DNA from: Roseobacter litoralis Och 149 | GTDB taxonomy: Bacteria; Pseudomonadota; Alphaproteobacteria; Rhodobacterales; Rhodobacteraceae | Assembly (NCBI RefSeq): GCF_000154785.2 | Contig: NC_015730.1 | Span: 3,100,001-3,164,000 of the forward strand | Length of the DNA stretch: 64,000 bases | Direction of reading: 5' to 3' | Shown: positions 1 through 64,000 of the stretch, in pieces | Numbering within the stretch: the first letter of the stretch is position 1 | Layout: every line of letters starts with the position of its first letter | Position numbers and translations under genes: made by a program | Notes under the pieces: model-generated | Told to the model about the DNA's origin: nothing | Databases searched by the model: none | What the model saw: the letters and a program-made list of their open reading frames with translations, nothing else

Positions 1-273
1 AAAGCCGACGTGATCGCGCGCCTGCACGCGGTCAAAGTGCCCGTGGGTCCGATCAACACAGTGGCTGAGGCGCTTCATTCTGATCAGGCGAAAGCGCGCG
101 GTGTTGTACAGGAAATGGCAGCACCGGGGGTGCAAGGTGGCACTGTCCAGCTATTGGGTAATCCACTGAAACTATCCCGCACGCCGGTGCGATATGACCG
201 CCCGCCCCCCCGCTTTGGTCAGGACACCGAAACAGTGCTGCGTGATTTCGGTCTGTCCGATGACAAGAGCTGA
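1..273 (+). CDS. CaiB/BaiF CoA-transferase family protein, C-terminal fragment
   Basis: Partial gene cut by the window edge; the frame is open from base 1 and stops with TGA at 271-273, leaving about 90 C-terminal residues. The segment VPVGPINTVAEAL followed by the NPLKLSRTPVRY stretch is typical of the end of class III (CaiB/BaiF) CoA-transferases, which move CoA between carboxylic acids. The catalytic Asp and the substrate-determining part lie outside the window, so the substrate cannot be given. No other gene belongs to it here: the next gene starts about 185 bases downstream with its own ribosome site. Confidence 0.8.
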   Translation, partial: KADVIARLHAVKVPVGPINTVAEALHSDQAKARGVVQEMAAPGVQGGTVQLLGNPLKLSRTPVRYDRPPPRFGQDTETVLRDFGLSDDKS

Positions 274-457
274 TTAATTCAATCATCCTATGCGCAGTTT
301 TCCGCTGAAATCACGTTACTTTCTGAGGATAACTGTGAAACATTCATCGTTTTTCCACACAGTCCTTCACGTTGACGTGTAACTTCTGCACGAGCGCTTC
401 GCACACTGTCGTTTTTCGATAAACAGAAAACAACAGGTGTAAAAAGGTGTGTTTTCA

Positions 458-1798
458 ATGAATTTCGATATTTGTCAAAGTCCGGTGTCCTTATCAACGG
501 CAAAAGCGGTGGAGGACTGGAACGGCATGATCCGAGCTTTTCTGGCGCATGGGACAGCAACGCCTCAGTGTTTGGGCGCGGTCCTGACGGCAGAACCGAA
601 TTTTGCGATGGGCCACGCCGCCCGGGGGCTTTTTTCGCTGATGATGGGGCGGCGCGAACTGGTTCAGACCGCTAAGGAGGCTCTGCTTGCCGCTCGTGCA
701 TCTGATGCTGCAAATCCGCGAGAGCGTGCATGGATTGACGCGCTGGACGCGTGGCTGGCGGATAGACCGTCCGACGCGGTTGCTGCGATGGAACGCACAT
801 TGCAGGCCTATCCTGCAGACACGCTGTCGGCGAAGGTCAGCCATGGGATCAGGTTCATTCTGGGGGATGCGCAGGGCATGCGACGCTCCATTGAGCGGGT
901 GTTGCCAGCACATGACAAAGATCACCCGCTGCGGGGCTTTGCATTGGGCTGTCATGCCTTCACGCTGGAAGAAACCGGCGAATATGACAACGCCGAGCAA
1001 GCGGGTCGCTCGGGGCTTGAACTGACGCCCGATGACGCTTGGGGCTTACATGCGGTTGCACATGTTTTTGACATGACCGCGCGCCCGGATCTCGGCATCG
1101 ACTTGATCGAAAACAACACCGCTGCTTGGGATCACTGTAACAATTTCAGATATCACGTGTGGTGGCACAAGGCGCTGTTGCATATGGATCGTGGTGAACT
1201 TGACGTCGCATTGGGCCTATATGATGCGCAGATCAGGTCGGATAAAACCGATGATTACCGCGACATATCGAATGCAACCTCGCTGTTGTTGCGCCTTGAG
1301 CTGGAAGGCATGGAAGTTGGGCCGCGGTGGGCCGAACTGGCCGATATCGCAGAACGGCGCACCGACGACGGCTGTGTCGTCTTTGCCGATCTGCACTATA
1401 TGCTGGCCTTGGCAGGGGCTTCGCGACCGGATGCTCAGCGCGCGATGACAGCGCGTTTTGCACGTGACGCCAAATCTAGCGGCGAGATGCCCGCGCGCTA
1501 TGCCGACCCCGGCGTTGCCGCCGCCTCAGGGCTGAATGCTTTCGCCGAAGGGCGCTATGATGCTGCTTTCAGCGATCTGGCCTCTGCGCGTCCAAACATG
1601 CAGTCCATTGGCGGCAGCCATGCACAACGCGATGTTTTCGAGCGCTTGACCATTGATGCAGGGCTGCGTGCCGGACGTTATGAGCAAACTGAAGACATCT
1701 TGCATGCCCGCCTCAAGCAGCGGGCCGGGCAAGCCGACAGGTTTACCAAGACGCGTATGGCATCCATCGCCGAAGCCCGGCGGATCCCTGCCCAATAG
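458..1798 (+). CDS. TPR-repeat protein, TTC38-like
   Basis: A 446-residue soluble protein rich in helical repeats; no signal peptide or membrane segment is visible. The HAVAHVFDM stretch near residue 210 and the WWHKALLHMDRGELDVAL stretch near residue 250 resemble the tetratricopeptide-repeat 38 family, probably a protein-interaction scaffold with unknown partner. The start is chosen at ATG 458 because AAAAAGG lies 10 bases upstream; a GTG at 449 is in frame but too close to that site. It precedes opgC by 48 bases on the same strand, so co-transcription with the glucan genes is possible, but nothing in the protein points to glucan synthesis. Confidence 0.8.
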   Translation: MNFDICQSPVSLSTAKAVEDWNGMIRAFLAHGTATPQCLGAVLTAEPNFAMGHAARGLFSLMMGRRELVQTAKEALLAARASDAANPRERAWIDALDAWLADRPSDAVAAMERTLQAYPADTLSAKVSHGIRFILGDAQGMRRSIERVLPAHDKDHPLRGFALGCHAFTLEETGEYDNAEQAGRSGLELTPDDAWGLHAVAHVFDMTARPDLGIDLIENNTAAWDHCNNFRYHVWWHKALLHMDRGELDVALGLYDAQIRSDKTDDYRDISNATSLLLRLELEGMEVGPRWAELADIAERRTDDGCVVFADLHYMLALAGASRPDAQRAMTARFARDAKSSGEMPARYADPGVAAASGLNAFAEGRYDAAFSDLASARPNMQSIGGSHAQRDVFERLTIDAGLRAGRYEQTEDILHARLKQRAGQADRFTKTRMASIAEARRIPAQ

Positions 1799-1846
1799 CA
1801 GCGGCACCCTGATGACAAATCTCAACCGACGACATAAAGACCCGCC

Positions 1847-3067
1847 ATGACACTTGCCGATCCCTCACGACTCCCTCTGACGCGTGGCGAGACGCCTGCG
1901 CAGAAAACCGCGCAGGCCGGTCAGCGCATCCGTGACCCACGCCTCGACTTCTTTCGCGGCATAGTCATGTTCATCATTCTGATTGCGCATACCCCCGGAA
2001 ACTGGCTGACCTTGTGGATTCCCGCGCGCTTTGGTTTTTCCGATGCCACTGAAGTCTTTGTCTTTTGTTCGGGAATGGCCTCTGCCATCGCATTTGGTGC
2101 CGTGTTTCGCGATCAGGGGCTGTTGATGGGGGCTGCGCGTGTCGCGTTCCGATGCTGGCAAGTCTATTGGGCACATATCGCGCTGTTTTTCGCCATCGCG
2201 GGCACGATGGTATTTTTGAACAGCACGGAACTTTTTCAGCGCGACTATGTTGGGCAACTGAACCTCTACCCGTTTTTCAATCGGCCGGAGGAAAATTTGC
2301 TGGGGCTTTTGACGCTGACCTATGTGCCGAATTACTTTGATATCCTGCCAATGTATCTCGTGGTGCTTGCGATGATGCCGCTGGTCGTTGCTTGCCACCG
2401 CGCGCATCCCGCTCTGGCGGCCGCGCTGATTGTCGGTGTTTGGCTCGGGGCGCAGATTGATGTTCTCGCCCTCCCGGCTGAGCCATGGTCAGAGCGGCAC
2501 TGGTTCTTTAATCCCTTCGGATGGCAGTTGGTGTTTTTCACCGGCTTTGCCTTCATGGCAGGCTGGATACCACCGCCCCCGCGCCACAAACTGTTGGTGA
2601 TCGTGGCCGGGGTGATTGTTCTCGTGATCATTCCGCTGGCCTATTTCCGCATTACCCGGCAACTGCCCGAAGTGCGCGAGTGGCGCAAGGAATACAACGT
2701 CCTGATCAACAAATCGGACTTCGGTGTTCTGCGCTACGTGCATTTTCTGGCCCTTGCCTATCTGTGCTGGATCGCCGTGGGCGAAGCAGGTCGTCGCATT
2801 CTGCCCCCCCAGACCGGCGGCTTGCTGGCCGAAGGGTGGCGCCGCATCCTTGCCGTCATCATGAAAGTGGGGCAGCAGTCACTGGCCGTTTTCATCACCT
2901 CCATGTTCACCGCGCGGCTGCTTGGCGTGGCGCTGGACACGTTGGGGCGCAACTCTCTGTTTAATCAGATCATTGTCAATCTGGCGGGTTTTACCGTCCT
3001 GATTGGCGTCGCCTATGGGGTTGGATGGTTTAAATCGCAACCCTGGCGAAAAAAGGCGGTGCGGTAA
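1847..3067 (+). CDS. opgC: OpgC-family integral membrane acyltransferase
   Basis: A 406-residue polytopic membrane protein of the OpgC family. It opens with RDPRLDFFRGIVMFIILIAH (about residues 30-49), the charged-then-hydrophobic start typical of OpgC, followed by about ten predicted membrane helices. In Rhodobacter sphaeroides OpgC adds succinyl groups to osmoregulated periplasmic glucans, and its gene is operonic with opgG and opgH; the same role is inferred here from family and context. Its stop TAA overlaps the ATG of the next gene by one base (TAATG), which indicates translational coupling. The acyl donor and group transferred cannot be read from the sequence. Confidence 0.87.
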   Translation: MTLADPSRLPLTRGETPAQKTAQAGQRIRDPRLDFFRGIVMFIILIAHTPGNWLTLWIPARFGFSDATEVFVFCSGMASAIAFGAVFRDQGLLMGAARVAFRCWQVYWAHIALFFAIAGTMVFLNSTELFQRDYVGQLNLYPFFNRPEENLLGLLTLTYVPNYFDILPMYLVVLAMMPLVVACHRAHPALAAALIVGVWLGAQIDVLALPAEPWSERHWFFNPFGWQLVFFTGFAFMAGWIPPPPRHKLLVIVAGVIVLVIIPLAYFRITRQLPEVREWRKEYNVLINKSDFGVLRYVHFLALAYLCWIAVGEAGRRILPPQTGGLLAEGWRRILAVIMKVGQQSLAVFITSMFTARLLGVALDTLGRNSLFNQIIVNLAGFTVLIGVAYGVGWFKSQPWRKKAVR

Positions 3068-4593
3068 TGTTACGTCGTGAACTTCTCAAATCTCTGGTGG
3101 CTGTGGCTGCCCTGCGCCCGACCGTTCTGGCAGCGCAGGAACCCGGGCTGCAATCGGGCGCACCAACGGCCTTCGATGCGCAAAAGGTCAGAATGCGCGC
3201 CAAGGCGCTGGCGGAAAAACCCTATGCGCCGCGCCCGCTGATCCCGGAAAGCTGGCGCAACCTGAGCTATGATCAATACCGTAAAATCTGGTTTGACGGG
3301 CGCAATGCGCTTTGGGAAAACACAGACGGCCCGCAGCGCGTAGATGTGTTTCCACCCGGTCTCTATTTTCCGCAGCCGGTTGAGATCAACGTCGTCGAGA
3401 ATGGCAGCGCGCGACCGCTGAAATTTGACATGGGTGTGTTTGACAGCACGGATAAATTTCCTGATGTCGAGATAGATGAAACCTTGGGGTATTCCGGCCT
3501 GCGACTGCGCGCGGAACTCGAAGAGCCCGGTATTTTTCAGGAATACGCGGTTTTTCAGGGTGCCAGCTATTTTCGCGGCATCGGTACGGGCGAGACATAC
3601 GGTCTCTCCGCGCGGGGGCTGGCGTTGAAAACCGCCGATCCTGAGGGCGAAGAATTTCCCGATTTCACCGCCTTTTGGCTCGAAACGCCGCAGCCCGGTG
3701 CGCCTGATGTGGTGTTGCACGCGCTGCTCGATGGTCCCAGCTGCACCGGGGCTTACCGGTTCGTCATCACCCATGGCAAGACGCTGACCATGCAGGTCGA
3801 GGCCGAGATTTTCGCCCGCGAGACGCTGACCCACATTGGTATCGCGCCTCTGACATCCATGTTTTTGTTTGATGCCACGATGCGCGAGCGGTTTTCCGAC
3901 TTTCGCCCGGCCGTGCATGACAGCGATGGTTTGATGATCCATAATGGTGCAGGCGAAACCATCTGGCGCCCGCTTGCCAATCCCAAGAACCTGCAGATCA
4001 GTGCTTTTACCGACGATGACCCCCGTGGCTTTGGCCTGATGCAACGGGCGCGGGCCTTCCGCGACTTTGCCGATCTCGAAGCGCTTTACCACAACCGCCC
4101 CGCCCTTTGGGTCACACCGGGCGAGGGATGGGGACCGGGGGCGGTCACGCTTGTTGAAATCCCCGCTGATCTGGAAATCTACGACAACATCGTGTCTTAT
4201 TGGCGCCCCGCAACCCCTGTGCCTGCGGGCGAAAGCCACCAGATGTCCTATCGTCTGGACTGGGCCGACGATCCTGCCCCCCGGACAGGCATGCCGCTGC
4301 GCGTCAGCGACACGGCGATGGGCGCGCGCCCGGAGGGCGGAATTGTCGTCGCTATTGATTTCGAAGGCCGCGAAGATGTGCCCGACGACCTGAGCCAGCT
4401 TGATATTGTCTTGCGCAGCAGCACCGGTGAGCTGTCACAAGGGCTTGTGCAACGCAATCCGGAGACCGGCGGACCCCGCCTTGCCTTCACCTTCCACCCG
4501 CAAGAGGCGGATTTGGTCGAGTTCCGCGCCCAGTTGCGCTTGCAGGATGCGCCCCTCTCCGAAATCTGGCTTTACCGCTGGACGCGCGCATGA
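3067..4593 (+). CDS. opgG: Periplasmic glucan biosynthesis protein, OpgG/OpgD family
   Basis: A 508-residue exported protein of the MdoG/OpgG/OpgD family. The N-terminus LRRELLKSLVAVAALRP carries a twin-arginine-like motif before a hydrophobic stretch, closer to the Tat-exported OpgD than to Sec-exported OpgG. The family landmarks PYAPRPLIPESWRNLSYDQY near residue 55 and FRGIGTGETYGLSARGLA near 180 are present. Family members act in the periplasm on the newly made glucan backbone; E. coli OpgD has been shown to be a beta-1,2-glucanase. Lying between opgC and opgH with overlapping ends (ATGA at 4590-4593) supports a role in the same pathway. Whether it is functionally G-type or D-type is not settled, so the symbol is provisional. 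Confidence 0.87.
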   Translation: MLRRELLKSLVAVAALRPTVLAAQEPGLQSGAPTAFDAQKVRMRAKALAEKPYAPRPLIPESWRNLSYDQYRKIWFDGRNALWENTDGPQRVDVFPPGLYFPQPVEINVVENGSARPLKFDMGVFDSTDKFPDVEIDETLGYSGLRLRAELEEPGIFQEYAVFQGASYFRGIGTGETYGLSARGLALKTADPEGEEFPDFTAFWLETPQPGAPDVVLHALLDGPSCTGAYRFVITHGKTLTMQVEAEIFARETLTHIGIAPLTSMFLFDATMRERFSDFRPAVHDSDGLMIHNGAGETIWRPLANPKNLQISAFTDDDPRGFGLMQRARAFRDFADLEALYHNRPALWVTPGEGWGPGAVTLVEIPADLEIYDNIVSYWRPATPVPAGESHQMSYRLDWADDPAPRTGMPLRVSDTAMGARPEGGIVVAIDFEGREDVPDDLSQLDIVLRSSTGELSQGLVQRNPETGGPRLAFTFHPQEADLVEFRAQLRLQDAPLSEIWLYRWTRA

Positions 4594-6482
4594 GCGAAAA
4601 CGCCAAATCAGCGTTTATGGCGATGCCCCGGCGCGCGCCGCTGGAGATGCTTGCGCAGGACTTTGACCAGCACCCGGTCAACAGTGCGCCCAAGCAGGAT
4701 CGCCCTGAGACATCCCTTTACTGGCGTCTTGCGCTTTTCGTGCCCGCATTGGTCGGGACCGTGCTCTTGATGCGCGGCATCTACGGGTGGTTTTCGGAAA
4801 CGGGCATGGCGGGCCTTGAGTGGTTTCTGCTCAGCCTGATCGGTCTCACCTTTATCTGGGTCAGCCTCTCGGTCAGCACAATCGGCATCGCCCTTGCCGG
4901 CCTGTTGGCGCGGGCCACTGATGCGCAATGCGCCAAAGGGCACGCAGCGCCAATGGATGTCGCCTTGCTGATGCCGATCTACAACGAAGCGACCAGCGAT
5001 GTTTTCGGCAACGCGGCGGCCATGCTCGATGATCTGGCCCGCCAGAAAGCCCACCACCGGTACACGTTATTCATCCTGTCCGACACGCGCGATGCGGCAA
5101 CCGCTGCACGAGAAGAGCGCGCCTACAGCTTGCTGCAAGTCTCCGCCCCTGCGGGCATGGGTGTCTTTTACCGCCGCCGGGCCGAAAACACCGATAAGAA
5201 AGTCGGCAATCTGGTGGATTGGATCACCGGTTGGGGTGCGGCGCATGACGCCATGGTTGTGTTGGACGCGGATAGTCTGATGACGGGGCAGGCCATCGAC
5301 CGCCTCGCCTATGAACTCAGCGCAGACCCGCAGGCCGCGCTGATCCAGACATGCCCGGTTCTGATCGGGGCGGAGACGCTGTTTGCGCGCCTCCAGCAGT
5401 TTTCAAACATCGCCTATGGATGGCTCATGTCCGAAGGGCTGGCAAACTGGGCCAGAGGCGAAGGCAATTACTGGGGTCACAACGCGATCATTCGCACCCG
5501 GGCTTTTGCGGCATGCGCCGGGTTGCCGAGGCTCTCTCGCAGAGGGGGGCGATCAGATCTGATCTTCAGTCATGACTTTGTCGAAGCGGGCCTTTTGCGG
5601 CGCGCAGGCTGGCGCGTACGTTTCATGCCACGCCTGACCGGCAGCTTCGAAGAAACACCAGGCACGCTGATCGATTATGTACTGCGCGATCAACGCTGGT
5701 GTCGGGGCAACCTGCAACACCTGCGTCTACTGGGTACTGCCGGGCTGCATCCTGTCTCGCGGTTTCACCTGCTGCATGGTGCGGTCAGCTATTTGCTGTC
5801 GCCCGCGTGGTTCGTGTTGCTCATCGTTTGGTCTTTGCTGGGCAAGGACCGCGATACCAATGTGATCAGCTATTTCAATGAGGCCAATCCGCTGTTTCCC
5901 GACTGGCCACCCGCCATGAGCCACATCGATTCTGCGGTCTTTCTTATGATCATGTATGCCATGCTGCTGATGCCCAAATTGGTCGGCGCGGGCATTATCG
6001 CCGCACATCCCAAAGCCACGCGTCTTTATGGCGGGCGCCGTGCCTTTTTGTCCGCCTTTGGGGTCGAAGTGTTCTTGTCCATTGCCTATGCCCCGATCCT
6101 GATGATCCAGCAAACGCGCGCTGTCGTGCGGACGGCCATTGGCCGCGAGATGACATGGGCAGCACAGAACCGCACGGCGGTGGCCTATCCTCTTAAGGAC
6201 CTGTTGCGCTTTCACTGGGTGGAAACCGGCGTTGGTATTGTTCTGACAATGGGTCTTGTGTCGGGTCTGGTGTCGTTGTGGCTGATCCCGATTGCAGCCA
6301 GCCTGCTGTTGGCCGTGCCACTGTCTGCTGCCAGTGCCTTGCCCGTTGCACGCTATCTGCCAGGGCCCTTGCGCATGCAAAGCCCGCTGACGCTGCGCGA
6401 ACCGGGTATCGTACAGAATGCCCGGCGCAAAAGGCGACAGCTCTTGACCATTCTTGACCGACCACATCAAGCGGCCGAATAG
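4590..6482 (+). CDS. opgH: OpgH glucans biosynthesis glucosyltransferase
   Basis: A 630-residue processive GT2 glycosyltransferase of the inner membrane. Two membrane helices near residues 45-110 precede the catalytic domain, which contains VALLMPIYNEA, the DADS nucleotide-sugar/metal motif and the DQRWCRG signature (Q-x-x-R-W type) of processive enzymes; several more helices follow. OpgH uses UDP-glucose to polymerise and export the linear backbone of osmoregulated periplasmic glucans. It is shorter than E. coli OpgH (about 850 residues), lacking much of that protein's long N-terminal region, as is usual in Rhodobacterales. Its start overlaps the stop of opgG by four bases. Confidence 0.93.
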   Translation: MSENAKSAFMAMPRRAPLEMLAQDFDQHPVNSAPKQDRPETSLYWRLALFVPALVGTVLLMRGIYGWFSETGMAGLEWFLLSLIGLTFIWVSLSVSTIGIALAGLLARATDAQCAKGHAAPMDVALLMPIYNEATSDVFGNAAAMLDDLARQKAHHRYTLFILSDTRDAATAAREERAYSLLQVSAPAGMGVFYRRRAENTDKKVGNLVDWITGWGAAHDAMVVLDADSLMTGQAIDRLAYELSADPQAALIQTCPVLIGAETLFARLQQFSNIAYGWLMSEGLANWARGEGNYWGHNAIIRTRAFAACAGLPRLSRRGGRSDLIFSHDFVEAGLLRRAGWRVRFMPRLTGSFEETPGTLIDYVLRDQRWCRGNLQHLRLLGTAGLHPVSRFHLLHGAVSYLLSPAWFVLLIVWSLLGKDRDTNVISYFNEANPLFPDWPPAMSHIDSAVFLMIMYAMLLMPKLVGAGIIAAHPKATRLYGGRRAFLSAFGVEVFLSIAYAPILMIQQTRAVVRTAIGREMTWAAQNRTAVAYPLKDLLRFHWVETGVGIVLTMGLVSGLVSLWLIPIAASLLLAVPLSAASALPVARYLPGPLRMQSPLTLREPGIVQNARRKRRQLLTILDRPHQAAE

Positions 6483-6484
6483 CG

Positions 6485-6979
6485 TTATCGGAAGGCGACG
6501 ACCGGCAAGCCACGGTTCAGCCAGCCCGGACCCGCACCTGATCCCAGCATCCCCTCTGGCACATCAATGATGCGCGTAAAGCCTGCGGCGGCGAGTTGTT
6601 TGGACATATGGCGCGATCTGACACCGCGTGCGCAGATCAATGCGACAGGACGCGATTTGTCCCCTTGTGTCGCAACAAGCAGCGCTTCTACAAAATCCGG
6701 ACGGCGCATATCTATGGGAACCGCGCCTTCACCGATACCGGTATGCGCCCATTCTTCGGGTCGCCTGATATCAATGAGCACGACGTCCCCGCTGCGTGCT
6801 GCCTCATGAACATCCGGAGGGCTTAGCGCGGCTTCGCCGTTTTCAGCGAGGATGTTGAACCACTGCGCAGCAACGGCTCCGCCCGTGGCCACCCCCGCGA
6901 CGGCAACAACGAGCAATCCCCGCCGCGACATGCGCAACGGGGATTTTTGGCTTTGTTCGATCGGATCAGGTTGCCGCAT
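6485..6979 (-). CDS. Exported rhodanese-like domain protein
   Basis: A 164-residue protein with an N-terminal SRRGLLVVAVAG segment that looks like a Tat-type signal or anchor, followed by one rhodanese domain (about residues 55-160). The VLIDIRRPEEWAHTG stretch is the family's first landmark, and ICARGVRSRHMSKQL holds the candidate catalytic Cys in an active loop. Rhodanese domains carry persulfide sulfur or sense redox state; the physiological substrate is not evident. Its ATG overlaps the stop of the YHS-domain gene (TGATG at 6977-6981), so the two are co-translated and probably act together in the periplasm. Confidence 0.85.
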   Translation of the reverse strand: MRQPDPIEQSQKSPLRMSRRGLLVVAVAGVATGGAVAAQWFNILAENGEAALSPPDVHEAARSGDVVLIDIRRPEEWAHTGIGEGAVPIDMRRPDFVEALLVATQGDKSRPVALICARGVRSRHMSKQLAAAGFTRIIDVPEGMLGSGAGPGWLNRGLPVVAFR

Positions 6980-7503
6980 CAGTTCACGGGAGCGGCACTG
7001 CTGAACTGCGGGATCACTCGGTCGGAGGCGGCCGCCGGCTCAAGGCTCACCCAGTTGTTTTCGGACAGGGTCAGGTTACCGGGAATATCCTCTTCCCAGA
7101 AGCCCACAACGTTTTCCGTGATGTTGAGATACAATTTACCATCAAGAATGCGCCACAATTCCGGGTTTCCGGGGACTTTGCCGCCCTTGGCAACACCATA
7201 GGCGCAATGCCCGTCATATTGCGGCGCAAAGGCTGCGGGGTCCGCGTCAAAGCGCGCTTTGTTCGCCTCGCTGGAAAACGCGAATGTCGCACCGTTATAG
7301 GTCGATGTGATGTTTTTGTTCCCCGGCACAGCGGCGGGTTGATCCTGACCAACAGGCGCCTGATCAAGGTCGAAATAGGCAACAACATCATATCCGGAAA
7401 CGGCAAAGCCTGTCGGGTCGACATATTGATCGCCCGCAAAAGCGGATGTGGCAAGGGTTATGGCAGTTGCCGCAACGGCGATCATCTTAAGTGGGAAACG
7501 CAT
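6979..7503 (-). CDS. YHS domain-containing exported protein
   Basis: A 174-residue protein with a Sec signal peptide ending near ATSAFA. The mature part has the YHS-like pattern: GYDVVAYF, then FAFSSEANKARFDADPAAFAPQYDGHCAYGVA, which is typical of periplasmic YHS proteins in alphaproteobacteria. YHS domains are thought to bind metal; the exact job of this subfamily is unknown. The start at 7503 is preferred over 7524 because GGAG lies seven bases upstream of it. It is the first gene of a two-gene unit with the rhodanese protein, whose start overlaps its stop. Confidence 0.85.
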   Translation of the reverse strand: MRFPLKMIAVAATAITLATSAFAGDQYVDPTGFAVSGYDVVAYFDLDQAPVGQDQPAAVPGNKNITSTYNGATFAFSSEANKARFDADPAAFAPQYDGHCAYGVAKGGKVPGNPELWRILDGKLYLNITENVVGFWEEDIPGNLTLSENNWVSLEPAAASDRVIPQFSSAAPVN

Positions 7504-7675
7504 CGGAATACTCCAGTCTGGCATTTTTCATCAACGGGCGCTTTTGCACCGCTGTCAACTGGTTTAGCTGCTTGCACCGCACAGGTGCACCCCTTTGGCC
7601 CTCGCCTCTCAGGCTTGTGAAAAATGGCCGGTTCGCGTGATCGTTTCGTGAGAATTCGCGCCCTGCAGGGGTGAA

Positions 7676-8473
7676 TTATTTCAATTTGGGTGGGTTTTCA
7701 GGATCCGAACCGGGCGGTGGGCGCATTTGTGTTACGGAGTGTTGCAACTGAGGCAGATCAAACCGCAGGCCGACACGCTCCATTCTGGCGGCCACGGGAT
7801 CAGAGCTCAGGAAAAAGGCGACATCCATCGCCCCTGCTTCGATGCCCGAAAAGGTCAACGCTTCGGCGGCTGCACTGGCAAGCGCCCCTTCAGCCTGCGG
7901 CAGCGCATCGACAAACCCCAGCATATGACTATTCCGCCCGCCCGCAAAACGGACACCGACAAGATAGGCGCAAGACGCAAGCCCCATGGCGGTGGCCAGT
8001 TTTGTATCCAGCGCCTTGATCAACGTCTCCGGCAGGCCTTTGGGGGGCGAAAGCTCTGCGACCTTTTCCTCAACCTCATCCGGTGCGTTCCCCAGTGTCT
8101 GGTGCAACCAGTCCACCGCCGCATCCGCCAATAGAATTGACGACGGGGCCACGTCCAGATTGACACCCAGCCCAATCCCCTGCCCCGCCAGCATCCCGGC
8201 AATGGTCCGACCGGACACCGCAATATAGGGGGTCACCTGCCCGGCAAAACTGGCCAGACGCTCTTCGCGGTCGAACACCAGCACATATTTCACGCCCTCC
8301 AGTTCAAATATTTCCGGCGAGACCGCGTCATCTGCGGCGTTGAGGTCTTCGGCCAGCATCAGGAACAGCTCACTCTCTGCCAGTCTTTCGTAGAACCCCA
8401 AGCGCGCCTGATCGTTTTCCTCATCCGCAATCATCAGGGCATGGGCCTTATCCAGAGGGGTCAGATCTGTCAT
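7676..8473 (-). CDS. SseB family protein
   Basis: A 265-residue acidic cytoplasmic protein with no signal or membrane segment. The N-terminal half (TPLDKAHALM..., ESELFLMLAED, FELEGVKYVLVFD, GRTIAGMLAGQGIGLGVN) fits the SseB N-terminal fold, and the C-terminal half matches the SseB C-terminal region. The function of chromosomal SseB homologues in Rhodobacterales is unknown. The start at 8473 is preferred because AAAGGA lies nine bases upstream; ATG 8482 would sit directly on that site. It overlaps the end of the uracil-DNA glycosylase gene by 26 bases, so both are probably one transcript. Confidence 0.8.
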   Translation of the reverse strand: MTDLTPLDKAHALMIADEENDQARLGFYERLAESELFLMLAEDLNAADDAVSPEIFELEGVKYVLVFDREERLASFAGQVTPYIAVSGRTIAGMLAGQGIGLGVNLDVAPSSILLADAAVDWLHQTLGNAPDEVEEKVAELSPPKGLPETLIKALDTKLATAMGLASCAYLVGVRFAGGRNSHMLGFVDALPQAEGALASAAAEALTFSGIEAGAMDVAFFLSSDPVAARMERVGLRFDLPQLQHSVTQMRPPPGSDPENPPKLK

Positions 8474-9047
8474 GCAGAACATCCTTTAAACGCGATCGCA
8501 GACGAGGCTGCACCTCTTCTTCGAACCATGGGTTTTTCTTGAGCCATCCCGTATTGCGCCAGCTTGGGTGCGGCAAGACAAAGATGTCCTCATCTCGATC
8601 TTTCCAGCTGTGCACGGCCTGCGTGAGCGACGACTTAAGGCCCAGATGGTATTTCATTGCATAGCTGCCAACAATCAGAGTGAGCCCTATGTGCGGCAGG
8701 GCAGCAGTCACTTTGTCATGCCATGTCTGCGCGCAAATCGGGGGCGGCGGCAGATCACTGCCGGACGCCGAATAGCCCGGAAAACAGAACGCCATCGGCA
8801 CGATAGCCACCTGCGCACGGTCATAAAATACCTGCTCTGACACACCCATCCAGCTGCGCAACCGCTCCCCTGAAGGGTCAGAAAAAGGTTTACCGGACTT
8901 ATGAACCCGCATCCCCGGCGCCTGCCCTGCAATCAGCACCCGCGCCTGCGGCTCAAACCATGCAACGGGGCGCGGTTCATGTGCCGTCGCGGTGGCCGCG
9001 AAGCGCTCAGCGCACAAACGGCAGTCTCTGATCTGATCCTGAAGCAT
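8448..9047 (-). CDS. Fe-S-type uracil-DNA glycosylase superfamily protein
   Basis: A protein of about 199 residues belonging to the uracil-DNA glycosylase superfamily. Motif 1 appears as GQAPG (41-45) and motif 2 as HPSWRN (His160). Cysteines at 9 and 12 (CRLC) and at 88 and 105 (C-x16-C) reproduce the ligand spacing of [4Fe-4S]-containing family 4/5-type enzymes. It is therefore likely to remove uracil or a related damaged base from DNA, though the motif 1 residues differ from classical family 4 and the substrate may differ. The start is uncertain: ATG 9047 is used, GTG 9053 is also in frame. Confidence 0.8.
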   Translation of the reverse strand: MLQDQIRDCRLCAERFAATATAHEPRPVAWFEPQARVLIAGQAPGMRVHKSGKPFSDPSGERLRSWMGVSEQVFYDRAQVAIVPMAFCFPGYSASGSDLPPPPICAQTWHDKVTAALPHIGLTLIVGSYAMKYHLGLKSSLTQAVHSWKDRDEDIFVLPHPSWRNTGWLKKNPWFEEEVQPRLRSRLKDVLHDRSDPSG

Positions 9048-9431
9048 CACCACTTGCGTACTTTATCGGCGCGCAGGGTGAAGGCAACCCGGTGCAACCG
9101 GAGCTGTCCAACACACCGTATCGCAATCCGCGCACGGTCGTCTCAAATTGGCGTTTAATCTTGCGTTTTGGGGGTAACAGACCGCGATCACCCCCTGATC
9201 GGACAAGAACAGTGGCCCCAAGGCAGGACCGCTGAACATGCCGGGGTGAGGATGCTGGCGTTCAACGACATACCAGAATCTTTTTGGACGGGCACACAAC
9301 GCAAGGTATAGACACGCGCGCAGGTCGGCGCGGCTTTGAAAACACGGAACACGCCTTCTTGATCTTTACCGGAAACTACTTGATGGTCTGTCTCACAGCT
9401 TGAATTCTCAGAGAACAGGTAACTTCTTGAC
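9048..9431. other. Gene-free interval before kdsA
   Basis: This interval of about 380 bases lies between two divergent genes. Short frames exist on both strands but none has a ribosome site, a recognisable motif or codon use like the neighbours. It should hold the promoters of the glycosylase gene (leftward) and kdsA (rightward); no convincing operator or hairpin was found. Confidence 0.5.
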
Positions 9432-10265
9432 ATGACACATGTTCCCGTCGGCGATCTTGTGATCGGTAACGACCGCCCCCTGACCGTGATTGCAGGCCCC
9501 TGCCAATTGGAAAGCCAAGACCACGCCCAAATGATCGCGGGCCGGATGAAAGAAGCCTGCGACAAGGCAGGTGCGCAGTATGTGTTCAAAGCCTCATTCG
9601 ACAAGGCAAACCGGACATCCTTGGCAGGCGTACGCGGCCCCGGCATTGATGAGGGCCTCAAGATTTTGCAGTCGGTGGGACAGGCGATTGGTGTGCCGGT
9701 CCTGACCGATGTGCATAACGAGGGGCAATGCGCGCCCGCCGCCCAAGCAGTTGATATTCTGCAAATCCCCGCATTTCTGTGCCGTCAGACGGATATGCTG
9801 CTCGCTGCGGGTGAAACCGGCGCGGCGGTCAACGTCAAAAAGGGGCAGTTCCTGGCGCCATGGGAGATGTCGAACATCACGACCAAGATTGAAAGCACGG
9901 GCAACAGGAAAATTCTTCTGACCGAGCGTGGCACGTCTTTTGGTTACAATACACTTGTCGCGGACATGCGCGCCCTGCCACAGATGGCGCAAACCGGCTA
10001 TCCGGTTGTGATGGATGCCACACATTCGGTTCAGCAACCGGGTGGAAAGGGTGGATCATCGGGCGGTCAGCGCGAATTTGCACCCGTGATGGCGCGCGCG
10101 GCGGTCGCCATCGGTGTCGCTGCGGTATTTATTGAAACCCATGAAAACCCGGACGCGTCGCCCTCGGATGGGCCCAATATGATATACCTCGACCAAATGC
10201 CGGACCTGATCGACACGCTGATGCAATTCGACGCTCTGGCAAAGGCAAACCCGCTGAGGATCTAG
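9432..10265 (+). CDS. kdsA: 3-deoxy-8-phosphooctulonate synthase
   Basis: A 277-residue cytoplasmic enzyme that condenses phosphoenolpyruvate with arabinose 5-phosphate to give KDO 8-phosphate, the first committed step of KDO for lipopolysaccharide. Family landmarks are VIAGPCQLES near residue 18, FKASFDKANRTS near 57, VLTDVHNEGQ, and the active-site segments IPAFLCRQTDML and NVKKGQF; the C-terminal DATHSVQQPGG and FIETHENPDASPSDGPNM are also intact. Length is normal for the family. It is monocistronic and converges on the asmA-like gene, the two stop codons overlapping by three bases. Confidence 0.96.
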   Translation: MTHVPVGDLVIGNDRPLTVIAGPCQLESQDHAQMIAGRMKEACDKAGAQYVFKASFDKANRTSLAGVRGPGIDEGLKILQSVGQAIGVPVLTDVHNEGQCAPAAQAVDILQIPAFLCRQTDMLLAAGETGAAVNVKKGQFLAPWEMSNITTKIESTGNRKILLTERGTSFGYNTLVADMRALPQMAQTGYPVVMDATHSVQQPGGKGGSSGGQREFAPVMARAAVAIGVAAVFIETHENPDASPSDGPNMIYLDQMPDLIDTLMQFDALAKANPLRI

Positions 10266-12214
10266 TCGAACAGCTTGCGCAGCAACTCGTCTTTGACTTT
10301 GTCCTTTATCGCATCTTCCGTGGATTTTCCGTCCTCATCTTTAATACCAAGTCGCTCTGAAACCTCGCTTTTTGCGCGATCCTCGAGCTCTCTGCGCTCT
10401 TTATCGAGGTTAAGGTCAAGCGCGGCTTCAAGGTCCGGTTTGATCGAGACATCTGACCACGGCCCTTGGAACCGCACCGGAATGGCCAGCCCATTCCCGG
10501 AATTGGCACGCAAGGCAACCGGGGTCACCTTATAGTTGAGATCGCGTTTACCCAACCCCACCTGTCCTTCACCCGAAGCGCTGTAGTTTTTTAACTGCAA
10601 CAAGAGGTCACGATTGCGCAGAACCCCTTCTGAGATGTTCCATGTGGCCGAGAGATCGTCAAAAATCGTGGTGCCACTGGACGCGCCACCGCGCAGCAGT
10701 TGATCAAGGTTGATCCCTTCGATCGTGCCGCGCGCGATGTTCAGACTGCCGTCACCCGACAGCGAATTCATAATGCTGTGAACAGATGGACCCGTTCCCA
10801 GAAAGGAAACTTGCAAATCGCCCTGCCCGGTCAGGCGGTCGAATTCAACCGCATCGCTCAACAGCGGCTGCATCTGAATACCGGCCACATTCATCCTGCC
10901 ACCCACAGACAAACCACTTCGATTATTGACGACAAGTTCACCGGTGATTTGTCCGCCGTAGGCTTTAACCTGACGCAACTCAAACACCATCCGCGACGTA
11001 TCATTTCGTAAAACGGTTTGCGTCGCCCCAAGTTTGAACTGCCCCAAGTCGATACTGTCCGCGCTCAAAGCGACGTCCCCGTTGAAGGAGGCCAGCGCCG
11101 AGGCATCAATCGGTGATTTTGACCACCCTTCGGACGTGGTTTCTGCGCCACCCTGCCCGCCTGAGGATCCTGACGTGCGCGGCGCAGACTGCGCAGGCGT
11201 CAAATCCAGATCACCTGCCGCCAGCTGCACATTTACAGTCGGGATGCCGTTCAATGAGATATCGGCCGCGCCGCTCAGCCGATTGCCATGCAGATCAAGC
11301 GCCAGACCACGCAGCGCCAACTGCCGGTCCGGGGTCAATGTGATATCAGCAGCCACGTCGATCTGCTGGCCGAGCTTGGGGGGCAATGCGACGCCAGGCA
11401 ACCCAAGTGCAGCTAAAAACGCCTCGGTATTGTCCGTCTTGAACGCAAATGCGCCCGCAACGGCCCCGGCTGTGCTGGCACGCCCATTCAATGACATTTG
11501 CCCCGCAGGCGCTGCCACCGTAACCTTAACCCCGCGCGTCTCGCCCGTGATGAAGTCGCCAAAGCCCTCAATTTCTGCATCAATACTGACCGGCACGTTT
11601 GCCGGACGGACCGTTGCGGAGATTTCGGCGGGGCCCGCCGGGTCCGGCCAGTCGAGCGCCAGATCAACACCGGCCAAAGTCACGAGATCGCTGCCCTCGG
11701 CATCATAGATCAAGGTCGCGTCCGTGACACTCAGGCGTTCAATACTGATCGAGCGGCTTTCCGCCGCCACAGTCTCAGATTGGTCCGTTTTGGCCTCTGT
11801 CGTTGTTTTGATCTGCGCGCTGTCTTCGGCATTGGTGAATTCCCAGCTTGCGCGTCCGTCAAGGCGCTGCTCAAGTCGGATTGTGGGGCTATGCGCTTCG
11901 ACGTTGGTTATTCTGATGTCACCGCGCAGCAGCGCCATGACGTCAATACCAATCGCTGCATTCGCCGCCTGAAGCATTGGCCCTTGATCGGCCCAGCCTG
12001 CGTTGCTGACCTCAAGATCATCGGCACTGACGCCAAGCACCGGCCAGAAGGTCAGCGCCACATCACCATTTATTGCGACATCCCGGCCTGTGGCCACGGA
12101 CAGCTGCTCCGTCGCGATGCGCGCCAGACGATCCGCCGGCAAAAAAAACACCGTCACGACCAGCAAAACGACAAGGGCAAAAATCAGCCCGAAAAAACGA
12201 AAAACCCATTTCAT
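10262..12214 (-). CDS. AsmA family protein
   Basis: A 650-residue protein with one N-terminal membrane helix ([20 protein letters not shown]) and a long periplasmic part. The start region ([33 protein letters not shown]) and the C-terminal [20 protein letters not shown] and YKVTPVAL segments match the AsmA domain architecture. AsmA-type proteins form elongated structures thought to move phospholipid between inner and outer membranes. The start at 12214 is preferred over GTG 12223 because GGGAG precedes it at normal spacing. It is divergent from rimO with 65 bases between the starts. Confidence 0.88.
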
Positions 12215-12279
12215 CACGCACACTCCCGCGCCAACGCAAGGCCTTTCAAGCCTCTTGCAACTACAGTATAGCGCAGATC

Positions 12280-13659
12280 ATGAGCACCAACCCACCAAAT
12301 CTGCGCCCTGATCTTGCGCCCAAAGCCCGGCTGACGCAACCGGACCGTCCCGGCCAGCCGACAATCGGCATGGTCAGCCTCGGCTGCCCCAAAGCACTTG
12401 TTGACAGTGAACGTATTTTGACGCGATTGCGCGCAGAAGGCTATGGCATATCACCGGATTATGATGGGGCGGATGCGGTCATCGTGAATACCTGCGGATT
12501 TCTGGACAGCGCCAAGGCAGAATCGCTCTCGGCCATCGGGGAAGCGCTGAACGAGAACGGCCGCGTGATCGTGACGGGCTGTCTGGGCGCTGAACCCGAA
12601 TACATCACCGGGGCGCACCCAAAGGTGCTGGCAGTGACCGGCCCGCAACAGTACGAACAGGTGCTGGATGCGGTGCACGCCGCCGTGCCGCCCAGTCCCG
12701 ATCCCTTTGTCGATCTGTTGCCTGCGTCGGCGGTCAGCCTGACACCGCGGCATTTCAGCTATCTGAAGATTTCCGAGGGCTGCAATCACAAGTGCAAATT
12801 CTGCATCATCCCCGACATGCGCGGGCGTCTGGCCAGCCGTCCGGCCCATGCGGTGATGCGGGAAGCGGAAAAGCTGGTCGAAAGCGGCGTCAAGGAACTG
12901 CTGGTCATCAGTCAGGACACATCGGCCTATGGCGTGGACATCAAACACGCCGAGGAGCGCGGGCATCGCGCTCATATCACGGATCTTGCACGCGACCTTG
13001 GATCACTGGGGGCATGGGTTCGGCTGCACTACGTCTACCCCTACCCGCATGTGCGCCAGTTGATCCCACTGATGGCGCAGGGCTTGGTGCTGCCCTATCT
13101 GGACATCCCCTTTCAGCACGCCCATCCGGATGTGTTGCGCCGCATGGCACGCCCTGCCGCTGCTGCAAAAACGCTGGATGAAATCGCGGCATGGCGTTCG
13201 ATCTGTCCGGACCTGACGCTGCGCTCGACCTTTATTGTCGGCTATCCCGGCGAAACGGAGGAAGAGTTTCAGACCCTTCTGGACTGGCTGGACGAAGCGC
13301 AGCTCGACCGCGTCGGCTGCTTTCAATACGAAAACGTTGCCGGGGCAAGGTCCAACGCCTTGCCTGATCATGTGCCCGAGGACGTCAAGCAGGACCGCTG
13401 GAACCGCTTCATGGCCAAGTCGCAGGACATCTCCGAAGCGAAGCTCGCCGCAAAGGTCGCTCAGCGCTTGGAGGTGATTGTGGACGAGGTGGACACTGAT
13501 GCTGCGACCTGCCGCACCAAGGCGGATGCGCCGGAAATTGACGGCAACCTGTTCATTGATGACGGCCATGATGGGTTGAAACCGGGCGATATCGTCACGG
13601 TTGAGGTCGATGAGGCGGGAGAATACGATCTTTGGGGCCGCATTGTACCGCCGACCTGA
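12280..13659 (+). CDS. rimO: Ribosomal protein S12 methylthiotransferase RimO
   Basis: A 459-residue radical-SAM enzyme that adds a methylthio group to the conserved Asp of ribosomal protein S12. The N-terminal MTTase domain has the three auxiliary-cluster cysteines ([29 protein letters not shown]). The radical-SAM site [11 protein letters not shown] follows near residue 167, and a TRAM domain with [12 protein letters not shown] ends the protein. A longer frame is open from 12073, but its extra residues are antisense to the asmA-like gene and have no family match, so ATG 12280 is taken as the start. Confidence 0.95.
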
Positions 13660-13724
13660 GTTGGTGCTTTGCCTTTGACAAGCGGGCGCTACCTTTTGAG
13701 CGCACAGCAAGGAGAACCCAAGCC

Positions 13725-13967
13725 ATGTCCGACACCCCCAAAATCGCCCAGACGGCCCCCTACCCAGTCGAAGTCACCGCCGGTAAATCATATTTCTGGT
13801 GCACCTGTGGCCAGTCGTCCAAACAGCCATTTTGTGACGGCTCGCACAAAGACACGAGCTTTGCGCCGATGAAATACGAGGCGGAAGAGGATCGTAAGGT
13901 GTTCTTTTGCGGCTGCAAAGCCACGCGCAACGCCCCAATGTGTGATGGTTCGCACAGCAAGCTGTGA
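13725..13967 (+). CDS. Double CDGSH iron-sulfur domain protein
   Basis: An 80-residue protein carrying two CDGSH [2Fe-2S] binding motifs: Cys26-x-Cys28 with Cys37 and His41, and Cys62-x-Cys64 with Cys73 and His77. These three-Cys one-His ligands are complete in both halves, as in the dual-CDGSH (Miner2-like) bacterial proteins. Such proteins bind redox-active, pH-labile clusters; their client is not known. AAGGAG at 13709-13714 sets the start at 13725. It lies alone 65 bases after rimO, itself an Fe-S enzyme, but nothing shows they act together. Confidence 0.92.
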   Translation: MSDTPKIAQTAPYPVEVTAGKSYFWCTCGQSSKQPFCDGSHKDTSFAPMKYEAEEDRKVFFCGCKATRNAPMCDGSHSKL

Positions 13968-14052
13968 TTGCTCTTACTGCCCCGATCAAAGTAACCTGCG
14001 GTGAATTGTCCGCCGCTTTGGTCAAACCAGCTAACGCGACTATATCTGGATC

Positions 14053-14442
14053 ATGACCGAGAATAACGACACCAAAACGGCCGTTCTTTATAATGCGTCC
14101 TGCCCCGTGTGCAGCTATGAAATCAACCACTATGCGCAGTATAGCCAGAACAAGGCGTTACCGATTGCCTTCGATGACCTCAATGACAGCGACAAGCTGG
14201 CCGCGTGGGACATTGATCCGGATACCGCCGCCCGCAAGCTTCACGTGATGAAAGACGGTGAGGTTTTCGCGGGCATCCCTGCGTTCATCGTTCTGTGGCA
14301 GGACATGCCACGATACCGCTGGCTGGCGCGGCTGGTTGGGCTGCCCGGCGTGCATTGGCTGGCCTGTGTTGTTTATGACTATGTGCTCGCCCCGCTGATT
14401 TACCGCTGGTACATGCGGCGGCTCAGGCGCGGGACGGCATGA
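14053..14442 (+). CDS. DCC-family thiol-disulfide oxidoreductase (DUF393)
   Basis: A 129-residue protein with the DUF393 (DCC) fold: LYNASCPVCSYEI gives the thioredoxin-like CPVC pair near residues 17-20, and the C-terminal GVHWLACVVYDYVLAP segment is typical of the family. The usual leading Asp of the DxxCxxC motif is Asn here, a common variation. Function in the family is poorly known; a redox role is inferred from the cysteine pair. It converges with the M48 protease gene with no gap, its stop at 14440-14442 being directly followed by the other gene's stop. Confidence 0.85.
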   Translation: MTENNDTKTAVLYNASCPVCSYEINHYAQYSQNKALPIAFDDLNDSDKLAAWDIDPDTAARKLHVMKDGEVFAGIPAFIVLWQDMPRYRWLARLVGLPGVHWLACVVYDYVLAPLIYRWYMRRLRRGTA

Positions 14443-15153
14443 TCACAGACCGGCAGCGACCCGACGGACAGTTTCAATCCGCTGCCCATTGGGCGGATGC
14501 GTGCCGAGAAACTTGTCGCCCGGATCGGGTATGCGCGTGAAAAACTCAGCACCCCGCACCGGATCGTATCCTGCGCGTGAGGCAATGATGGTGCCCAAAG
14601 CGTCGGCCTCCAACTCAAAATCCTTTGAATAGGTGCGTGCGCCCACTTGTGCCCCGCGTTGCTGTGCAACTTCCACGGCGGTGGCATCCCCACCTCGCAA
14701 GATAGTCAGGGCGCCTGCGATCACCGCACGTGCCACGGCATTTCGCTGCTGCCGTCCAAGATGGTCCGCAATATGGTGGGCCGCTTCATGGCCCATAATA
14801 AAGGCTAGTTCATCCTGATTGCGCGCATCGGCAATCAACTGAAGCGTAAATGCGATGATCGGGCGACCTGATTGATCAATGGTCTGAAAGGCATTGGGCG
14901 GTTGATCTGGTCGTTCGTCGACAAGTATTTTGAAATTACAGTTCACCCGCGACGTCCGGGCCCGGCACTCGCGCTCGGCAATAGGTTCAAGAGTTTCGAC
15001 GACACTGCTGAAATTACGTTTCATTTCGAGTGTCGGAAAGGGCGATATGTTGCTTAGCACCTCTGTGGACAGCGCAGAAGGGATGGGCTGGGTTGACACG
15101 GAACAACCCGCCAAAACCACGGCCATGACGGCGAAAACACCAGATTTGCGCAT
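14443..15153 (-). CDS. M48 family metalloprotease lipoprotein
   Basis: A 236-residue secreted lipoprotein. The signal peptide ends in the lipobox LAGC (Cys17). The zinc site HEAAH is at 122-126 and the third ligand is probably Glu182 in ELEADALG, followed by THPPNGQRI near the C-terminus, all typical of M48 peptidases such as the BepA/LoiP group. It probably acts on misfolded outer-membrane or periplasmic proteins. The start ATG 15153 is chosen because it gives a proper signal peptide; the frame is open to 15414, but that extension runs antisense to the small gene at 15281. Confidence 0.9.
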   Translation of the reverse strand: MRKSGVFAVMAVVLAGCSVSTQPIPSALSTEVLSNISPFPTLEMKRNFSSVVETLEPIAERECRARTSRVNCNFKILVDERPDQPPNAFQTIDQSGRPIIAFTLQLIADARNQDELAFIMGHEAAHHIADHLGRQQRNAVARAVIAGALTILRGGDATAVEVAQQRGAQVGARTYSKDFELEADALGTIIASRAGYDPVRGAEFFTRIPDPGDKFLGTHPPNGQRIETVRRVAAGL

Positions 15154-15280
15154 AGGATTGAAACCCTTTTTCACGGCACCAAACCGTATTGGGACAGTAG
15201 CATTGTCCACGTTGACGACCAGCCCCCTTACACAGACTTGTGAGACTTGCAAAACCTGCATCAACACGTAGTCTGATCTC

Positions 15281-15508
15281 ATGTTTACCATTGAGCATGA
15301 ATTTGATGCGACCGTCGTGACGCTTGTTGATGAAGGAACCGCCCCCTTGCAGGAAGACGTCACTGTCCACGCGACAGAAAGCGTCATCCTCCTCAACCAA
15401 TATGATGCGCGCACCGATCAAATCGTGTCGGTCCGCTTGTCGCCAGAACAATGGCGGGATCTGACGGCAGCGCTTAATCTTCCCGAAGGTGTCTACAAAG
15501 CTACCTGA
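15281..15508 (+). CDS. Small conserved hypothetical protein
   Basis: A 75-residue soluble protein, mostly beta-strand by eye, without cysteines or a recognisable motif. It looks real because codon use resembles the neighbours, it fills a gap between divergent genes and it has a compact domain ending in SPEQWRDLTAALNLPEGVYK. I do not recognise the family beyond its likely restriction to Rhodobacterales. It lies 71 bases upstream of the aminotransferase gene on the same strand. No function is proposed. Confidence 0.65.
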   Translation: MFTIEHEFDATVVTLVDEGTAPLQEDVTVHATESVILLNQYDARTDQIVSVRLSPEQWRDLTAALNLPEGVYKAT

Positions 15509-15579
15509 ATCGTGACATGCCGTTGACCCCGCGTTGGAAAACAGCGACGTTGCCGTGATCCATGAAAGAGGTGCGGCGG

Positions 15580-16446
15580 ATGGCGACCGGAACGAATATT
15601 TCAACTTGGTTTGACGGGCGCTGGCACCGCGAAGATGTGATGATCATGCGCGCCGCAGACCACGGCAGTTGGCTGGGCAGCAGCGTGTTTGATGGCGCGC
15701 GTTATTTCAACGGGAACACCCCGGATCTGCTGGCCCATTGCGAAAGGGTGAACCGCTCAGCCCGCGCCTTGATGTTGAACCCGACGGTCACGGCAGAAAC
15801 CATGGTCGAGATCATACGCGAGGGTCTCAAAGCCTATGGCCCGCAGGATGCGGTCTACATACGGCCCATGTATTGGGGGCTAGAGGGGGATATGACGGCG
15901 ATTGTGCCTGATCCCGAACAGGTCGGATTTGCCATCTCGCTTGAGGAAATTCCGATGGCCCCCGCGGATACCGCCGTGAGCCTAGGGCGCACCAGTTTCA
16001 GGCGACCCGTGCTGGAGAGCAGTGTCGTCAACGCGAAAGCAGGGTGCCTTTATCCAAACAATGCGCGCATGCTCAACGAAGTGCGTCGCCGGGGCTTTGG
16101 CAATGCACTCGTCGCCGATGCCATGGGCAATGTCGCGGAATCGGCGACCGCCAATGTCTTTATGGTCAAGGATGGCGAGGTGTTCACGCCGATCCCGAAC
16201 GGGACGTTTCTGGCCGGTATCACGCGCGCGCGGCATATGTCCAACATGCAACGCGATGGAATTACCGTGCATGAAAAGGTGCTCAGCTTTGCTGATTTCG
16301 AACAAGCGGACGAGGTTTTTCTGACCGGCAATATGTCAAAGATAACTGCCGTCAGGGCGTTTGAAGACACATCCTATCAGATGGGCCCGGTGACCCGGCG
16401 TCTACGTGAAATGTATTGGGACTGGGCAGCGTCTGAACCTTTATGA
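15580..16446 (+). CDS. Branched-chain-amino-acid-type class IV aminotransferase
   Basis: A 288-residue PLP-dependent fold-type IV aminotransferase. The SSVFDGARYF motif near residue 38 and the lysine in VVNAKAGCLYPNNARML (about residue 155) are the expected substrate and Schiff-base positions; NVAESATANVFMVKDG and LAGITRARH are later landmarks. It most resembles the branched-chain aminotransferase (IlvE) group, interconverting Leu, Ile and Val with their 2-oxo acids, but side specificity in this family is hard to read, so no symbol is given. ATG 15580 is preferred to 15562 because GAAAGAGG lies about eight bases before it. Its stop overlaps the end of the BLUF gene by six bases, converging. 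Confidence 0.85.
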   Translation: MATGTNISTWFDGRWHREDVMIMRAADHGSWLGSSVFDGARYFNGNTPDLLAHCERVNRSARALMLNPTVTAETMVEIIREGLKAYGPQDAVYIRPMYWGLEGDMTAIVPDPEQVGFAISLEEIPMAPADTAVSLGRTSFRRPVLESSVVNAKAGCLYPNNARMLNEVRRRGFGNALVADAMGNVAESATANVFMVKDGEVFTPIPNGTFLAGITRARHMSNMQRDGITVHEKVLSFADFEQADEVFLTGNMSKITAVRAFEDTSYQMGPVTRRLREMYWDWAASEPL

Positions 16447-16836
16447 CGCTTCGGAAGAGCGTATGAAAACAGCCCTGACCTGATCAGCGGAGACGGTCTG
16501 CAGGATGCCATCGTGTATTTCATCCGGCGACCAAAGCCATGAATTGGCCGGATCATGTTTCATTTCCCATTCGGGGAACAGACGATCCTCTACCTGTTCA
16601 CGCACCAGAACGACGACTTCAAGGTGGCGATCGTCTCTGCTTATTTTATCAAACACCGTTTCAATTTTTTCTGCAGGCCCCTCAATAAGTTGCAGATAAA
16701 TATCCGCCCGGCAGATCAGCGCCCCGGTGATGTCGTTTTGCTTGTTCTTGACTCGTGCTTGCGACAGGATGCCCGCCAGAACGGATGAATCATACCCGAA
16801 TGGCCGCGACGCGTAGATGAGCTGTTGCATCGCCAT
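16441..16836 (-). CDS. BLUF-domain blue-light photoreceptor
   Basis: A 131-residue protein made almost entirely of one BLUF domain, which binds FAD and senses blue light. The flavin-pocket residues are all visible: Tyr8 in LIYAS, Asn31, Gln49 in YLQLIEG, and Trp90 with Met92 in FPEWEM. There is no attached effector domain, so it must signal by binding a partner, as do short BLUF proteins. The start at 16836 has AAGGCGGA upstream. It is divergent from a universal stress protein gene with 135 bases between the starts. Confidence 0.92.
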   Translation of the reverse strand: MAMQQLIYASRPFGYDSSVLAGILSQARVKNKQNDITGALICRADIYLQLIEGPAEKIETVFDKISRDDRHLEVVVLVREQVEDRLFPEWEMKHDPANSWLWSPDEIHDGILQTVSADQVRAVFIRSSEAS

Positions 16837-16971
16837 AGTTGTCCGCCTTGTCCAAACCATCGCCAATGTGATCCTGTTTTGCAAACCTGTCCAGAGACAT
16901 TCGTGTCCAAATTGCGATTGCGTAAGTTTCTATCTGCGGTCATGATCTGGCCAACAAGGGGGCGTCCGATC

Positions 16972-17427
16972 ATGCGCAAGTTTTTGGTGGTGCTGGATGA
17001 CAGTCGTGAATGTCTCAATGCGATGCGTTTTGCTGCCATGCGCGCCGCACGGACAGGCGGTGGGGTTGAAATTCTAGCAGTAATCCCACCCGATGATTTC
17101 AACCATTGGATTGGTGTCGGCGAAGTAATGCGCGAAGAAGCGCGCGAGCGGATTCAGGTGCATTTCGAGGTGTTTGCAAAGTGGATGAGAGACCGTCAGG
17201 GTATCGATCCTGAACTGGTTATCCGCGAGGGACAGGCCGTCGATGAAATCGTGGCACAGATTGCGGAGGACACTGAAATCGGCGTTCTTGTTCTTGGGGC
17301 GGGCACAGACAAAAAAGGCCCCGGCCCTTTGGTAACACAGTTGACCAAAAACGCCGGTGGATTGCCCATTCCGATCACCATCGTGCCGGGCGATCTGAGT
17401 AAAGAAAAACTCGAAGCAATTACCTGA
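16972..17427 (+). CDS. Universal stress protein, UspA family
   Basis: A 151-residue single-domain UspA-fold protein. It begins MRKFLVVLDDSRECLNAMRF, typical of the family's first strand and helix, and ends with VLVLGAGTDKKG and PITIVPGD, which correspond to the nucleotide-loop region, although the classic G-x2-G-x9-G(S/T) pattern is altered. Usp proteins accumulate under stress; the precise target is unknown. AAGGGGG lies upstream of ATG 16972; upstream in-frame codons to 16825 run antisense to the BLUF gene and were discarded. The gene is divergent from the BLUF photoreceptor. Confidence 0.88.
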   Translation: MRKFLVVLDDSRECLNAMRFAAMRAARTGGGVEILAVIPPDDFNHWIGVGEVMREEARERIQVHFEVFAKWMRDRQGIDPELVIREGQAVDEIVAQIAEDTEIGVLVLGAGTDKKGPGPLVTQLTKNAGGLPIPITIVPGDLSKEKLEAIT

Positions 17428-17489
17428 TCAGATGGGGCGCACTTTCCGCAATCGGGAGTGTTGTGCGGAAAAAACCCCTGCTGGAGCGA

Positions 17490-17506
17490 TTTAGAACGGT
17501 TCTAAA
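17490..17506 (+). promoter_or_regulatory. ICE box, candidate Irr operator for nfu
   Basis: The 17-base palindrome TTTAGAACGGTTCTAAA matches the published alphaproteobacterial ICE-box consensus TTTAGAANNNTTCTAAA at every fixed position. ICE boxes bind Irr, the haem/iron-responsive Fur-family regulator. The site sits directly before a TTGACT -35-like hexamer and 55 bases upstream of the Nfu start, so Irr binding should affect this promoter. Whether it represses or activates here is not visible; position upstream of the -35 would also be compatible with activation. Confidence 0.85.
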
Positions 17507-17508
17507 CC

Positions 17509-17539
17509 TTGACTTGCGCAGGCGTGATCCGCATATCTA
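17509..17539 (+). promoter_or_regulatory. Candidate promoter of the nfu gene
   Basis: TTGACT at 17509-17514 is a near-consensus -35 element. A weak -10 lies among overlapping choices CATATC (17532) to TATCTA (17534), at 17-19 base spacing. It immediately follows the ICE box and precedes the AGGAG ribosome site at 17550-17554. Confidence 0.45.
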
Positions 17540-17561
17540 AAGCAACCTCAGGAGAATGCCG

Positions 17562-18125
17562 ATGTTTATCCAGACCGAATCCACGCCGAACCCAGCCACG
17601 CTGAAGTTTTTGCCGGGTCAGACCGTCCTTGAAATGGGAACCGCAGATTTCCCGAGCGCGGAGACTGCGGACAAATCCCCTTTGGCGGAACGCATCTTTG
17701 CCATCGAGGGCGTCACGGGCGTATTTTTTGGAACCGACTTTGTGACGGTGACAAAAGCGGACAGCGTGGACTGGGACCATATCAAACCCGGCCTTCTGGG
17801 CGCGATCATGGAGCATTTTCAATCTGGTCAACCCGTCATGGCGGGCGATCACACGCCCACCTCCGGCCACGCTGAGCATACCGGCGAAGATGGTGTGATT
17901 GTCAATCAGATCAAAGAGTTGCTGGATACCCGCGTTCGGCCCGCCGTGGCGCAAGACGGTGGTGATATCACGTTCCACGGGTTTGAGCGCGGTGTGGTCT
18001 ATTTGCACATGCAGGGCGCCTGCGCCGGTTGTCCTTCATCCACTCTGACGCTGAAGATGGGGATCGAAAACCTGCTGCGCCACTATATCCCCGAAGTGAC
18101 CGAAGTGCGTCCGGTCGCAACCTGA
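17562..18125 (+). CDS. Nfu-type iron-sulfur cluster carrier protein
   Basis: A 187-residue protein with an N-terminal Nfu domain beginning MFIQTESTPNPATLKFLPG, and a C-terminal NifU-like domain holding the cluster-binding CAGC motif (Cys154, Cys157) after GDITFHGFERGVVYLHMQGA. It accepts a [4Fe-4S] cluster from the assembly machinery and passes it to apo-enzymes. The start is ATG 17562, seven bases after AGGAG; an ATG at 17556 is only one base from that site. Control by iron through the ICE box upstream is inferred and fits the function. It precedes tsaB by 47 bases. Confidence 0.93.
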   Translation: MFIQTESTPNPATLKFLPGQTVLEMGTADFPSAETADKSPLAERIFAIEGVTGVFFGTDFVTVTKADSVDWDHIKPGLLGAIMEHFQSGQPVMAGDHTPTSGHAEHTGEDGVIVNQIKELLDTRVRPAVAQDGGDITFHGFERGVVYLHMQGACAGCPSSTLTLKMGIENLLRHYIPEVTEVRPVAT

Positions 18126-18172
18126 CACCTGACGCGCCAAACCGTTTCAGAAACACCTGAAAGCACAAGACA

Positions 18173-18787
18173 GTGACCAGCGCGCCCATTGTCCTCGCCT
18201 TTGATACCGCGTCGGCGCGGTGTGCGGTAGCTGTCACGCGCGGCGATGATGTTCTTGCGTGGCGTGTCGAAGAGATGGCCAAAGGGCAAGCAGAGCGCCT
18301 GCTGGTCATTTGCTCGGAAGTGCTGGACGAGGCTGGCATTACCTTGGCGGACATTGATGTGATCGGCGTGGGAATCGGACCCGGGAATTTTACGGGCATA
18401 CGCATATCAGTTTCGGCAGCGCGGGGATTGGCGCTGGGCCTCAACATACCGGCTGTGGGTGTCACGGCATTTGACGCCTTGGGGTACGGCCAAACAGCGC
18501 CCTTTGCCTGCGCAGTCGATGCCCGGCGGGACCACATCTATTTCCAGATCACCGCCGAAGACGGCAGCACAAGTGATGCTGCGATAATCCGCCTTGAAGA
18601 CTGTCCGCCCCATGAAGGGCCGTTGATCGGCGCGGGCGGCCGTCAGGCAACACTGCCAATCGCAGTAGCCATCGCACATCTTGCGGGCGCGCGCCGCAAT
18701 GACACGCCCCAACGACCAGCGCCATTCTACCTCAGGCCCGCCGATGCGGCACCGGCAAAAGACGCGCCACCCAAGATCCTGACATGA
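18173..18787 (+). CDS. tsaB: tRNA threonylcarbamoyladenosine biosynthesis protein TsaB
   Basis: A 204-residue ASKHA-fold protein. VLAFDTASARCAVAV at the N-terminus, GIGPGNFTGIRISVSAARGLALGL near residue 65-88 and FACAVDARRDHIYF later are typical of TsaB (YeaZ). TsaB partners TsaD and TsaE in making the t6A modification at position 37 of ANN-decoding tRNAs. The start appears to be GTG at 18173; no ATG is available near it. Its stop overlaps the ATG of rimI by four bases (ATGA), the common tsaB-rimI pairing. Confidence 0.92.
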   Translation: MTSAPIVLAFDTASARCAVAVTRGDDVLAWRVEEMAKGQAERLLVICSEVLDEAGITLADIDVIGVGIGPGNFTGIRISVSAARGLALGLNIPAVGVTAFDALGYGQTAPFACAVDARRDHIYFQITAEDGSTSDAAIIRLEDCPPHEGPLIGAGGRQATLPIAVAIAHLAGARRNDTPQRPAPFYLRPADAAPAKDAPPKILT

Positions 18788-19215
18788 CACCAGTGACTTT
18801 GGCGCAGCTTCACCAAGCAGCATTCGCGCCGGAACGCGGGTGGGCTCCCGATGAGTTCAAAACCCTTTGCGGATCGCCGCACGTCAGCCTTTTTGAACGT
18901 CAGAACGGCTTCGCGTTGGCGCGCACCCTTGCGGGGGAAACGGAACTTCTGACGCTCGCCGTCGACCCCAGATACCGTCGTCGCGGCATTGCAGATGCTC
19001 TTTTGAAGACATGGTTACAGTCAGCTCAAGCCGAAATGGCCTTTCTCGAAGTCGCCGCAGACAATGAAGGCGCGCGCGCCCTCTACGCCAAACATGGATT
19101 CGTCATTTCCGGGCGGCGCAAAGGGTATTACAAGCGCCCCGGTGCCACCAATGTAGACGCGCTGCTCATGCAATCCGAATTGACCCACGGTCAGCGCGTG
19201 GAATCCCCAGCTTGA
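18784..19215 (+). CDS. rimI: Ribosomal-protein-alanine N-acetyltransferase RimI
   Basis: A 143-residue GNAT acetyltransferase. The acetyl-CoA pocket is formed by LLTLAVDPRYRRRGIADALL (motif A, R-R-x-G-I/A), followed by AFLEVAADNEGARALYAKHGF and the terminal RKGYYKRPGATN segment, all characteristic of RimI, which acetylates the N-terminal Ala of ribosomal protein S18 and possibly others. It is translationally coupled to tsaB. Confidence 0.9.
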   Translation: MTPVTLAQLHQAAFAPERGWAPDEFKTLCGSPHVSLFERQNGFALARTLAGETELLTLAVDPRYRRRGIADALLKTWLQSAQAEMAFLEVAADNEGARALYAKHGFVISGRRKGYYKRPGATNVDALLMQSELTHGQRVESPA

Positions 19216-19350
19216 CGCGTAAAAACCGGTTGACCCGGCCAAAGCCTTAGGCCCTAATTTGAACAGGATCAGAATTCATCTGCTCAAGAAGAGCGATGGC
19301 ATGGTGAAACCCGTGAACATCGCTCCAAAATCAAAACTGGGAGACCCTAA

Positions 19351-20346
19351 ATGACCCTTATGCACAAATTTCTCGGCGCCACTGCGGCTATGGCCCTGTC
19401 GGCGGGTGCCGCATTGGCTGAGCCTGCGCTGATTTTCGATCTCGGCGGAAAATTCGACAAATCCTTCAATGAAGCAGCCTTCGGTGGCGCAACCCGCTGG
19501 GCGGAAGAAACCGGGCAGACGTTCCGTGAAATCGAACTGCAATCCGAAGCACAGCGTGAACAGGCCCTGCGCCGTTTTGCCGAAGCGGGCTCAAACCCGA
19601 TCGTGATGGCCGGTTTTGCCTTTGGGGATGCATTGGGACAGGTCGCCTCGGACTACCCTGACACCAGCTTTGTGATCATCGATATGGTCGTGGATGCGCC
19701 AAACGTCCGCTCCGTTGTGTTCAACGAACACGAAGGGTCCTATCTGGTCGGCATGATGGCCGCTCAGGCATCGCAATCGGGCACCGTGGGCTTTATCGGT
19801 GGCATGGACATTCCCTTGATCCGCAAATTTGCCTGTGGCTACGCCCAAGGCGTAATGGCTGTGAACCCGGATGCGACCGTCATTGCCAATATGACGGGCA
19901 CGACGCCTGCCGCGTGGAATGACCCCGTGAAGGGATCAGAATTGACCAAGGCGCAAATCAATCAGGGCGCTGATGTCGTATATGCAGCCGCAGGCGGTAC
20001 AGGCGTTGGCGTTCTGCAAACCGCCGCTGACGAAGGCATTCTGTCCATTGGTGTGGACAGCAACCAAAACCACCTGCATCCGGGTAAGGTCCTCACATCC
20101 ATGATGAAACGCGTGGATAATGCCGTGTTTGAGGCCTTCACGGATGGTCCGGGCCTGGAGACAGGTTTTCAAGTCATGGGGTTGGCCAACGGTGGCGTTG
20201 GCTATGCGATGGACGAAAACAACGCCTCATTGGTCTCTGATGAGATGCAGGCGAGCGTTGACGCGGCCTCAGCTCAAATCGCGGCCGGTGAAGTGACGGT
20301 CCATGATTACATGTCCGACGACAGCTGCCCGGTACTGAGCTTCTGA
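19351..20346 (+). CDS. BMP-family ABC transporter substrate-binding protein
   Basis: A 331-residue periplasmic protein with a Sec signal peptide cleaved near AALA-E. The mature start LIFDLGGKFDKSFNEAAFGG, the VGFIGGMDIPLIRKFACGYAQG stretch and YAAAGGTGVGVLQ are hallmarks of the BMP/Med family, which binds nucleosides or related bases. No lipobox is present, as expected for a Gram-negative member. GGGAG lies upstream of the start. It heads a four-gene unit with an ATPase and two permeases, so it supplies substrate to that importer; a purine nucleoside-type ligand is the family expectation, not read from the sequence. Confidence 0.92.
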   Translation: MTLMHKFLGATAAMALSAGAALAEPALIFDLGGKFDKSFNEAAFGGATRWAEETGQTFREIELQSEAQREQALRRFAEAGSNPIVMAGFAFGDALGQVASDYPDTSFVIIDMVVDAPNVRSVVFNEHEGSYLVGMMAAQASQSGTVGFIGGMDIPLIRKFACGYAQGVMAVNPDATVIANMTGTTPAAWNDPVKGSELTKAQINQGADVVYAAAGGTGVGVLQTAADEGILSIGVDSNQNHLHPGKVLTSMMKRVDNAVFEAFTDGPGLETGFQVMGLANGGVGYAMDENNASLVSDEMQASVDAASAQIAAGEVTVHDYMSDDSCPVLSF

Positions 20347-20348
20347 GC

Positions 20349-21902
20349 GTGAATTCTGACAGCACTTTGGGGCGGCAGACCACTGCCGCCCCAGCCATCG
20401 AACTGAAGGGCATTTCAAAAGCCTTTGGTCCGGTTCAGGCAAACAAAGACATTTCCATCCGCGTCATGCCCGGCACGATCCATGGGATTATTGGCGAGAA
20501 TGGCGCAGGCAAATCGACGCTGATGTCGATCCTCTATGGATTCTACAAAGCCGACAAAGGCGAGATTTTCATCGCAGGCAAAAAAACCGATATTCCCGAC
20601 AGTCAGGCGGCCATCGCTGCAGGCATCGGCATGGTTTTTCAGCATTTCAAGCTGGTTGAGAACTTTACCGTTCTCGAAAACATCATTCTGGGTGCCGAGG
20701 ATGGTCGGCTGCTGCGCCCCTCTTTGGCCAAAGCCCGCCGCACGCTTGTCGAACTGGCAGAGGAATACGGGCTGAACGTGGACCCGGATGCGCTGATCGA
20801 AGAGATCGGCGTGGGCATGCAGCAACGTGTCGAAATTCTCAAGGCGCTCTACCGTCGCGCCGACATTTTGATCCTTGATGAACCGACGGGCGTATTGACC
20901 CCAGCCGAGGCGGATCAGCTGTTTCGAATTCTCAACCGCCTGCGCGAAGAGGGCAAAACCATCATCCTGATCACGCATAAACTGCGCGAGATCATGGAAG
21001 CGACAGATACGGTCAGCGTCATGCGCCGGGGAGAAATGACTGCGACTGTCAAAACATCCGGCACGTCACCCGCAGCCCTCGCAGAACTGATGGTGGGTCG
21101 TAAGGTCTTGCTACGGGTAGATAAAAAACCTGCCACACCCGGTAAGGTCATTCTGGATGTAAAAAACCTGCGCGTTGTGGACGAGCAAAAGGTCGAGCGG
21201 CTCAAAGGGGTGAACATTCAGGTCCGCGCGGGCGAGATCCTCGGGATCGCCGGGGTCGCGGGCAACGGGCAATCTGAATTGCTCGAAGTGCTGGGCGGAT
21301 ATGCGAAAGGCACAGGCGACATCACACTGAATGGCACAACGCTGGACCTGACAGGACGCGATTCCGACGGCCGTTCGCGGCGCAATCACGGGATCGGTCA
21401 CGTCCCAGAAGACCGCCAGCGCGAAGGTCTGATCATGGATTTTGCCGCCTGGGAAAACACCGCCTTTGGCTATCACCGTTCCGAAGGGTATCAATCCGGT
21501 CTGTTCCTGAACAACACGGCAATCCGCGCGGACACCGAGGAAAAGATGGGGCGTTTCGATGTGCGACCGCCTAACCCGGCCCTCGCCGCCAAGAGCTTTT
21601 CGGGCGGGAACCAGCAGAAAATTGTGCTGGCGCGTGAGATTGAACGCAATCCGGATTTGTTGCTGGTCGGCCAACCCACGCGCGGCGTGGATATCGGCGC
21701 CATCGAATTCATCCACCAACAGATTGTCGCACTGCGCGATCAGGGCAAAGCGATCCTGCTGGTCTCGGTCGAGCTCGAAGAAATTTTGGCGCTGGCCGAC
21801 CGGGTTGCAGTCATGTTCGATGGTCACATCATGGGCGAGCGTATGTCGGCTGACACGGACGAAAAAGAACTGGGCCTGCTGATGGCCGGAGTGGGGAGCT
21901 AA
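20349..21902 (+). CDS. ABC transporter ATP-binding protein (nucleoside/sugar type, two ATPase domains)
   Basis: A 517-residue protein with two tandem ABC domains. The first has Walker A GENGAGKST, a degenerate signature VGMQQRVEILKAL and Walker B ILILDEPTG. The second has a degenerate Walker A (GVAGNGQSE) but an intact signature FSGGNQQKIVLARE and LLLVGQPTRGVD. This asymmetry is normal for the MglA/RbsA/YufO type. The start is GTG 20349, only two bases after the BMP stop. It powers the importer formed with the two following permeases. Confidence 0.92.
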   Translation: MNSDSTLGRQTTAAPAIELKGISKAFGPVQANKDISIRVMPGTIHGIIGENGAGKSTLMSILYGFYKADKGEIFIAGKKTDIPDSQAAIAAGIGMVFQHFKLVENFTVLENIILGAEDGRLLRPSLAKARRTLVELAEEYGLNVDPDALIEEIGVGMQQRVEILKALYRRADILILDEPTGVLTPAEADQLFRILNRLREEGKTIILITHKLREIMEATDTVSVMRRGEMTATVKTSGTSPAALAELMVGRKVLLRVDKKPATPGKVILDVKNLRVVDEQKVERLKGVNIQVRAGEILGIAGVAGNGQSELLEVLGGYAKGTGDITLNGTTLDLTGRDSDGRSRRNHGIGHVPEDRQREGLIMDFAAWENTAFGYHRSEGYQSGLFLNNTAIRADTEEKMGRFDVRPPNPALAAKSFSGGNQQKIVLAREIERNPDLLLVGQPTRGVDIGAIEFIHQQIVALRDQGKAILLVSVELEEILALADRVAVMFDGHIMGERMSADTDEKELGLLMAGVGS

Positions 21903-21906
21903 CGCG

Positions 21907-23001
21907 ATGGACGTCGTGCCAAAATGGGCTGAAGTCACCCTCGTGCCACTGATTTCGCTGATGCTGGCAGCCATCCTGTCAGCGCTGGTCATTCTGGCGA
22001 TTGGCGAAGACCCGGTCGCAGCCGTGAAACTAATGGTCAACGGGGCCTTGGGCAGCACCTATGGCTGGGGTTATACCCTTTACTACGCAACCAACTTCCT
22101 GTTCACCGGCCTTGCCGTTTCAGTCGCATTTCATGCCGGTCTGTTCAACATCGGTGGCGAGGGGCAGGCGATGCTGGGCGGGCTTGGCGTCGCGCTGGCT
22201 TGCCTGCTGATCCCCTGGCCGCATTGGACGGTTGCGCTTGTCGCGGCCACGGTGGCAGCGGGGCTCTTTGGCGCGGCCTGGGCCGCGATCCCTGCGTTTT
22301 TGCAAGCCAAGCGCGGCAGCCATATCGTGATCACCACGATCATGTTCAACTTTATCGCAGCAGCCGTGCTGAACTATGTGCTGGTCAATCTGCTGCGTCC
22401 TGCGGGCAGCATGGACCCCGCCACCGCGCGCTTTCCCGAGGCGGTTCATCTGCCGACGCTACATGACATCTTTGCCACGGTCGGGATCAACTTTTCCAAG
22501 GCCGCCCCCGCCAATGTGACCTTCCTGATTGCGATTGTCGCTTGCGTGCTGGTCTGGCTGCTGCTGTGGCGCACATGGCTTGGATATGAAATCCGCAGCT
22601 ACGGCAAATCGGAGCCCGCCGCGCGCTATGCAGGCATTTCGCCGGTGGCGATTACGATGATCGCCATGCTGATTTCCGGCGCACTGGCCGGCATGATGGC
22701 CATCAACAACGTCATGGGCGAGGCCGAGCGGCTGGTTCTGAACGCGGTTGAAGGGGCAGGCTTTATCGGCATCGCCGTGGCCCTGATGGGGCGCAGCCAC
22801 CCGTTTGGCGTCTTTCTGGCTGCGATCCTCTTTGGTTTTCTCTATCAGGGTGGCGCTGAACTTGCGCTTTGGACGTCGATACCGCGCGAATTGATCGTCG
22901 TCATTCAGGCGCTTGTCATCCTGTTTACCGGCGCGCTCGATAACATGGTGCGCATGCCGTTGGAGCGTATTTTCCTGATGCTGCGGCGGGGGAAAGCGTG
23001 A
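21907..23001 (+). CDS. ABC transporter permease (BMP-linked, first subunit)
   Basis: A 364-residue inner-membrane protein with about nine to ten hydrophobic helices. LFNIGGEGQAMLGGLGVALA near residue 80 and ESPAARYAGIS-like EPAARYAGISPVAITMIAML in the second half are the BPD_transp_2 landmarks of nucleoside/sugar permeases (YufP/NupB-like). It follows the ATPase gene by four bases and overlaps the next permease by one base (TGATG), so the four proteins are made together as one importer. Confidence 0.9.
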   Translation: MDVVPKWAEVTLVPLISLMLAAILSALVILAIGEDPVAAVKLMVNGALGSTYGWGYTLYYATNFLFTGLAVSVAFHAGLFNIGGEGQAMLGGLGVALACLLIPWPHWTVALVAATVAAGLFGAAWAAIPAFLQAKRGSHIVITTIMFNFIAAAVLNYVLVNLLRPAGSMDPATARFPEAVHLPTLHDIFATVGINFSKAAPANVTFLIAIVACVLVWLLLWRTWLGYEIRSYGKSEPAARYAGISPVAITMIAMLISGALAGMMAINNVMGEAERLVLNAVEGAGFIGIAVALMGRSHPFGVFLAAILFGFLYQGGAELALWTSIPRELIVVIQALVILFTGALDNMVRMPLERIFLMLRRGKA

Positions 23002-23969
23002 TGGATTTCCTCACCCTCATTCAATTGCTCGACAGCACCGTGCGCCTTGCAACGCCGCTGCTTCTGGCCTGCCTTGCGGGGCTGTTTTCGGAACGCGCTG
23101 GCATTTTTGATATCGGGCTTGAGGGTAAAATGCTGGCCGCTGCCTTCTTCTCAGCCGCCATCGCGGCGATCACCGGTTCTGTCTGGCTCGGATTGATGGC
23201 GGGTATTGCCGCCTCAATGTCGCTCAGCCTGCTGCACGGCGTTGCCTCCATCACTTTTCGCGGCAACCAGTTGATCTCCGGTGTCGCGATCAACTTCCTT
23301 GCTGCCGGGCTGACGGTCTTGATTGCGCAGGACTGGTTTCAGCAAGGGGGGCGAACGCCATCGCTCATGGGCGGCGCGCGGTTTGAGCCGATCACCCTGC
23401 CCTTTGCCGATGCGCTGGCCAATGTGCCAATCCTTGGCCCGATTTACGCCGAGTTGATCTCGGGTCATTCCATTTTGGTCTATCTCGCCTTTGCAACGGT
23501 GCCCTTGACGTGGTGGATCCTCTACCGCACGCGTTTCGGGCTGCGCTTGCGCGCAGTGGGCGAAAATCCTGCAGCGGTAGATACCGCAGGCGTTTCCGTT
23601 GTCGGCCTGCGCTACGCCGCCGTGCTGATTTGCGGTGTCCTGTGCGGCATTGCGGGGGCGTACCTCTCGACCGCGCTGCAAGCTGGCTTTGTCAAAGACA
23701 TGTCTGCCGGGCGCGGTTTCATTGCTTTGGCCGCGCTGATCTTTGCCAAATGGCGACCGTGGTATGCGCTTTATGCGACGCTGCTCTTTGGGCTTTTCGG
23801 CGCATTGGAAACGCGGCCAGACGTCATTCAGGCGGTGATCGGCATTAAGGTACAGGGACAGATTCTCGGGGCGCTGCCCTATATCATGACGGTCATTATT
23901 CTGGCAGGTTTCGTCGGCAAGGCGATCCCCCCACGCGCAGGCGGCCAACCCTATGTAAAGGAACGCTAG
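23001..23969 (+). CDS. ABC transporter permease (BMP-linked, second subunit)
   Basis: A 322-residue polytopic inner-membrane protein, the partner of the preceding permease. ERAGIFDIGLEGKMLAAAF near residue 30 and VGENPAAVDTAGVSVVGLRY after the middle are the typical cytoplasmic coupling segments of the YufQ/NupC-like group. ATG 23001 is taken as the start because its A is shared with the stop of the upstream gene; a GTG three bases earlier is also in frame. It is the last gene of the importer operon. Confidence 0.9.
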   Translation: MDFLTLIQLLDSTVRLATPLLLACLAGLFSERAGIFDIGLEGKMLAAAFFSAAIAAITGSVWLGLMAGIAASMSLSLLHGVASITFRGNQLISGVAINFLAAGLTVLIAQDWFQQGGRTPSLMGGARFEPITLPFADALANVPILGPIYAELISGHSILVYLAFATVPLTWWILYRTRFGLRLRAVGENPAAVDTAGVSVVGLRYAAVLICGVLCGIAGAYLSTALQAGFVKDMSAGRGFIALAALIFAKWRPWYALYATLLFGLFGALETRPDVIQAVIGIKVQGQILGALPYIMTVIILAGFVGKAIPPRAGGQPYVKER

Positions 23970-24064
23970 CCGCATAAGGCCAGTTTTCAAAATTACATCA
24001 GTCCTGATGCGCACACAGGTCCGCTAAGCATTGATTTTGCATGGCTCTACGCCTAAACGAGGTC

Positions 24065-24979
24065 ATGCAAATCTACCTCCCCATTGCCGAAGTTTCGGTC
24101 AACGCCTTCCTGTTGCTCGGGCTGGGCGGAATTGTGGGCGTTTTATCCGGTATGTTTGGCGTTGGCGGCGGCTTTCTGATGACACCGCTGCTGTTCTTCA
24201 TCGGCATCCCCCCCGCCGTCGCCGTGGCGACCGAGGCGAACCAGATTGTGGCCTCGTCGTTCTCTGGTGTGCTGGCGCATCTCAAACGTAAAACCGTGGA
24301 CCTCAAGATGGGAACGGTGCTGTTGGTCGGTGGCCTTGTCGGGGCCGCAGTCGGGGTGGTGATTTTCAACTACCTCAAGGCGCAGGGCCAGGTCGATCTG
24401 CTGGTCAAGCTGTGTTACGTTGTTTTCCTTGGCGTTATCGGCGGGCTGATGTTTATCGAAAGCCTCAATGCGATCCGGAACACCAAGAAAGGTAAGCCGC
24501 CCGCGCGTAAAAAACACAATTGGATCCACGGGTTACCATTCAAGATGCGGTTTCGTGTATCGGGTTTGTACATCTCGGTGATCCCGCCGCTGATTGTGGG
24601 CGTTTGTGTCGGGATACTGGCGGCCATTATGGGTGTGGGCGGTGGTTTCATCATGGTGCCCGCGATGATCTATCTGCTCGGGATGCCAACCAAGGTTGTT
24701 GTCGGCACGTCTCTGTTCCAGATTATCTTTGTGACTGCCTTCACCACGCTGCTGCATGCGACGACCAACTTTACTGTCGATATCGTGCTGGCCGTTTTAC
24801 TGCTGGTGGGTGGCGTGATCGGGGCGCAGGTAGGCACCCGTATTGGTGTAAAGCTCAAGGCGGAGCAACTGCGTATCCTGCTCGCCATCATGGTTCTGGT
24901 TGTCTGTGGAAAACTGGCGCTTGACCTATTGATCATGCCTTCGGAGCTTTACTCCATCGGCGCAAGCACAGGGCATTAG
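24065..24979 (+). CDS. TauE/SafE family sulfite/anion exporter
   Basis: A 304-residue membrane protein with eight to nine helices and the duplicated family motif: SGMFGVGGGFLMTPLLFF in the first half and IMGVGGGFIMVPAMIYLLG in the second. Such proteins export small anions such as sulfite or sulfoacetate; the substrate here is unknown. Start choice is uncertain: ATG 24065 gives the family-typical MQIYLPIAEVSVNAFLLLGL, whereas ATG 24041 adds eight residues; neither has a strong ribosome site. Two bases separate its stop from the TIGR02186 gene, the usual partner. Confidence 0.88.
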   Translation: MQIYLPIAEVSVNAFLLLGLGGIVGVLSGMFGVGGGFLMTPLLFFIGIPPAVAVATEANQIVASSFSGVLAHLKRKTVDLKMGTVLLVGGLVGAAVGVVIFNYLKAQGQVDLLVKLCYVVFLGVIGGLMFIESLNAIRNTKKGKPPARKKHNWIHGLPFKMRFRVSGLYISVIPPLIVGVCVGILAAIMGVGGGFIMVPAMIYLLGMPTKVVVGTSLFQIIFVTAFTTLLHATTNFTVDIVLAVLLLVGGVIGAQVGTRIGVKLKAEQLRILLAIMVLVVCGKLALDLLIMPSELYSIGASTGH

Positions 24980-24981
24980 AG

Positions 24982-25755
24982 ATGGTGGTACGCCTCCTGT
25001 CTCTGATCGCCTTCGTTGCATTGGCAATCACGGCCTCAGTCAGCACTGCAGAAGAAGTCGTTCTGGGCCTCAGCAAAGACAAGATTTCCATTAATACCAA
25101 TTTTGACGGCTCTGAAATCCTGATTTTCGGGGCCATCAAGCGCGAAGAGCTGATCCCGGATGGCCCCCCCGTGCAGGTGATCGTCACCATCGCCGGGCCG
25201 TCCCTGCCCATCACCGTCCGGCGCAAAGAGAAAAAGCTGGGCATCTGGGTCAATACCGATGCGGTCGACGTGGATGAAGCGCCAAGCTTCTACGCAGTCT
25301 TATCCAGCGGGCCCCTGCGCGACGTTCTCAAAGAAGTCGAAGATTTACGCTACAGGGTTTCTGTGCCGCGTGCGATCCGGTCCGTGGGCGCACCTCAAAA
25401 CATAGATAATTCGGCGGTCTTTACAGAGGCGCTGATCCGCATTCGCGAAAACAGCGAAATCTATCAATTGCGTGAGGGCAGTGTCGTAATCGAGGAACAG
25501 ACGCTTTTTCGCACATCGGTGCGGCTGCCCGCCGCTTTGACCGAAGGGGATTACGCGACCCGTATTTTCCTGACACGCGGCGGTGATGTCGTATCCAGCT
25601 ATGCAACCACAATCGACGTCCAGAAGGTCGGTATGGAACGTTGGCTGTTCGAACTGTCACGCCAGCAGCCCCTTTTGTACGGGTTGATGTCTTTGGCCAT
25701 CGCCATTGCGGCAGGCTGGGGTGCGGCCGCGGTCTTCAAGCTTTTTCGCGCCTAG
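24982..25755 (+). CDS. TIGR02186 family transmembrane protein
   Basis: A 257-residue protein with a signal peptide, a periplasmic domain and one C-terminal helix (LYGLMSLAIAIAAGWGAAAV). The segment VVLGLSKDKISINTNFDGSEILIFGAI near the N-terminus and the C-terminal membrane anchor are typical of TIGR02186, an alphaproteobacterial family of unknown function usually encoded beside a TauE/SafE exporter, as here. It is probably an accessory subunit of that transporter, by association only. Its TAG stop is the left end of a 107-base palindromic element. Confidence 0.85.
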   Translation: MVVRLLSLIAFVALAITASVSTAEEVVLGLSKDKISINTNFDGSEILIFGAIKREELIPDGPPVQVIVTIAGPSLPITVRRKEKKLGIWVNTDAVDVDEAPSFYAVLSSGPLRDVLKEVEDLRYRVSVPRAIRSVGAPQNIDNSAVFTEALIRIRENSEIYQLREGSVVIEEQTLFRTSVRLPAALTEGDYATRIFLTRGGDVVSSYATTIDVQKVGMERWLFELSRQQPLLYGLMSLAIAIAAGWGAAAVFKLFRA

Positions 25756-25858
25756 AGCGTCTGACGAAATACCTGAAACATCAAGAATCACGTAACGCGT
25801 TGAAATCTTTGATTTCAGGCAGCGTTATGTGATTGAGGTTTTTCGCATGACGCTTTAG
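25752..25858. repeat. 107-base imperfect palindromic intergenic element
   Basis: The outer ends are inverted copies with few mismatches: CTAGAGCGTCTGACGAAATA at the left and the reverse complement of the bases ending at 25858 at the right (CTAAAGCGTCATGCGAAAAA). Inner arms AATCACGTAACGCG and AATCACATAACGCT are also inverted, and the centre TGAAATCTTTGATTTCA (25801-25817) is a perfect 7-bp hairpin. The whole could fold as one long cruciform. It begins within the stop codon of the TIGR02186 gene and ends 19 bases before the helicase stop, so it sits between convergent genes. It looks like a dispersed non-coding repeat rather than a simple terminator; a second copy was not found in this window. 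Confidence 0.7.
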
Positions 25859-25877
25859 CTTTACCCAACCGGCACGT

Positions 25878-27413
25878 TCAATTCACCTCGTCAGGTTCTG
25901 CCAAACTGAGGGGGGCGGCTGGCAAGGCGCGCAGGTCATCGACGCGTAGCCCACCCGTGGGCTTGGCAAGACGATTGCGCACCACCCACACCAACCTGTT
26001 CTGCGCGCGTGTGATGGCCACATAGGCCAGACGTTTCCACAACGGCTGCCCCGCCTCTGTTCGCCCCATGCGCGCAGCCGCATACAAATCGGGCGCAAAA
26101 ACCTGCACAGTATCCCACTGGCTGCCTTGTGCCTTATGGATCGTCACAGCCGCCCCATGCAGAAACGTCGCGCCCATGCGTGCGGCAAAAGGGATAAACG
26201 GTTCTTCTTCGTCAGGTTTTTCAATCTTTACGATCGACGCGGCAGAGACCTGCGGGTCTTCGGCCCCCATCACATGCAACCTGCTGAACCCCGGCTTGCG
26301 CCCTTCGCCCAGATAGATCACCTGCGCGCCTTTGATCAGCCCGCGCGCCTCCAGATCGAGCCGTTTCTTGCGGTGTTTCAAAGGCAGCTCCAACCCGTCG
26401 CAGATCAGCGGTTCGCCTTCCAGCAGCGCATCTTCGGGCGCGCCATGAACCTGACGAAACGCGTTGATCAAGCGGATCCGGGTCGCGTTGCGCCAAACCA
26501 GCACCGGGCTGCGCGCCATCAGGTCTACTTCAACCCGCTGACCCCAGACGACACGTTCGTCGCGACCTGCCGCATCTTCGATCATGCGTTCGAAGGCCTC
26601 AAACCCAATATCCGGGTCAGACAGCGCATGGGCCAGATCAAGAATCGGATTGTCTGCTTCCTGTCGATGCACACGGCTCAATGTCAGAATGCGGGGGGCC
26701 GGGAGTTTGTCGAACACCATGGCGCCAGACTGATTAACCGGCGCCAACTGGGCCGGATCACCAAACAGCAAAAGCGTGGGGAAAATCTCACGAAGGTCTT
26801 CGAACTGCTTATCATCCAGCATGGAGGATTCGTCCACAAACCCGATGTCCAGCGGCTCTTCGCGACGCTTCCATCCCGTGATGAAATCGGACCCCCGTAA
26901 TCCTGCGGCCGCCAAAGCGCCGGGAATGGATTTATTTTTGGCGTAAAACGTTTCGGCGCGGCTCAGAGCCTCTTCGCTCAACGCTTCTGTTTCGGGTTTG
27001 TCGCCGGTGCCTGCCAACCATTCCGCAATCCGCTCATATTCGGGGTCATAGACAGGCGTGTATAAAATACGGTGTATCGTCGTCGCCGGAACCCCCCGCA
27101 GGCGCAGTACAGAGGCGGCCTTGTTTGTAGGGGCAAGGATGGCCAGCGTGCGCCTGTCGCGTTTTTTGCGCGGCTCATAGTCCCCTGAGACCACATCGAC
27201 GCCTGCATCCTGAATGGCCTTGTAAAGCTCTGCAAGAAGTAGGGTTTTTCCGGAACCTGCCTTGCCGATGATCGCCATGACCGCTGCCTTGGAACTGCGC
27301 GGTGGCATCAGGAGTTGATCTTCGAGGTTTATGCCTGCTTCACTGAGCAAAGCCGTGACCGCGTCAAAAGCGACGGCTTGGTCATCAGAGTATTTCACAA
27401 CAGAGGCTTCCAT
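25878..27413 (-). CDS. RecD/Dda-like ATP-dependent DNA helicase
   Basis: A 511-residue superfamily 1 helicase. Walker A is GKAGSGKT at residues 50-57, motif Ia/Ib includes ILAPTNKAASVLR, Walker B is GFVDESSML, motif III LLLFGDPAQLAPV, motif IV-like SRVHRQ, and the C-terminal UvrD_C_2 part has TIHKAQGSQWDTV and AYVAITRAQNRLVWV. This architecture matches the AAA_30 plus UvrD_C_2 helicases related to phage Dda and RecD2 core, lacking RecBC-binding regions. It probably unwinds DNA in repair or replication restart; the precise pathway is unknown. It lies 52 bases downstream of luxI on the same strand but has no known connection to quorum sensing. Confidence 0.87.
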   Translation of the reverse strand: MEASVVKYSDDQAVAFDAVTALLSEAGINLEDQLLMPPRSSKAAVMAIIGKAGSGKTLLLAELYKAIQDAGVDVVSGDYEPRKKRDRRTLAILAPTNKAASVLRLRGVPATTIHRILYTPVYDPEYERIAEWLAGTGDKPETEALSEEALSRAETFYAKNKSIPGALAAAGLRGSDFITGWKRREEPLDIGFVDESSMLDDKQFEDLREIFPTLLLFGDPAQLAPVNQSGAMVFDKLPAPRILTLSRVHRQEADNPILDLAHALSDPDIGFEAFERMIEDAAGRDERVVWGQRVEVDLMARSPVLVWRNATRIRLINAFRQVHGAPEDALLEGEPLICDGLELPLKHRKKRLDLEARGLIKGAQVIYLGEGRKPGFSRLHVMGAEDPQVSAASIVKIEKPDEEEPFIPFAARMGATFLHGAAVTIHKAQGSQWDTVQVFAPDLYAAARMGRTEAGQPLWKRLAYVAITRAQNRLVWVVRNRLAKPTGGLRVDDLRALPAAPLSLAEPDEVN

Positions 27414-27465
27414 GGCGTGACCCTACAGGCAGGCCACGCCAGGAACCAGTGAGGAACGGTCTGTT

Positions 27466-28104
27466 TTAGCCTGCCTGTGCGAGTGGTTGTTCGGATGTGG
27501 TCCCAAAAGCCCGATTGAACCAAAGGCGGGACAATTCAAGCGACAGCCCGGCCTTGGCTGCCACTTTGGCCTGTGCATCCGGGGTGAATTCCCAAAGGCC
27601 GACGCTGATCTTGTCACGCCCATTGCCTGTGCTGCCCAGAACTTCTGGCGAAGAGCCGATCAGCCGATAAATGCGCACCATCCGTGCGTCGAAAACACCG
27701 GCAAAATGCGCGACGTCAAAGTTCTGCATGATCTCACCACCGGCCAGCATCAGGGCTGCAGCCACCTTGCTTTGTGCACCCCGGCTGAGGCAAAAGCGCG
27801 TGCATTCCCAGATCAGCGGGCTGGTAATCGTGCCGCCCCCCAGAATGTCCGTGAAATGTTCGTTGATCATCGTGCGCCCTGTCGTCGGCAGAAAGCGCAT
27901 TGAACCACCATGAGAGCCATCCGCGTTTTCCCAGATCACATAAAGGGGGTTCAGCGCATCATATTGATCCCGTTCAAAGCCATCTTCGTCGATGTCGACG
28001 TCCCATCCTAACCTTGTCTTGAACTGATCGGCGCGGTCCCGGAACATGGAATCGCGCAGTGTCGGGTGTTGGTCCAGTTGGTCAGCGTATAGGTAACGGA
28101 TCAT
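27466..28104 (-). CDS. Acyl-homoserine-lactone synthase, LuxI family
   Basis: A 212-residue LuxI-type enzyme that makes N-acyl homoserine lactone from S-adenosylmethionine and an acyl donor. The invariant residues are all present: Arg24, Phe28, Trp34, Asp46, Asp49, Arg70, Phe84, Glu100 and Arg103. Chain length of the product cannot be read. The start is ATG 28104 with GAGGAAAA upstream; a longer frame to 28173 has no support. It follows the broken luxR gene by 116 bases, and a lux-box-like palindrome lies in that gap. The enzyme itself looks intact even though its linked receptor is interrupted. Confidence 0.95.
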   Translation of the reverse strand: MIRYLYADQLDQHPTLRDSMFRDRADQFKTRLGWDVDIDEDGFERDQYDALNPLYVIWENADGSHGGSMRFLPTTGRTMINEHFTDILGGGTITSPLIWECTRFCLSRGAQSKVAAALMLAGGEIMQNFDVAHFAGVFDARMVRIYRLIGSSPEVLGSTGNGRDKISVGLWEFTPDAQAKVAAKAGLSLELSRLWFNRAFGTTSEQPLAQAG

Positions 28105-28169
28105 TTGTTTTTTCCTCTGGTCGGTTCGTTTGACGACCAAAGGAATAGCTTGAGGATGCTTAACAGCCG

Positions 28170-28191
28170 CCAACCCGCACGCGCGTGTTGG
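28170..28191 (-). promoter_or_regulatory. Lux-box-like palindrome upstream of luxI
   Basis: A 22-base imperfect inverted repeat with arms CCAACCCGCAC and CCAACACGCGC (9 of 11 positions pair), centred about 76 bases before the luxI start and after the luxR stop. LuxR-type regulators bind 18-22 base dyads at such positions, so this may be the site through which luxI is activated. It is G+C-rich and could instead be a transcript hairpin; there is no T-run after it. Confidence 0.4.
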
Positions 28192-28220
28192 TAACCTTTG
28201 GCCCTCAAAACGCCAAAGAC

Positions 28221-28940
28221 TCAGACCACAATCAGGCCTCTGCTGAGGGCCCGGGCGACCGCATGTGTGGTATTGGCGGCGCCTAGTTTGAACCGCGCAC
28301 TTTCGATGTAAACGCGCAGTGTATGTTCAGAAATAGAAAGAGTTTCAGCGACTTGCGCCCTGCTGTATCCGATGGCAAGCAGCGTCATCGCATCAACCTC
28401 GCGCGGCGAGAGGGATTGTGATTGCTCCGGTGTTTTGTTCGGCTCGAACTCCAGCGCCTTTTGGTTAAAATAGTGAGCGATCAGGATCAGCTCTCTCCGG
28501 TTGCTCTCCGTGAATTCTTCCCATTCCTCATCGTCGCAACTGGTGTTTACCGTAAAGAGCGCGAACTGGCCGTTAGGTCCTCTGATGGGAATCGAATAGC
28601 CCTGATTCCCTAACCCAAATGTTGCAGCTTCTGCGCGAAACGCTCTTGCAGCTTTGCTCGACCAGTCCAATCGCTTCCAGTCCACAGGGTGGAATCTCTG
28701 GTAACAACCGATCACGACCGGATCTATACGAATGTAGTTCTGTTCTTGGTACCGCGCCGCTCACTCAAGGGGGTATGTTCCGTAGCCGTATTGATCACCA
28801 GCGCTGTCGACCCAATGATAGACCATATTCTCGACGCCGTAATGACCCCGAAGCGCGAATACCGCCTCATTGATTCCTTCAAGCGTGTCCGCTTGCTCCA
28901 GCGCCGCTAATACCTCCTCCACTACTTTGTTCGTCGCCAT
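28221..28940 (-). pseudogene. LuxR-family autoinducer receptor with in-frame TGA at the conserved Trp57 position
   Basis: Reading from ATG 28940, the frame encodes 59 residues of an autoinducer-binding domain ending TYPLE, then TGA (28761-28763), then continues in the same frame for 180 codons to the end. After the stop, all landmarks are present: Tyr four residues on, Asp-Pro (in IRIDPVV), the second Trp (in PVDWKRL), and a complete GerE helix-turn-helix (LSPREVDAMTLLAIGYSRAQVAETLSISEHTLRVYIE). The TGA occupies the place of TraR Trp57, one of the ligand-pocket residues invariant in the family; TGG to TGA is one base. Either the gene is inactivated, or a truncated DNA-binding product is made from GTG 28715 (164 residues, lacking most of the ligand pocket), or the base is a sequence error. 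It is linked to an intact luxI downstream. Confidence 0.88.
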
Positions 28941-29094
28941 GAGCGTTGTTCTGCGTCCTTTCATGAAGCGAGGCAATCTCTGCCAATGCAACAATTGCAG
29001 TATCGTCCAACTGTTCTGCAAGTACAGGCAGGTCGTTGGCCGTGGCAAAAGTTTTTAGGTCCGTTAGAACGTCCAGTATCCAGTCGCTTCGCAT
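28879..29094 (-). CDS. Small protein overlapping the luxR start
   Basis: A 71-residue acidic protein starting MRSDWILDVLTDLKTFATAND and predicted helical for its first 50 residues, with a Gly/Ser-rich tail. I believe similar small proteins precede luxR genes in other Rhodobacterales, but this is from memory and no function is known. It starts at ATG 29094, after GAGAGG, and its last 62 bases overlap the start of luxR in another frame, so the two may be translationally linked. A CtrA-type site lies 21 bases upstream of its start. Confidence 0.65.
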   Translation of the reverse strand: MRSDWILDVLTDLKTFATANDLPVLAEQLDDTAIVALAEIASLHERTQNNAHGDEQSSGGGISGAGASGHA

Positions 29095-29114
29095 GGTAGA
29101 CTCGCCTCTCAAAG

Positions 29115-29130
29115 GTTAACGAATGATTAA
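29115..29130 (-). promoter_or_regulatory. Candidate CtrA-binding site upstream of the luxR locus
   Basis: On the minus strand the sequence reads TTAATCATTCGTTAAC, a full match to the CtrA consensus TTAA-N7-TTAAC. CtrA is the response regulator that controls motility, gene-transfer-agent and quorum-sensing-linked genes in Rhodobacterales. The site ends 21 bases before the start codon of the small gene that heads the luxR locus, so it would overlap the core promoter or leader; such placement fits repression or a very short leader. Confidence 0.55.
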
Positions 29131-29243
29131 GAATACTCTACCATTTAGTAACCACGTTTAAAATTCGCGGATATATACTCCCCAGAAATAGGGAAGCGCG
29201 ATTTTCTAACCTGTTGATCCTAAAGAGCGTCAGTTTTTTCAAA

Positions 29244-29279
29244 CAAAAAACCCGCGACTCACTGGGGTGATTCGCGGGC
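29244..29279 (-). terminator. Intrinsic terminator of ccr
   Basis: On the minus strand an inverted repeat GCCCGCGA/TCGCGGG with a loop of about 14 bases (29251-29279) is followed by TTTTTTG (29244-29250), thirty bases after the ccr stop codon. It separates ccr from the quorum-sensing locus that reads in the same direction. Confidence 0.8.
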
Positions 29280-29308
29280 TTTCGAAGGTAAAACGACTCG
29301 GTAGGCGG

Positions 29309-30589
29309 TTAACCGCGCGTCTCCAAAGCATCCTCGAGTGTACGCAGTCCTGTTGTCGGAGCCTGCACCAGCACCGACATGTTGCCGGGCTTATGCTGAT
29401 TGCGCAGCATCTTCATATGCGCTTGCGGTAGATCTGCCCAGCTAAAGACTTCGGACATGCAAGGATCCAGTCGACGCTCCAGCATCAGCTTGTTGGCGGC
29501 ACTCGCCTGTTTGAGATGGGCAAAGTGACTACCCTGCAAACGCTTCTGATGCATCCACATGTAGCGCACGTCAAACGTCAGATTAAAGCCCGTGGTCCCC
29601 GCACAGATGACCACCATGCCGCCTTTTTTCGCCACGAAGGTAGAAACCGGGAACGTGCTTTCGCCGGGGTGTTCGAACACCATGTCGACATTCACGCCCT
29701 TACCGGTGATGTCCCAGATAGCCTTGCCGAACTTGCGCGCCTCTGTAAACCATGTGGCATATTCCGGCGTATTCACTGTCGGCAACTGGCCCCAACAGTT
29801 AAAATCCTTGCGGTTAAGGACACCTTTCGCGCCGAGGTCCATCACGAACTGGCGTTTGCTTTCATCCGAAATCACGCCGATTGCATTGGCACCTGCGGTG
29901 TTGATCAGCTGGATCGCATATGACCCCAGTCCACCCGATGCGCCCCAGACCAGCACGTTCTGTCCCGGCTTGAGGTCATGCGGCTCGTGACCAAACAGCA
30001 TCCGGTACGCCGTTGCCAGTGTCAGCGTGTAGCACGCAGACTCTTCCCAGGTCAGATGTTTGGGGCGGGGCATAAGCTGTTGGCTTTGAACGCGTGTGAA
30101 TTGCGCGAACGACCCATCCGCGGTTTCATAACCCCAAATACGCTGCGATGGCGAATACATCGGATCGCCCCCGTTACATTCCTCGTCATCGCCGTCGTCC
30201 TGGTTGCAATGCACGACCACTTCATCGCCCACTTTCCAGCGCGTCACACGATCTCCGACCGCCCAAACGATCCCGGCCGCATCCGACCCGCATATCTGAT
30301 AAGGTTCATCGTGACTGTCAAAAAAGCTGATTGGCTTACCCAAGGCGGCCCAGACACCGTTGTAATTTACCCCGGCCGCCATCACCAATATCAGCACGTC
30401 CTGGCTGTCAAGCTCGGGCACATCCACGACTTCCTGAAGCATCGCCTTGTCGGGTTCACCATGCCGTTCGCGGCGAATGGCCCAAGCATACATTTGCTTT
30501 GGCACATAGCCCATCGGTGGCATCTCACCGACCTCATAGAGATCTTTTTCGGGTGCTTCGTAATGGGCGACGGTCGTATCCAGTGCCAT
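29309..30589 (-). CDS. ccr: Crotonyl-CoA carboxylase/reductase
   Basis: A 426-residue MDR-superfamily enzyme that reductively carboxylates crotonyl-CoA with NADPH and CO2 to (2S)-ethylmalonyl-CoA, the key step of the ethylmalonyl-CoA pathway for acetyl-CoA assimilation. YVPKQMYAWAIRRERHGEP, VMAAGVNYNGVWAALG, CGSDAAGIVWAVGD, the NADPH loop VWGASGGLGSYAIQL and FEHPGESTFPVSTFV are diagnostic of Ccr rather than general alcohol dehydrogenases. GGAG lies six bases before the start. A terminator follows. The pathway's mutase gene is divergent from the acyltransferase next door. Confidence 0.96.
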   Translation of the reverse strand: MALDTTVAHYEAPEKDLYEVGEMPPMGYVPKQMYAWAIRRERHGEPDKAMLQEVVDVPELDSQDVLILVMAAGVNYNGVWAALGKPISFFDSHDEPYQICGSDAAGIVWAVGDRVTRWKVGDEVVVHCNQDDGDDEECNGGDPMYSPSQRIWGYETADGSFAQFTRVQSQQLMPRPKHLTWEESACYTLTLATAYRMLFGHEPHDLKPGQNVLVWGASGGLGSYAIQLINTAGANAIGVISDESKRQFVMDLGAKGVLNRKDFNCWGQLPTVNTPEYATWFTEARKFGKAIWDITGKGVNVDMVFEHPGESTFPVSTFVAKKGGMVVICAGTTGFNLTFDVRYMWMHQKRLQGSHFAHLKQASAANKLMLERRLDPCMSEVFSWADLPQAHMKMLRNQHKPGNMSVLVQAPTTGLRTLEDALETRG

Positions 30590-30724
30590 TGCAGTCTCCA
30601 GCCTGTTTCAGTCATGCCGCGTCGCAGAATCGCGTCGCTCTGCGCCCTGAATAAGTTCTCACGCGCAACATTGCAACATATGAGACCTCATTTTTGTAAC
30701 TTTATGACCGAGCAGGTGCAGAAA

Positions 30725-32095
30725 TTATGACGCACGCACCTGATCACCCGGAAACCTGTGGGCAATGGAATTCGCGTAAAAATCTATGACCGCCCGTTCG
30801 GATTCAATCATCTGCCACTGGTTGTCATGCTGATCGAGCAGGTTGTTGCGCCGCATGCGAACCAGACCTTTGCCAACGGCCTTTGCCAGATCAGGCTGCG
30901 ACATATGGGGCATATGATCGCCGAGCCTCGCTGCATCCCGGGACAGTTCATAAACCAATTGGTCCTTTGACAGTGGCCCCGCCTGTTTTTGAAACTGGCG
31001 GGCCAGCAAAGGCACAATCAGCACCGGCATGGCGTCTTCAATGCGCCGCATCAATTCAGCCGCCAGTTCGTCCACTGAATTTTCAGTGCAGTATCCGCGT
31101 ATGGATAAAGGTTCGCCGAAGACAACTGCCGCCGTGCCAAATCGTACGTAACGACCCCGCAGGGCCTGCCAGAATTTGCGCAGGATAAACCGCACGGCCA
31201 CCGATATCCGGGCACCAAAGCGACGATCACCCCGCTGGCCCGCCGCGATCAGCACCCGGTCTTCGAGAACCCGATCATAGTTGATTGCCACTGGCACAAA
31301 GACCACGTCCCGTTCCGGACCGTCCGGACCCTGCGCGAGATAAGACAAAAGACCCATCTTGGGCGGCATCAAGCGACCTGTCAGGCTGAGCCCGCCTTCG
31401 GGAAAGATTCCCTGCGCCACGCCCCCTTCGGTGGCCATCTGCACGTATCTCTCCAGCACCTTGCGATAAAGCGCACCGCGCGAGCGACGCCGGATAAAAT
31501 AGGCCCCCATCATCCGGATCAACCGGCTCAACGGCCAGACACGCGCCCATTCCCCCACCGCATAGGACAAAGCAGATGTTTGCGCGGCCAGATATGTCAC
31601 CAACACGTAATCCATGTTGGAGCGGTGGTTCATGATAAAGACAATCGTGGCGTCTTTTGAAATGGATTTGATGATCGCGTCGTTCTTTGGGCCAGTCCAT
31701 ACTTCGTAAATCGAATTGACGAGCATGCGCGCCAGACGGATGCCCAGTCCGAAATAGGTCACTGCACTAAAGCTGGGGACGATTTCGCGGGCATAACTGC
31801 GGGCTTTTTCAAAGGCGACATTTTCAGGCACGCCATGGCTCTTAGCATAGTTCACGATTTCGCGTGTCACTTCAGGGTCGTAGATCAGACGCTGGATCAT
31901 GTCATAGCGGCGCGCCAGCTTGAAAGGTTCGATCGGTCGCGTCAGACGTTCGTTCAATTGTGCAACGGCCCGTTCAAGACGACGCCGGAAAAACCACCTG
32001 ACGGAAGGAAACAGAAAGTGGGACGCGAAAGTCACTGCCGCGAACAGCAGGATGAGCACAAAAAACCAAACCGGCAATTCCACTGTCGAAGTCAT
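30725..32095 (-). CDS. Glycerol-3-phosphate/lysophospholipid acyltransferase, PlsB-like
   Basis: A 456-residue protein with an N-terminal membrane helix (PVWFFVLILLFAAVTFASHF) and a PlsC-type acyltransferase domain. The catalytic H-x4-D motif is in NHRSNMDYVL, and the substrate-binding motif is FPEGGLSLTGRLMPPKMGL, resembling glycerol-3-phosphate acyltransferases of the PlsB kind. It probably acylates glycerol 3-phosphate or a lysolipid at the inner membrane. Start uncertain: ATG 32095 fits the family N-terminus as I know it, while ATG 32170 has a better ribosome site (AGGA). It lies between ccr and ecm, and its promoter must be shared with the divergent ecm. Confidence 0.82.
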   Translation of the reverse strand: MTSTVELPVWFFVLILLFAAVTFASHFLFPSVRWFFRRRLERAVAQLNERLTRPIEPFKLARRYDMIQRLIYDPEVTREIVNYAKSHGVPENVAFEKARSYAREIVPSFSAVTYFGLGIRLARMLVNSIYEVWTGPKNDAIIKSISKDATIVFIMNHRSNMDYVLVTYLAAQTSALSYAVGEWARVWPLSRLIRMMGAYFIRRRSRGALYRKVLERYVQMATEGGVAQGIFPEGGLSLTGRLMPPKMGLLSYLAQGPDGPERDVVFVPVAINYDRVLEDRVLIAAGQRGDRRFGARISVAVRFILRKFWQALRGRYVRFGTAAVVFGEPLSIRGYCTENSVDELAAELMRRIEDAMPVLIVPLLARQFQKQAGPLSKDQLVYELSRDAARLGDHMPHMSQPDLAKAVGKGLVRMRRNNLLDQHDNQWQMIESERAVIDFYANSIAHRFPGDQVRAS

Positions 32096-32263
32096 GCTGG
32101 CTTGTTTCAAGAATTGCGCGATGGGTAAACCTTTTTCGTGCCCAAACAGCAGCGTTCTGCGTGCGACCATCGTTTTCCTGCATCACTCGCGCGGGGCTGT
32201 CTTTGCCAAGGGTCGGCACATGGCGTAAAGCAGGATAAAGCACAGCCGAGTTGCTGCAGCGCG

Positions 32264-32273
32264 GCAAATTTGC
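32264..32273. promoter_or_regulatory. GCAAATTTGC palindrome in the acyltransferase/ecm divergent region
   Basis: A perfect 10-base palindrome 71 bases upstream of the ecm start, preceded by TTGCTGCAGCGCGGCAA, which adds further TTGC/GCAA half-sites. It resembles the TTTGCAAA-type sites bound by short-chain acyl-CoA regulators of the PccR/RamB family that govern ethylmalonyl-CoA and propionyl-CoA genes. This is resemblance only; spacing and core do not match exactly. Confidence 0.35.
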
Positions 32274-32344
32274 ATTGATATAAAATTCCGCATATGGCAG
32301 CTTGCACGTAAGAAAATTACTCAAGCTGATTCAGGATGACGCAT

Positions 32345-34312
32345 ATGACGCACCCGCAGAAAGACCGACCCTGGCTGATCCGGACCTATGCCGGCCATTC
32401 CACCGCGAAAGCGTCAAACGAACTTTATCGCTCAAACCTTGCCAAAGGGCAGACCGGCCTGTCCGTGGCCTTCGATCTGCCGACCCAGACCGGCTATGAC
32501 AGCGACCATATCCTGAGCCGGGGCGAGGTCGGAAAAGTCGGTGTGCCGGTTGGCCATCTGGGCGATATGCGCGCCTTGTTTGACCAGATCCCGCTGGATC
32601 AGATGAACACCTCGATGACGATCAACGCGACAGCACCATGGCTGTTGTCACTCTATATTGCCGTGGCCGAGGAACAGGGCGCGGACATCTCAAAGCTGCA
32701 AGGCACGGTGCAGAATGACCTGATCAAGGAATATCTGAGCCGCGGCACCTATATTTGCCCGCCCGCGCCCAGCCTCAAGATGATCGCGGATGTGGCCGAA
32801 TACTGCTATACGCATGTGCCGAAATGGAACCCGATGAATGTCTGCTCCTACCACTTGCAGGAGGCGGGTGCGACGCCGGAACAGGAACTCGCCTTTGCGC
32901 TGGCGACCGCGACCGCCGTGCTAGATGCGCTGAAACCCCGCGTCCCGGAGGAGGATTTCCCCGCACTTGTGGGCCGTATTTCGTTTTTCGTGAACGCGGG
33001 CATCCGCTTTGTGACCGAGATGTGCAAGATGCGTGCCTTTGTCGATCTGTGGGATGAGATTTGCCGGGACCGCTATGGCGTGGAAGACCAGAAATATCGC
33101 CGTTTCCGCTATGGTGTGCAGGTCAACTCTCTTGGCTTGACCGAGCAGCAACCCGAAAACAACGTCTACCGCATCCTGATCGAAATGCTGGCGGTCACCC
33201 TGTCCAAAAAGGCACGCGCGCGCGCCGTCCAGCTGCCTGCGTGGAACGAAGCACTTGGCCTGCCCCGTCCGTGGGATCAGCAGTGGTCGATGCGCATGCA
33301 GCAGATCATGGCCTATGAAACGGACCTTCTGGAATTTGACGATCTGTTTGACGGCAATCCGGCGGTCGATGCGAAGGTCGAAGCACTCAAGGACGGTGCG
33401 CGTCAGGAACTCGCGAACCTCGACAGTATGGGCGGCGCGATTGAGGCCATCGACTATATGAAAGCGCGCCTCGTGGACAGCAATGCCGATCGTCTGGGCC
33501 GTATTGAGGCGGGTGAAACGATCGTTGTCGGTGTCAACAAATGGCAGCAGGGGGAACCCTCGCCGCTGATGACGGGCGATGGTGGCATCATGGTCGTCGA
33601 CCCGGCCGTCGAAGCAGAGCAGATATCGCGCCTTGATGAATGGCGCGCCGCGCGGGACCCAGAGGCCGTCAAACAAGCGCTTGGCGATCTGCGCGCAGCG
33701 GCAAAAGAGGGGCGCAATGTCATGCCCGCCTCTATTGCAGCGGCCAAGGCGGGTGTAACCACGGGCGAATGGGCCGCACAGATGCGCGCCGTGCATGGTG
33801 AATACCGCGGACCTACCGGCGTGTCCGGTGCGCGTTCCAACAGGACCGAAGGTCTGGATGATCTGCGCGATGCGGTGGATGTGGTCAGTGACAAACTGGG
33901 CCGCCGCCTGAAGTTCCTTGTGGGCAAACCCGGGCTGGACGGTCACTCCAACGGGGCCGAACAAATCGCCGTGCGCGCCCGTGATTGCGGCATGGAAATC
34001 GCCTATGAAGGCATCCGCCTGACCCCGGCGGAGATCGTAAACGCCGCGCTGGAGGACGAGGCGCATGTGGTCGGCCTGTCGATCCTGTCCGGCAGCCACA
34101 TTCCGCTGGTCGAAGACCTGATGACACAGATGCGCGAGGCCGGGCTGTCCCATGTGCCTGTGATCGTCGGCGGCATCATCCCGGATGATGACGCCGAACG
34201 CCTGCGCGCAATGGGGGTTGCGCGGGTCTACACGCCCAAGGACTTTGAACTCAACATGATCATGATGGATATCGTCACGCTGGCGGACCCTCAGGCGGTG
34301 GCAGCACAGTAG
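32345..34312 (+). CDS. ecm: Ethylmalonyl-CoA mutase (B12-dependent)
   Basis: A 655-residue coenzyme-B12 mutase of the methylmalonyl-CoA mutase superfamily that converts (2R)-ethylmalonyl-CoA to (2S)-methylsuccinyl-CoA. The catalytic TIM-barrel domain starts WLIRTYAGHSTAKASNELYR, and the C-terminal cobalamin domain has the D-x-H-x2-G motif DGHSNG (Asp532, His534, Gly537) followed by the Ser and Gly landmarks of this fold. Single-subunit organisation and the ccr neighbour identify it as the ethylmalonyl- rather than methylmalonyl-CoA enzyme (called meaA in methylotrophs). ATG 32345 is preferred: AGGA lies eight bases before it but overlaps the alternative ATG 32336. Confidence 0.93.
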   Translation: MTHPQKDRPWLIRTYAGHSTAKASNELYRSNLAKGQTGLSVAFDLPTQTGYDSDHILSRGEVGKVGVPVGHLGDMRALFDQIPLDQMNTSMTINATAPWLLSLYIAVAEEQGADISKLQGTVQNDLIKEYLSRGTYICPPAPSLKMIADVAEYCYTHVPKWNPMNVCSYHLQEAGATPEQELAFALATATAVLDALKPRVPEEDFPALVGRISFFVNAGIRFVTEMCKMRAFVDLWDEICRDRYGVEDQKYRRFRYGVQVNSLGLTEQQPENNVYRILIEMLAVTLSKKARARAVQLPAWNEALGLPRPWDQQWSMRMQQIMAYETDLLEFDDLFDGNPAVDAKVEALKDGARQELANLDSMGGAIEAIDYMKARLVDSNADRLGRIEAGETIVVGVNKWQQGEPSPLMTGDGGIMVVDPAVEAEQISRLDEWRAARDPEAVKQALGDLRAAAKEGRNVMPASIAAAKAGVTTGEWAAQMRAVHGEYRGPTGVSGARSNRTEGLDDLRDAVDVVSDKLGRRLKFLVGKPGLDGHSNGAEQIAVRARDCGMEIAYEGIRLTPAEIVNAALEDEAHVVGLSILSGSHIPLVEDLMTQMREAGLSHVPVIVGGIIPDDDAERLRAMGVARVYTPKDFELNMIMMDIVTLADPQAVAAQ

Positions 34313-34375
34313 CTGATGGCTTGCAGAGGGTAGTGAGGTGCCGTTAACTGCACCGAACTGCCAAAGGAGTCCTGC

Positions 34376-35080
34376 ATGACCATCCATATCGGTGCCCGCC
34401 CCGACCAGATTGCCGAAACCGTGCTGATGCCGGGCGATCCCTACCGCGCCAGATGGGCGGCGGAGACCTTTCTGCAGGGGGCCGAACTGGTCAACGAAGT
34501 GCGCGGCATGCTGGGGTTCACCGGCACCTACAAAGGCAACCGCGTGACAATCCAGGGCTCCGGCATGGGCATGCCCTCGCTGTCGATCTACGCCAATGAA
34601 CTGATTTCAACCTATAACGCGCAAACCCTGATCCGCATTGGGTCCTGCGGCGGCATGCAACCGCATGTGGCCGTGCGTGATGTGATCATTGCCATGTCCG
34701 CCACCACGATCACCTCGCCGTCGTCGGGGATTTTCCGTGAGGTGAATTTTGCGCCCACCGCGCATTACGACCTTTTGGCCGCTGCTGTCACCGCCGCCAA
34801 GGCCAAAGGCACGCGCACCCATGTGGGCGGTATCTACTCATCGGATGTTTTTTACGCCGAACGCCCCGATCTGGATGAACAGATGGTGCGGCACGGTATC
34901 CTCGGCGTCGAGATGGAAGCCGCCGAACTTTACACGCTGGCCGCGCGCCACAAAAGGCGTGCGCTGGCGATACTCACCGTCAGCGATCATCTGCAAACCG
35001 GCGAGGCGCTCCCGGCTGAGGATCGCGAACAGACCTTTGGCGATATGGTCGAAATCGCGCTGGACGCCGCCTTCGCCTGA
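34376..35080 (+). CDS. deoD: Purine-nucleoside phosphorylase
   Basis: A 234-residue cytoplasmic enzyme that cleaves purine (deoxy)nucleosides with phosphate. It matches the trimeric-hexameric DeoD type: [25 protein letters not shown] (first residues), [41 protein letters not shown] and the catalytic Asp in [11 protein letters not shown]. Length is normal. It follows ecm by 63 bases on the same strand and has CAAAGGAG upstream. Its reaction could use nucleosides brought in by the BMP-type importer encoded elsewhere in this window, but the genes are not linked. Confidence 0.95.
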
Positions 35081-35184
35081 GACGATCGCTTTTCGAGTTT
35101 AACTTGAGGCATTGCATATCACTCTTCGCGTTGGACCGCAGAGAGGGGCCGCGAACAAGTGATTCAGGATTTACGCGCAACGCT

Positions 35185-36030
35185 TCAGGGACCGTGGGTT
35201 CCGTCATAGCTGTTCGCCGCCGGTGGGTTCCAACCTGCCAGAGCGTCCGGCGCAGGTTTGAACACCTCCACCAGCAATGGGTGGCAGGACGCAGCATCGC
35301 TTGAATGCTCGGAGGAGCAATCCCCACCGGGGCAGGCCGACAGATTGCCCAAAAGGTCGATCTCGGCGAAAAGCTCGATGAAATCACCCGGCCGCACCGG
35401 GCTGGCCTTCATGAAATACTGGCCTGTGTCGCGGGTAAACCCTGTGCACATAAATACGTTGAGCACATCATGCACCAAAGGTTCCGCCTCAGCGCGCGAC
35501 ACCCCGAGGTGATCGGAGAGGGCGCGCGTCAGGTTCGAATGGCAGCAATGGTGATACTGTCCCCCGTCGGACAACAGCGCATGCGTATAGGGGTCGCAGC
35601 GGGTACCGATCACATCGTGCACCGACCCGCCAAAAGGATCGATGCCGTACCAACCCAACGTATCCTGCGTGATCGTCGCCATCGGGCGCAGGTGCGGGAA
35701 ACTGGACCACATGCGCTGACCTGTCGTCAGATGCGTGCCATGCAGGGCGCGTGTCTTCCCGGAGTAAAACCGCTCGGACACATCCTGCGCGTTGTGCAGG
35801 TTGAGATCGCCAACCTGCGCCCCCTCCACCGAGGTGATACGAAAGAAGTGGCCACGCGGAACCGAAAAACACCGCGCATCACGCGCGGGAACGAGCACCT
35901 CATCGACTTTGCTCAGACTGTCGCGCGCGCGCGCGTACATCGCCATATCGGGTGCGGGCAATGTTTCAACCGGGTAACAGATCACCGGCTTGACCGCGCG
36001 GCGGGCATCAGCATCTTTTGGTTCGCTCAT
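35185..36030 (-). CDS. Urea carboxylase-associated (DUF1989) family protein
   Basis: A 281-residue soluble protein of the DUF1989 family. The landmarks are GHFFRITSVEGAQVGDLNLHNA, TRCDPYTHALLSDG, a CCHSNLTRAL segment, DVLNVFMCTGFTRDTGQYFMKASPVRPGDFIELFAEIDLL and the CPGGDCSS motif. Family members accompany urea carboxylase or amine catabolism genes, and some have been assigned to guanidine or aminomethyl-group degradation; here no such gene is adjacent, so its substrate is unknown. GGAGG lies upstream of the start. Confidence 0.83.
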   Translation of the reverse strand: MSEPKDADARRAVKPVICYPVETLPAPDMAMYARARDSLSKVDEVLVPARDARCFSVPRGHFFRITSVEGAQVGDLNLHNAQDVSERFYSGKTRALHGTHLTTGQRMWSSFPHLRPMATITQDTLGWYGIDPFGGSVHDVIGTRCDPYTHALLSDGGQYHHCCHSNLTRALSDHLGVSRAEAEPLVHDVLNVFMCTGFTRDTGQYFMKASPVRPGDFIELFAEIDLLGNLSACPGGDCSSEHSSDAASCHPLLVEVFKPAPDALAGWNPPAANSYDGTHGP

Positions 36031-36088
36031 GTGTGTCTATCCTCCGGATTTGGATCGTCGCATGGTCGCTATGGGTCAGATGGCGGCA

Positions 36089-36295
36089 TCACATCTGGTC
36101 TGAAAGGCAGATGTTTGGGGGGTCTTTCGTCCCGGTATAGGTTACCGCCCCGCAGGCGGCGCATTTGTATTTAAACAAGGCATCATGGTCACCCGTATGG
36201 TCGGAGCGCCAGCGACACAGACGCGTCGCACGGTTCTTGCGCGCGTAGAGCATCACAAGAACAAAAGCGATCAAAAGACCAATGACGATATGCAT
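36089..36295 (-). CDS. Small membrane protein with C-terminal zinc-ribbon-like cysteines
   Basis: A 68-residue protein: one membrane helix (IVIGLLIAFVLVMLYA) followed by a short cytoplasmic tail with four cysteines (CRW, CAAC and a final CLS) that could bind one zinc ion. Its ATG shares a base with the stop of the ZIP transporter gene (TGATG at 36293-36297), so it is translationally coupled. A role connected to metal transport is plausible but not shown. I do not recognise a named family. Confidence 0.7.
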   Translation of the reverse strand: MHIVIGLLIAFVLVMLYARKNRATRLCRWRSDHTGDHDALFKYKCAACGAVTYTGTKDPPNICLSDQM

Positions 36296-37008
36296 CAGAT
36301 GAACAAATCCCCCGCCAGACCAAGCCCGAACCCAAGAACGCCACAAAGCGGGGGAAGCATGGCGTTATCCAACCGGACCTGTGGCGCAATATCTTGCAGC
36401 ATGAGGTAGAGTATACCCCCCGAAGCCAACATCATAACCGCCCCGATCAACGCGTCCTGTTCCGCCGGCAAGGTCACACCGATGAATGCCGCCAGCGGCC
36501 CAAGGGGAACCATCACAAAGAAGATCCAGAGCGGCACCGGCCTGTCCTGCGACATCTCGCGCATGGCATTGAACCCTTCCGGCAGGTTCTGCAACGCAAT
36601 CAGCCCCGCCACCAGAAGGGCCGCGCCGGGATCCCCCACAATCAACGCACCAAGGGCAAGCGCCTCGGGCAGATAGTCCATCATCATGGCCAGAAACTGC
36701 GAGAGCCGCCCACCGGTTTTGCTGAGCACCCTGTCGATGAGCGCAAAACCCACACCGCCGGCAAAAAACCAAAGCAAAGCGGGAAAGGGGTCCAACCTTT
36801 CACTGCCTTCGGGGATCAGGACCAAGGCAACCGCCGCCAGCAAGGCCCCGGCCCCGAAAGCGACCACGCCGTGGCGGGCCTCGTCTTCCAGCCAATCCGG
36901 CATGATATGGCGGTGAAAGGTGCCCAGCCAGGCCCCTAAAGGGATGGACGCGCCCGCAAGTGTCGCAAGGACAAGCGCGCCCCAGATGCTATCGACCGCA
37001 CTTTCCAT
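36295..37008 (-). CDS. ZIP family divalent metal transporter
   Basis: A 237-residue polytopic membrane protein of the ZIP (SLC39) family. The two metal-site helices are recognisable as MDYLPEALALGALIVG and LIALQNLPEGFNAM; the E/H pattern is partly replaced by E and N, as in some bacterial ZIPs. It would import zinc or another divalent cation. It is nine bases downstream of the sdhB stop on the same strand, so it may be transcribed with sdhB, and it is coupled to the small cysteine-rich membrane protein. Confidence 0.85.
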   Translation of the reverse strand: MESAVDSIWGALVLATLAGASIPLGAWLGTFHRHIMPDWLEDEARHGVVAFGAGALLAAVALVLIPEGSERLDPFPALLWFFAGGVGFALIDRVLSKTGGRLSQFLAMMMDYLPEALALGALIVGDPGAALLVAGLIALQNLPEGFNAMREMSQDRPVPLWIFFVMVPLGPLAAFIGVTLPAEQDALIGAVMMLASGGILYLMLQDIAPQVRLDNAMLPPLCGVLGFGLGLAGDLFI

Positions 37009-37017
37009 AGCGCAGGG

Positions 37018-37797
37018 TTAAACGCGCCGTTCCACCATCATCTTTTTGATGTTCGCGATCGCTTCGGCAGGGTTGAGGCCCTTCGGGCAGGTCTTGGCGC
37101 AGTTCATGATGGTGTGGCAGCGATACAGTTTGAACGGGTCTTCCAAGTCATCGAGCCGTTCACCGGTCGCCTCATCCCGGCTGTCAATGATCCAGCGATA
37201 GGCATGCAGCAATGCCGCTGGCCCAAGGTAACGGTCCCCATTCCACCAGTAAGACGGGCATGACGTCGAACAGCAGGCACACATCACGCATTCATAGAGA
37301 CCGTCCAGTTTTTTGCGGTCGTCAATGGATTGCTTCCACTCTTTTGCCGGGCGGTTCGTCTTGGTTTCAAGCCATGGCATGGTCGATGCGTGTTGGGCAT
37401 AAAAATGCGTCAGGTCCGGGATCAGGTCTTTGACCACGGGCATGTGGGGCAGCGGGTAGATCCTGACATCGCCTTTTACCTCATCCATTCCGTAGATACA
37501 GGCCAGCGTGTTGATGCCATCGATGTTCATGGCGCAAGATCCGCAAATCCCTTCGCGGCAAGAGCGCCGGAAGGTCAGCGTGGGGTCAATCTCGTTCTTG
37601 ATCTTGATCAGCGCGTCCAAAATCATCGGACCACATGTGTCCATATCGACAAAATATGTATCCAGGCGTGGGTTTTGACCGTCATCAGGATTCCAGCGAT
37701 AAATGCTGAATTTACGCAGGTCGGTCGCGCCTTCGGGTTTCGGCCAGGTTTTACCCTTGGTCATGCGGGAGTTTTTAGGGAGTGATAATTGAACCAT
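37018..37797 (-). CDS. sdhB: Succinate dehydrogenase iron-sulfur subunit
   Basis: A 259-residue peripheral subunit of complex II that passes electrons from the flavoprotein to ubiquinone. The N-terminal ferredoxin domain holds [21 protein letters not shown] for [2Fe-2S]; the C-terminal domain has [17 protein letters not shown] and [14 protein letters not shown] for [4Fe-4S] and [3Fe-4S]. The Trp residues after SCPS belong to the quinone site. It is separated from sdhA by a terminator, a repeat and a lipoprotein gene. Confidence 0.97.
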
Positions 37798-37950
37798 GTG
37801 ACTGAATTCCTCTTTGAGCGTGATACTATCCGCATGACGCTTAAATTTCCATGCACCTCATCGGCATGCAGGTGCAACCGAATGCCGCAGTTCTGCCCCG
37901 CTTCTATGGCATGGGCGCCTTTCCTGGCACGCTTGCCGATGCACGGCGCG

Positions 37951-38304
37951 TCAGGTGTTGGACAGGCCGGGTATCGGCAAATCCATCGTTGTGGCGCGTG
38001 CGCTCAGGCAGGACTGCGTTTCGGGGCGTGCCAATACCGCGCGCACTGTATCCGCAGTGCCTTGATCCACGCCAACAACCGCGTCTGCAGCGAGGGCCTG
38101 AACCTCACTTGCATTTGCATTATCGACCACGCAATCCGTAAAGGGTTCGAACAACTGTTTTGGCACCTGTGGGAAATAAACCGCAAGTGCTTCTGGAAGT
38201 ACCGTTTTCGCGGCATCCCGGCCCGCCTTATCGGTCGCCTGCTGGATCCCGCTACACGCGCCCAAACAGAGCACCGCCGCCACTAAACTCAATTTCTGCA
38301 TCAT
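37951..38304 (-). CDS. Small lipoprotein between sdhA and sdhB
   Basis: A 117-residue lipoprotein: signal peptide ending in the lipobox LGAC (Cys17), then a helical periplasmic domain with one Cys pair (TDCVVDN and QSCLSARA). I do not recognise the family, though I recall similar small lipoproteins at this position in other Rhodobacterales. The second ATG at 38301 is equally possible; AAAGG serves either. It is read in the same direction as the sdh genes and is 153 bases upstream of sdhB. No role in complex II is shown. Confidence 0.72.
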   Translation of the reverse strand: MMQKLSLVAAVLCLGACSGIQQATDKAGRDAAKTVLPEALAVYFPQVPKQLFEPFTDCVVDNANASEVQALAADAVVGVDQGTADTVRAVLARPETQSCLSARATTMDLPIPGLSNT

Positions 38305-38387
38305 TTCTGCCTTTCCAAACGCGCTGGTTCTGCCGCAGCGCTTATCGGTTTATGCGTTGTTTTTTGCACGATCCGGACGCTGATTAA

Positions 38388-38482
38388 AGCATTTTGCGTT
38401 TGATTTCGATCACACGTCATTGCCTCTTCTTTCGGTGGAGCGCGTCTTGCGATGCGAGTGCCTCAGATAAACGCAAAATGCT
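38388..38482. repeat. 95-base element with 14-base perfect terminal inverted repeats (MITE-like)
   Basis: AGCATTTTGCGTTT at 38388-38401 and its exact reverse complement AAACGCAAAATGCT at 38469-38482 bound a 67-base interior with no long open frame. The interior is not itself palindromic. No target-site duplication is clear. It lies between the sdhA terminator and the lipoprotein gene. The size and ends suggest a dispersed miniature element or a family of intergenic repeats; no second copy is in this window. Confidence 0.65.
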
Positions 38483-38488
38483 GTACAT

Positions 38489-38510
38489 AAAAACGCCCCC
38501 GTCTGGGGCG
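38489..38510 (-). terminator. Intrinsic terminator of sdhCDA
   Basis: On the minus strand, CGCCCCAGACGGGGGCG folds to a six-pair G+C stem with a short loop and is followed by TTTTT, 26 bases after the sdhA stop. It should end or attenuate the sdhCDA transcript before the lipoprotein and sdhB. Confidence 0.8.
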
Positions 38511-38535
38511 CTTTGTCAGGTATCGCAGTCTGATC

Positions 38536-40341
38536 TCAGAACGTCCGTTTTTTGGGCGCGATCTTTTTGGGATCAATGCCGCCATCGTTGTGGCTGGTAA
38601 GCGCTTGTTCATGCACGCCGCGATAGCCGAGGCTCGCCTTGTTGCCCTTGAACCAGATCAGCGAATGCTTGCGCCAGTTCTCATCATCACGCTCCGGGAA
38701 ATCTTCATGCGCATGCGCACCACGACTTTCCTTGCGCGCCTCAGCACCGGTGATCGTGGCCACGGCATTGGGGATCAGGTTGGAGAGTTCCAGCGTTTCC
38801 ATCAGATCGGAATTCCAGACCAAACTGCGGTCGGTGACGCCGACATCCGCCCACTTGTCCGCAACCTCTTCCATCGCCGTCTTGCCTTCGGCAAGGGTTT
38901 CGTTGGCGCGGAACACCGCTGCATCTTTTTGCATGGTCTGCTGCATTTCAAGGCGCAGTTCTGCGGTTGGCATATGCCCTTTGGCGTAGCGTGCATTGTC
39001 AAACCGATCCAGTGCCGCCTCAACGGATTTCTGGTTCGGGCTTGGCACAGGGCTGTCGGGATCGACAATCTTGCCCGCCCGGATCGCTGCCGCACGGCCA
39101 AACACCACAAGGTCGATCAGAGAATTCGACCCCAGCCGGTTCGCCCCATGCACCGAAGCACAGCCCGCTTCGCCCACGGCCATCAAACCGGGCGAGATAC
39201 GATCGGGTTCATTCGGCGTCGGCGCAAGCACTTCACCCCAATAATTCGTCGGAATGCCGCCCATGTTGTAATGCACGGTCGGCAAAACGGGGATCGGTTC
39301 TTTGTTGAGGTTCACGCCCGCAAAGACGCGCGCACTTTCCGAAATACCCGGCAGGCGCAGCTTTAGCGTTTCCGGCGGCAGATGGTTGAGGTTGAGGTGA
39401 ATGTGATCGCCGTTCGCGCCGACCCCGCGCCCCTCGCGGATTTCCATCGTCATGCAGCGGCTGACATAATCGCGCGGCGCAAGATCCTTGTACTGCGGTG
39501 CGTAGCGTTCCATGAAACGCTCGCCTTCGGAGTTGGTCAGATAGCCGCCTTCGCCCCTTGCTCCTTCGGTGATGAGGCACCCGGCCCCATAAATACCCGT
39601 CGGGTGGAACTGAACAAACTCCATATCCTGCAACGGCAGACCCGCACGCGCGGTCATCCCGCCGCCATCCCCGGTACAGGTATGCGCCGACGTGGCGGAG
39701 AAATAGGCCCGGCCATAGCCGCCCGTCGCCAGAACGACCATTTTCGAGCTGAACAGGTGCAGCGTCCCGTCATCCAGCTTCCAGCACATCACACCCTGAC
39801 AGACCCCATCATCCGACATGATCAGATCAATCGCGAAATACTCGATATAGAATTCCGCGTTGTTTTTCAGCGACTGACCATAGAGCGTGTGCAAAATGGC
39901 GTGGCCCGTCCGGTCGGCGGCGGCACAGGTCCGTTGCACGGCGGGGCCTTCGCCAAATTCGGTTGTATGTCCGCCAAAGGGACGCTGGTAAATCTTGCCC
40001 TCTTCTGTCCGGCTGAACGGGACACCGTAGTGTTCCAGCTCATAAACCGCCTTGGGCGCTTCGCGGGCGAGGTATTCCATCGCATCCGTATCACCGAGCC
40101 AGTCGGAGCCTTTGACCGTGTCGTACATATGCCACTGCCAGTTATCCGGGCCCATATTGGCCAGCGAAGCGGCGATCCCGCCCTGCGCGGCAACCGTATG
40201 AGAGCGGGTCGGGAACACTTTGGTGACGCAGGCGGTGCGAAGCCCCTGCTCGGCCATGCCGAGAGTCGCACGCAGGCCAGCACCGCCTGCTCCTACGACG
40301 ACAACGTCGTATTCATGTGTTTCATATTCGTATTCAGCCAT
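38536..40341 (-). CDS. sdhA: Succinate dehydrogenase flavoprotein subunit
   Basis: A 601-residue catalytic subunit of complex II that oxidises succinate to fumarate. [20 protein letters not shown] is the FAD Rossmann loop, the His of SHTVAAQGG carries the covalent FAD, and the active-site region contains [21 protein letters not shown] and the C-terminal [11 protein letters not shown] segment. Length is normal. It follows sdhD by 52 bases and is followed by a strong terminator. Confidence 0.97.
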
Positions 40342-40393
40342 CGAGTAACTCCCGGAAGTCTAGCTGGCACACAGGCGCGCGCCGGAATGATTT

Positions 40394-40768
40394 TTACAGT
40401 GCGAGGCGAACAATCGCATAGAGGCCAAAACCCATGGCCGCATAGCTGACGCATGTCATCGCCACGATCGCCACTTTTTGCGCCACACCGTGCACGTAGT
40501 CCTCAAGTAGCGCCTGAACGCCCCCCGCAAAGTGCTTAAACGTTACAATGATCGTCAAACCGGCAATTACCGCCGGGAACGGGCGGGCGAAATAGGCCGT
40601 AACCTCTTCGTATGACGCGCCCAGCATCGGGCCAAAGGTAAAGACGAACAGCGGGATCAGAATAAGCAGCGCACCAGAACTGACCGTCATCGACCAGTGG
40701 TGTTCCGTCCCGGACTTGGCAGATCCAAGGCCCACAGCGCGCTTTCGGTCGGTTAGATAGCTCATCAC
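40394..40768 (-). CDS. sdhD: Succinate dehydrogenase membrane anchor subunit SdhD
   Basis: A 124-residue protein with three membrane helices. The N-terminal LGSAKSGTEHHWSMTVSSGALL is typical of the anchor subunit, and the helix with FKHFAGGVQALLEDY carries the candidate heme b ligand. Together with SdhC it anchors complex II and forms the ubiquinone site. It begins seven bases after the sdhC stop. Confidence 0.92.
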   Translation of the reverse strand: MMSYLTDRKRAVGLGSAKSGTEHHWSMTVSSGALLILIPLFVFTFGPMLGASYEEVTAYFARPFPAVIAGLTIIVTFKHFAGGVQALLEDYVHGVAQKVAIVAMTCVSYAAMGFGLYAIVRLAL

Positions 40769-40775
40769 AGGCCCC

Positions 40776-41159
40776 TTAGATCAAGATGATGGTCAAAAGT
40801 GTCAGCACAAAAGATCCGCCGATCACCGCATAGCCCATTTTATACGCGGTTTCGATGTCAAGGCCGATGCCTTGGTCCCAGATCAGATGCCGCACACCGG
40901 CAAGCGTATGATACCATAGCCCCCAGAGCGACAAGGTCATGACCACATCACCGAACCAGCTGGTCAGCACGCCATTGGCAACCGCGAAGGATTCAGGCGA
41001 CGTTGCCGCCGCGAGAAACCACCACACAACCAGCAGGGAGGAAATCAGCAGAGCGTTTCCCGTGATCCGCGTCAAGATAGAGGTTATTGACGTGAGCTGC
41101 GGGCGGTAGATTCTCAGATGCGGTGACAAGGGACGGTTGCCCCGATTCACATCAGCCAT
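40776..41159 (-). CDS. sdhC: Succinate dehydrogenase cytochrome b556 subunit
   Basis: A 127-residue three-helix subunit of complex II. NRGNRPLSPHLRIYRPQLTSITSILTRITG is the characteristic start, and the His in WYHTLAGVRHLIWDQG near residue 85-95 is the heme b ligand region. AAAGGAA precedes ATG 41159. It is the first gene of sdhCDA, and 123 bases upstream of it lies the first of two GTGATCAC palindromes shared with the sucC promoter region. Confidence 0.95.
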   Translation of the reverse strand: MADVNRGNRPLSPHLRIYRPQLTSITSILTRITGNALLISSLLVVWWFLAAATSPESFAVANGVLTSWFGDVVMTLSLWGLWYHTLAGVRHLIWDQGIGLDIETAYKMGYAVIGGSFVLTLLTIILI

Positions 41160-41282
41160 GATATGTTCCTTTTATTCGCTGATATTCTTTTACTCCTATT
41201 ATTGCACTTGTCACCTGCGGCATCGGCCAAAAAGCGCGTTAAATTGGCGCGATCTGAACAAAATTCTCCCTTTTGCGCGTTT

Positions 41283-41313
41283 TGTGATCACACCTAACAA
41301 AACCGTGATCACA
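41283..41313. promoter_or_regulatory. Tandem GTGATCAC operator pair upstream of sdhC
   Basis: TGTGATCACA (41283-41292) and CGTGATCACA (41304-41313) are palindromes separated by 11 bases, so their centres are 21 bp apart, two helical turns. The pair begins directly beyond the DUF1194 stop codon and ends 123 bases before sdhC. The same two sites at the same 21-bp spacing lie upstream of sucC. The binding factor is not identified; a cyclic-AMP receptor site would need a six-base spacer between TGTGA and TCACA, which is absent. Confidence 0.7.
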
Positions 41314-41979
41314 TTAATCATTTCGACTGAGCTGTCGCGTCGTTTCACGCTGGAGTTTGCGCTTTATCTGCGCCGGATAATCCTCAAAGCTGTCTGCGGT
41401 CATGACAAAGGCACCCTCACCGTGGATGAGGTTCTCGTAAAACCAGCCCGTCAGATCGTCCTCATCGGTTTCAATGGCCAGCGCGTTTACCGTCACCCCC
41501 AACGCGGTCAGTGCCGCTCTGCGACTGTCCGGCGCTGCACCTTCATTTGATATTCCATCACCGGACACATCAATGACCTTGCGTGCGCAATGCGGCACGG
41601 ATTTTAACGCCTGTTCCGCCGCGATCAGGGCCTCGCCGACGGCCGTTGAATAGTTGCGCCAAACCCGTTCATCCGCCGCTATTCGGTCTGCAAGGCGCGC
41701 TACGTCTTCGGCCGCGCGGATCGCTGTCCAGGGTATGGTCTGCCGCTGGCGGCTTGACCCCGTCCATTGGATCAGCGTCACCATCGCCTCTTGCTCCAGC
41801 AGCGCATCCACGACGATGCCGTCCCTCAAACCCGCAGCAAGCCCGTCCATCTGAATGCGATATTCGTGTTTGTCTACAGACCCGGAAATATCGACGGCCA
41901 ACACAAGCGCCAACTGGCAGGCCAGCGCAGCCTGCACGGACCCAAACAGATAAATGACGCCAACCCATATAAATCTCAT
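41314..41979 (-). CDS. DUF1194 von Willebrand factor A-like protein
   Basis: A 221-residue secreted protein: signal peptide to about residue 20, then a VWA-type domain with the metal-site motif DISGS (Asp30, Ser32, Ser34) and the later KVIDVSGDGISNEG stretch. This is the DUF1194 family; its function is unknown, but the fold suggests metal-dependent binding of a partner in the periplasm. It reads toward sdhC but ends at the paired operator, so it is probably a separate transcript. Confidence 0.85.
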   Translation of the reverse strand: MRFIWVGVIYLFGSVQAALACQLALVLAVDISGSVDKHEYRIQMDGLAAGLRDGIVVDALLEQEAMVTLIQWTGSSRQRQTIPWTAIRAAEDVARLADRIAADERVWRNYSTAVGEALIAAEQALKSVPHCARKVIDVSGDGISNEGAAPDSRRAALTALGVTVNALAIETDEDDLTGWFYENLIHGEGAFVMTADSFEDYPAQIKRKLQRETTRQLSRND

Positions 41980-42034
41980 AAGCCGAGGTTATGCCACTAT
42001 CGGGACATGCCCAGCATTTTCAGCAAAACAGCGA

Positions 42035-42754
42035 TCAAAAATTCGACAGGTCGCGCAAATATCCGTCCAGTTCAGAACACAGAATGATCTCGCGTGATTC
42101 CGGGTCATAAAACCCATTTGCTTCGTCGCAGTCCTGCACTGACAGATAAACGCTGTCGGGCAGGGCAAAATCGGCGTTCAGCGCGGCAACCTCCTCGGCC
42201 AGCACACCACCAAGCAAACCGGTTACGTCGCCCTTAAAAACAAGGCTCTTACCCGGAGCCTCCTCAGCAATCTCATCCAGCACAGGCCCCCAGCTTGCCT
42301 CGGCCAGTTCAAATTCATCGGAACAGGTGTCACGTCGTTCTTCCGGCAGATCAAGCTCCTCTGCGAGGTCATGGCGACCATCGGGATCAGCGCCATAAAA
42401 CAGACAAATCATCGTGTAATAGCGCTGCAGGTCCGGACCATGTACGCCCCAGAGCGCAGGTTCATATTCTTCTGCCTCCCGCAGGAAACCGAAAGCCGCA
42501 TCATAGATGATGTCGCTCGCATCGCCGTCATCGTAAAGCTGATGGATCAGCAACACGCTCAACACGTCCGCTGCGTCTTCTTCCTGACCGAAGACGGGCA
42601 AGTCCAGAATATCAATCAACGCGTGACCCAACTCGTGATAGAGAATGGCCAGCGTATTTGCGGTTACGAAATCATCCGTCCGGTCATTCGATTTCGCGGT
42701 CGCCGGCAAAACCAGCATGGCCGCGAATAGCATCGCAATGAACGCTTTACGCAT
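42035..42754 (-). CDS. Exported DUF4344 putative metallopeptidase
   Basis: A 239-residue protein with a Sec signal peptide (to about residue 22) and the zinc-protease motif HELGHAL (His40, Glu41, His44) early in the mature part. The rest, including a Cys-containing YLSVQDCDEANGFYDPESREIILCSEL segment, fits DUF4344. It is predicted to be a periplasmic metallopeptidase; no substrate is known. ATG 42754 is preferred over 42769 because AAAGG lies five bases before it and it gives a proper signal peptide. Confidence 0.82.
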   Translation of the reverse strand: MRKAFIAMLFAAMLVLPATAKSNDRTDDFVTANTLAILYHELGHALIDILDLPVFGQEEDAADVLSVLLIHQLYDDGDASDIIYDAAFGFLREAEEYEPALWGVHGPDLQRYYTMICLFYGADPDGRHDLAEELDLPEERRDTCSDEFELAEASWGPVLDEIAEEAPGKSLVFKGDVTGLLGGVLAEEVAALNADFALPDSVYLSVQDCDEANGFYDPESREIILCSELDGYLRDLSNF

Positions 42755-42880
42755 GCTTGGCCTTTCCATCTATGCGCGCCGATGCCCTGCAAGGAAGCGC
42801 AGCGCGCAGGCGGCAACAATCATGTAGGACACGGGTAAGATGCGCGCAGATTAGGCGGCGTACGCAACGAAGTCACGCTG

Positions 42881-43915
42881 TTACACGGGCATCAAGGCCC
42901 AGTAATCGAGGTCCAGCAGCACGTTGGGCAGGTATTTCCCATCCTCACCGCGCAGATCAAAGGGGGCGCCGCCCTTGGTCGCCACCAGACGCAAACGGAT
43001 CGCGCCAACGCCCGGCGCAGATGTTTCGGCCTTGTCCAGCACTTCGGACCAGGCGCGCACGGTATCGCCACTGACACAGGGGTTCGCATGCGCGCCGCCA
43101 TTCAGCCCCACGATCATCTGCGCATTCGCCAGCCCGTTAAAACTGAGCGTGCGCGCCATCGAGATCACATGCCCCCCGTAAATCAATCGCGAGCCATCCG
43201 GGCGCGCCGAGGTGTCAAAGTGAACCTTGGCGGTGTTCTGCCACAGCCGGGTCGCCATCATGTGTTCTGCTTCTTCTATGGTGACGCCGTCCACATGATC
43301 AATCGTCTCACCCACCTCGTAATCACCCCAGCGATGCGGCTCACCGGCGAGGGTGAAATCATAGTTCGTGAAATCCAGACCGCGCGGGATCACCAGCGTG
43401 TCCGGCGCGACCACTTTGGCAAGGTCCGGCACCACCGGTTCGGGCGCATCCGCCTCCGGGTCCCGTTTGCGCACCATCACCCAGCGCACATAGTCCATGA
43501 CCGTTTCATCGTTCTGGTTCAGGCCGGTGGTACGCACCCAGACCACGCCGCTTTTCCCGTTGGAATTCTGCTTGACCCCAATGACCTCGGATCGTGAGCG
43601 CAGCGTGTCCCCGGGCCAGACCGGCAGATGCCAGCGCCCTTCGGCATAGCCGAGATTGGCAATCGCGTTCAGCGACACATCTGGCACGGTTTTGCCAAAG
43701 ACCACATGAAAGGCGATCATGTCATCCAGCGGGCTGAATGGCATCCCACAGGTTTGCGCAAACTGGTCCGATGAATAAAGCGCATGCCGCGCCGGATAGA
43801 GCATATGATAAAGCGCGCGTTCGCCCATTTTGACCGTGCGGGGCACTGCATGATTGATCACCTGCCCGACCGCATAGTCTTCGAAAAAGCGGCCGTCATT
43901 GGTCTTGGTGCGCAT
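42881..43915 (-). CDS. mch: Mesaconyl-CoA hydratase
   Basis: A 344-residue double-hotdog (MaoC-like) enzyme that hydrates mesaconyl-C1-CoA to beta-methylmalyl-CoA in the ethylmalonyl-CoA pathway. The N-terminal GRFFEDYAVGQVINHAVPRT, the central GDYEVGETIDHVDGVTIEEAEHMM and the C-terminal IYGGHVISMARTLSFNGL are typical of Mch, and the length agrees with characterised enzymes of about 340 residues. It is co-directional with the DUF1737, NnrU and Mcl2 genes, whose ends are close or overlapping, so the hydratase and the next pathway enzyme are probably one transcript. Confidence 0.92.
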   Translation of the reverse strand: MRTKTNDGRFFEDYAVGQVINHAVPRTVKMGERALYHMLYPARHALYSSDQFAQTCGMPFSPLDDMIAFHVVFGKTVPDVSLNAIANLGYAEGRWHLPVWPGDTLRSRSEVIGVKQNSNGKSGVVWVRTTGLNQNDETVMDYVRWVMVRKRDPEADAPEPVVPDLAKVVAPDTLVIPRGLDFTNYDFTLAGEPHRWGDYEVGETIDHVDGVTIEEAEHMMATRLWQNTAKVHFDTSARPDGSRLIYGGHVISMARTLSFNGLANAQMIVGLNGGAHANPCVSGDTVRAWSEVLDKAETSAPGVGAIRLRLVATKGGAPFDLRGEDGKYLPNVLLDLDYWALMPV

Positions 43916-44118
43916 CAGTGCTCTCCGAGTTTGGTGTCAGCGGTATAGGTGCCGAGCGCCTCTTTGGTGACCGCTTGCCCGCAGCGCATGACACCCGCAC
44001 GATGGTCCCACGTCTGCGTCGGACTACCGTGCAAGGACCAGCCTTTGTTCAACGCATCCGTGACTTTATGGCAAAAGGCGGAAGTATCCTCCGCTGAGAG
44101 GAAGCGATAAAGTATCAT
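43915..44118 (-). CDS. DUF1737 small protein
   Basis: A 67-residue soluble protein with the DUF1737 signature: LYRFLSAEDTSAFCHKVTDALNKGWSLHGSPTQTW. Members are small and of unknown function. ATG 44118 is used because GGAG is eight bases upstream; the TTG at 44124 is less likely. Its stop shares its last base with the ATG of mch, so translation is coupled to the hydratase. Confidence 0.8.
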   Translation of the reverse strand: MILYRFLSAEDTSAFCHKVTDALNKGWSLHGSPTQTWDHRAGVMRCGQAVTKEALGTYTADTKLGEH

Positions 44119-44134
44119 GCGCAATGCTCCGGAG

Positions 44135-44692
44135 TTAAGTCGGGAATGGCCAGACGCCCGCCCATATGTGAACAGCTGAAATGAGCCCGTAGAGAACCAG
44201 CGTGATCACTGCCAGACGCACGCGCGTCGCCATGCCCGCCCGCTCAGGTGCGGTCCACTCAGGTTCTGCCTTGTTGATCAGGATCACCGACCCCACGGCC
44301 CAGGCAAGCAGCCCGCCGAACAGAATAATCGACGCGAGATCGCCATTGACCAGCAAATGCGCCAGCGCCCAGATCTTGAACCCTACCAGCTGCGGGTGAC
44401 GCAGCTTGTATGCAGGCCACGCCTTGGCGCCCTTCGCAGCGCTCGATCCATAGACCCAGAGCGCAAAGAGCATCAGCGTGTTGTTGACGTGCATCATAAA
44501 GGCAGGCGGTTGCCAGACGGGGATAAAGTCTGCAGCCCGGTACCCCATCACCATCAAAACAAGAGATGCGACAATCGCAACGGCGGCGACACCCTTGCCC
44601 GCGTTTCCCATCGCCGCGCGCTGTTGTGGCATCAGGCGTTTGAAATAATGTGCTGCGATCCAAAGGATCAGGCCGGCGATCAGGAGTAACAT
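44135..44692 (-). CDS. NnrU family membrane protein
   Basis: A 185-residue protein with five to six membrane helices. The central RHPQLVGFKIWALAHLLVNGDLASIILFGGLLAWA segment is diagnostic of NnrU, a family first named in nitrite/nitric-oxide reduction gene sets and related to steroid reductase-like and MAPEG-like membrane proteins. Here it sits between mcl2 and mch, with no denitrification genes around, so a role in nitric oxide metabolism is not implied. Four bases separate it from mcl2. Confidence 0.87.
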   Translation of the reverse strand: MLLLIAGLILWIAAHYFKRLMPQQRAAMGNAGKGVAAVAIVASLVLMVMGYRAADFIPVWQPPAFMMHVNNTLMLFALWVYGSSAAKGAKAWPAYKLRHPQLVGFKIWALAHLLVNGDLASIILFGGLLAWAVGSVILINKAEPEWTAPERAGMATRVRLAVITLVLYGLISAVHIWAGVWPFPT

Positions 44693-44696
44693 TTTG

Positions 44697-45554
44697 CTAC
44701 CTCGCGTTCAGGGTTGCTATTGCGTCCCTTTTTGCCAATGTTTCGCGCGCAGTTGCAACATGCAGATTTTCAACGATCCGGCTGTCGACCACGGCAACCG
44801 CCTGACCTTCGGCCAATGCAGCCTCATAAGCGTCAATCTGACGCTTGGCGAGTTCGACTTCTTCTTCCGTTGGCGCAAAGGCTGCATTCGCGATTGCGAT
44901 CTGTGCGGGATGGATCAGCGTTTTTCCGTCAAAACCCATGTCGCGGCCCTGATCACATTCGGCCTTCAGCCCCTCATCATCTTTAAAGGCATTATAGACA
45001 CCGTCCACAATCGCAACACCATGCGCCTTGGCGGCCAACAGGCACAGGCCCAGCCCGGCCATCATCGGCAAACGATCCGAGCGGAACCGCGTGCCCATGT
45101 CTTTGGCGAGATCGTTGGTACCCATAACCAGCCCTGCGCAGCGCTCGTGGCTGGCAATTGCGGCGGCATTCAACATGCCAAGTGGCGTTTCCATCATCGC
45201 CCACAGCGGCAAATCACCGGTGAGCGCCGCGAGCGCCTCAAGGTGCTCCGGTCCATCCACTTTTGGCAGCAACACCGCATCCGCGCCCATGTCAGTCGCC
45301 GCCTTTGAATCCGCGACACCCCAGGGCGTGTCGAGCGCGTTGACCCGCACAATTTTCAGGCGCGCGCCATAGCCGCCCTCAGACAGCGCCTGTGCGAGCG
45401 TATCGCGTGCGCCTGCTTTTTCATCAGGCGCCACCGCGTCTTCGAGATCAAAAATGATCGCATCCACGTCCAGACTGCGTGCCTTGACCAAAGCGCGCGG
45501 GTTGGACGCAGGCAAGTACAGGACGGACCGCAGGGGTCGGTTGGAATGTGACAT
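44697..45554 (-). CDS. mcl2: CitE-like CoA lyase/thioesterase, probable (3S)-malyl-CoA thioesterase
   Basis: A 285-residue HpcH/HpaI-CitE superfamily enzyme. RSVLYLPASNPRALVKARSLDVDAIIFDLEDAV at the start, the KVDGPEHL and METPLGMLNA metal-site segments, and GFDGKTLIHPAQI near the end are all present. In Rhodobacter sphaeroides an enzyme of this type (Mcl2) hydrolyses (3S)-malyl-CoA to malate and CoA and its gene is close to the mesaconyl-CoA hydratase gene, as here. A beta-methylmalyl-CoA lyase activity cannot be excluded by sequence reading. The start ATG 45554 is the first one that gives the family N-terminus. Confidence 0.82.
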   Translation of the reverse strand: MSHSNRPLRSVLYLPASNPRALVKARSLDVDAIIFDLEDAVAPDEKAGARDTLAQALSEGGYGARLKIVRVNALDTPWGVADSKAATDMGADAVLLPKVDGPEHLEALAALTGDLPLWAMMETPLGMLNAAAIASHERCAGLVMGTNDLAKDMGTRFRSDRLPMMAGLGLCLLAAKAHGVAIVDGVYNAFKDDEGLKAECDQGRDMGFDGKTLIHPAQIAIANAAFAPTEEEVELAKRQIDAYEAALAEGQAVAVVDSRIVENLHVATARETLAKRDAIATLNAR

Positions 45555-45921
45555 GAAACAACTCCGATCGTGACCGCGACGCCGGAAGCCTGTGCCAAAA
45601 GACCGAGGCATCAGCGCGCCTTATAAACTTGCGCGAATTCGTATTATTTTTAGAATTGAACATCAAGCATTTTCTCGCTGCAGTGCAGAAAGCCTCAAAT
45701 TGAAACTGTTTGCGCGCGTGGTCTTTACGATTAGTTCAACTCTGTAACGGATGCTTCAGGGGTCGCTCAACAGACCTGTGCCCAGTGCAGAAAAAACTGC
45801 CGCCTGAAAATGGCCGGACACACCCGCAGCGACTGCATACCAACCGGATTAATCCGGTCACTGCCGGAAAACCGGTCTGACCAGAAGGTCAAATTTCAAC
45901 TTACTCTTGAGGCAGATAGAC
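45555..45921. other. Intergenic region between mcl2 and a small exported protein, with a 16-base palindrome
   Basis: About 370 bases without a supported gene, between divergent genes. It holds ACCGGATTAATCCGGT (45843-45858), a perfect 16-base palindrome 63 bases before the next ATG, which could be an operator. The left half should contain the promoter of the mcl2-NnrU-DUF1737-mch unit. No open frame with a ribosome site was found. Confidence 0.5.
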
Positions 45922-46254
45922 ATGAAACGCACTGTAAAAGTACTGCATCTTGGCGCGCTCACCGCAGCCGCTGCTCTTTACATCGTATCCAGCCATAGCG
46001 CGGCTGCCGAAAACCCGCGCAATTGTGGCCCGCGCGAGGCGGTTGTAGACAGGCTTGCCGAAGGATACGGCGAAACCCGCCATTCCATGGGCCTTGGCGC
46101 TAACAACTCTGTTGTTGAGGTCTTCGCATCAGAGCGCACCGGCACTTGGACGATCACCGTCACAACGCCCAATGGGCTGACGTGTCTGGTGGCATCAGGG
46201 CAGTCATTTGAACAACTTGACGAAGTCCTACCAGTCAAAGGCGAAGACGTGTAA
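45922..46254 (+). CDS. Exported small conserved hypothetical protein
   Basis: A 110-residue protein with a Sec signal peptide (to about Ala30) and two cysteines in the mature part (NCGPREAVV and TCLVASG). The YGETRHSMGLGANNSVVEVFAS and GTWTITVTTPNGLTCLVASG stretch looks like a small conserved domain that I have seen in other Rhodobacterales, without a named function. GAGG lies ten bases before ATG 45922. It is transcribed alone, convergent with the TauE-type gene. No function is proposed. Confidence 0.75.
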   Translation: MKRTVKVLHLGALTAAAALYIVSSHSAAAENPRNCGPREAVVDRLAEGYGETRHSMGLGANNSVVEVFASERTGTWTITVTTPNGLTCLVASGQSFEQLDEVLPVKGEDV

Positions 46255-46334
46255 CCGCGTCACTCTAATACGGCGCTTCAGTCTTGCATGGCGCAGCCGG
46301 ATAAGGCTCCCATCAGTGCCGGCGTCGCCTTGGC

Positions 46335-47090
46335 TCAGGTCAGCCCGTCCCAAATCAGCTTGGTGCCCGTGACGGTCAGCAAAACATACGTCAGCGCAAA
46401 AAACGCGCGTTCGGGCACCACAGCATGTGCTTTGACACCAAGCGAGGCCCCCAGAAATGCGAAGGGGGCCAGCACCAGATTGGCGGTCGCCGTCTGCAAG
46501 GTAAACATGCCAAGAAACGCATAGGGAATGAATTTCGCAATATTCACGGCCCAGAACACCAGCACCGTGGTTGCCTGATATTCCGTTTTGCCTAGTTTCT
46601 TTGACAGCAGGTAAATCGCGGCGGGCGGCCCCCCCGCGTGGCTCACGAAGCTTGTGAATCCTGCAACCGCACCCGCGAAAACGCCCGCCGCGGGGGACAG
46701 CATCTTGGTTGCAACTTTAATGAAACCATTCGCGGTGGCGATCTGCCAGATCACAAACCCAACCGAGATCACGCCAATAAGCACGCGGAAAACATCCGGT
46801 TCTGTCAGTTTGTACAAAGCTGCCCCAAGTGCCACGCCAGGCAGTGCGCCCAGAATCAGCAAAATCGCTGCCTGCATATCCCACTTGCGCCAATACGGCC
46901 GCAGCGTACTGGCGTCGATCAGCATCAACAGAGGCAGCATCACCCCCAGAGCGAGGCCGGGCTCCACGACCAGCGCCAGAATGCTCGCCGAGGCAAAGGC
47001 GGCGCCTGATCCAAATCCCCCCTTGGAAATCCCCGCGAATATAACGGCCGGTCCTGCGATCAGGAAAAATGTCAGGTCGAGTGTCAGCAT
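46335..47090 (-). CDS. TauE/SafE family membrane transporter
   Basis: A 251-residue protein with about eight membrane helices. FAGISKGGFGSGAAFASASILAL at the start and TSFVSHAGGPPAAIYLLSKKL in the second half are the duplicated family motifs. It is a different subtype from the TauE protein at 24065: shorter, without the GVGGGF motif and without a TIGR02186 partner. The transported anion is unknown. ATG 47090 is preferred over 47120 because AAAGGCAGGG precedes it. It is divergent from mdh. Confidence 0.87.
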   Translation of the reverse strand: MLTLDLTFFLIAGPAVIFAGISKGGFGSGAAFASASILALVVEPGLALGVMLPLLMLIDASTLRPYWRKWDMQAAILLILGALPGVALGAALYKLTEPDVFRVLIGVISVGFVIWQIATANGFIKVATKMLSPAAGVFAGAVAGFTSFVSHAGGPPAAIYLLSKKLGKTEYQATTVLVFWAVNIAKFIPYAFLGMFTLQTATANLVLAPFAFLGASLGVKAHAVVPERAFFALTYVLLTVTGTKLIWDGLT

Positions 47091-47198
47091 CCCTGCCTTT
47101 AAGACCCATACACAGAGCATTGTCCAATGCTATCAGCGGGGGCCAATGATTGGTTCGATCCTCTAAGTAAACTTGCGCAAGCCGCGTTCATTCGCTAG

Positions 47199-48200
<1,002 letters not shown>

Positions 48201-48222
48201 ACCGAAATAGCTGACACAAAAG

Positions 48223-48254
48223 AAAACGCCCCGGAAATCTCCGGGGCGTTTTTT
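48223..48254. terminator. Bidirectional intrinsic terminator between mdh and the VPLPA-CTERM gene
   Basis: AAAACGCCCCGGA (48223-48235) and TCCGGGGCGTTTT (48240-48252) are perfectly complementary with a four-base loop. A T6 run ends at 48254 on the plus strand, and on the minus strand the stem is followed by a T-rich stretch. It can serve mdh and the convergent gene at 48273. Confidence 0.92.
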
Positions 48255-48272
48255 GTTTGTCTATGGACTGGT

Positions 48273-49025
48273 TCAAGCCGCTTTACGCTTGCGCCGTGCC
48301 ATGAAGCCAAAGCCGCCGATGCCAGCCAATAGCAATGGCAGCGCCGCAGGTACTGGAACGGGCGCGACAGAAACAGCGTTTATGTAAAAGTTGTGGCCAT
48401 CAGCCACTTTACCAAACACCCAAGTATCAGACGCCCCGAGCGAAGTGTAATCATTTACGCCCATTGTGATTGCTAGGTCGGTCATAACTTCGCTGCCGTC
48501 TTGATTGTATCCGACCTTGCCATCCGTAATGAGAAAGTGACCATCATTATAGAACGTGACGCCTTGCATGAATACCGACTCTGTGAACGTCAAAATGAGA
48601 TACTCGAATATATCGCCACCGTTGTTACCGAGTACGCCCGTGTTGTCATCGCTTCCGGGGTCTGCTTGATCATCGCCGGTCAAAGACGATGTCTGAGCCA
48701 CACCAAGTCCCGCCGGTCTACCGTCGGAGTCTTTGTCCAAATACGCGCTTGCACCGCCCAAAGCACCTGTGGTTGTGCCTGTGCTGTCATATGATCCGGC
48801 TGTAGCTACGACGCCTATGCCGCCCACGGTGAAAGTATCCGACGCATCGACAAACATGCCACCAGCTGCCGTCGTATCAACGCGGCTTTCCCAACTGCCC
48901 TCGTAAAAAAGAGGACCGCTGCCTGAATTCGCTAGAGCAGCAAAATCAAACGTGGTCGCAGAAGCGCCACTTGCCATCGTGACCGCGACACCCGCTGCCA
49001 ACGTGGCCGTTAAAAACTTATTCAT
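48273..49025 (-). CDS. VPLPA-CTERM sorting-domain surface protein
   Basis: A 250-residue secreted protein: Sec signal peptide to about residue 23, a low-cysteine beta-rich middle with many Gly/Ser/Asp/Thr, and the terminal tripartite sorting signal PVPVPAALPLLLAGIGGFGFMARRKRKAA (VPLPA-like motif, hydrophobic helix, basic tail). Such tails are recognised by an exosortase, which is not in this window. The middle domain has no recognised relative. It is inserted between mdh and sucC and converges with mdh across a shared terminator. Confidence 0.9.
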   Translation of the reverse strand: MNKFLTATLAAGVAVTMASGASATTFDFAALANSGSGPLFYEGSWESRVDTTAAGGMFVDASDTFTVGGIGVVATAGSYDSTGTTTGALGGASAYLDKDSDGRPAGLGVAQTSSLTGDDQADPGSDDNTGVLGNNGGDIFEYLILTFTESVFMQGVTFYNDGHFLITDGKVGYNQDGSEVMTDLAITMGVNDYTSLGASDTWVFGKVADGHNFYINAVSVAPVPVPAALPLLLAGIGGFGFMARRKRKAA

Positions 49026-49484
49026 TTAATCTCTCCTACCAGATAATCACGCTGCCGGTTTTTCGGACAAAGCGCAGAAGTTAATGAGGCAAAGAAATGA
49101 AATCTCGATCGGAATATACATCTTTAACCTGTGGCGTCATTTAAGCACGTTAACCAAGCTATTAATATAAAATTAACGCGTTTTGCCCAAGCTTCATCCA
49201 CAGGTAGTATTCGGCACATAGCTTTTCGGTAAATTTCTATTTTTAGTAGAAATAGAGATACAGCACATACTTCGTCGACACAGATTGAAGTTCTTTAAGT
49301 ATCGAATCCCATCGCAACTGATTCGAAAAACTGGCTGGTTTGATTTTGTGATCACACGATTTAATGCTGTGATCACAAAATTAAAAGAATACCCGGTTTA
49401 GTCCTTTTTTATCCATAATGCGGTTCACTTGACTTCAGCTTTCGCTCTAGCATGCATCCAATCGCAATCTGACAGGACGCTGAC
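49026..49484. other. A+T-rich intergenic region upstream of sucC
   Basis: About 460 bases between the divergent VPLPA-CTERM and sucC genes, clearly richer in A+T than the flanking DNA. It contains the operator pair at 49347-49377, a TTGACT -35-like hexamer at 49429 before sucC, and small A+T hairpins such as CTATTT/AAATAG at 49237-49255. A 60-codon minus-strand frame (49194-49376) has no ribosome site or family and is not counted as a gene. Confidence 0.6.
49347..49377. promoter_or_regulatory. Tandem TGTGATCACA operator pair upstream of sucC
   Basis: Two identical palindromes TGTGATCACA (49347-49356 and 49368-49377) are separated by 11 bases, giving 21 bp between centres. They end 107 bases before the sucC start. 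The pair copies the arrangement upstream of sdhC. The flanks are T-rich on the left and A-rich on the right (TTTTGTGATCAC, GTGATCACAAAA). One dimer per palindrome on the same face of the helix is the natural reading. The factor is not known from the sequence. Confidence 0.72.
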
Positions 49485-50678
49485 ATGAATATCCACGAAT
49501 ACCAAGCCAAAGCCCTCCTTCGCAGCTATGGCGCACCGGTCTCAGACGGCCGCGTTGTGCTCAAGGCCGAAGATGCCAAGACCGCCGCAGGCGAACTGGA
49601 CGGGCCATTGTGGGTTGTAAAGGCGCAGATACACGCAGGCGGGCGCGGCAAGGGATCGTTCAAAGAGGTCGACGCGGGCGAAAAAGGCGGTGTGCGCCTG
49701 ACAAAATCCGTCGCCGAAGCTGCAGAAGAGGCGAAAAAGATGCTGGGCCGCACGCTCGTGACGCATCAGACAGGCCCCGCAGGCAAACAGGTGAACCGCA
49801 TCTACATCGAGGATGGGGCCGGGATTGAAACCGAACTTTACCTCGCGCTTTTAGTGGACCGCCAAACCAGCCGCGTCAGCTTTGTCTGCTCAACCGAGGG
49901 CGGCATGGACATCGAAGAGGTCGCCGCCTCCACGCCGGAAAAAATCCTGTCTTTCTCCGTTGATCCCGCGTCCGGCTATCAGGCTTTTCATGGGCGCCGC
50001 ATCGCATTCTCGCTGGGCCTGGAAGGCAAGCAGGTCAAGCAATGCGTGGGCCTGATGGGCCTGCTCTACAATGCGTTCATGGAAAAAGACATGGAAATGC
50101 TGGAGATCAACCCGCTGATCGTCACCGATAGCGGCGATCTCAAGGTCCTTGATGCCAAGGTGGCCTTTGACGGTAACGCGATGTACCGCCATGCGGATAT
50201 TTCCGAATTGCGCGATGTCACCGAGGAAGACAGCAAGGAACTGGAAGCCTCCAAATACGATCTCAACTATATTGCTCTGGACGGTGAAATCGGCTGCATG
50301 GTGAACGGCGCGGGGCTGGCGATGGCGACAATGGACATCATCAAGCTCTATGGCGCGGAACCTGCGAACTTCCTCGATGTGGGCGGTGGTGCAACCAAGG
50401 AAAAGGTCACCGAAGCGTTCAAGATCATCACCTCCGACCCGCAGGTCAAAGGCATTCTGGTGAACATCTTCGGCGGTATCATGCGCTGCGATGTGATCGC
50501 CGAAGGCGTCGTCGCCGCGGTAAAAGAAGTCGGCCTCAAAGTACCGCTGGTTGTCCGCCTCGAAGGGACGAATGTGCAGCAGGGCAAGGATATCATCAAC
50601 AACTCCGGCCTTGATGTGATCGCCGCCGACAACCTCAAGGACGGCGCGCAGAAAATCGTGAAGGCTGTGAAGGGCTGA
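49485..50678 (+). CDS. sucC: Succinyl-CoA synthetase, ADP-forming, beta subunit
   Basis: A 397-residue ATP-grasp subunit of succinyl-CoA synthetase. [20 protein letters not shown] is the standard start, [14 protein letters not shown] binds nucleotide, and [19 protein letters not shown] and [18 protein letters not shown] form the conserved C-terminal CoA-ligase half. It works with SucD to interconvert succinyl-CoA and succinate with phosphorylation. It opens the suc-lpd block, downstream of the paired operator, but is separated from sucD by three secreted-protein genes. Confidence 0.97.
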
Positions 50679-50681
50679 AAA

Positions 50682-51287
50682 GTGTCAGGGCGACTAGGCA
50701 AATCGACCGTCAGCTTAGCGGCATGCATCTGCATGTCGCTGTCTGGGTTTTCGTTCGCTCAGGTCGCCCGTTCAGACCAACAATTCATTGTTGGCGCTTG
50801 GGCAGCATTTATTGAAAGGTGCACCCCTTTCATCGAAAACCCAGCGGCGGCACGAAATGCGCTTCCGCGTCAAGGCGTTGGGCTTTTTATAGCAGGAACG
50901 GAAGATGACGCGTTTCTAGACTATGTCCAAGAAGCTAATGCCCAAAATTTTGGCTTCGGCGTAGTGATGGAAGAGACGCGCAGTTATTTTCACTTCACGT
51001 GCTTCACAAGTTCTTATCGAGATTTTCCCGCAGAGGACCTTGCTGGATCAGCAGCACTTTTTCGGACATTGGTTGCCCAAACTGGTTCAATTGAGATGGT
51101 CGGCGGGCCTGTGCGGGTAAAAATGCAAAATGGTGCTCCTGTTACCGACAAAAGCCCATTGGGTTATACCTTTGTTCTGAATGGCGTTTTCGAAGGACGC
51201 GAAACGCATCTAGTAGTAGCGTTTGACGTTGACTCGTTGGCTCTCGAAGTTGACGTCCGCATCGACAAACCGGACATCAGCAAATGA
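50682..51287 (+). CDS. Secreted protein of unknown function, first of three related genes in sucC-sucD
   Basis: A 201-residue protein with a Sec signal peptide cleaved near FSFA. Two mature cysteines (ERCTPF and FTCFTSS) fall at the same places as in the next gene, as does the [13 protein letters not shown] strand, showing the two are paralogues. No known family is recognised. It starts at GTG 50682 only three bases after the sucC stop, with AAGGG inside the end of sucC, and overlaps the next gene by four bases, so it is part of the suc transcript. A periplasmic role is inferred from the signal peptide only. Confidence 0.72.
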
Positions 51288-51865
51288 TCCGCGCCCTCAC
51301 CATATCCCTCTGCCTTGCAGGTCCTGCCGCAGCGCAGGCGCCCAGCGCGATCCTGACGGATCTTTGGAACGACTTTTCCAGCACGTGCGCGCCGTTTCTT
51401 GCAAATCCTGTGACTGCCATGGCCCAATCTCCGGCAAACCTGCAGTATCTCAGGCATGAGCAATCCGCAGATGGTCGCCTGTTTCGGCGTCATCAGGGGC
51501 GCTGGGGTCTCGGCCAGTATCGCCTCGTTGAAGTCGCCGTTGGCACGCAAGCGGCGCATGTCTATTGCCAGATCGCCCGGACCAGTCCCGATCACAACTT
51601 CAACTCTAATGCCATGGAAGCCACCCTGCGCCAGATCCTGCCTGCTGACGGTAGCATGCGGCTTGCAGGTGGTCCCACGCGCATAACATTGATGGACCCA
51701 AACGACGATGCCGAAGGGGACGTGGATGGCATCTCACAAACCTACAGGAAATTCCTTCTCGAAGGGGCACTTGGCCCGCGCTCTGATCTTATTCTGATCG
51801 AAATGAGTTCCCCGCAGGTGCTGTTCACCGTGTCCGCAACCGTCCCGCTGGAGGACGTGCAATGA
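51284..51865 (+). CDS. Secreted protein of unknown function, second of three
   Basis: A 193-residue protein with a short signal peptide (to about AAAQA). It shares with the preceding protein the early Cys-Pro-Phe-type segment (STCAPFLANP versus [10 protein letters not shown]), the second Cys (VYCQIART), the GGP turn (RLAGGPTRITLM) and a final strand pair, at perhaps one quarter identity. Both gene junctions are ATGA overlaps, so it is co-translated with its neighbours. No function is known. Confidence 0.72.
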   Translation: MIRALTISLCLAGPAAAQAPSAILTDLWNDFSSTCAPFLANPVTAMAQSPANLQYLRHEQSADGRLFRRHQGRWGLGQYRLVEVAVGTQAAHVYCQIARTSPDHNFNSNAMEATLRQILPADGSMRLAGGPTRITLMDPNDDAEGDVDGISQTYRKFLLEGALGPRSDLILIEMSSPQVLFTVSATVPLEDVQ

Positions 51866-52365
51866 TCCGGCGCGCCGCCCTGTTCATACTCACTTGCGTA
51901 ACGCTGATGCCCTTGCAAGTCGCGGCACAGGGCAGCTTGAAAGTTGCGACCCAGAACATGCGGCTCGCCTTTGAATTGTGCCTGCGCAACTACCGCACGC
52001 CGCAGGACATGCCCTTTGCGTTTTCCAGCACCGGCTTCACGCTGGGCAAGGGCCTCGATGAGGGCGTTACCGAATTCACCGCTCCCGGTGTTTCCGGCGT
52101 TTTCAAGGCCGGGTATTGCATGATGCAAACAACTGATGTCCCGCTGGCGATCGCCGAAGAGATGGGCCAGCGCACTGCTGAAACGCTCTTTCCGGGCAAG
52201 GTCACGCTGGGCAATCCCGAACGCAACATAAACCAACCCGTCGCCCCCTGTGACGGGCTGTCGATCTTTGCGACGCAAATGCTCATCCGCGTCACCTATT
52301 CTGCCGCTGGCAACAGTGGCGATTGTCTCAATGATGGCACCAGTGCCATCGCCATTAAAATGTAA
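51862..52365 (+). CDS. Secreted protein of unknown function, third of three
   Basis: A 167-residue protein with a Sec signal peptide (to about VAAQG). It has four mature cysteines and a more divergent version of the same layout: an N-terminal helix with FELCLRNY, then a GYCMMQTTDVPLAIAEEM segment comparable to the second Cys region of its neighbours, and a FPGKVTLGNPE turn. It lies 15 bases before sucD, whose ribosome site AAAGGAAAC follows its stop. Relationship to the other two is likely but weaker; function unknown. Confidence 0.7.
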   Translation: MIRRAALFILTCVTLMPLQVAAQGSLKVATQNMRLAFELCLRNYRTPQDMPFAFSSTGFTLGKGLDEGVTEFTAPGVSGVFKAGYCMMQTTDVPLAIAEEMGQRTAETLFPGKVTLGNPERNINQPVAPCDGLSIFATQMLIRVTYSAAGNSGDCLNDGTSAIAIKM

Positions 52366-52380
52366 GTCAAAGGAAACAAA

Positions 52381-53268
52381 ATGGCCGTACTTATCGACGA
52401 AAACACCAAGGTGATCTGTCAGGGTCTGACCGGATCACAGGGCACATTCCATTCCGAACAGGCTATTGCATACGGAACAAAAATGGTGGGCGGCGTGACC
52501 CCCGGCAAGGGCGGGCAAACGCATCTGGACCTGCCAGTGTTCAACTCCGTGCATGAGGCGAAACACGCGACCGAAGCCAACGCCTCCGTGATCTATGTGC
52601 CGCCCCCCTTTGCCGCCGACAGTATCCTGGAAGCGATCGATGCCGAGATGGAATTGATCGTCTGCATCACCGAAGGCATCCCGGTGCTGGACATGATGAA
52701 AGTTCAGCGCGCGCTTGAGGGGTCCAAATCCCGACTGATCGGCCCGAATTGTCCCGGGGTTATCACGCCGGATGCGTGCAAAATCGGCATTATGCCCGGA
52801 CATATCCACAAACGCGGATCTTGCGGGGTCGTTTCCCGTTCCGGAACGCTGACCTATGAGGCGGTCAAGCAGACCACCGATCTGGGGCTGGGCCAGTCTA
52901 CCGCCGTGGGCATCGGTGGCGATCCGATCAAAGGCACCGAACACATTGACGTTTTGGAAATGTTTTTGGCCGATCCAGAGACCCAGAGCATTATCATGAT
53001 CGGTGAAATCGGCGGCTCCGCCGAGGAAGACGCGGCACAGTTCTTGGCAGATGAAAAGAAAAAGGGCCGCTGGAAGCCGACTGCCGGCTTCATCGCGGGC
53101 CGTACGGCCCCTCCCGGCCGCCGCATGGGTCACGCGGGCGCAATCGTCGCCGGTGGCAAAGGCGGTGCCGAGGATAAAATCGACGCCATGCGCGCTGCAG
53201 GCATCGTGGTCGCCGACAGCCCCGCGACACTGGGCGAAGCGGTTCAGGAAGCGATTGCGAAGGGGTGA
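52381..53268 (+). CDS. sucD: Succinyl-CoA synthetase alpha subunit
   Basis: A 295-residue subunit that carries the phospho-histidine intermediate and binds Co[22 protein letters not shown] is the CoA-binding start, the catalytic His is in [11 protein letters not shown], and [26 protein letters not shown] is the usual central segment. It partners SucC, though three genes lie between them. It is followed by a 200-base G+C-rich spacer before the next gene. Confidence 0.97.
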
Positions 53269-53292
53269 GCCGCGATCCGAGCATAAGCGAGG

Positions 53293-53315
53293 CGAAAGCG
53301 CCAATGGCGCTTTCG
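53293..53315. other. Perfect 10-bp hairpin in the sucD to DUF805-sucA spacer
   Basis: CGAAAGCGCC and GGCGCTTTCG are exact complements around the loop AAT. There is no T-run after it, so it is not a standard intrinsic terminator; within one transcript it could stabilise the 3' end of the sucCD part or mark an RNase processing point. The remainder of the 202-base spacer (53269-53470) is very G+C-rich and holds no supported gene. Confidence 0.55.
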
Positions 53316-53470
53316 AGCGGCGAACGGGCGGAGCCCCGGCCAGCACTCAAGCGTTGGACTTGCGCACAGAGGGCAGTGTCCGAACCGAGGGGTGGGAAGC
53401 GAAGCGCCCGCCCCGTGGGGGCGGTTCGGGCGCTGCCCGGCGGTACCCGCCAGGCGGAAGGGTGCGCTCA

Positions 53471-53977
53471 ATGACCTTCACCCAATCCATCAAAACCTGC
53501 TTTCGAAAATACTTCACGTTCTCCGGCCGTGCATCGCGATCAGAATACTGGTGGTTTTTCCTGTTCACTATATTGGGCGGTTTGTTTTTCGGTTTTATTG
53601 AGGGGGTCATCAACGGAGCATCGGGCACCCCCGGCGGCCCGACCCTGCTCTCCGGAGCCTTCAACCTGGCTACTTTTATTCCAACTCTCGCCGTTGGCTG
53701 GCGTCGCATGCACGACAGCGGGCGGTCGGGTGTCTATCTGTTTTATCCGTTGATCGCGATTGTTGGACTATCCATTTTCATCGGTCTTTTTGGAGGCACT
53801 GAGCTTCTGACCAGCTCCGACCCTGCATCTTTATTTGAGGGTGCCTTCGGGATCATCGTGATCATTTCGCTGATCATCGTAGCACTTTCGCCATTCATCG
53901 TAGTCTTCTGGCTCACTCGCCCGTCTCAACCCGGCCCCAACACCTACGGTCCCAACCCACATGAGGTATCCCAATGA
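53471..53977 (+). CDS. DUF805 family membrane protein
   Basis: A 168-residue inner-membrane protein with the DUF805 pattern: a cytoplasmic lead KTCFRKYFTFSGRASRSEYWWFFLF, then four helices with the AVGWRRMHDSGRSG loop between helix two and three and a final PSQPGPNTYG tail. Its function is unknown. The start is ATG 53471; an upstream open frame to 53003 is only the antiphase reading of sucD. It overlaps the sucA start by four bases, so the two are coupled. Confidence 0.88.
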   Translation: MTFTQSIKTCFRKYFTFSGRASRSEYWWFFLFTILGGLFFGFIEGVINGASGTPGGPTLLSGAFNLATFIPTLAVGWRRMHDSGRSGVYLFYPLIAIVGLSIFIGLFGGTELLTSSDPASLFEGAFGIIVIISLIIVALSPFIVVFWLTRPSQPGPNTYGPNPHEVSQ

Positions 53978-56934
53978 CCGACCATCCCGCCAACGACCAG
54001 TTCCACGCCTCCAGCTTCATGCAGGGGCACAACGCGGAATATCTCGAACAGATGTATGCGCGCTATGCCAATGACCCATCGGCCGTCGATGAGGCGTGGC
54101 AGGCGTTTTTCAAGGCCATGGGCGATGATGAGGTCTCGGTCAAACGCGAGGCGTCGGGGCCATCCTGGGCGCGCAGCGACTGGCCGCCGCAACCCGCCGA
54201 TGATCTGACCGCGGCACTCACTGGCGAATGGGCGCCGGAGCCCGAGGTCAAAGCGGCCGCTGGCAAAATTCAGGCCAAAGCCGCCGAGCAGGGTGTCGCA
54301 GTAACCGATGAGCAGATCAAACGTGCGGTGCTGGATTCCATCCGCGCGCTGATGCTGATCCGCGCCTATCGTATCCGGGGCCACCTTGTGGCCGATCTGG
54401 ACCCGCTGGGCATGCGCGAGCAGACCCCCCACCCCGAGCTTGACCCCAAATCCTACGGGTTTACTGAATCGGACATGGATCGCCCGATCTTCATCGACAA
54501 GGTGCTTGGCCTTGAAATGGCGTCGATGCGCGAAATCCTGTCGATCGTGAAACGGACCTACTGCGGGACCTTTGCGCTGCAATATATGCACATCTCAAAC
54601 CCCGAAGAAGCCGGCTGGCTCAAGGAGCGGATCGAGGGGTTCGGCAAGGAAGTCGCCTTTACCCGTGAAGGGCGCAAGGCGATCCTATCCAAACTGGTCG
54701 AGGCCGAAGGCTTCGAAAAATTTCTCCACGTCAAATACATGGGCACCAAACGGTTCGGCCTTGTTGGCGGCGAAAGCCTCGTGCCCGCGATGGAACAGAT
54801 CATCAAACGCGGCGGCGCGCTGGGTGTGCGCGACATCGTGATAGGCATGCCCCACCGGGGGCGGCTGTCGGTGCTGGCCAATGTGATGGCCAAACCCTAC
54901 CGCGCCATTTTCAACGAATTTCAGGGCGGCAGCTATAAACCTGAGGATGTCGACGGCTCCGGCGATGTGAAATACCATCTTGGTGCCTCATCTGATCGGG
55001 AATTTGACGGCAACTCCGTGCACCTCAGCCTGACCGCCAATCCCAGCCACCTTGAGGCGGTCAACCCGGTGGTTCTGGGCAAATGTCGCGCCAAGCAGGA
55101 TCAAAACAACGATCCTGACCGCACAAGCGTCATGCCGATCCTGCTGCACGGCGATGCAGCCTTTGCCGGACAAGGCGTCGTGGCGGAATGTTTCGCGCTC
55201 TCGGGTCTGCGCGGGCACCGGACGGGCGGCACCATGCACATCGTGGTGAACAACCAGATCGGCTTTACCACGGCCCCGCATTTCTCGCGCTCCTCGCCTT
55301 ATCCGACCGATAATGCGCTGGTGGTGGAATCGCCCATTTTCCACGTGAACGGCGATGACCCCGAGGCGGTCGTGCATGCGGCCAAGGTCGCAACCGAATT
55401 CCGCCAGAAATTCCACAAGGACGTGGTGCTCGACATCTTCTGCTACCGCCGGTTTGGCCATAACGAAGGTGATGAGCCGATGTTCACCAACCCGATGATG
55501 TACAAGAAGATCAAGGGCCACAAAACCACGCTCAGCCTTTACACCGAACGGCTGGTCAAGGACGGGCTGATCCCCGAAGGCGAGATCGAAGACATGAAGG
55601 CGGCGTTTCAGGCCTATATGAACGAAGAGTTCGAGGCCGGGAAAGAATACCGCCCGAACAAGGCGGACTGGCTCGACGGGAAATGGTCGCATCTGGACAA
55701 GCAGAAAAACCAGTATCAGCGCGGCAAAACCGCGATCTCCAAGGCAACGATGGCCGAGGTGGGCAAGGCGCTCTACACAGCACCGGACGACTATCCGATC
55801 CATAAAACGGTCGGGCGCCTGCTGGATGGCAAAAAGCAGATGTTCGACAACGGCGAAGGCTTTGACTGGGCGACCGCTGAATCACTGGCCTTCGGCTCGT
55901 TGCTGACTGAGGGCTATCCCGTGCGTCTTTCGGGTCAAGACAGCACACGCGGCACCTTTTCGCAGCGCCACTCCGGTCTGGTGAACCAGAACACCGAAGA
56001 ACGCTACTATCCGCTGAACAACATCAAATCCGGACAGGCCCAATATGAGGTCATCGACTCGATGCTCTCGGAATATGCGGTGCTTGGGTTTGAATATGGA
56101 TACTCCATGGCCGAGCCCAACGCGCTGACCCTCTGGGAAGCACAGTTCGGTGATTTTGCCAACGGCGCGCAGATCATGTTCGATCAGTTCATCAGTTCCG
56201 GCGAAAGCAAATGGTTGCGCATGTCGGGCCTTGTCTGCCTGCTGCCCCACGGGTTCGAGGGGCAAGGGCCGGAGCACTCCTCCGCCCGGCTGGAACGGTT
56301 CCTGCAAATGTGCGGGCAGGACAACTGGATCGTCGCCAATTGCACGACACCGGCCAACTATTTCCATATTCTGCGGCGTCAGATTCACCGCTCGTTCCGC
56401 AAGCCGCTGATCCTGATGACCCCGAAATCGCTACTGCGCCACAAGCTCGCGGTCAGCACAGCCGAGGAATTCACCACCGGCTCCAGCTTCCACCGCCTGA
56501 TGTGGGACGATGCGCAGCAGGGCAACTCCAAAACCAAACTGGTGCCGGACAAAAAGATCAAACGCGTCGTGATGTGTTCGGGCAAGGTCTACTATGACCT
56601 GCTTGAGGAACGCGACGAGCGCGGGATCGACGACATCTACATCCTGCGTGTTGAGCAGTTCTATCCCTTCCCCGCCCAATCTGCGGTCAAGGAGCTTGAA
56701 CGCTTCAAACAGGCCGAGGTTGTCTGGTGTCAGGAAGAACCCAAGAACCAGGGCGCATGGACGTTTATCGAACCCAATATCGAATGGGTTCTGGGCCGCA
56801 TCAAAGCCAAACACGCGCGGCCCATCTATGTTGGCCGCGCCACCTCCGCCTCGCCCGCGACCGGACTGGCGTCTCAGCACAAAGCACAGCAAGCAGCTCT
56901 CGTGAACGAAGCGCTGACGATTGAAGGAAACTAA
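53974..56934 (+). CDS. sucA: 2-oxoglutarate dehydrogenase E1 component
   Basis: A 986-residue thiamine-diphosphate enzyme that decarboxylates 2-oxoglutarate and succinylates the lipoyl group of SucB. The N-terminal HNAEYLEQMYARYANDPSAVDEAWQAFF, the ThDP-binding region around GMPHRGRLSVLANVMAKPY and VVNNQIGFTTAP, the active-site HNEGDEPMFTNP and the C-terminal QEEPKNQGAWTFIEP are all typical. Length is slightly above the usual 930-990. It begins inside the stop of the DUF805 gene and is four bases from sucB. Confidence 0.97.
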   Translation: MTDHPANDQFHASSFMQGHNAEYLEQMYARYANDPSAVDEAWQAFFKAMGDDEVSVKREASGPSWARSDWPPQPADDLTAALTGEWAPEPEVKAAAGKIQAKAAEQGVAVTDEQIKRAVLDSIRALMLIRAYRIRGHLVADLDPLGMREQTPHPELDPKSYGFTESDMDRPIFIDKVLGLEMASMREILSIVKRTYCGTFALQYMHISNPEEAGWLKERIEGFGKEVAFTREGRKAILSKLVEAEGFEKFLHVKYMGTKRFGLVGGESLVPAMEQIIKRGGALGVRDIVIGMPHRGRLSVLANVMAKPYRAIFNEFQGGSYKPEDVDGSGDVKYHLGASSDREFDGNSVHLSLTANPSHLEAVNPVVLGKCRAKQDQNNDPDRTSVMPILLHGDAAFAGQGVVAECFALSGLRGHRTGGTMHIVVNNQIGFTTAPHFSRSSPYPTDNALVVESPIFHVNGDDPEAVVHAAKVATEFRQKFHKDVVLDIFCYRRFGHNEGDEPMFTNPMMYKKIKGHKTTLSLYTERLVKDGLIPEGEIEDMKAAFQAYMNEEFEAGKEYRPNKADWLDGKWSHLDKQKNQYQRGKTAISKATMAEVGKALYTAPDDYPIHKTVGRLLDGKKQMFDNGEGFDWATAESLAFGSLLTEGYPVRLSGQDSTRGTFSQRHSGLVNQNTEERYYPLNNIKSGQAQYEVIDSMLSEYAVLGFEYGYSMAEPNALTLWEAQFGDFANGAQIMFDQFISSGESKWLRMSGLVCLLPHGFEGQGPEHSSARLERFLQMCGQDNWIVANCTTPANYFHILRRQIHRSFRKPLILMTPKSLLRHKLAVSTAEEFTTGSSFHRLMWDDAQQGNSKTKLVPDKKIKRVVMCSGKVYYDLLEERDERGIDDIYILRVEQFYPFPAQSAVKELERFKQAEVVWCQEEPKNQGAWTFIEPNIEWVLGRIKAKHARPIYVGRATSASPATGLASQHKAQQAALVNEALTIEGN

Positions 56935-56937
56935 GAA

Positions 56938-58434
56938 ATGACCACTGAAGTACGCGTACCGACATTGGGCGAATCCGTGACCGAGGCCACCGTGGCCACC
57001 TGGTTCAAGAAACCCGGTGAGGCTGTGGCCGTGGACGAAATGCTCTGCGAGTTGGAAACGGATAAGGTCACGGTCGAAGTGCCCTCTCCCATCGCTGGCA
57101 CATTGGGTGAAATCGTTGCCGCCGAAGGCGATACCGTCGGCGTAAATGCGTTGCTCGCGACAATAGCCGAAGGGGTCGCAGCGGCTGCCCCCGCCGAAAA
57201 ACCCGCCGCCGCCGCACCGGCTGCCGCATCCGCGTCTGTCGATGTCATGGTCCCCACATTGGGCGAATCCGTAACCGAGGCTACCGTCAGCACATGGTTC
57301 AAGGCCGTCGGCGACAGCGTGGCGCAGGACGAAATGCTGTGCGAATTGGAAACCGACAAGGTCAGTGTCGAGGTCCCCGCACCTGCCTCAGGTGTCTTGA
57401 CGGAAATACTGGCCGCTGAAGGCGCAACCATTCAGGCTGGTGGCAAACTGGCGCTCCTGTCTTCGGGCGACGGTGCATCCGCCGCCCCGGCGTCAGCACC
57501 CGCCCCTGCCGCCGCAGCGGCCCCTGCAAGTGGCAGCAAGGACGTCGAAGACGCGCCTTCCGCCAAAAAAGCAATGGCGGAGGCCGGAATAAGTCCTGAT
57601 CAGGTGACAGGCTCCGGGCGCGACGGGCGTATTATGAAAGAAGACGTCAGCAGCGCCATAGCTGCGGCCAATGCGGCCCCTGCCCCCGCAGCGGCCCCCG
57701 CGGCCCCGCGCGCGCCTGTCTCTGCGGATGACGCCAGCCGCGAAGAACGGGTCAAGATGACGCGCCTGCGCCAGACCATCGCCAAGCGCCTCAAGGACAG
57801 CCAGAACACCGCTGCCATGCTCACCACCTACAACGAGGTCGACATGACCGAGGTGATGGCCCTGCGCAACGAGTACAAAGACCTGTTCTTTAAAAAGCAT
57901 GGTGTCAAACTGGGCTTTATGTCTTTCTTTACAAAGGCCTGCTGCCACGCCCTGCGCGAGGTGCCCGAGGTCAACGCAGAGATTGATGGCACGGATATCG
58001 TCTACAAGAACTTCGTCCATATGGGGATCGCGGCGGGCACGCCCACGGGCCTTGTGGTGCCGGTCATTCGCGATGCGGACGCCATGTCGTTCCATGCCAT
58101 CGAACAGGCGATTGCCGAGAAGGGCGCGCGCGCACGCGACGGCAAGCTGTCGATGGCCGAAATGCAAGGCGGGACGTTTACGATCTCGAACGGCGGTGTT
58201 TACGGCTCGCTGATGAGTTCCCCGATCCTGAACCCACCGCAGTCGGGCATCCTCGGCATGCATAAAATTCAGGACCGCCCGATGGCCATCGGCGGCCAGG
58301 TGGTGATCCGCCCGATGATGTATCTGGCGCTCAGCTATGACCACCGGATCGTGGATGGCAAAGGCGCTGTGACCTTCCTCGTGCGCGTGAAAGAAGCGCT
58401 GGAAGACCCACGGCGTTTGTTAATGGATTTATAA
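56938..58434 (+). CDS. sucB: Dihydrolipoyl succinyltransferase E2 with two tandem lipoyl domains
   Basis: A 498-residue E2 core component of 2-oxoglutarate dehydrogenase. Instead of one, it carries two lipoyl domains in tandem, with lipoyl-lysine sites at Lys43 and Lys141 (each in ETDK-V-(T/S)-VEVP), separated by an Ala/Pro linker. Then come an E1/E3-binding domain ([25 protein letters not shown], about 208-235) and the catalytic domain ending with the active-site DHRIVDG. E. coli SucB is near 405 residues, so the extra length is the added lipoyl domain and linkers. The reaction and partners are as for the normal enzyme. Confidence 0.95.
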
Positions 58435-58595
58435 TCTGCTGACTTTTGAAATCATGGAGCCGCGCCCGAACTCGGGCCACAAGCCATCTTGCAAAAAGTC
58501 CAGCGGACCTTTTGACGTCGACGGGGTCGTCAGCCCGAGGGCCTGCAACATGCACCCGCCATATGAAGACGCAAAACTTGTTCAGGAGTGTCACC

Positions 58596-58934
58596 ATGTA
58601 TAAACTCGTGCCGTTTGTGGGGTTGGCAACCCTTGTCCTAGCAGCCTGTACACCCACAGAAGTTGCGCTTTTGTCAGGAAATAAAACTGGGGCGTTGGAT
58701 ATTGCCCGTGGCACCGGCACTGTAGTACGTGGCCAAGATGGCAGCTCTGGCTTTAGATATGCGTTTACAACCAATGGCTTGAATGGTCTGGTAGATCCGA
58801 GCCAACAAGAAAACGTTCGGCAGGACTACATTGCCCAGTTTGTCGCGCAGAATAATATTTGCCAGAATGGCTGGGATATCAATGACCGGGCCGACACGGG
58901 TGGTATGCTATTGTATCAGGGAACATGCAGATAG
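58596..58934 (+). CDS. Small lipoprotein, conserved hypothetical
   Basis: A 112-residue lipoprotein: signal peptide with lipobox LAAC (Cys18), followed by a small domain with FRYAFTTNGLNGLVDP and two late cysteines (NICQNGW and TCR at the end). No family is recognised. AGGAG lies eight bases before ATG 58596; the frame is open from 58446, but that part has no start site and no similarity. It sits between sucB and the MAPEG gene and is probably transcribed with them or from its own promoter in the 160-base gap. Confidence 0.75.
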   Translation: MYKLVPFVGLATLVLAACTPTEVALLSGNKTGALDIARGTGTVVRGQDGSSGFRYAFTTNGLNGLVDPSQQENVRQDYIAQFVAQNNICQNGWDINDRADTGGMLLYQGTCR

Positions 58935-59003
58935 TCGCCTGGCACTACTGTAATGCTGATCAATGGTATCGCGGCTTAGGTTTGTAAGAGAAAGGCAAAC
59001 AAT

Positions 59004-59387
59004 ATGACCGAACTCACCATCCTCGCCCTCTACGGCCTTCTGGTCATCCTCACCCTGATCCTTCAGGCCACAGGTGCGATGACGCAGCTTGGCATAGCCT
59101 ACCTGCTGGGGTCGCGCGATGAAGGGCGCACAGTGTCCGGCATCGCGGGGCGGCTGGAACGCGCACTGCACAACTCGATCCACGCAATGGTGCTTTTCGC
59201 GCCTGCCGTCCTGCTGATCGTCGTCACCGACAGCGCCACCAACCAGTCGCTTCTCGCCTGTCAGGCATTCCTGCTCGCGCGTCTCGTCTACCTGCCCGCT
59301 TATGCCTTTGGGCTCACGGGCATCCGCAGCCTTGCGTGGACGGTTGGCTTGCTGTCAACTGCACTCATATACTTCCTGTCACTTTGA
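59004..59387 (+). CDS. MAPEG family membrane protein
   Basis: A 127-residue protein with four membrane helices of the MAPEG family. LGIAYLLGSRDEGR, the RLERALHNSIHAMVLFAPAVLL helix with its conserved R/N/H, and RLVYLPAYAFGLTGIRSLAW are the family landmarks. MAPEG proteins are glutathione- or eicosanoid-handling enzymes in eukaryotes; bacterial members are mostly of unknown substrate. It is co-directional with the small membrane protein and a second MAPEG gene, all inside the sucB-lpd interval. Confidence 0.87.
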   Translation: MTELTILALYGLLVILTLILQATGAMTQLGIAYLLGSRDEGRTVSGIAGRLERALHNSIHAMVLFAPAVLLIVVTDSATNQSLLACQAFLLARLVYLPAYAFGLTGIRSLAWTVGLLSTALIYFLSL

Positions 59388-59396
59388 GGGGGCCAC

Positions 59397-59672
59397 GTGA
59401 CAACCCAATCATCAACGCCGCCAGAACCACCTGCATCCCCGCTGCTGAAACCTGTCTTGCGCTTCATCGCGTTTTGCATTGAAACGCCCGCAACAGCCGC
59501 GGTTCGGATCGCAGCTGTCATGACCCTGCTGGCCCTGTTGATCCATACCAAGGCCATCATTCTGGGCGCCTCTGCCACAGGCACAGGGTTTGCCGTGCTT
59601 TACGCCACATCTGCATGGGGCGTCGCGCTGTATCTGCGCGCACAGGAACGAGGCCGAAACGATGACACCTGA
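59397..59672 (+). CDS. Small membrane protein between two MAPEG genes
   Basis: A 91-residue protein with two hydrophobic helices (VRIAAVMTLLALLIH and ILGASATGTGFAVLYATSAWGVAL) and a proline-rich cytoplasmic start. No family is recognised. It starts at GTG 59397, after GAGGGGG, and overlaps the next MAPEG gene by 11 bases, so the three are one translational group. Role unknown. Confidence 0.65.
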   Translation: MTTQSSTPPEPPASPLLKPVLRFIAFCIETPATAAVRIAAVMTLLALLIHTKAIILGASATGTGFAVLYATSAWGVALYLRAQERGRNDDT

Positions 59673-60051
59673 ACTGACGGTCCTTGCCCTCGCAGCGCTG
59701 TTGCAGGTGGCCCAGATGGGGGCCTATTCCGTCGCGGGCAATATGCAGATTGATGCCAAAACGGCCTTTGGGCCGCGCGACACGCCGGTGCATCTCACCG
59801 GCGTTGCAGCTCGTTTGCAGCGGGCGATGAACAACCACTTCGAAGGGCTGATCCTCTTTTCGATTGCCGTGGGGGTTGTCTCGATCTCAGGGCAGTCCAC
59901 AGGCTTTACCGCCGCCTGCGCGTGGGTCTATCTGGCTGCGCGCATCGCTTACGTGCCCGCCTATGCCTTCGGTCTCAGCCCATGGCGTTCGGTCATCTGG
60001 ATGATCGGTGTCGCCGCGACAACCGCACTGTTGATTGCGGGACTTATTTGA
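59662..60051 (+). CDS. MAPEG family membrane protein (second copy)
   Basis: A 129-residue four-helix protein of the MAPEG family, paralogous to the one at 59004: FGPRDTPVHLTGVAARLQRAMNNHFEGLILFS and RIAYVPAYAFGLSPWRSVIWM align with its counterparts. The upstream open frame to 59590 belongs to no family and lies over the end of the preceding gene, so ATG 59662 is chosen. Substrate unknown. Confidence 0.85.
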   Translation: MTPELTVLALAALLQVAQMGAYSVAGNMQIDAKTAFGPRDTPVHLTGVAARLQRAMNNHFEGLILFSIAVGVVSISGQSTGFTAACAWVYLAARIAYVPAYAFGLSPWRSVIWMIGVAATTALLIAGLI

Positions 60052-60082
60052 TGCCAGTTTATGCCCAACCGCGCCACCTGCG

Positions 60083-60126
60083 CACCGACGTAATACCGAC
60101 GTGTCACCGACACGATACCGACGCCT
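60083..60126. repeat. Four 11-base tandem repeats upstream of lpd
   Basis: The sequence is four imperfect copies of (C/T)ACCGACGnnn in a row: CACCGACGTAA, TACCGACGTGT, CACCGACACGA, TACCGACGCCT. They fill the gap between the second MAPEG gene and lpd, ending 20 bases before the lpd start. The 11-base period is about one helical turn, which could present repeated binding sites on one face; slippage origin is equally possible. Confidence 0.7.
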
Positions 60127-60146
60127 GAAAACAAAGGAAAAATACC

Positions 60147-61535
60147 ATGGCCAGCTACGACGTGATCATCATCGGCTCAGGCCCCGGCGGCTATGTCTGC
60201 GCCATTCGCTGCGCGCAACTGGGTCTGAAAGTGGCCTGCGTCGAAGGACGCGACACGCTGGGCGGCACCTGTCTGAATGTCGGTTGTATCCCGTCCAAGG
60301 CGCTCTTGCACGCGAGCCATATGCTGCATGAGGCAGAGCATAATTTCGCCGCCATGGGGCTGATGGGTAAAAGCCCGTCCGTCGATTGGAAAAAGATGAT
60401 GTCCTATAAAGAAGACACCATCGGCCAGAACACCAAGGGCATCGAATTTCTGTTCAAAAAGAACAAGATCGACTGGCTGAAAGGCTGGGGATCGATCCCT
60501 GAGGCCGGCAAAGTCAAGGTCGGGGACGAGGTGCATGAAGCCAAGAATATCATCATCGCCTCAGGCTCCGAACCGGCCTCGTTGCCGGGTGTAGAGGTGG
60601 ATGAAAAAACCGTCGTGACCTCAACCGGGGCACTGGAACTGGCGAAGATCCCAAAAAAGATGGTGGTGATCGGTGCGGGCGTGATCGGGCTGGAACTGGG
60701 ATCGGTCTATGCGCGCCTCGGTGCTGAGGTCACGGTGGTCGAATACCTCGACGCGATCACCCCCGGCATGGACGCAGAGGTCCAAAAGACCTTCCAAAGA
60801 ACGCTTAAAAAACAGGGCCTTAAATTCATTATGGGCGCGGCTGTGCAAAAGACAGAAAGCCTCAAGACCAAGGCGAAAGTACATTACAAGCTGCGCAAGG
60901 ACGACAGCGAACATGTGCTGGATGCCGATGTGGTTCTGGTGGCCACGGGCCGCAAACCCTTCACCGAAGGGCTGGGTCTGGACACGCTGGGCGTCAAGAT
61001 GTCTGCGCGGGGACAGATTGAGGTCAACGCCCATTGGGAAACCTCTGTGGCCGGCATCTATGCGATCGGCGACGTGATTGACGGCCCGATGCTGGCACAT
61101 AAAGCCGAGGACGAAGGCATGGCCGCAGCCGAGCAGGTTGCAGGCAAACATGGACATGTCAATTACAGCGTGATCCCCGGCGTCATCTACACCCACCCTG
61201 AAGTGGCGAACGTCGGCATGACGGAGGAAAACCTCAAGGAAGCGGGCCATGCCTATAAGGTCGGCAAATTCAGCTTTATGGGCAATGGGCGCGCCAAGGC
61301 GAATTTTGCGGGCGACGGGTTTGTTAAAATCATCGCCGACAAAGAAACTGACCGCATCTTGGGCGCACATATCGTCGGCCCGGCGGCAGGTGATCTGATC
61401 CACGAAATCTGCGTGGCCATGGAATTCGGCGCCTCCGCCGAGGACCTCGCCATGACCTGCCATGCGCATCCCACCTACTCCGAAGCGGTCCGTGAGGCCG
61501 CACTGGCCTGCGGTAGCGGCGCAATTCACATGTGA
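60147..61535 (+). CDS. lpd: Dihydrolipoyl dehydrogenase
   Basis: A 462-residue FAD enzyme (E3) that reoxidises the lipoyl groups of 2-oxoglutarate dehydrogenase. [19 protein letters not shown] is the FAD loop, the redox-active disulfide is in [17 protein letters not shown], the NAD loop is [19 protein letters not shown], and the C-terminal His-Glu pair is in [18 protein letters not shown] precedes the start. It completes the 2-oxoglutarate dehydrogenase set in the same orientation as sucA and sucB, after the interposed genes. Confidence 0.96.
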
Positions 61536-61551
61536 TCAGGACGCGCGCGGG

Positions 61552-62169
61552 CTACCACATGGTTTTAGCGGCCCGCGCGCCCCATGCCTGATCATAGGCG
61601 GTGCCACCCTCGTCCCCGTCGGACATTTCCGACAGGATCTCGCCAACGGTGGGCACATCTTCGGACAGATCATCACCAGACCACAGCCCCGCACGCATCA
61701 ACGCCCGGGCGCATTGGGTGTAAATCTCCGCAATCTCAACAACGATGACAGTCGCAGGTTGACGCGCCTGCCGCTCAAACCGCGCGCGCAAGTCAGCGTC
61801 GTTGCTCAGCCACGCCGTGCCATTCACACGCACCACATTATGCGACCCCGGCACCATGAACATCAGCGACACGCGCCCATCCTGCACGATATTGCGCAGC
61901 GAATCCAACCGGTTGTTGCCCCGCCAATCGGGCATCAGCAGCGTTCCGGGGTCCAGTTCCTGCACCACAGGGCCGTCATCCCCGCGCGGGCTGCCGTCGG
62001 TGCCTTCTGGGCCCACCGTGCTCAGCACGCAGAGCTTTGAGGCCATGATCCAACGGCGATAAAGCGGTGTCATCCGGCGCGCCACTTTGCGCAGCGCAGG
62101 GGCGCCGGGCGTGCCATAAAGCGACTCCAGCGCCTCAACGCTGGCGATCCGGCTAGGTGTCGTTTCCAT
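61552..62169 (-). CDS. PPOX-class FMN flavoprotein (MSMEG_1061-like)
   Basis: A 205-residue split-barrel flavoprotein of the pyridoxamine-phosphate-oxidase-like superfamily. FMN-site segments SKLCVLSTVGPEGTDGSPRGD and LMPDWRGNNRLDSLRNIVQDGRVSLMFMVPGS are typical of the TIGR04025 (MSMEG_1061) group rather than true PdxH. Substrate unknown. It converges with lpd and overlaps the end of the acyltransferase gene by 17 bases. Confidence 0.85.
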   Translation of the reverse strand: METTPSRIASVEALESLYGTPGAPALRKVARRMTPLYRRWIMASKLCVLSTVGPEGTDGSPRGDDGPVVQELDPGTLLMPDWRGNNRLDSLRNIVQDGRVSLMFMVPGSHNVVRVNGTAWLSNDADLRARFERQARQPATVIVVEIAEIYTQCARALMRAGLWSGDDLSEDVPTVGEILSEMSDGDEGGTAYDQAWGARAAKTMW

Positions 62170-62884
62170 CCCCAAACCCCGCTTCTGCCATCAACGCATC
62201 GGAACGTGTCTCAACCACGTTTTCCAACTGTTTCATAAACGCATCACGCGGCAGGCCCGGCTCGATCACCGGCAAAAATTCAACCACCGCCACCCCCGGT
62301 TTGCGCAACAGCCCGTGTTTGGGCCAAAGGACCCCCACATTGGTGGCCACAGGCACACATGGCTGACCCAACTGTTCGTAAAGAATGCCCGTCCCCACCT
62401 TGTACGGGCGCTTTTCACCCGGCGGGACACGCGTGCCTTGCGAATAAATGATCAGCTGTCCCGGCGTGCTGCGCCCGGCTTGCACATCCGCCACCATCTT
62501 TTCGATGGCCGCGCCACGTTTGCCGCGATCCACCGATACACAGTCCAGACGCCGCGCATAAAGTCCGATGATGGGCGTATAGAGTATCTCCTTTTTCATG
62601 ATGAATTTCGCCGAGGGCAAGGCGGTAAAGATCATCATGATATCAAGGAACGACTGATGCTTGGCCGCGATCAGCGCTTCACCCTCAGGCGGCGTCCCGC
62701 GCACTTCGCAACGCAGCCCGACCATCCACTTCGCCGTCCAGAACACATAGCGCGAATAGCCTTTGCAAGCGGCAAAGGCACCGCGTTTGTCCACCAATGC
62801 CCAAGGCGCGAACAACAAACCAATGATCGGCATCGCAATATACATTTGCGCAATGAACAGCACGGATCGCAGGTATTGAAACAT
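62153..62884 (-). CDS. 1-acyl-sn-glycerol-3-phosphate acyltransferase, PlsC type
   Basis: A 243-residue protein with an N-terminal membrane helix and the PlsC domain: the catalytic H-x4-D is in KHQSFLD, then FIMKKEI, and the substrate motif is YSQGTRVPPGEKRPYKVG (the EGTR box with Ser-Gln for Glu). It probably acylates lysophosphatidic acid. ATG 62884 overlaps the ftsX stop (TGATG), so the frame's long upstream extension to 63304, antiphase to ftsX, is discarded. The gene is coupled to ftsX. Confidence 0.88.
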   Translation of the reverse strand: MFQYLRSVLFIAQMYIAMPIIGLLFAPWALVDKRGAFAACKGYSRYVFWTAKWMVGLRCEVRGTPPEGEALIAAKHQSFLDIMMIFTALPSAKFIMKKEILYTPIIGLYARRLDCVSVDRGKRGAAIEKMVADVQAGRSTPGQLIIYSQGTRVPPGEKRPYKVGTGILYEQLGQPCVPVATNVGVLWPKHGLLRKPGVAVVEFLPVIEPGLPRDAFMKQLENVVETRSDALMAEAGFGDGNDT

Positions 62885-63774
62885 CACGACAACTCCTTGA
62901 GGACGCGGCGGGCAGCCCAGCCCGTTGCGCTGAAGGCCACAGCAGCAGCAAGGGCCGGGATCAACAGCGGCAAGAGCCACTGAGCGCCCTGAAACCCAAG
63001 ACCAGTGAGAAATCCGCCCGCATCCGAGGCGGGCGGCAAAAGCAACACCGCCCCCATGCCCAGCACCATACCACCAGCGGCACCGGCCACAGCCCGCAGC
63101 GTAAATCGGCGGATAAAAGCACGCGCAATGAACTGGTCGGTCGCCCCCACCAATCGCAGCACGCGAATGACTTGCGCATTTGCCGCCAGCGCCGCATTGG
63201 CCGCTAACGTCACCATGGCCGCCATGGTAACGGCCAACAGGAGCACCGACACGACGCCAAGCGCCTTGAGGCGGTTCGCCGATTGCACCAGTGGCGCGCG
63301 CCATTGTGTATGATCGTCAAAAACTGCCCCCGGCACCTCGGCCGCTAGTCGCAGCCGCAAACCCGCCGCGTCAAAGCCACTGTCTTCCTGAATGACTTCG
63401 ATCAGTTGCGGCACCGGCAGAGTATCAATGTCCAGTTCAGGCCCGAACCATGGCGCCAGCAGAGCGCGTTGTTCTTCAACATCCAGCGCGCGGGCAAAGG
63501 CAACGCCAGCCGTGGTTTCAAGGATGCGCAGCGTCAGTGCCGTCTGGTCTTGCAATTGCTCTGACGGGGCAACAATGCGGATGGTGGCTGATTGCGCCAA
63601 CTCATCCCCCCAGCGCGCCGCCAACCGGCCAGATGCAAGGCTGAGGGCCAGTGCGAACACCGCCAGAAAGGCCATGGCACCCGAAGCAAAGACGATAAGC
63701 TGCGCCGTGACCCCTGAGGGTGGCACAACGCGGTCAGCGCCGCGATCCCCCAGCAGGATTTCCTTGACGCCCAT
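62884..63774 (-). CDS. ftsX: Cell division protein FtsX
   Basis: A 296-residue inner-membrane protein of the FtsX family with four helices: one near residue 28-48, an extracellular domain, then three C-terminal helices including LGVVSVLLLAVTMAAMVTLAAN and the VIRVLRLVGATDQFIARAFIRRFTLRA stretch that is the family signature. With FtsE it forms the ABC-like complex that controls cell-wall amidases at the septum. ATG 63774 is taken because it overlaps the ftsE stop (TGATG); GTG 63777 is also possible. Confidence 0.92.
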   Translation of the reverse strand: MGVKEILLGDRGADRVVPPSGVTAQLIVFASGAMAFLAVFALALSLASGRLAARWGDELAQSATIRIVAPSEQLQDQTALTLRILETTAGVAFARALDVEEQRALLAPWFGPELDIDTLPVPQLIEVIQEDSGFDAAGLRLRLAAEVPGAVFDDHTQWRAPLVQSANRLKALGVVSVLLLAVTMAAMVTLAANAALAANAQVIRVLRLVGATDQFIARAFIRRFTLRAVAGAAGGMVLGMGAVLLLPPASDAGGFLTGLGFQGAQWLLPLLIPALAAAVAFSATGWAARRVLKELS

Positions 63775-64000
63775 CACAGATCCGCCCCGGAAAGCTGCAC
63801 CCGATTGTTTGCAATCCGCAGCACACGGGCCTGAATCTGAGATTTCGCCGCCCGGATCAAGCTGAGGTCATGGGTCGCGATCAGCACTGTTTTACCCATT
63901 TTGTTCAATTCGATCAGCAGGCGCAAAAGGCGCTGTGACATCTCCCAGTCGACGTTGCCGGTCGGCTCATCCGCGATGATCACGTCGGGTGACATGATCA
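63774..64000 (-). CDS. ftsE: Cell division ATP-binding protein FtsE, C-terminal fragment
   Basis: The gene is cut by the right window edge; only the last 75 codons or so are present. VIIADEPTGNVDWEMSQRLL is the Walker B and D-loop region, and LIATHDLSLIRA contains the switch His, both typical of FtsE and related ABC ATPases. The FtsX gene directly after it identifies it. The rest of the gene lies beyond base 64000. Confidence 0.9.
   Translation of the reverse strand, partial: IMSPDVIIADEPTGNVDWEMSQRLLRLLIELNKMGKTVLIATHDLSLIRAAKSQIQARVLRIANNRVQLSGADL

Follow-up and report, generated by a model that had tools for sequence, protein, structure and literature searches.

A Single In-Frame TGA at the Pocket Tryptophan Codon of a Linked luxR Gene in Roseobacter litoralis OCh149: A Probable Recent Loss of the Receptor

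Introduction

A LuxR-type gene next to an apparently intact acyl-homoserine lactone (AHL) synthase gene is broken by one stop codon in the genome of Roseobacter litoralis OCh149. The locus raises the question of whether the receptor has been lost, whether one base of the genome is wrong, or whether a receptor or a part of it is still made across or behind the stop. The window, that is, the whole stretch of DNA analysed, comprises 64,000 nucleotides (positions 3,100,001 to 3,164,000 of NC_015730.1), and all coordinates below refer to it. The strain represents the Roseobacter type species according to the genome report (PMC3141670). If the stop is real, AHL work in OCh149 starts from a strain that is receptor-null at the ancestral locus but also has further synthases and receptors; if not, the reference genome contains an error at an important position.

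The gene and its neighbour, RLO149_c030690/c030680, are counted among the quorum-sensing systems of R. litoralis in a review, where they are listed as a pair of topology B4 and the luxR gene is named without remark in the parts consulted (PMC3824088). The words truncat-, fragment, interrupt, frameshift, and nonsense are all absent from the main text of that review, as are quorum, luxR, and homoserine from the main text of the genome report (PMC3141670). No report of the interruption was found in the main texts of the literature searched.

The Interrupted Reading Frame

The luxR-type gene of the R-beta group (RLO149_c030690, the tag being taken from Table A1 of PMC3824088) lies on the reverse strand at 28221–28940. 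It forms a frame of 240 codons, 239 and the terminal TGA, in which the only internal stop is a TGA at codon 60 (28761–28763). The full LuxR-type frame with one TGA is thus confirmed, as the original prediction had described it. In a genome profile search, the Pfam profile Autoind_bind ran through the stop with 133 bits and “1 TGA” inside, the top of four matches in the genome. The part 3′ of the stop matched positions 48–148 of the 149 in this profile (about two thirds) and positions 1–55 of the 57 in GerE (47.5 bits), in agreement with the claim that a normal LuxR protein with a complete helix-turn-helix (HTH) is encoded around the stop. The short open frame 5′ of it (28761–28940, reverse strand, 59 residues) matched no Pfam family when searched alone. 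A reading frame this long, with homology along its whole length, is not a product of chance. By descent the gene counts as a LuxR-type AHL receptor only if X is read at the TGA, which places the autoinducer-binding domain and the C-terminal GerE/LuxR HTH in a single frame; an uninterrupted frame for a full-length receptor is lacking owing to the TGA at codon 60.

The six conserved pocket residues of TraR are W57, Y61, D70, P71, W85, and G113, as given in a part of PMC11655674. Codon 60 was aligned with a tryptophan of QscR, RhlR, and LasR, and the numbering “Trp57” rests on those alignments and not on the TraR row. The stop occupies this position in the R. litoralis gene, and the residues corresponding to Tyr61, Asp70, Pro71, and Trp85 follow it as Y, D, P, and W in the alignments, so that the predicted placement of the stop at the pocket tryptophan and the persistence of these four residues both hold. 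Every one of the 126 other loci read has Trp in this column. They consist of 18 loci from congeners, the 80 top-ranking of 473 loci, and 28 from a family search; some genomes occur in more than one collection (for example, L012 and L041), and the loci are not all independent. The position is not absolute across LuxR proteins, since CerM has Phe there (PMC11655674, seen in part).

A luxR match was found in all 19 Roseobacter genomes, and R. litoralis was the only one in which it was interrupted. The best match was free of internal stops in 18 of 18 congeners, with 82–93% identity in 15 and 52–53% in three (G003, G009, and G015; loci L026–L028), the latter being inside the 126 loci and outside the codon counts given below. 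The nearest relative, R. denitrificans, carries an intact copy with 93% identity. Over all 127 loci, an internal stop anywhere in luxR was seen in three: R. litoralis, L067 (TAA at codon 50, locus position 3130), and L087 (TGA at codon 93, a different Trp, locus position 1997). The last two are metagenome-assembled genomes, titled Sulfitobacter and Roseobacter between them; luxI is without stops in L067 and truncated in L087, where only its end matches. In a family spread of 394 genomes, luxR was matched in 228 (E-value 1e-50), and among the 150 matches listed stops occurred in two, R. litoralis and G199. The G199 match contains two TAG codons. Natural breaks of this receptor are hence rare but not unique.

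The searches returned no second R. litoralis sequence. Among the best 120 of 3812 proteins there was no entry above 90% identity; since even the R. denitrificans protein is absent there, it is uninformative that no intact R. litoralis entry appears. The plasmid collection gave no match, and the viral contigs gave no relative. Relatives that all carry Trp, coupled with a strain-specific artefact, had been put forward as grounds for giving up the prediction; as to the first part of this, the relatives do all carry Trp.

Constraint and Age of the Lesion

Codon changes on the two sister branches were polarised with three congeners, using only L010–L014; a further 18 changes were not polarisable. 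The R. litoralis luxR branch carries 32 synonymous and 7 nonsynonymous changes, against 35 and 6, respectively, in R. denitrificans. The corresponding counts for luxI are 35/5 and 26/1. Relaxed constraint 3′ of the lesion, the mark of a decayed pseudogene, was not observed, as this part shows 28 synonymous and 3 nonsynonymous changes in R. litoralis versus 26 and 4 in R. denitrificans (Fisher p = 0.71). Had the gene been unconstrained for the whole branch, the expectation for this part would be about 91 nonsynonymous changes; three were observed. The 95% bound on the unconstrained share of the branch is 4.4% for codons 61–239 if the sister count is taken as background and 8.6% if no background is assumed, and for the whole gene 7.2% and 12.5%, respectively; these bounds are rough, being based on uncorrected synonymous changes and one sister. 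Since the R. litoralis branch is as constrained as its sister, the lesion takes up at most about 4–13% of it, or is unreal, or does not abolish function; the stop is thus recent, or false, or harmless.

Codons 1–59 gave 4 synonymous and 4 nonsynonymous changes on the R. litoralis branch versus 28 and 3 after the stop (p = 0.022). A control with 89 of 91 congener pairs (two had fewer than five differences, and L015 was left out) showed that a mean of 41% of the differences within a pair falls in codons 1–59 (range 17–88%). Decay of this segment was rejected, as the contrast vanishes against the control (4 of 7 there, P = 0.30).

Recent Loss, Error, or a Residual Product

The interruption most likely has an ordinary explanation and does not represent a new kind of gene. 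We consider it probable that the sequenced OCh149 has a genuine nonsense mutation of very recent date in the core luxR gene of its B-topology luxRI pair and that the allele is a receptor null. Translation would end after 59 residues, leaving no ligand-binding, dimerising, or DNA-binding receptor from this gene, while the adjacent gene probably continues to supply LuxI; the strain would then produce this signal without its linked receptor. For this reading we infer a correct base call, the absence of a functional fragment, and continuing luxI expression. It is supported by the stop itself, the intact flanking frame, the frame of luxI, the 18 uninterrupted copies in 18 congeners, and the constraint on nearly the whole branch. 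The natural luxR breaks in L067 and L087 and the cerM nonsense suppressor described below also speak for it, as do the 77 pseudogenes counted on the R. litoralis chromosome versus 20 on that of R. denitrificans in the genome report (PMC3141670). Some limits apply to a recent loss. One wrong base in the assembly would look identical, and a recent lesion would leave no other trace; the searches gave no second R. litoralis sequence for comparison; and full constraint after the stop would be equally expected from read-through or from a working C-terminal fragment.

The main rival is a sequencing or assembly error, in which case R. litoralis really has an intact gene and the finished genome carries one false base. 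We regard this as unlikely. The interruption is found in one of 19 genomes of the genus and both of its sides evolve like an intact gene, as an error would have it; nevertheless, the genome was obtained by Sanger sequencing at 7.97× with manual editing (PMC3141670, seen in part), making a lone substitution at any given base unlikely, and the locus is without a homopolymer. When the 64-kb window was compared coarsely with R. denitrificans, no other well-matched gene showed a clear interior stop, with the segment 58911–59584 as a possible exception; an isolated error would fit this picture. This search for breaks was crude: of 62 R. denitrificans ORFs that have a counterpart, 13, including luxR, drew a flag in the window, as did 6 of 63 in the reverse direction, and eight of the 13 (luxR included) were inspected while the other five and the reverse six were judged from the table. 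Most of the seven other inspected ORFs looked, by eye, like antisense ORFs, over-long starts, near-end stops, or weak matches.

Far behind the error stands read-through of the UGA, programmed or tolerated, by which some full-length receptor would be made, perhaps depending on growth state. We hold this to be very improbable, and give as little credence to its variant in which ribosomes pass a real TGA rarely and to an extent that varies with conditions, so that little receptor is made and the strain responds to its own signal only in some growth states. Constraint does persist 3′ of the stop (28 synonymous, 3 nonsynonymous), and the stop lies inside an otherwise complete frame. On the other hand, a stop occurs in the codon-60 column of none of the 126 other loci, leaving no selected signal visible, and no tRNA-Sec was found. 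The base after the TGA is G, which is not known as the leakiest context for read-through. TGA serves as an ordinary stop nearby, ending three of the nine genes checked (luxR, the helicase, and the small ORF described below). Selenocysteine was rejected and a recoded TGA found no support, as the Rfam tRNA-Sec model gave eight weak matches, all of them ordinary tRNAs by ARAGORN (one is tRNA-Trp with anticodon CCA), and the column holds a stop in 0 of 126 loci.

Translation could also restart at the GTG at 28715 or at another start and yield a ligand-blind, DNA-binding fragment, constitutive or dominant negative, as the prediction had suggested; this too is most doubtful. The hypothetical ORF from the GTG at codon 76 (28221–28715, reverse strand, 164 residues) does contain a GerE/HTH domain behind a cut autoinducer-binding domain, and constraint 3′ of the stop is intact. 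The looser codons 1–59 relative to the later ones also pointed this way until set against the congener control. No Shine-Dalgarno-like sequence was seen in the 20 bases before the GTG, and besides R. litoralis only one of 14 readable congeners has GTG at codon 76, so that the suggestion comes out weak; moreover, nothing separates selection on such a fragment from a very recent lesion. A cut ligand-binding domain is expected to misfold in LuxR proteins generally. Neither read-through nor a working C-terminal fragment has positive support.

Other Quorum-Sensing Genes and Known Systems

The R. litoralis genome analysed has 4,745,450 bases in four contigs; Table 1 of PMC3141670 gives replicons of 4,505,211, 93,578, 83,129, and 63,532 bases for OCh149 and 4,133,097 bases for the R. 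denitrificans chromosome. Three well-scoring LuxI genes (5.2e-22 to 4.7e-15) were found in R. litoralis, the most in the genus, where the others have at most two. By a count that rests on the autoinducer-binding domain, three further genes of this type are present, each without interruption. It was proposed that the strain makes a signal that its own linked receptor cannot read. For the linked receptor this stands if the base call is right; for the whole cell it does not follow, since these three LuxR-type genes and two further well-scoring LuxI genes exist.

The other genes show some order of their own. A second luxR–luxI pair, divergent, is found at L003/L008 (contig C3 of genome G000, about 3.676 Mb). 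L005/L009 (about 3.701 Mb) consists of a related luxR and a cut-off luxI remnant, followed by what is by eye a transposase-looking ORF. L002 (about 3.709 Mb) is a luxI listed without a luxR in the review (PMC3824088, seen in part). Lying within about 35 kb, the three look like a duplicated, partly decayed quorum-sensing island.

The closest known systems are the B-topology luxRI pairs of R. denitrificans (RD1_1638/1639), Phaeobacter (PGA1_c03880/c03890), and Dinoroseobacter shibae (DSHI_2852/2851), which belong to the same protein group. We take the Phaeobacter pair to be pgaR/pgaI and the D. shibae pair to be luxR1/luxI1. R. litoralis shares with the B-topology roseobacters the order crotonyl-CoA reductase, luxR, luxI, helicase, whereas the stop at codon 60 occurs only in the R. 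litoralis copy. PgaR of Phaeobacter is presumably of the same group as the R. litoralis protein. It has only a minor effect on pgaI, as stated in a part of PMC3907830, and a lost receptor would therefore not necessarily shut the synthase down.

Loss-of-function alleles of lasR in Pseudomonas aeruginosa resemble the present case in that a receptor is lost at strain level, reportedly recurrently for lasR. Strains that have lost lasR often keep the synthase gene. The lasR alleles come from a clinical and environmental pathogen in which selection has been studied, whereas R. litoralis offers one type strain known from sequence alone. TrlR of Agrobacterium, a truncated TraR, is likewise a LuxR protein shortened by mutation; TrlR is dominant negative because its ligand-binding and dimerisation domain is retained, while in R. 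litoralis only 59 residues precede the stop. The cerM allele Q189amb is another nonsense mutation in an alphaproteobacterial LuxR homologue, a suppressor that arose in the laboratory in a cerI mutant of Cereibacter sphaeroides; it differs in affecting another LuxR, with a late stop in the HTH and the synthase deleted beforehand (PMC11655674, seen in part).

Neighbouring Features

The synthase gene luxI (I-beta, RLO149_c030680; 27466–28104, reverse strand) encodes 212 residues without stops and is 95.8% identical to the R. denitrificans copy, so that the AHL synthase claimed to be next door is indeed there and looks intact. luxI adjoins luxR in all 19 genomes of the genus, and the matched luxI is without stops in each. 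Farther away, the luxI match falls into two pieces in L069, L072, and L125, as if by a frameshift, with luxR free of stops; the pieces are one base apart in L072 and L125, which may be the same genome.

The surroundings are those of B topology (R-beta/I-beta), with a crotonyl-CoA reductase before luxRI and a helicase after it. The upstream neighbour, a crotonyl-CoA reductase-like gene (29309–30589, reverse strand), has the domains ADH_N and ADH_zinc_N, its exact enzyme name being taken from context, and the ATP-dependent helicase-like gene lies downstream (25878–27413, reverse strand). Between luxR and luxI, a GC-rich palindrome (28173–28192), identical in R. denitrificans, is a candidate LuxR-type binding site. 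Promoter and terminator scans over 27300–29400 found nothing. Elsewhere in the window, the segment 58911–59584 is 70% identical to its counterpart, contains two stops, and could be a broken gene.

A conserved small ORF of 71 residues (28879–29094, reverse strand) shares the initial 62 bases of luxR but reads them in a different frame. No Pfam match passed the cut-off (best E 0.13), and NCBIfam gave none. Most of the 120 relatives listed are called “hypothetical protein” and one is named a flagellar/type III secretion chaperone. A relative is present at 127 of 127 luxR loci, and by eye the ~48 N-terminal residues hardly vary within the genus, also at loci whose luxR is only 52% identical. The small ORF may encode a partner of this LuxR group, either regulatory or coupled to it in translation.
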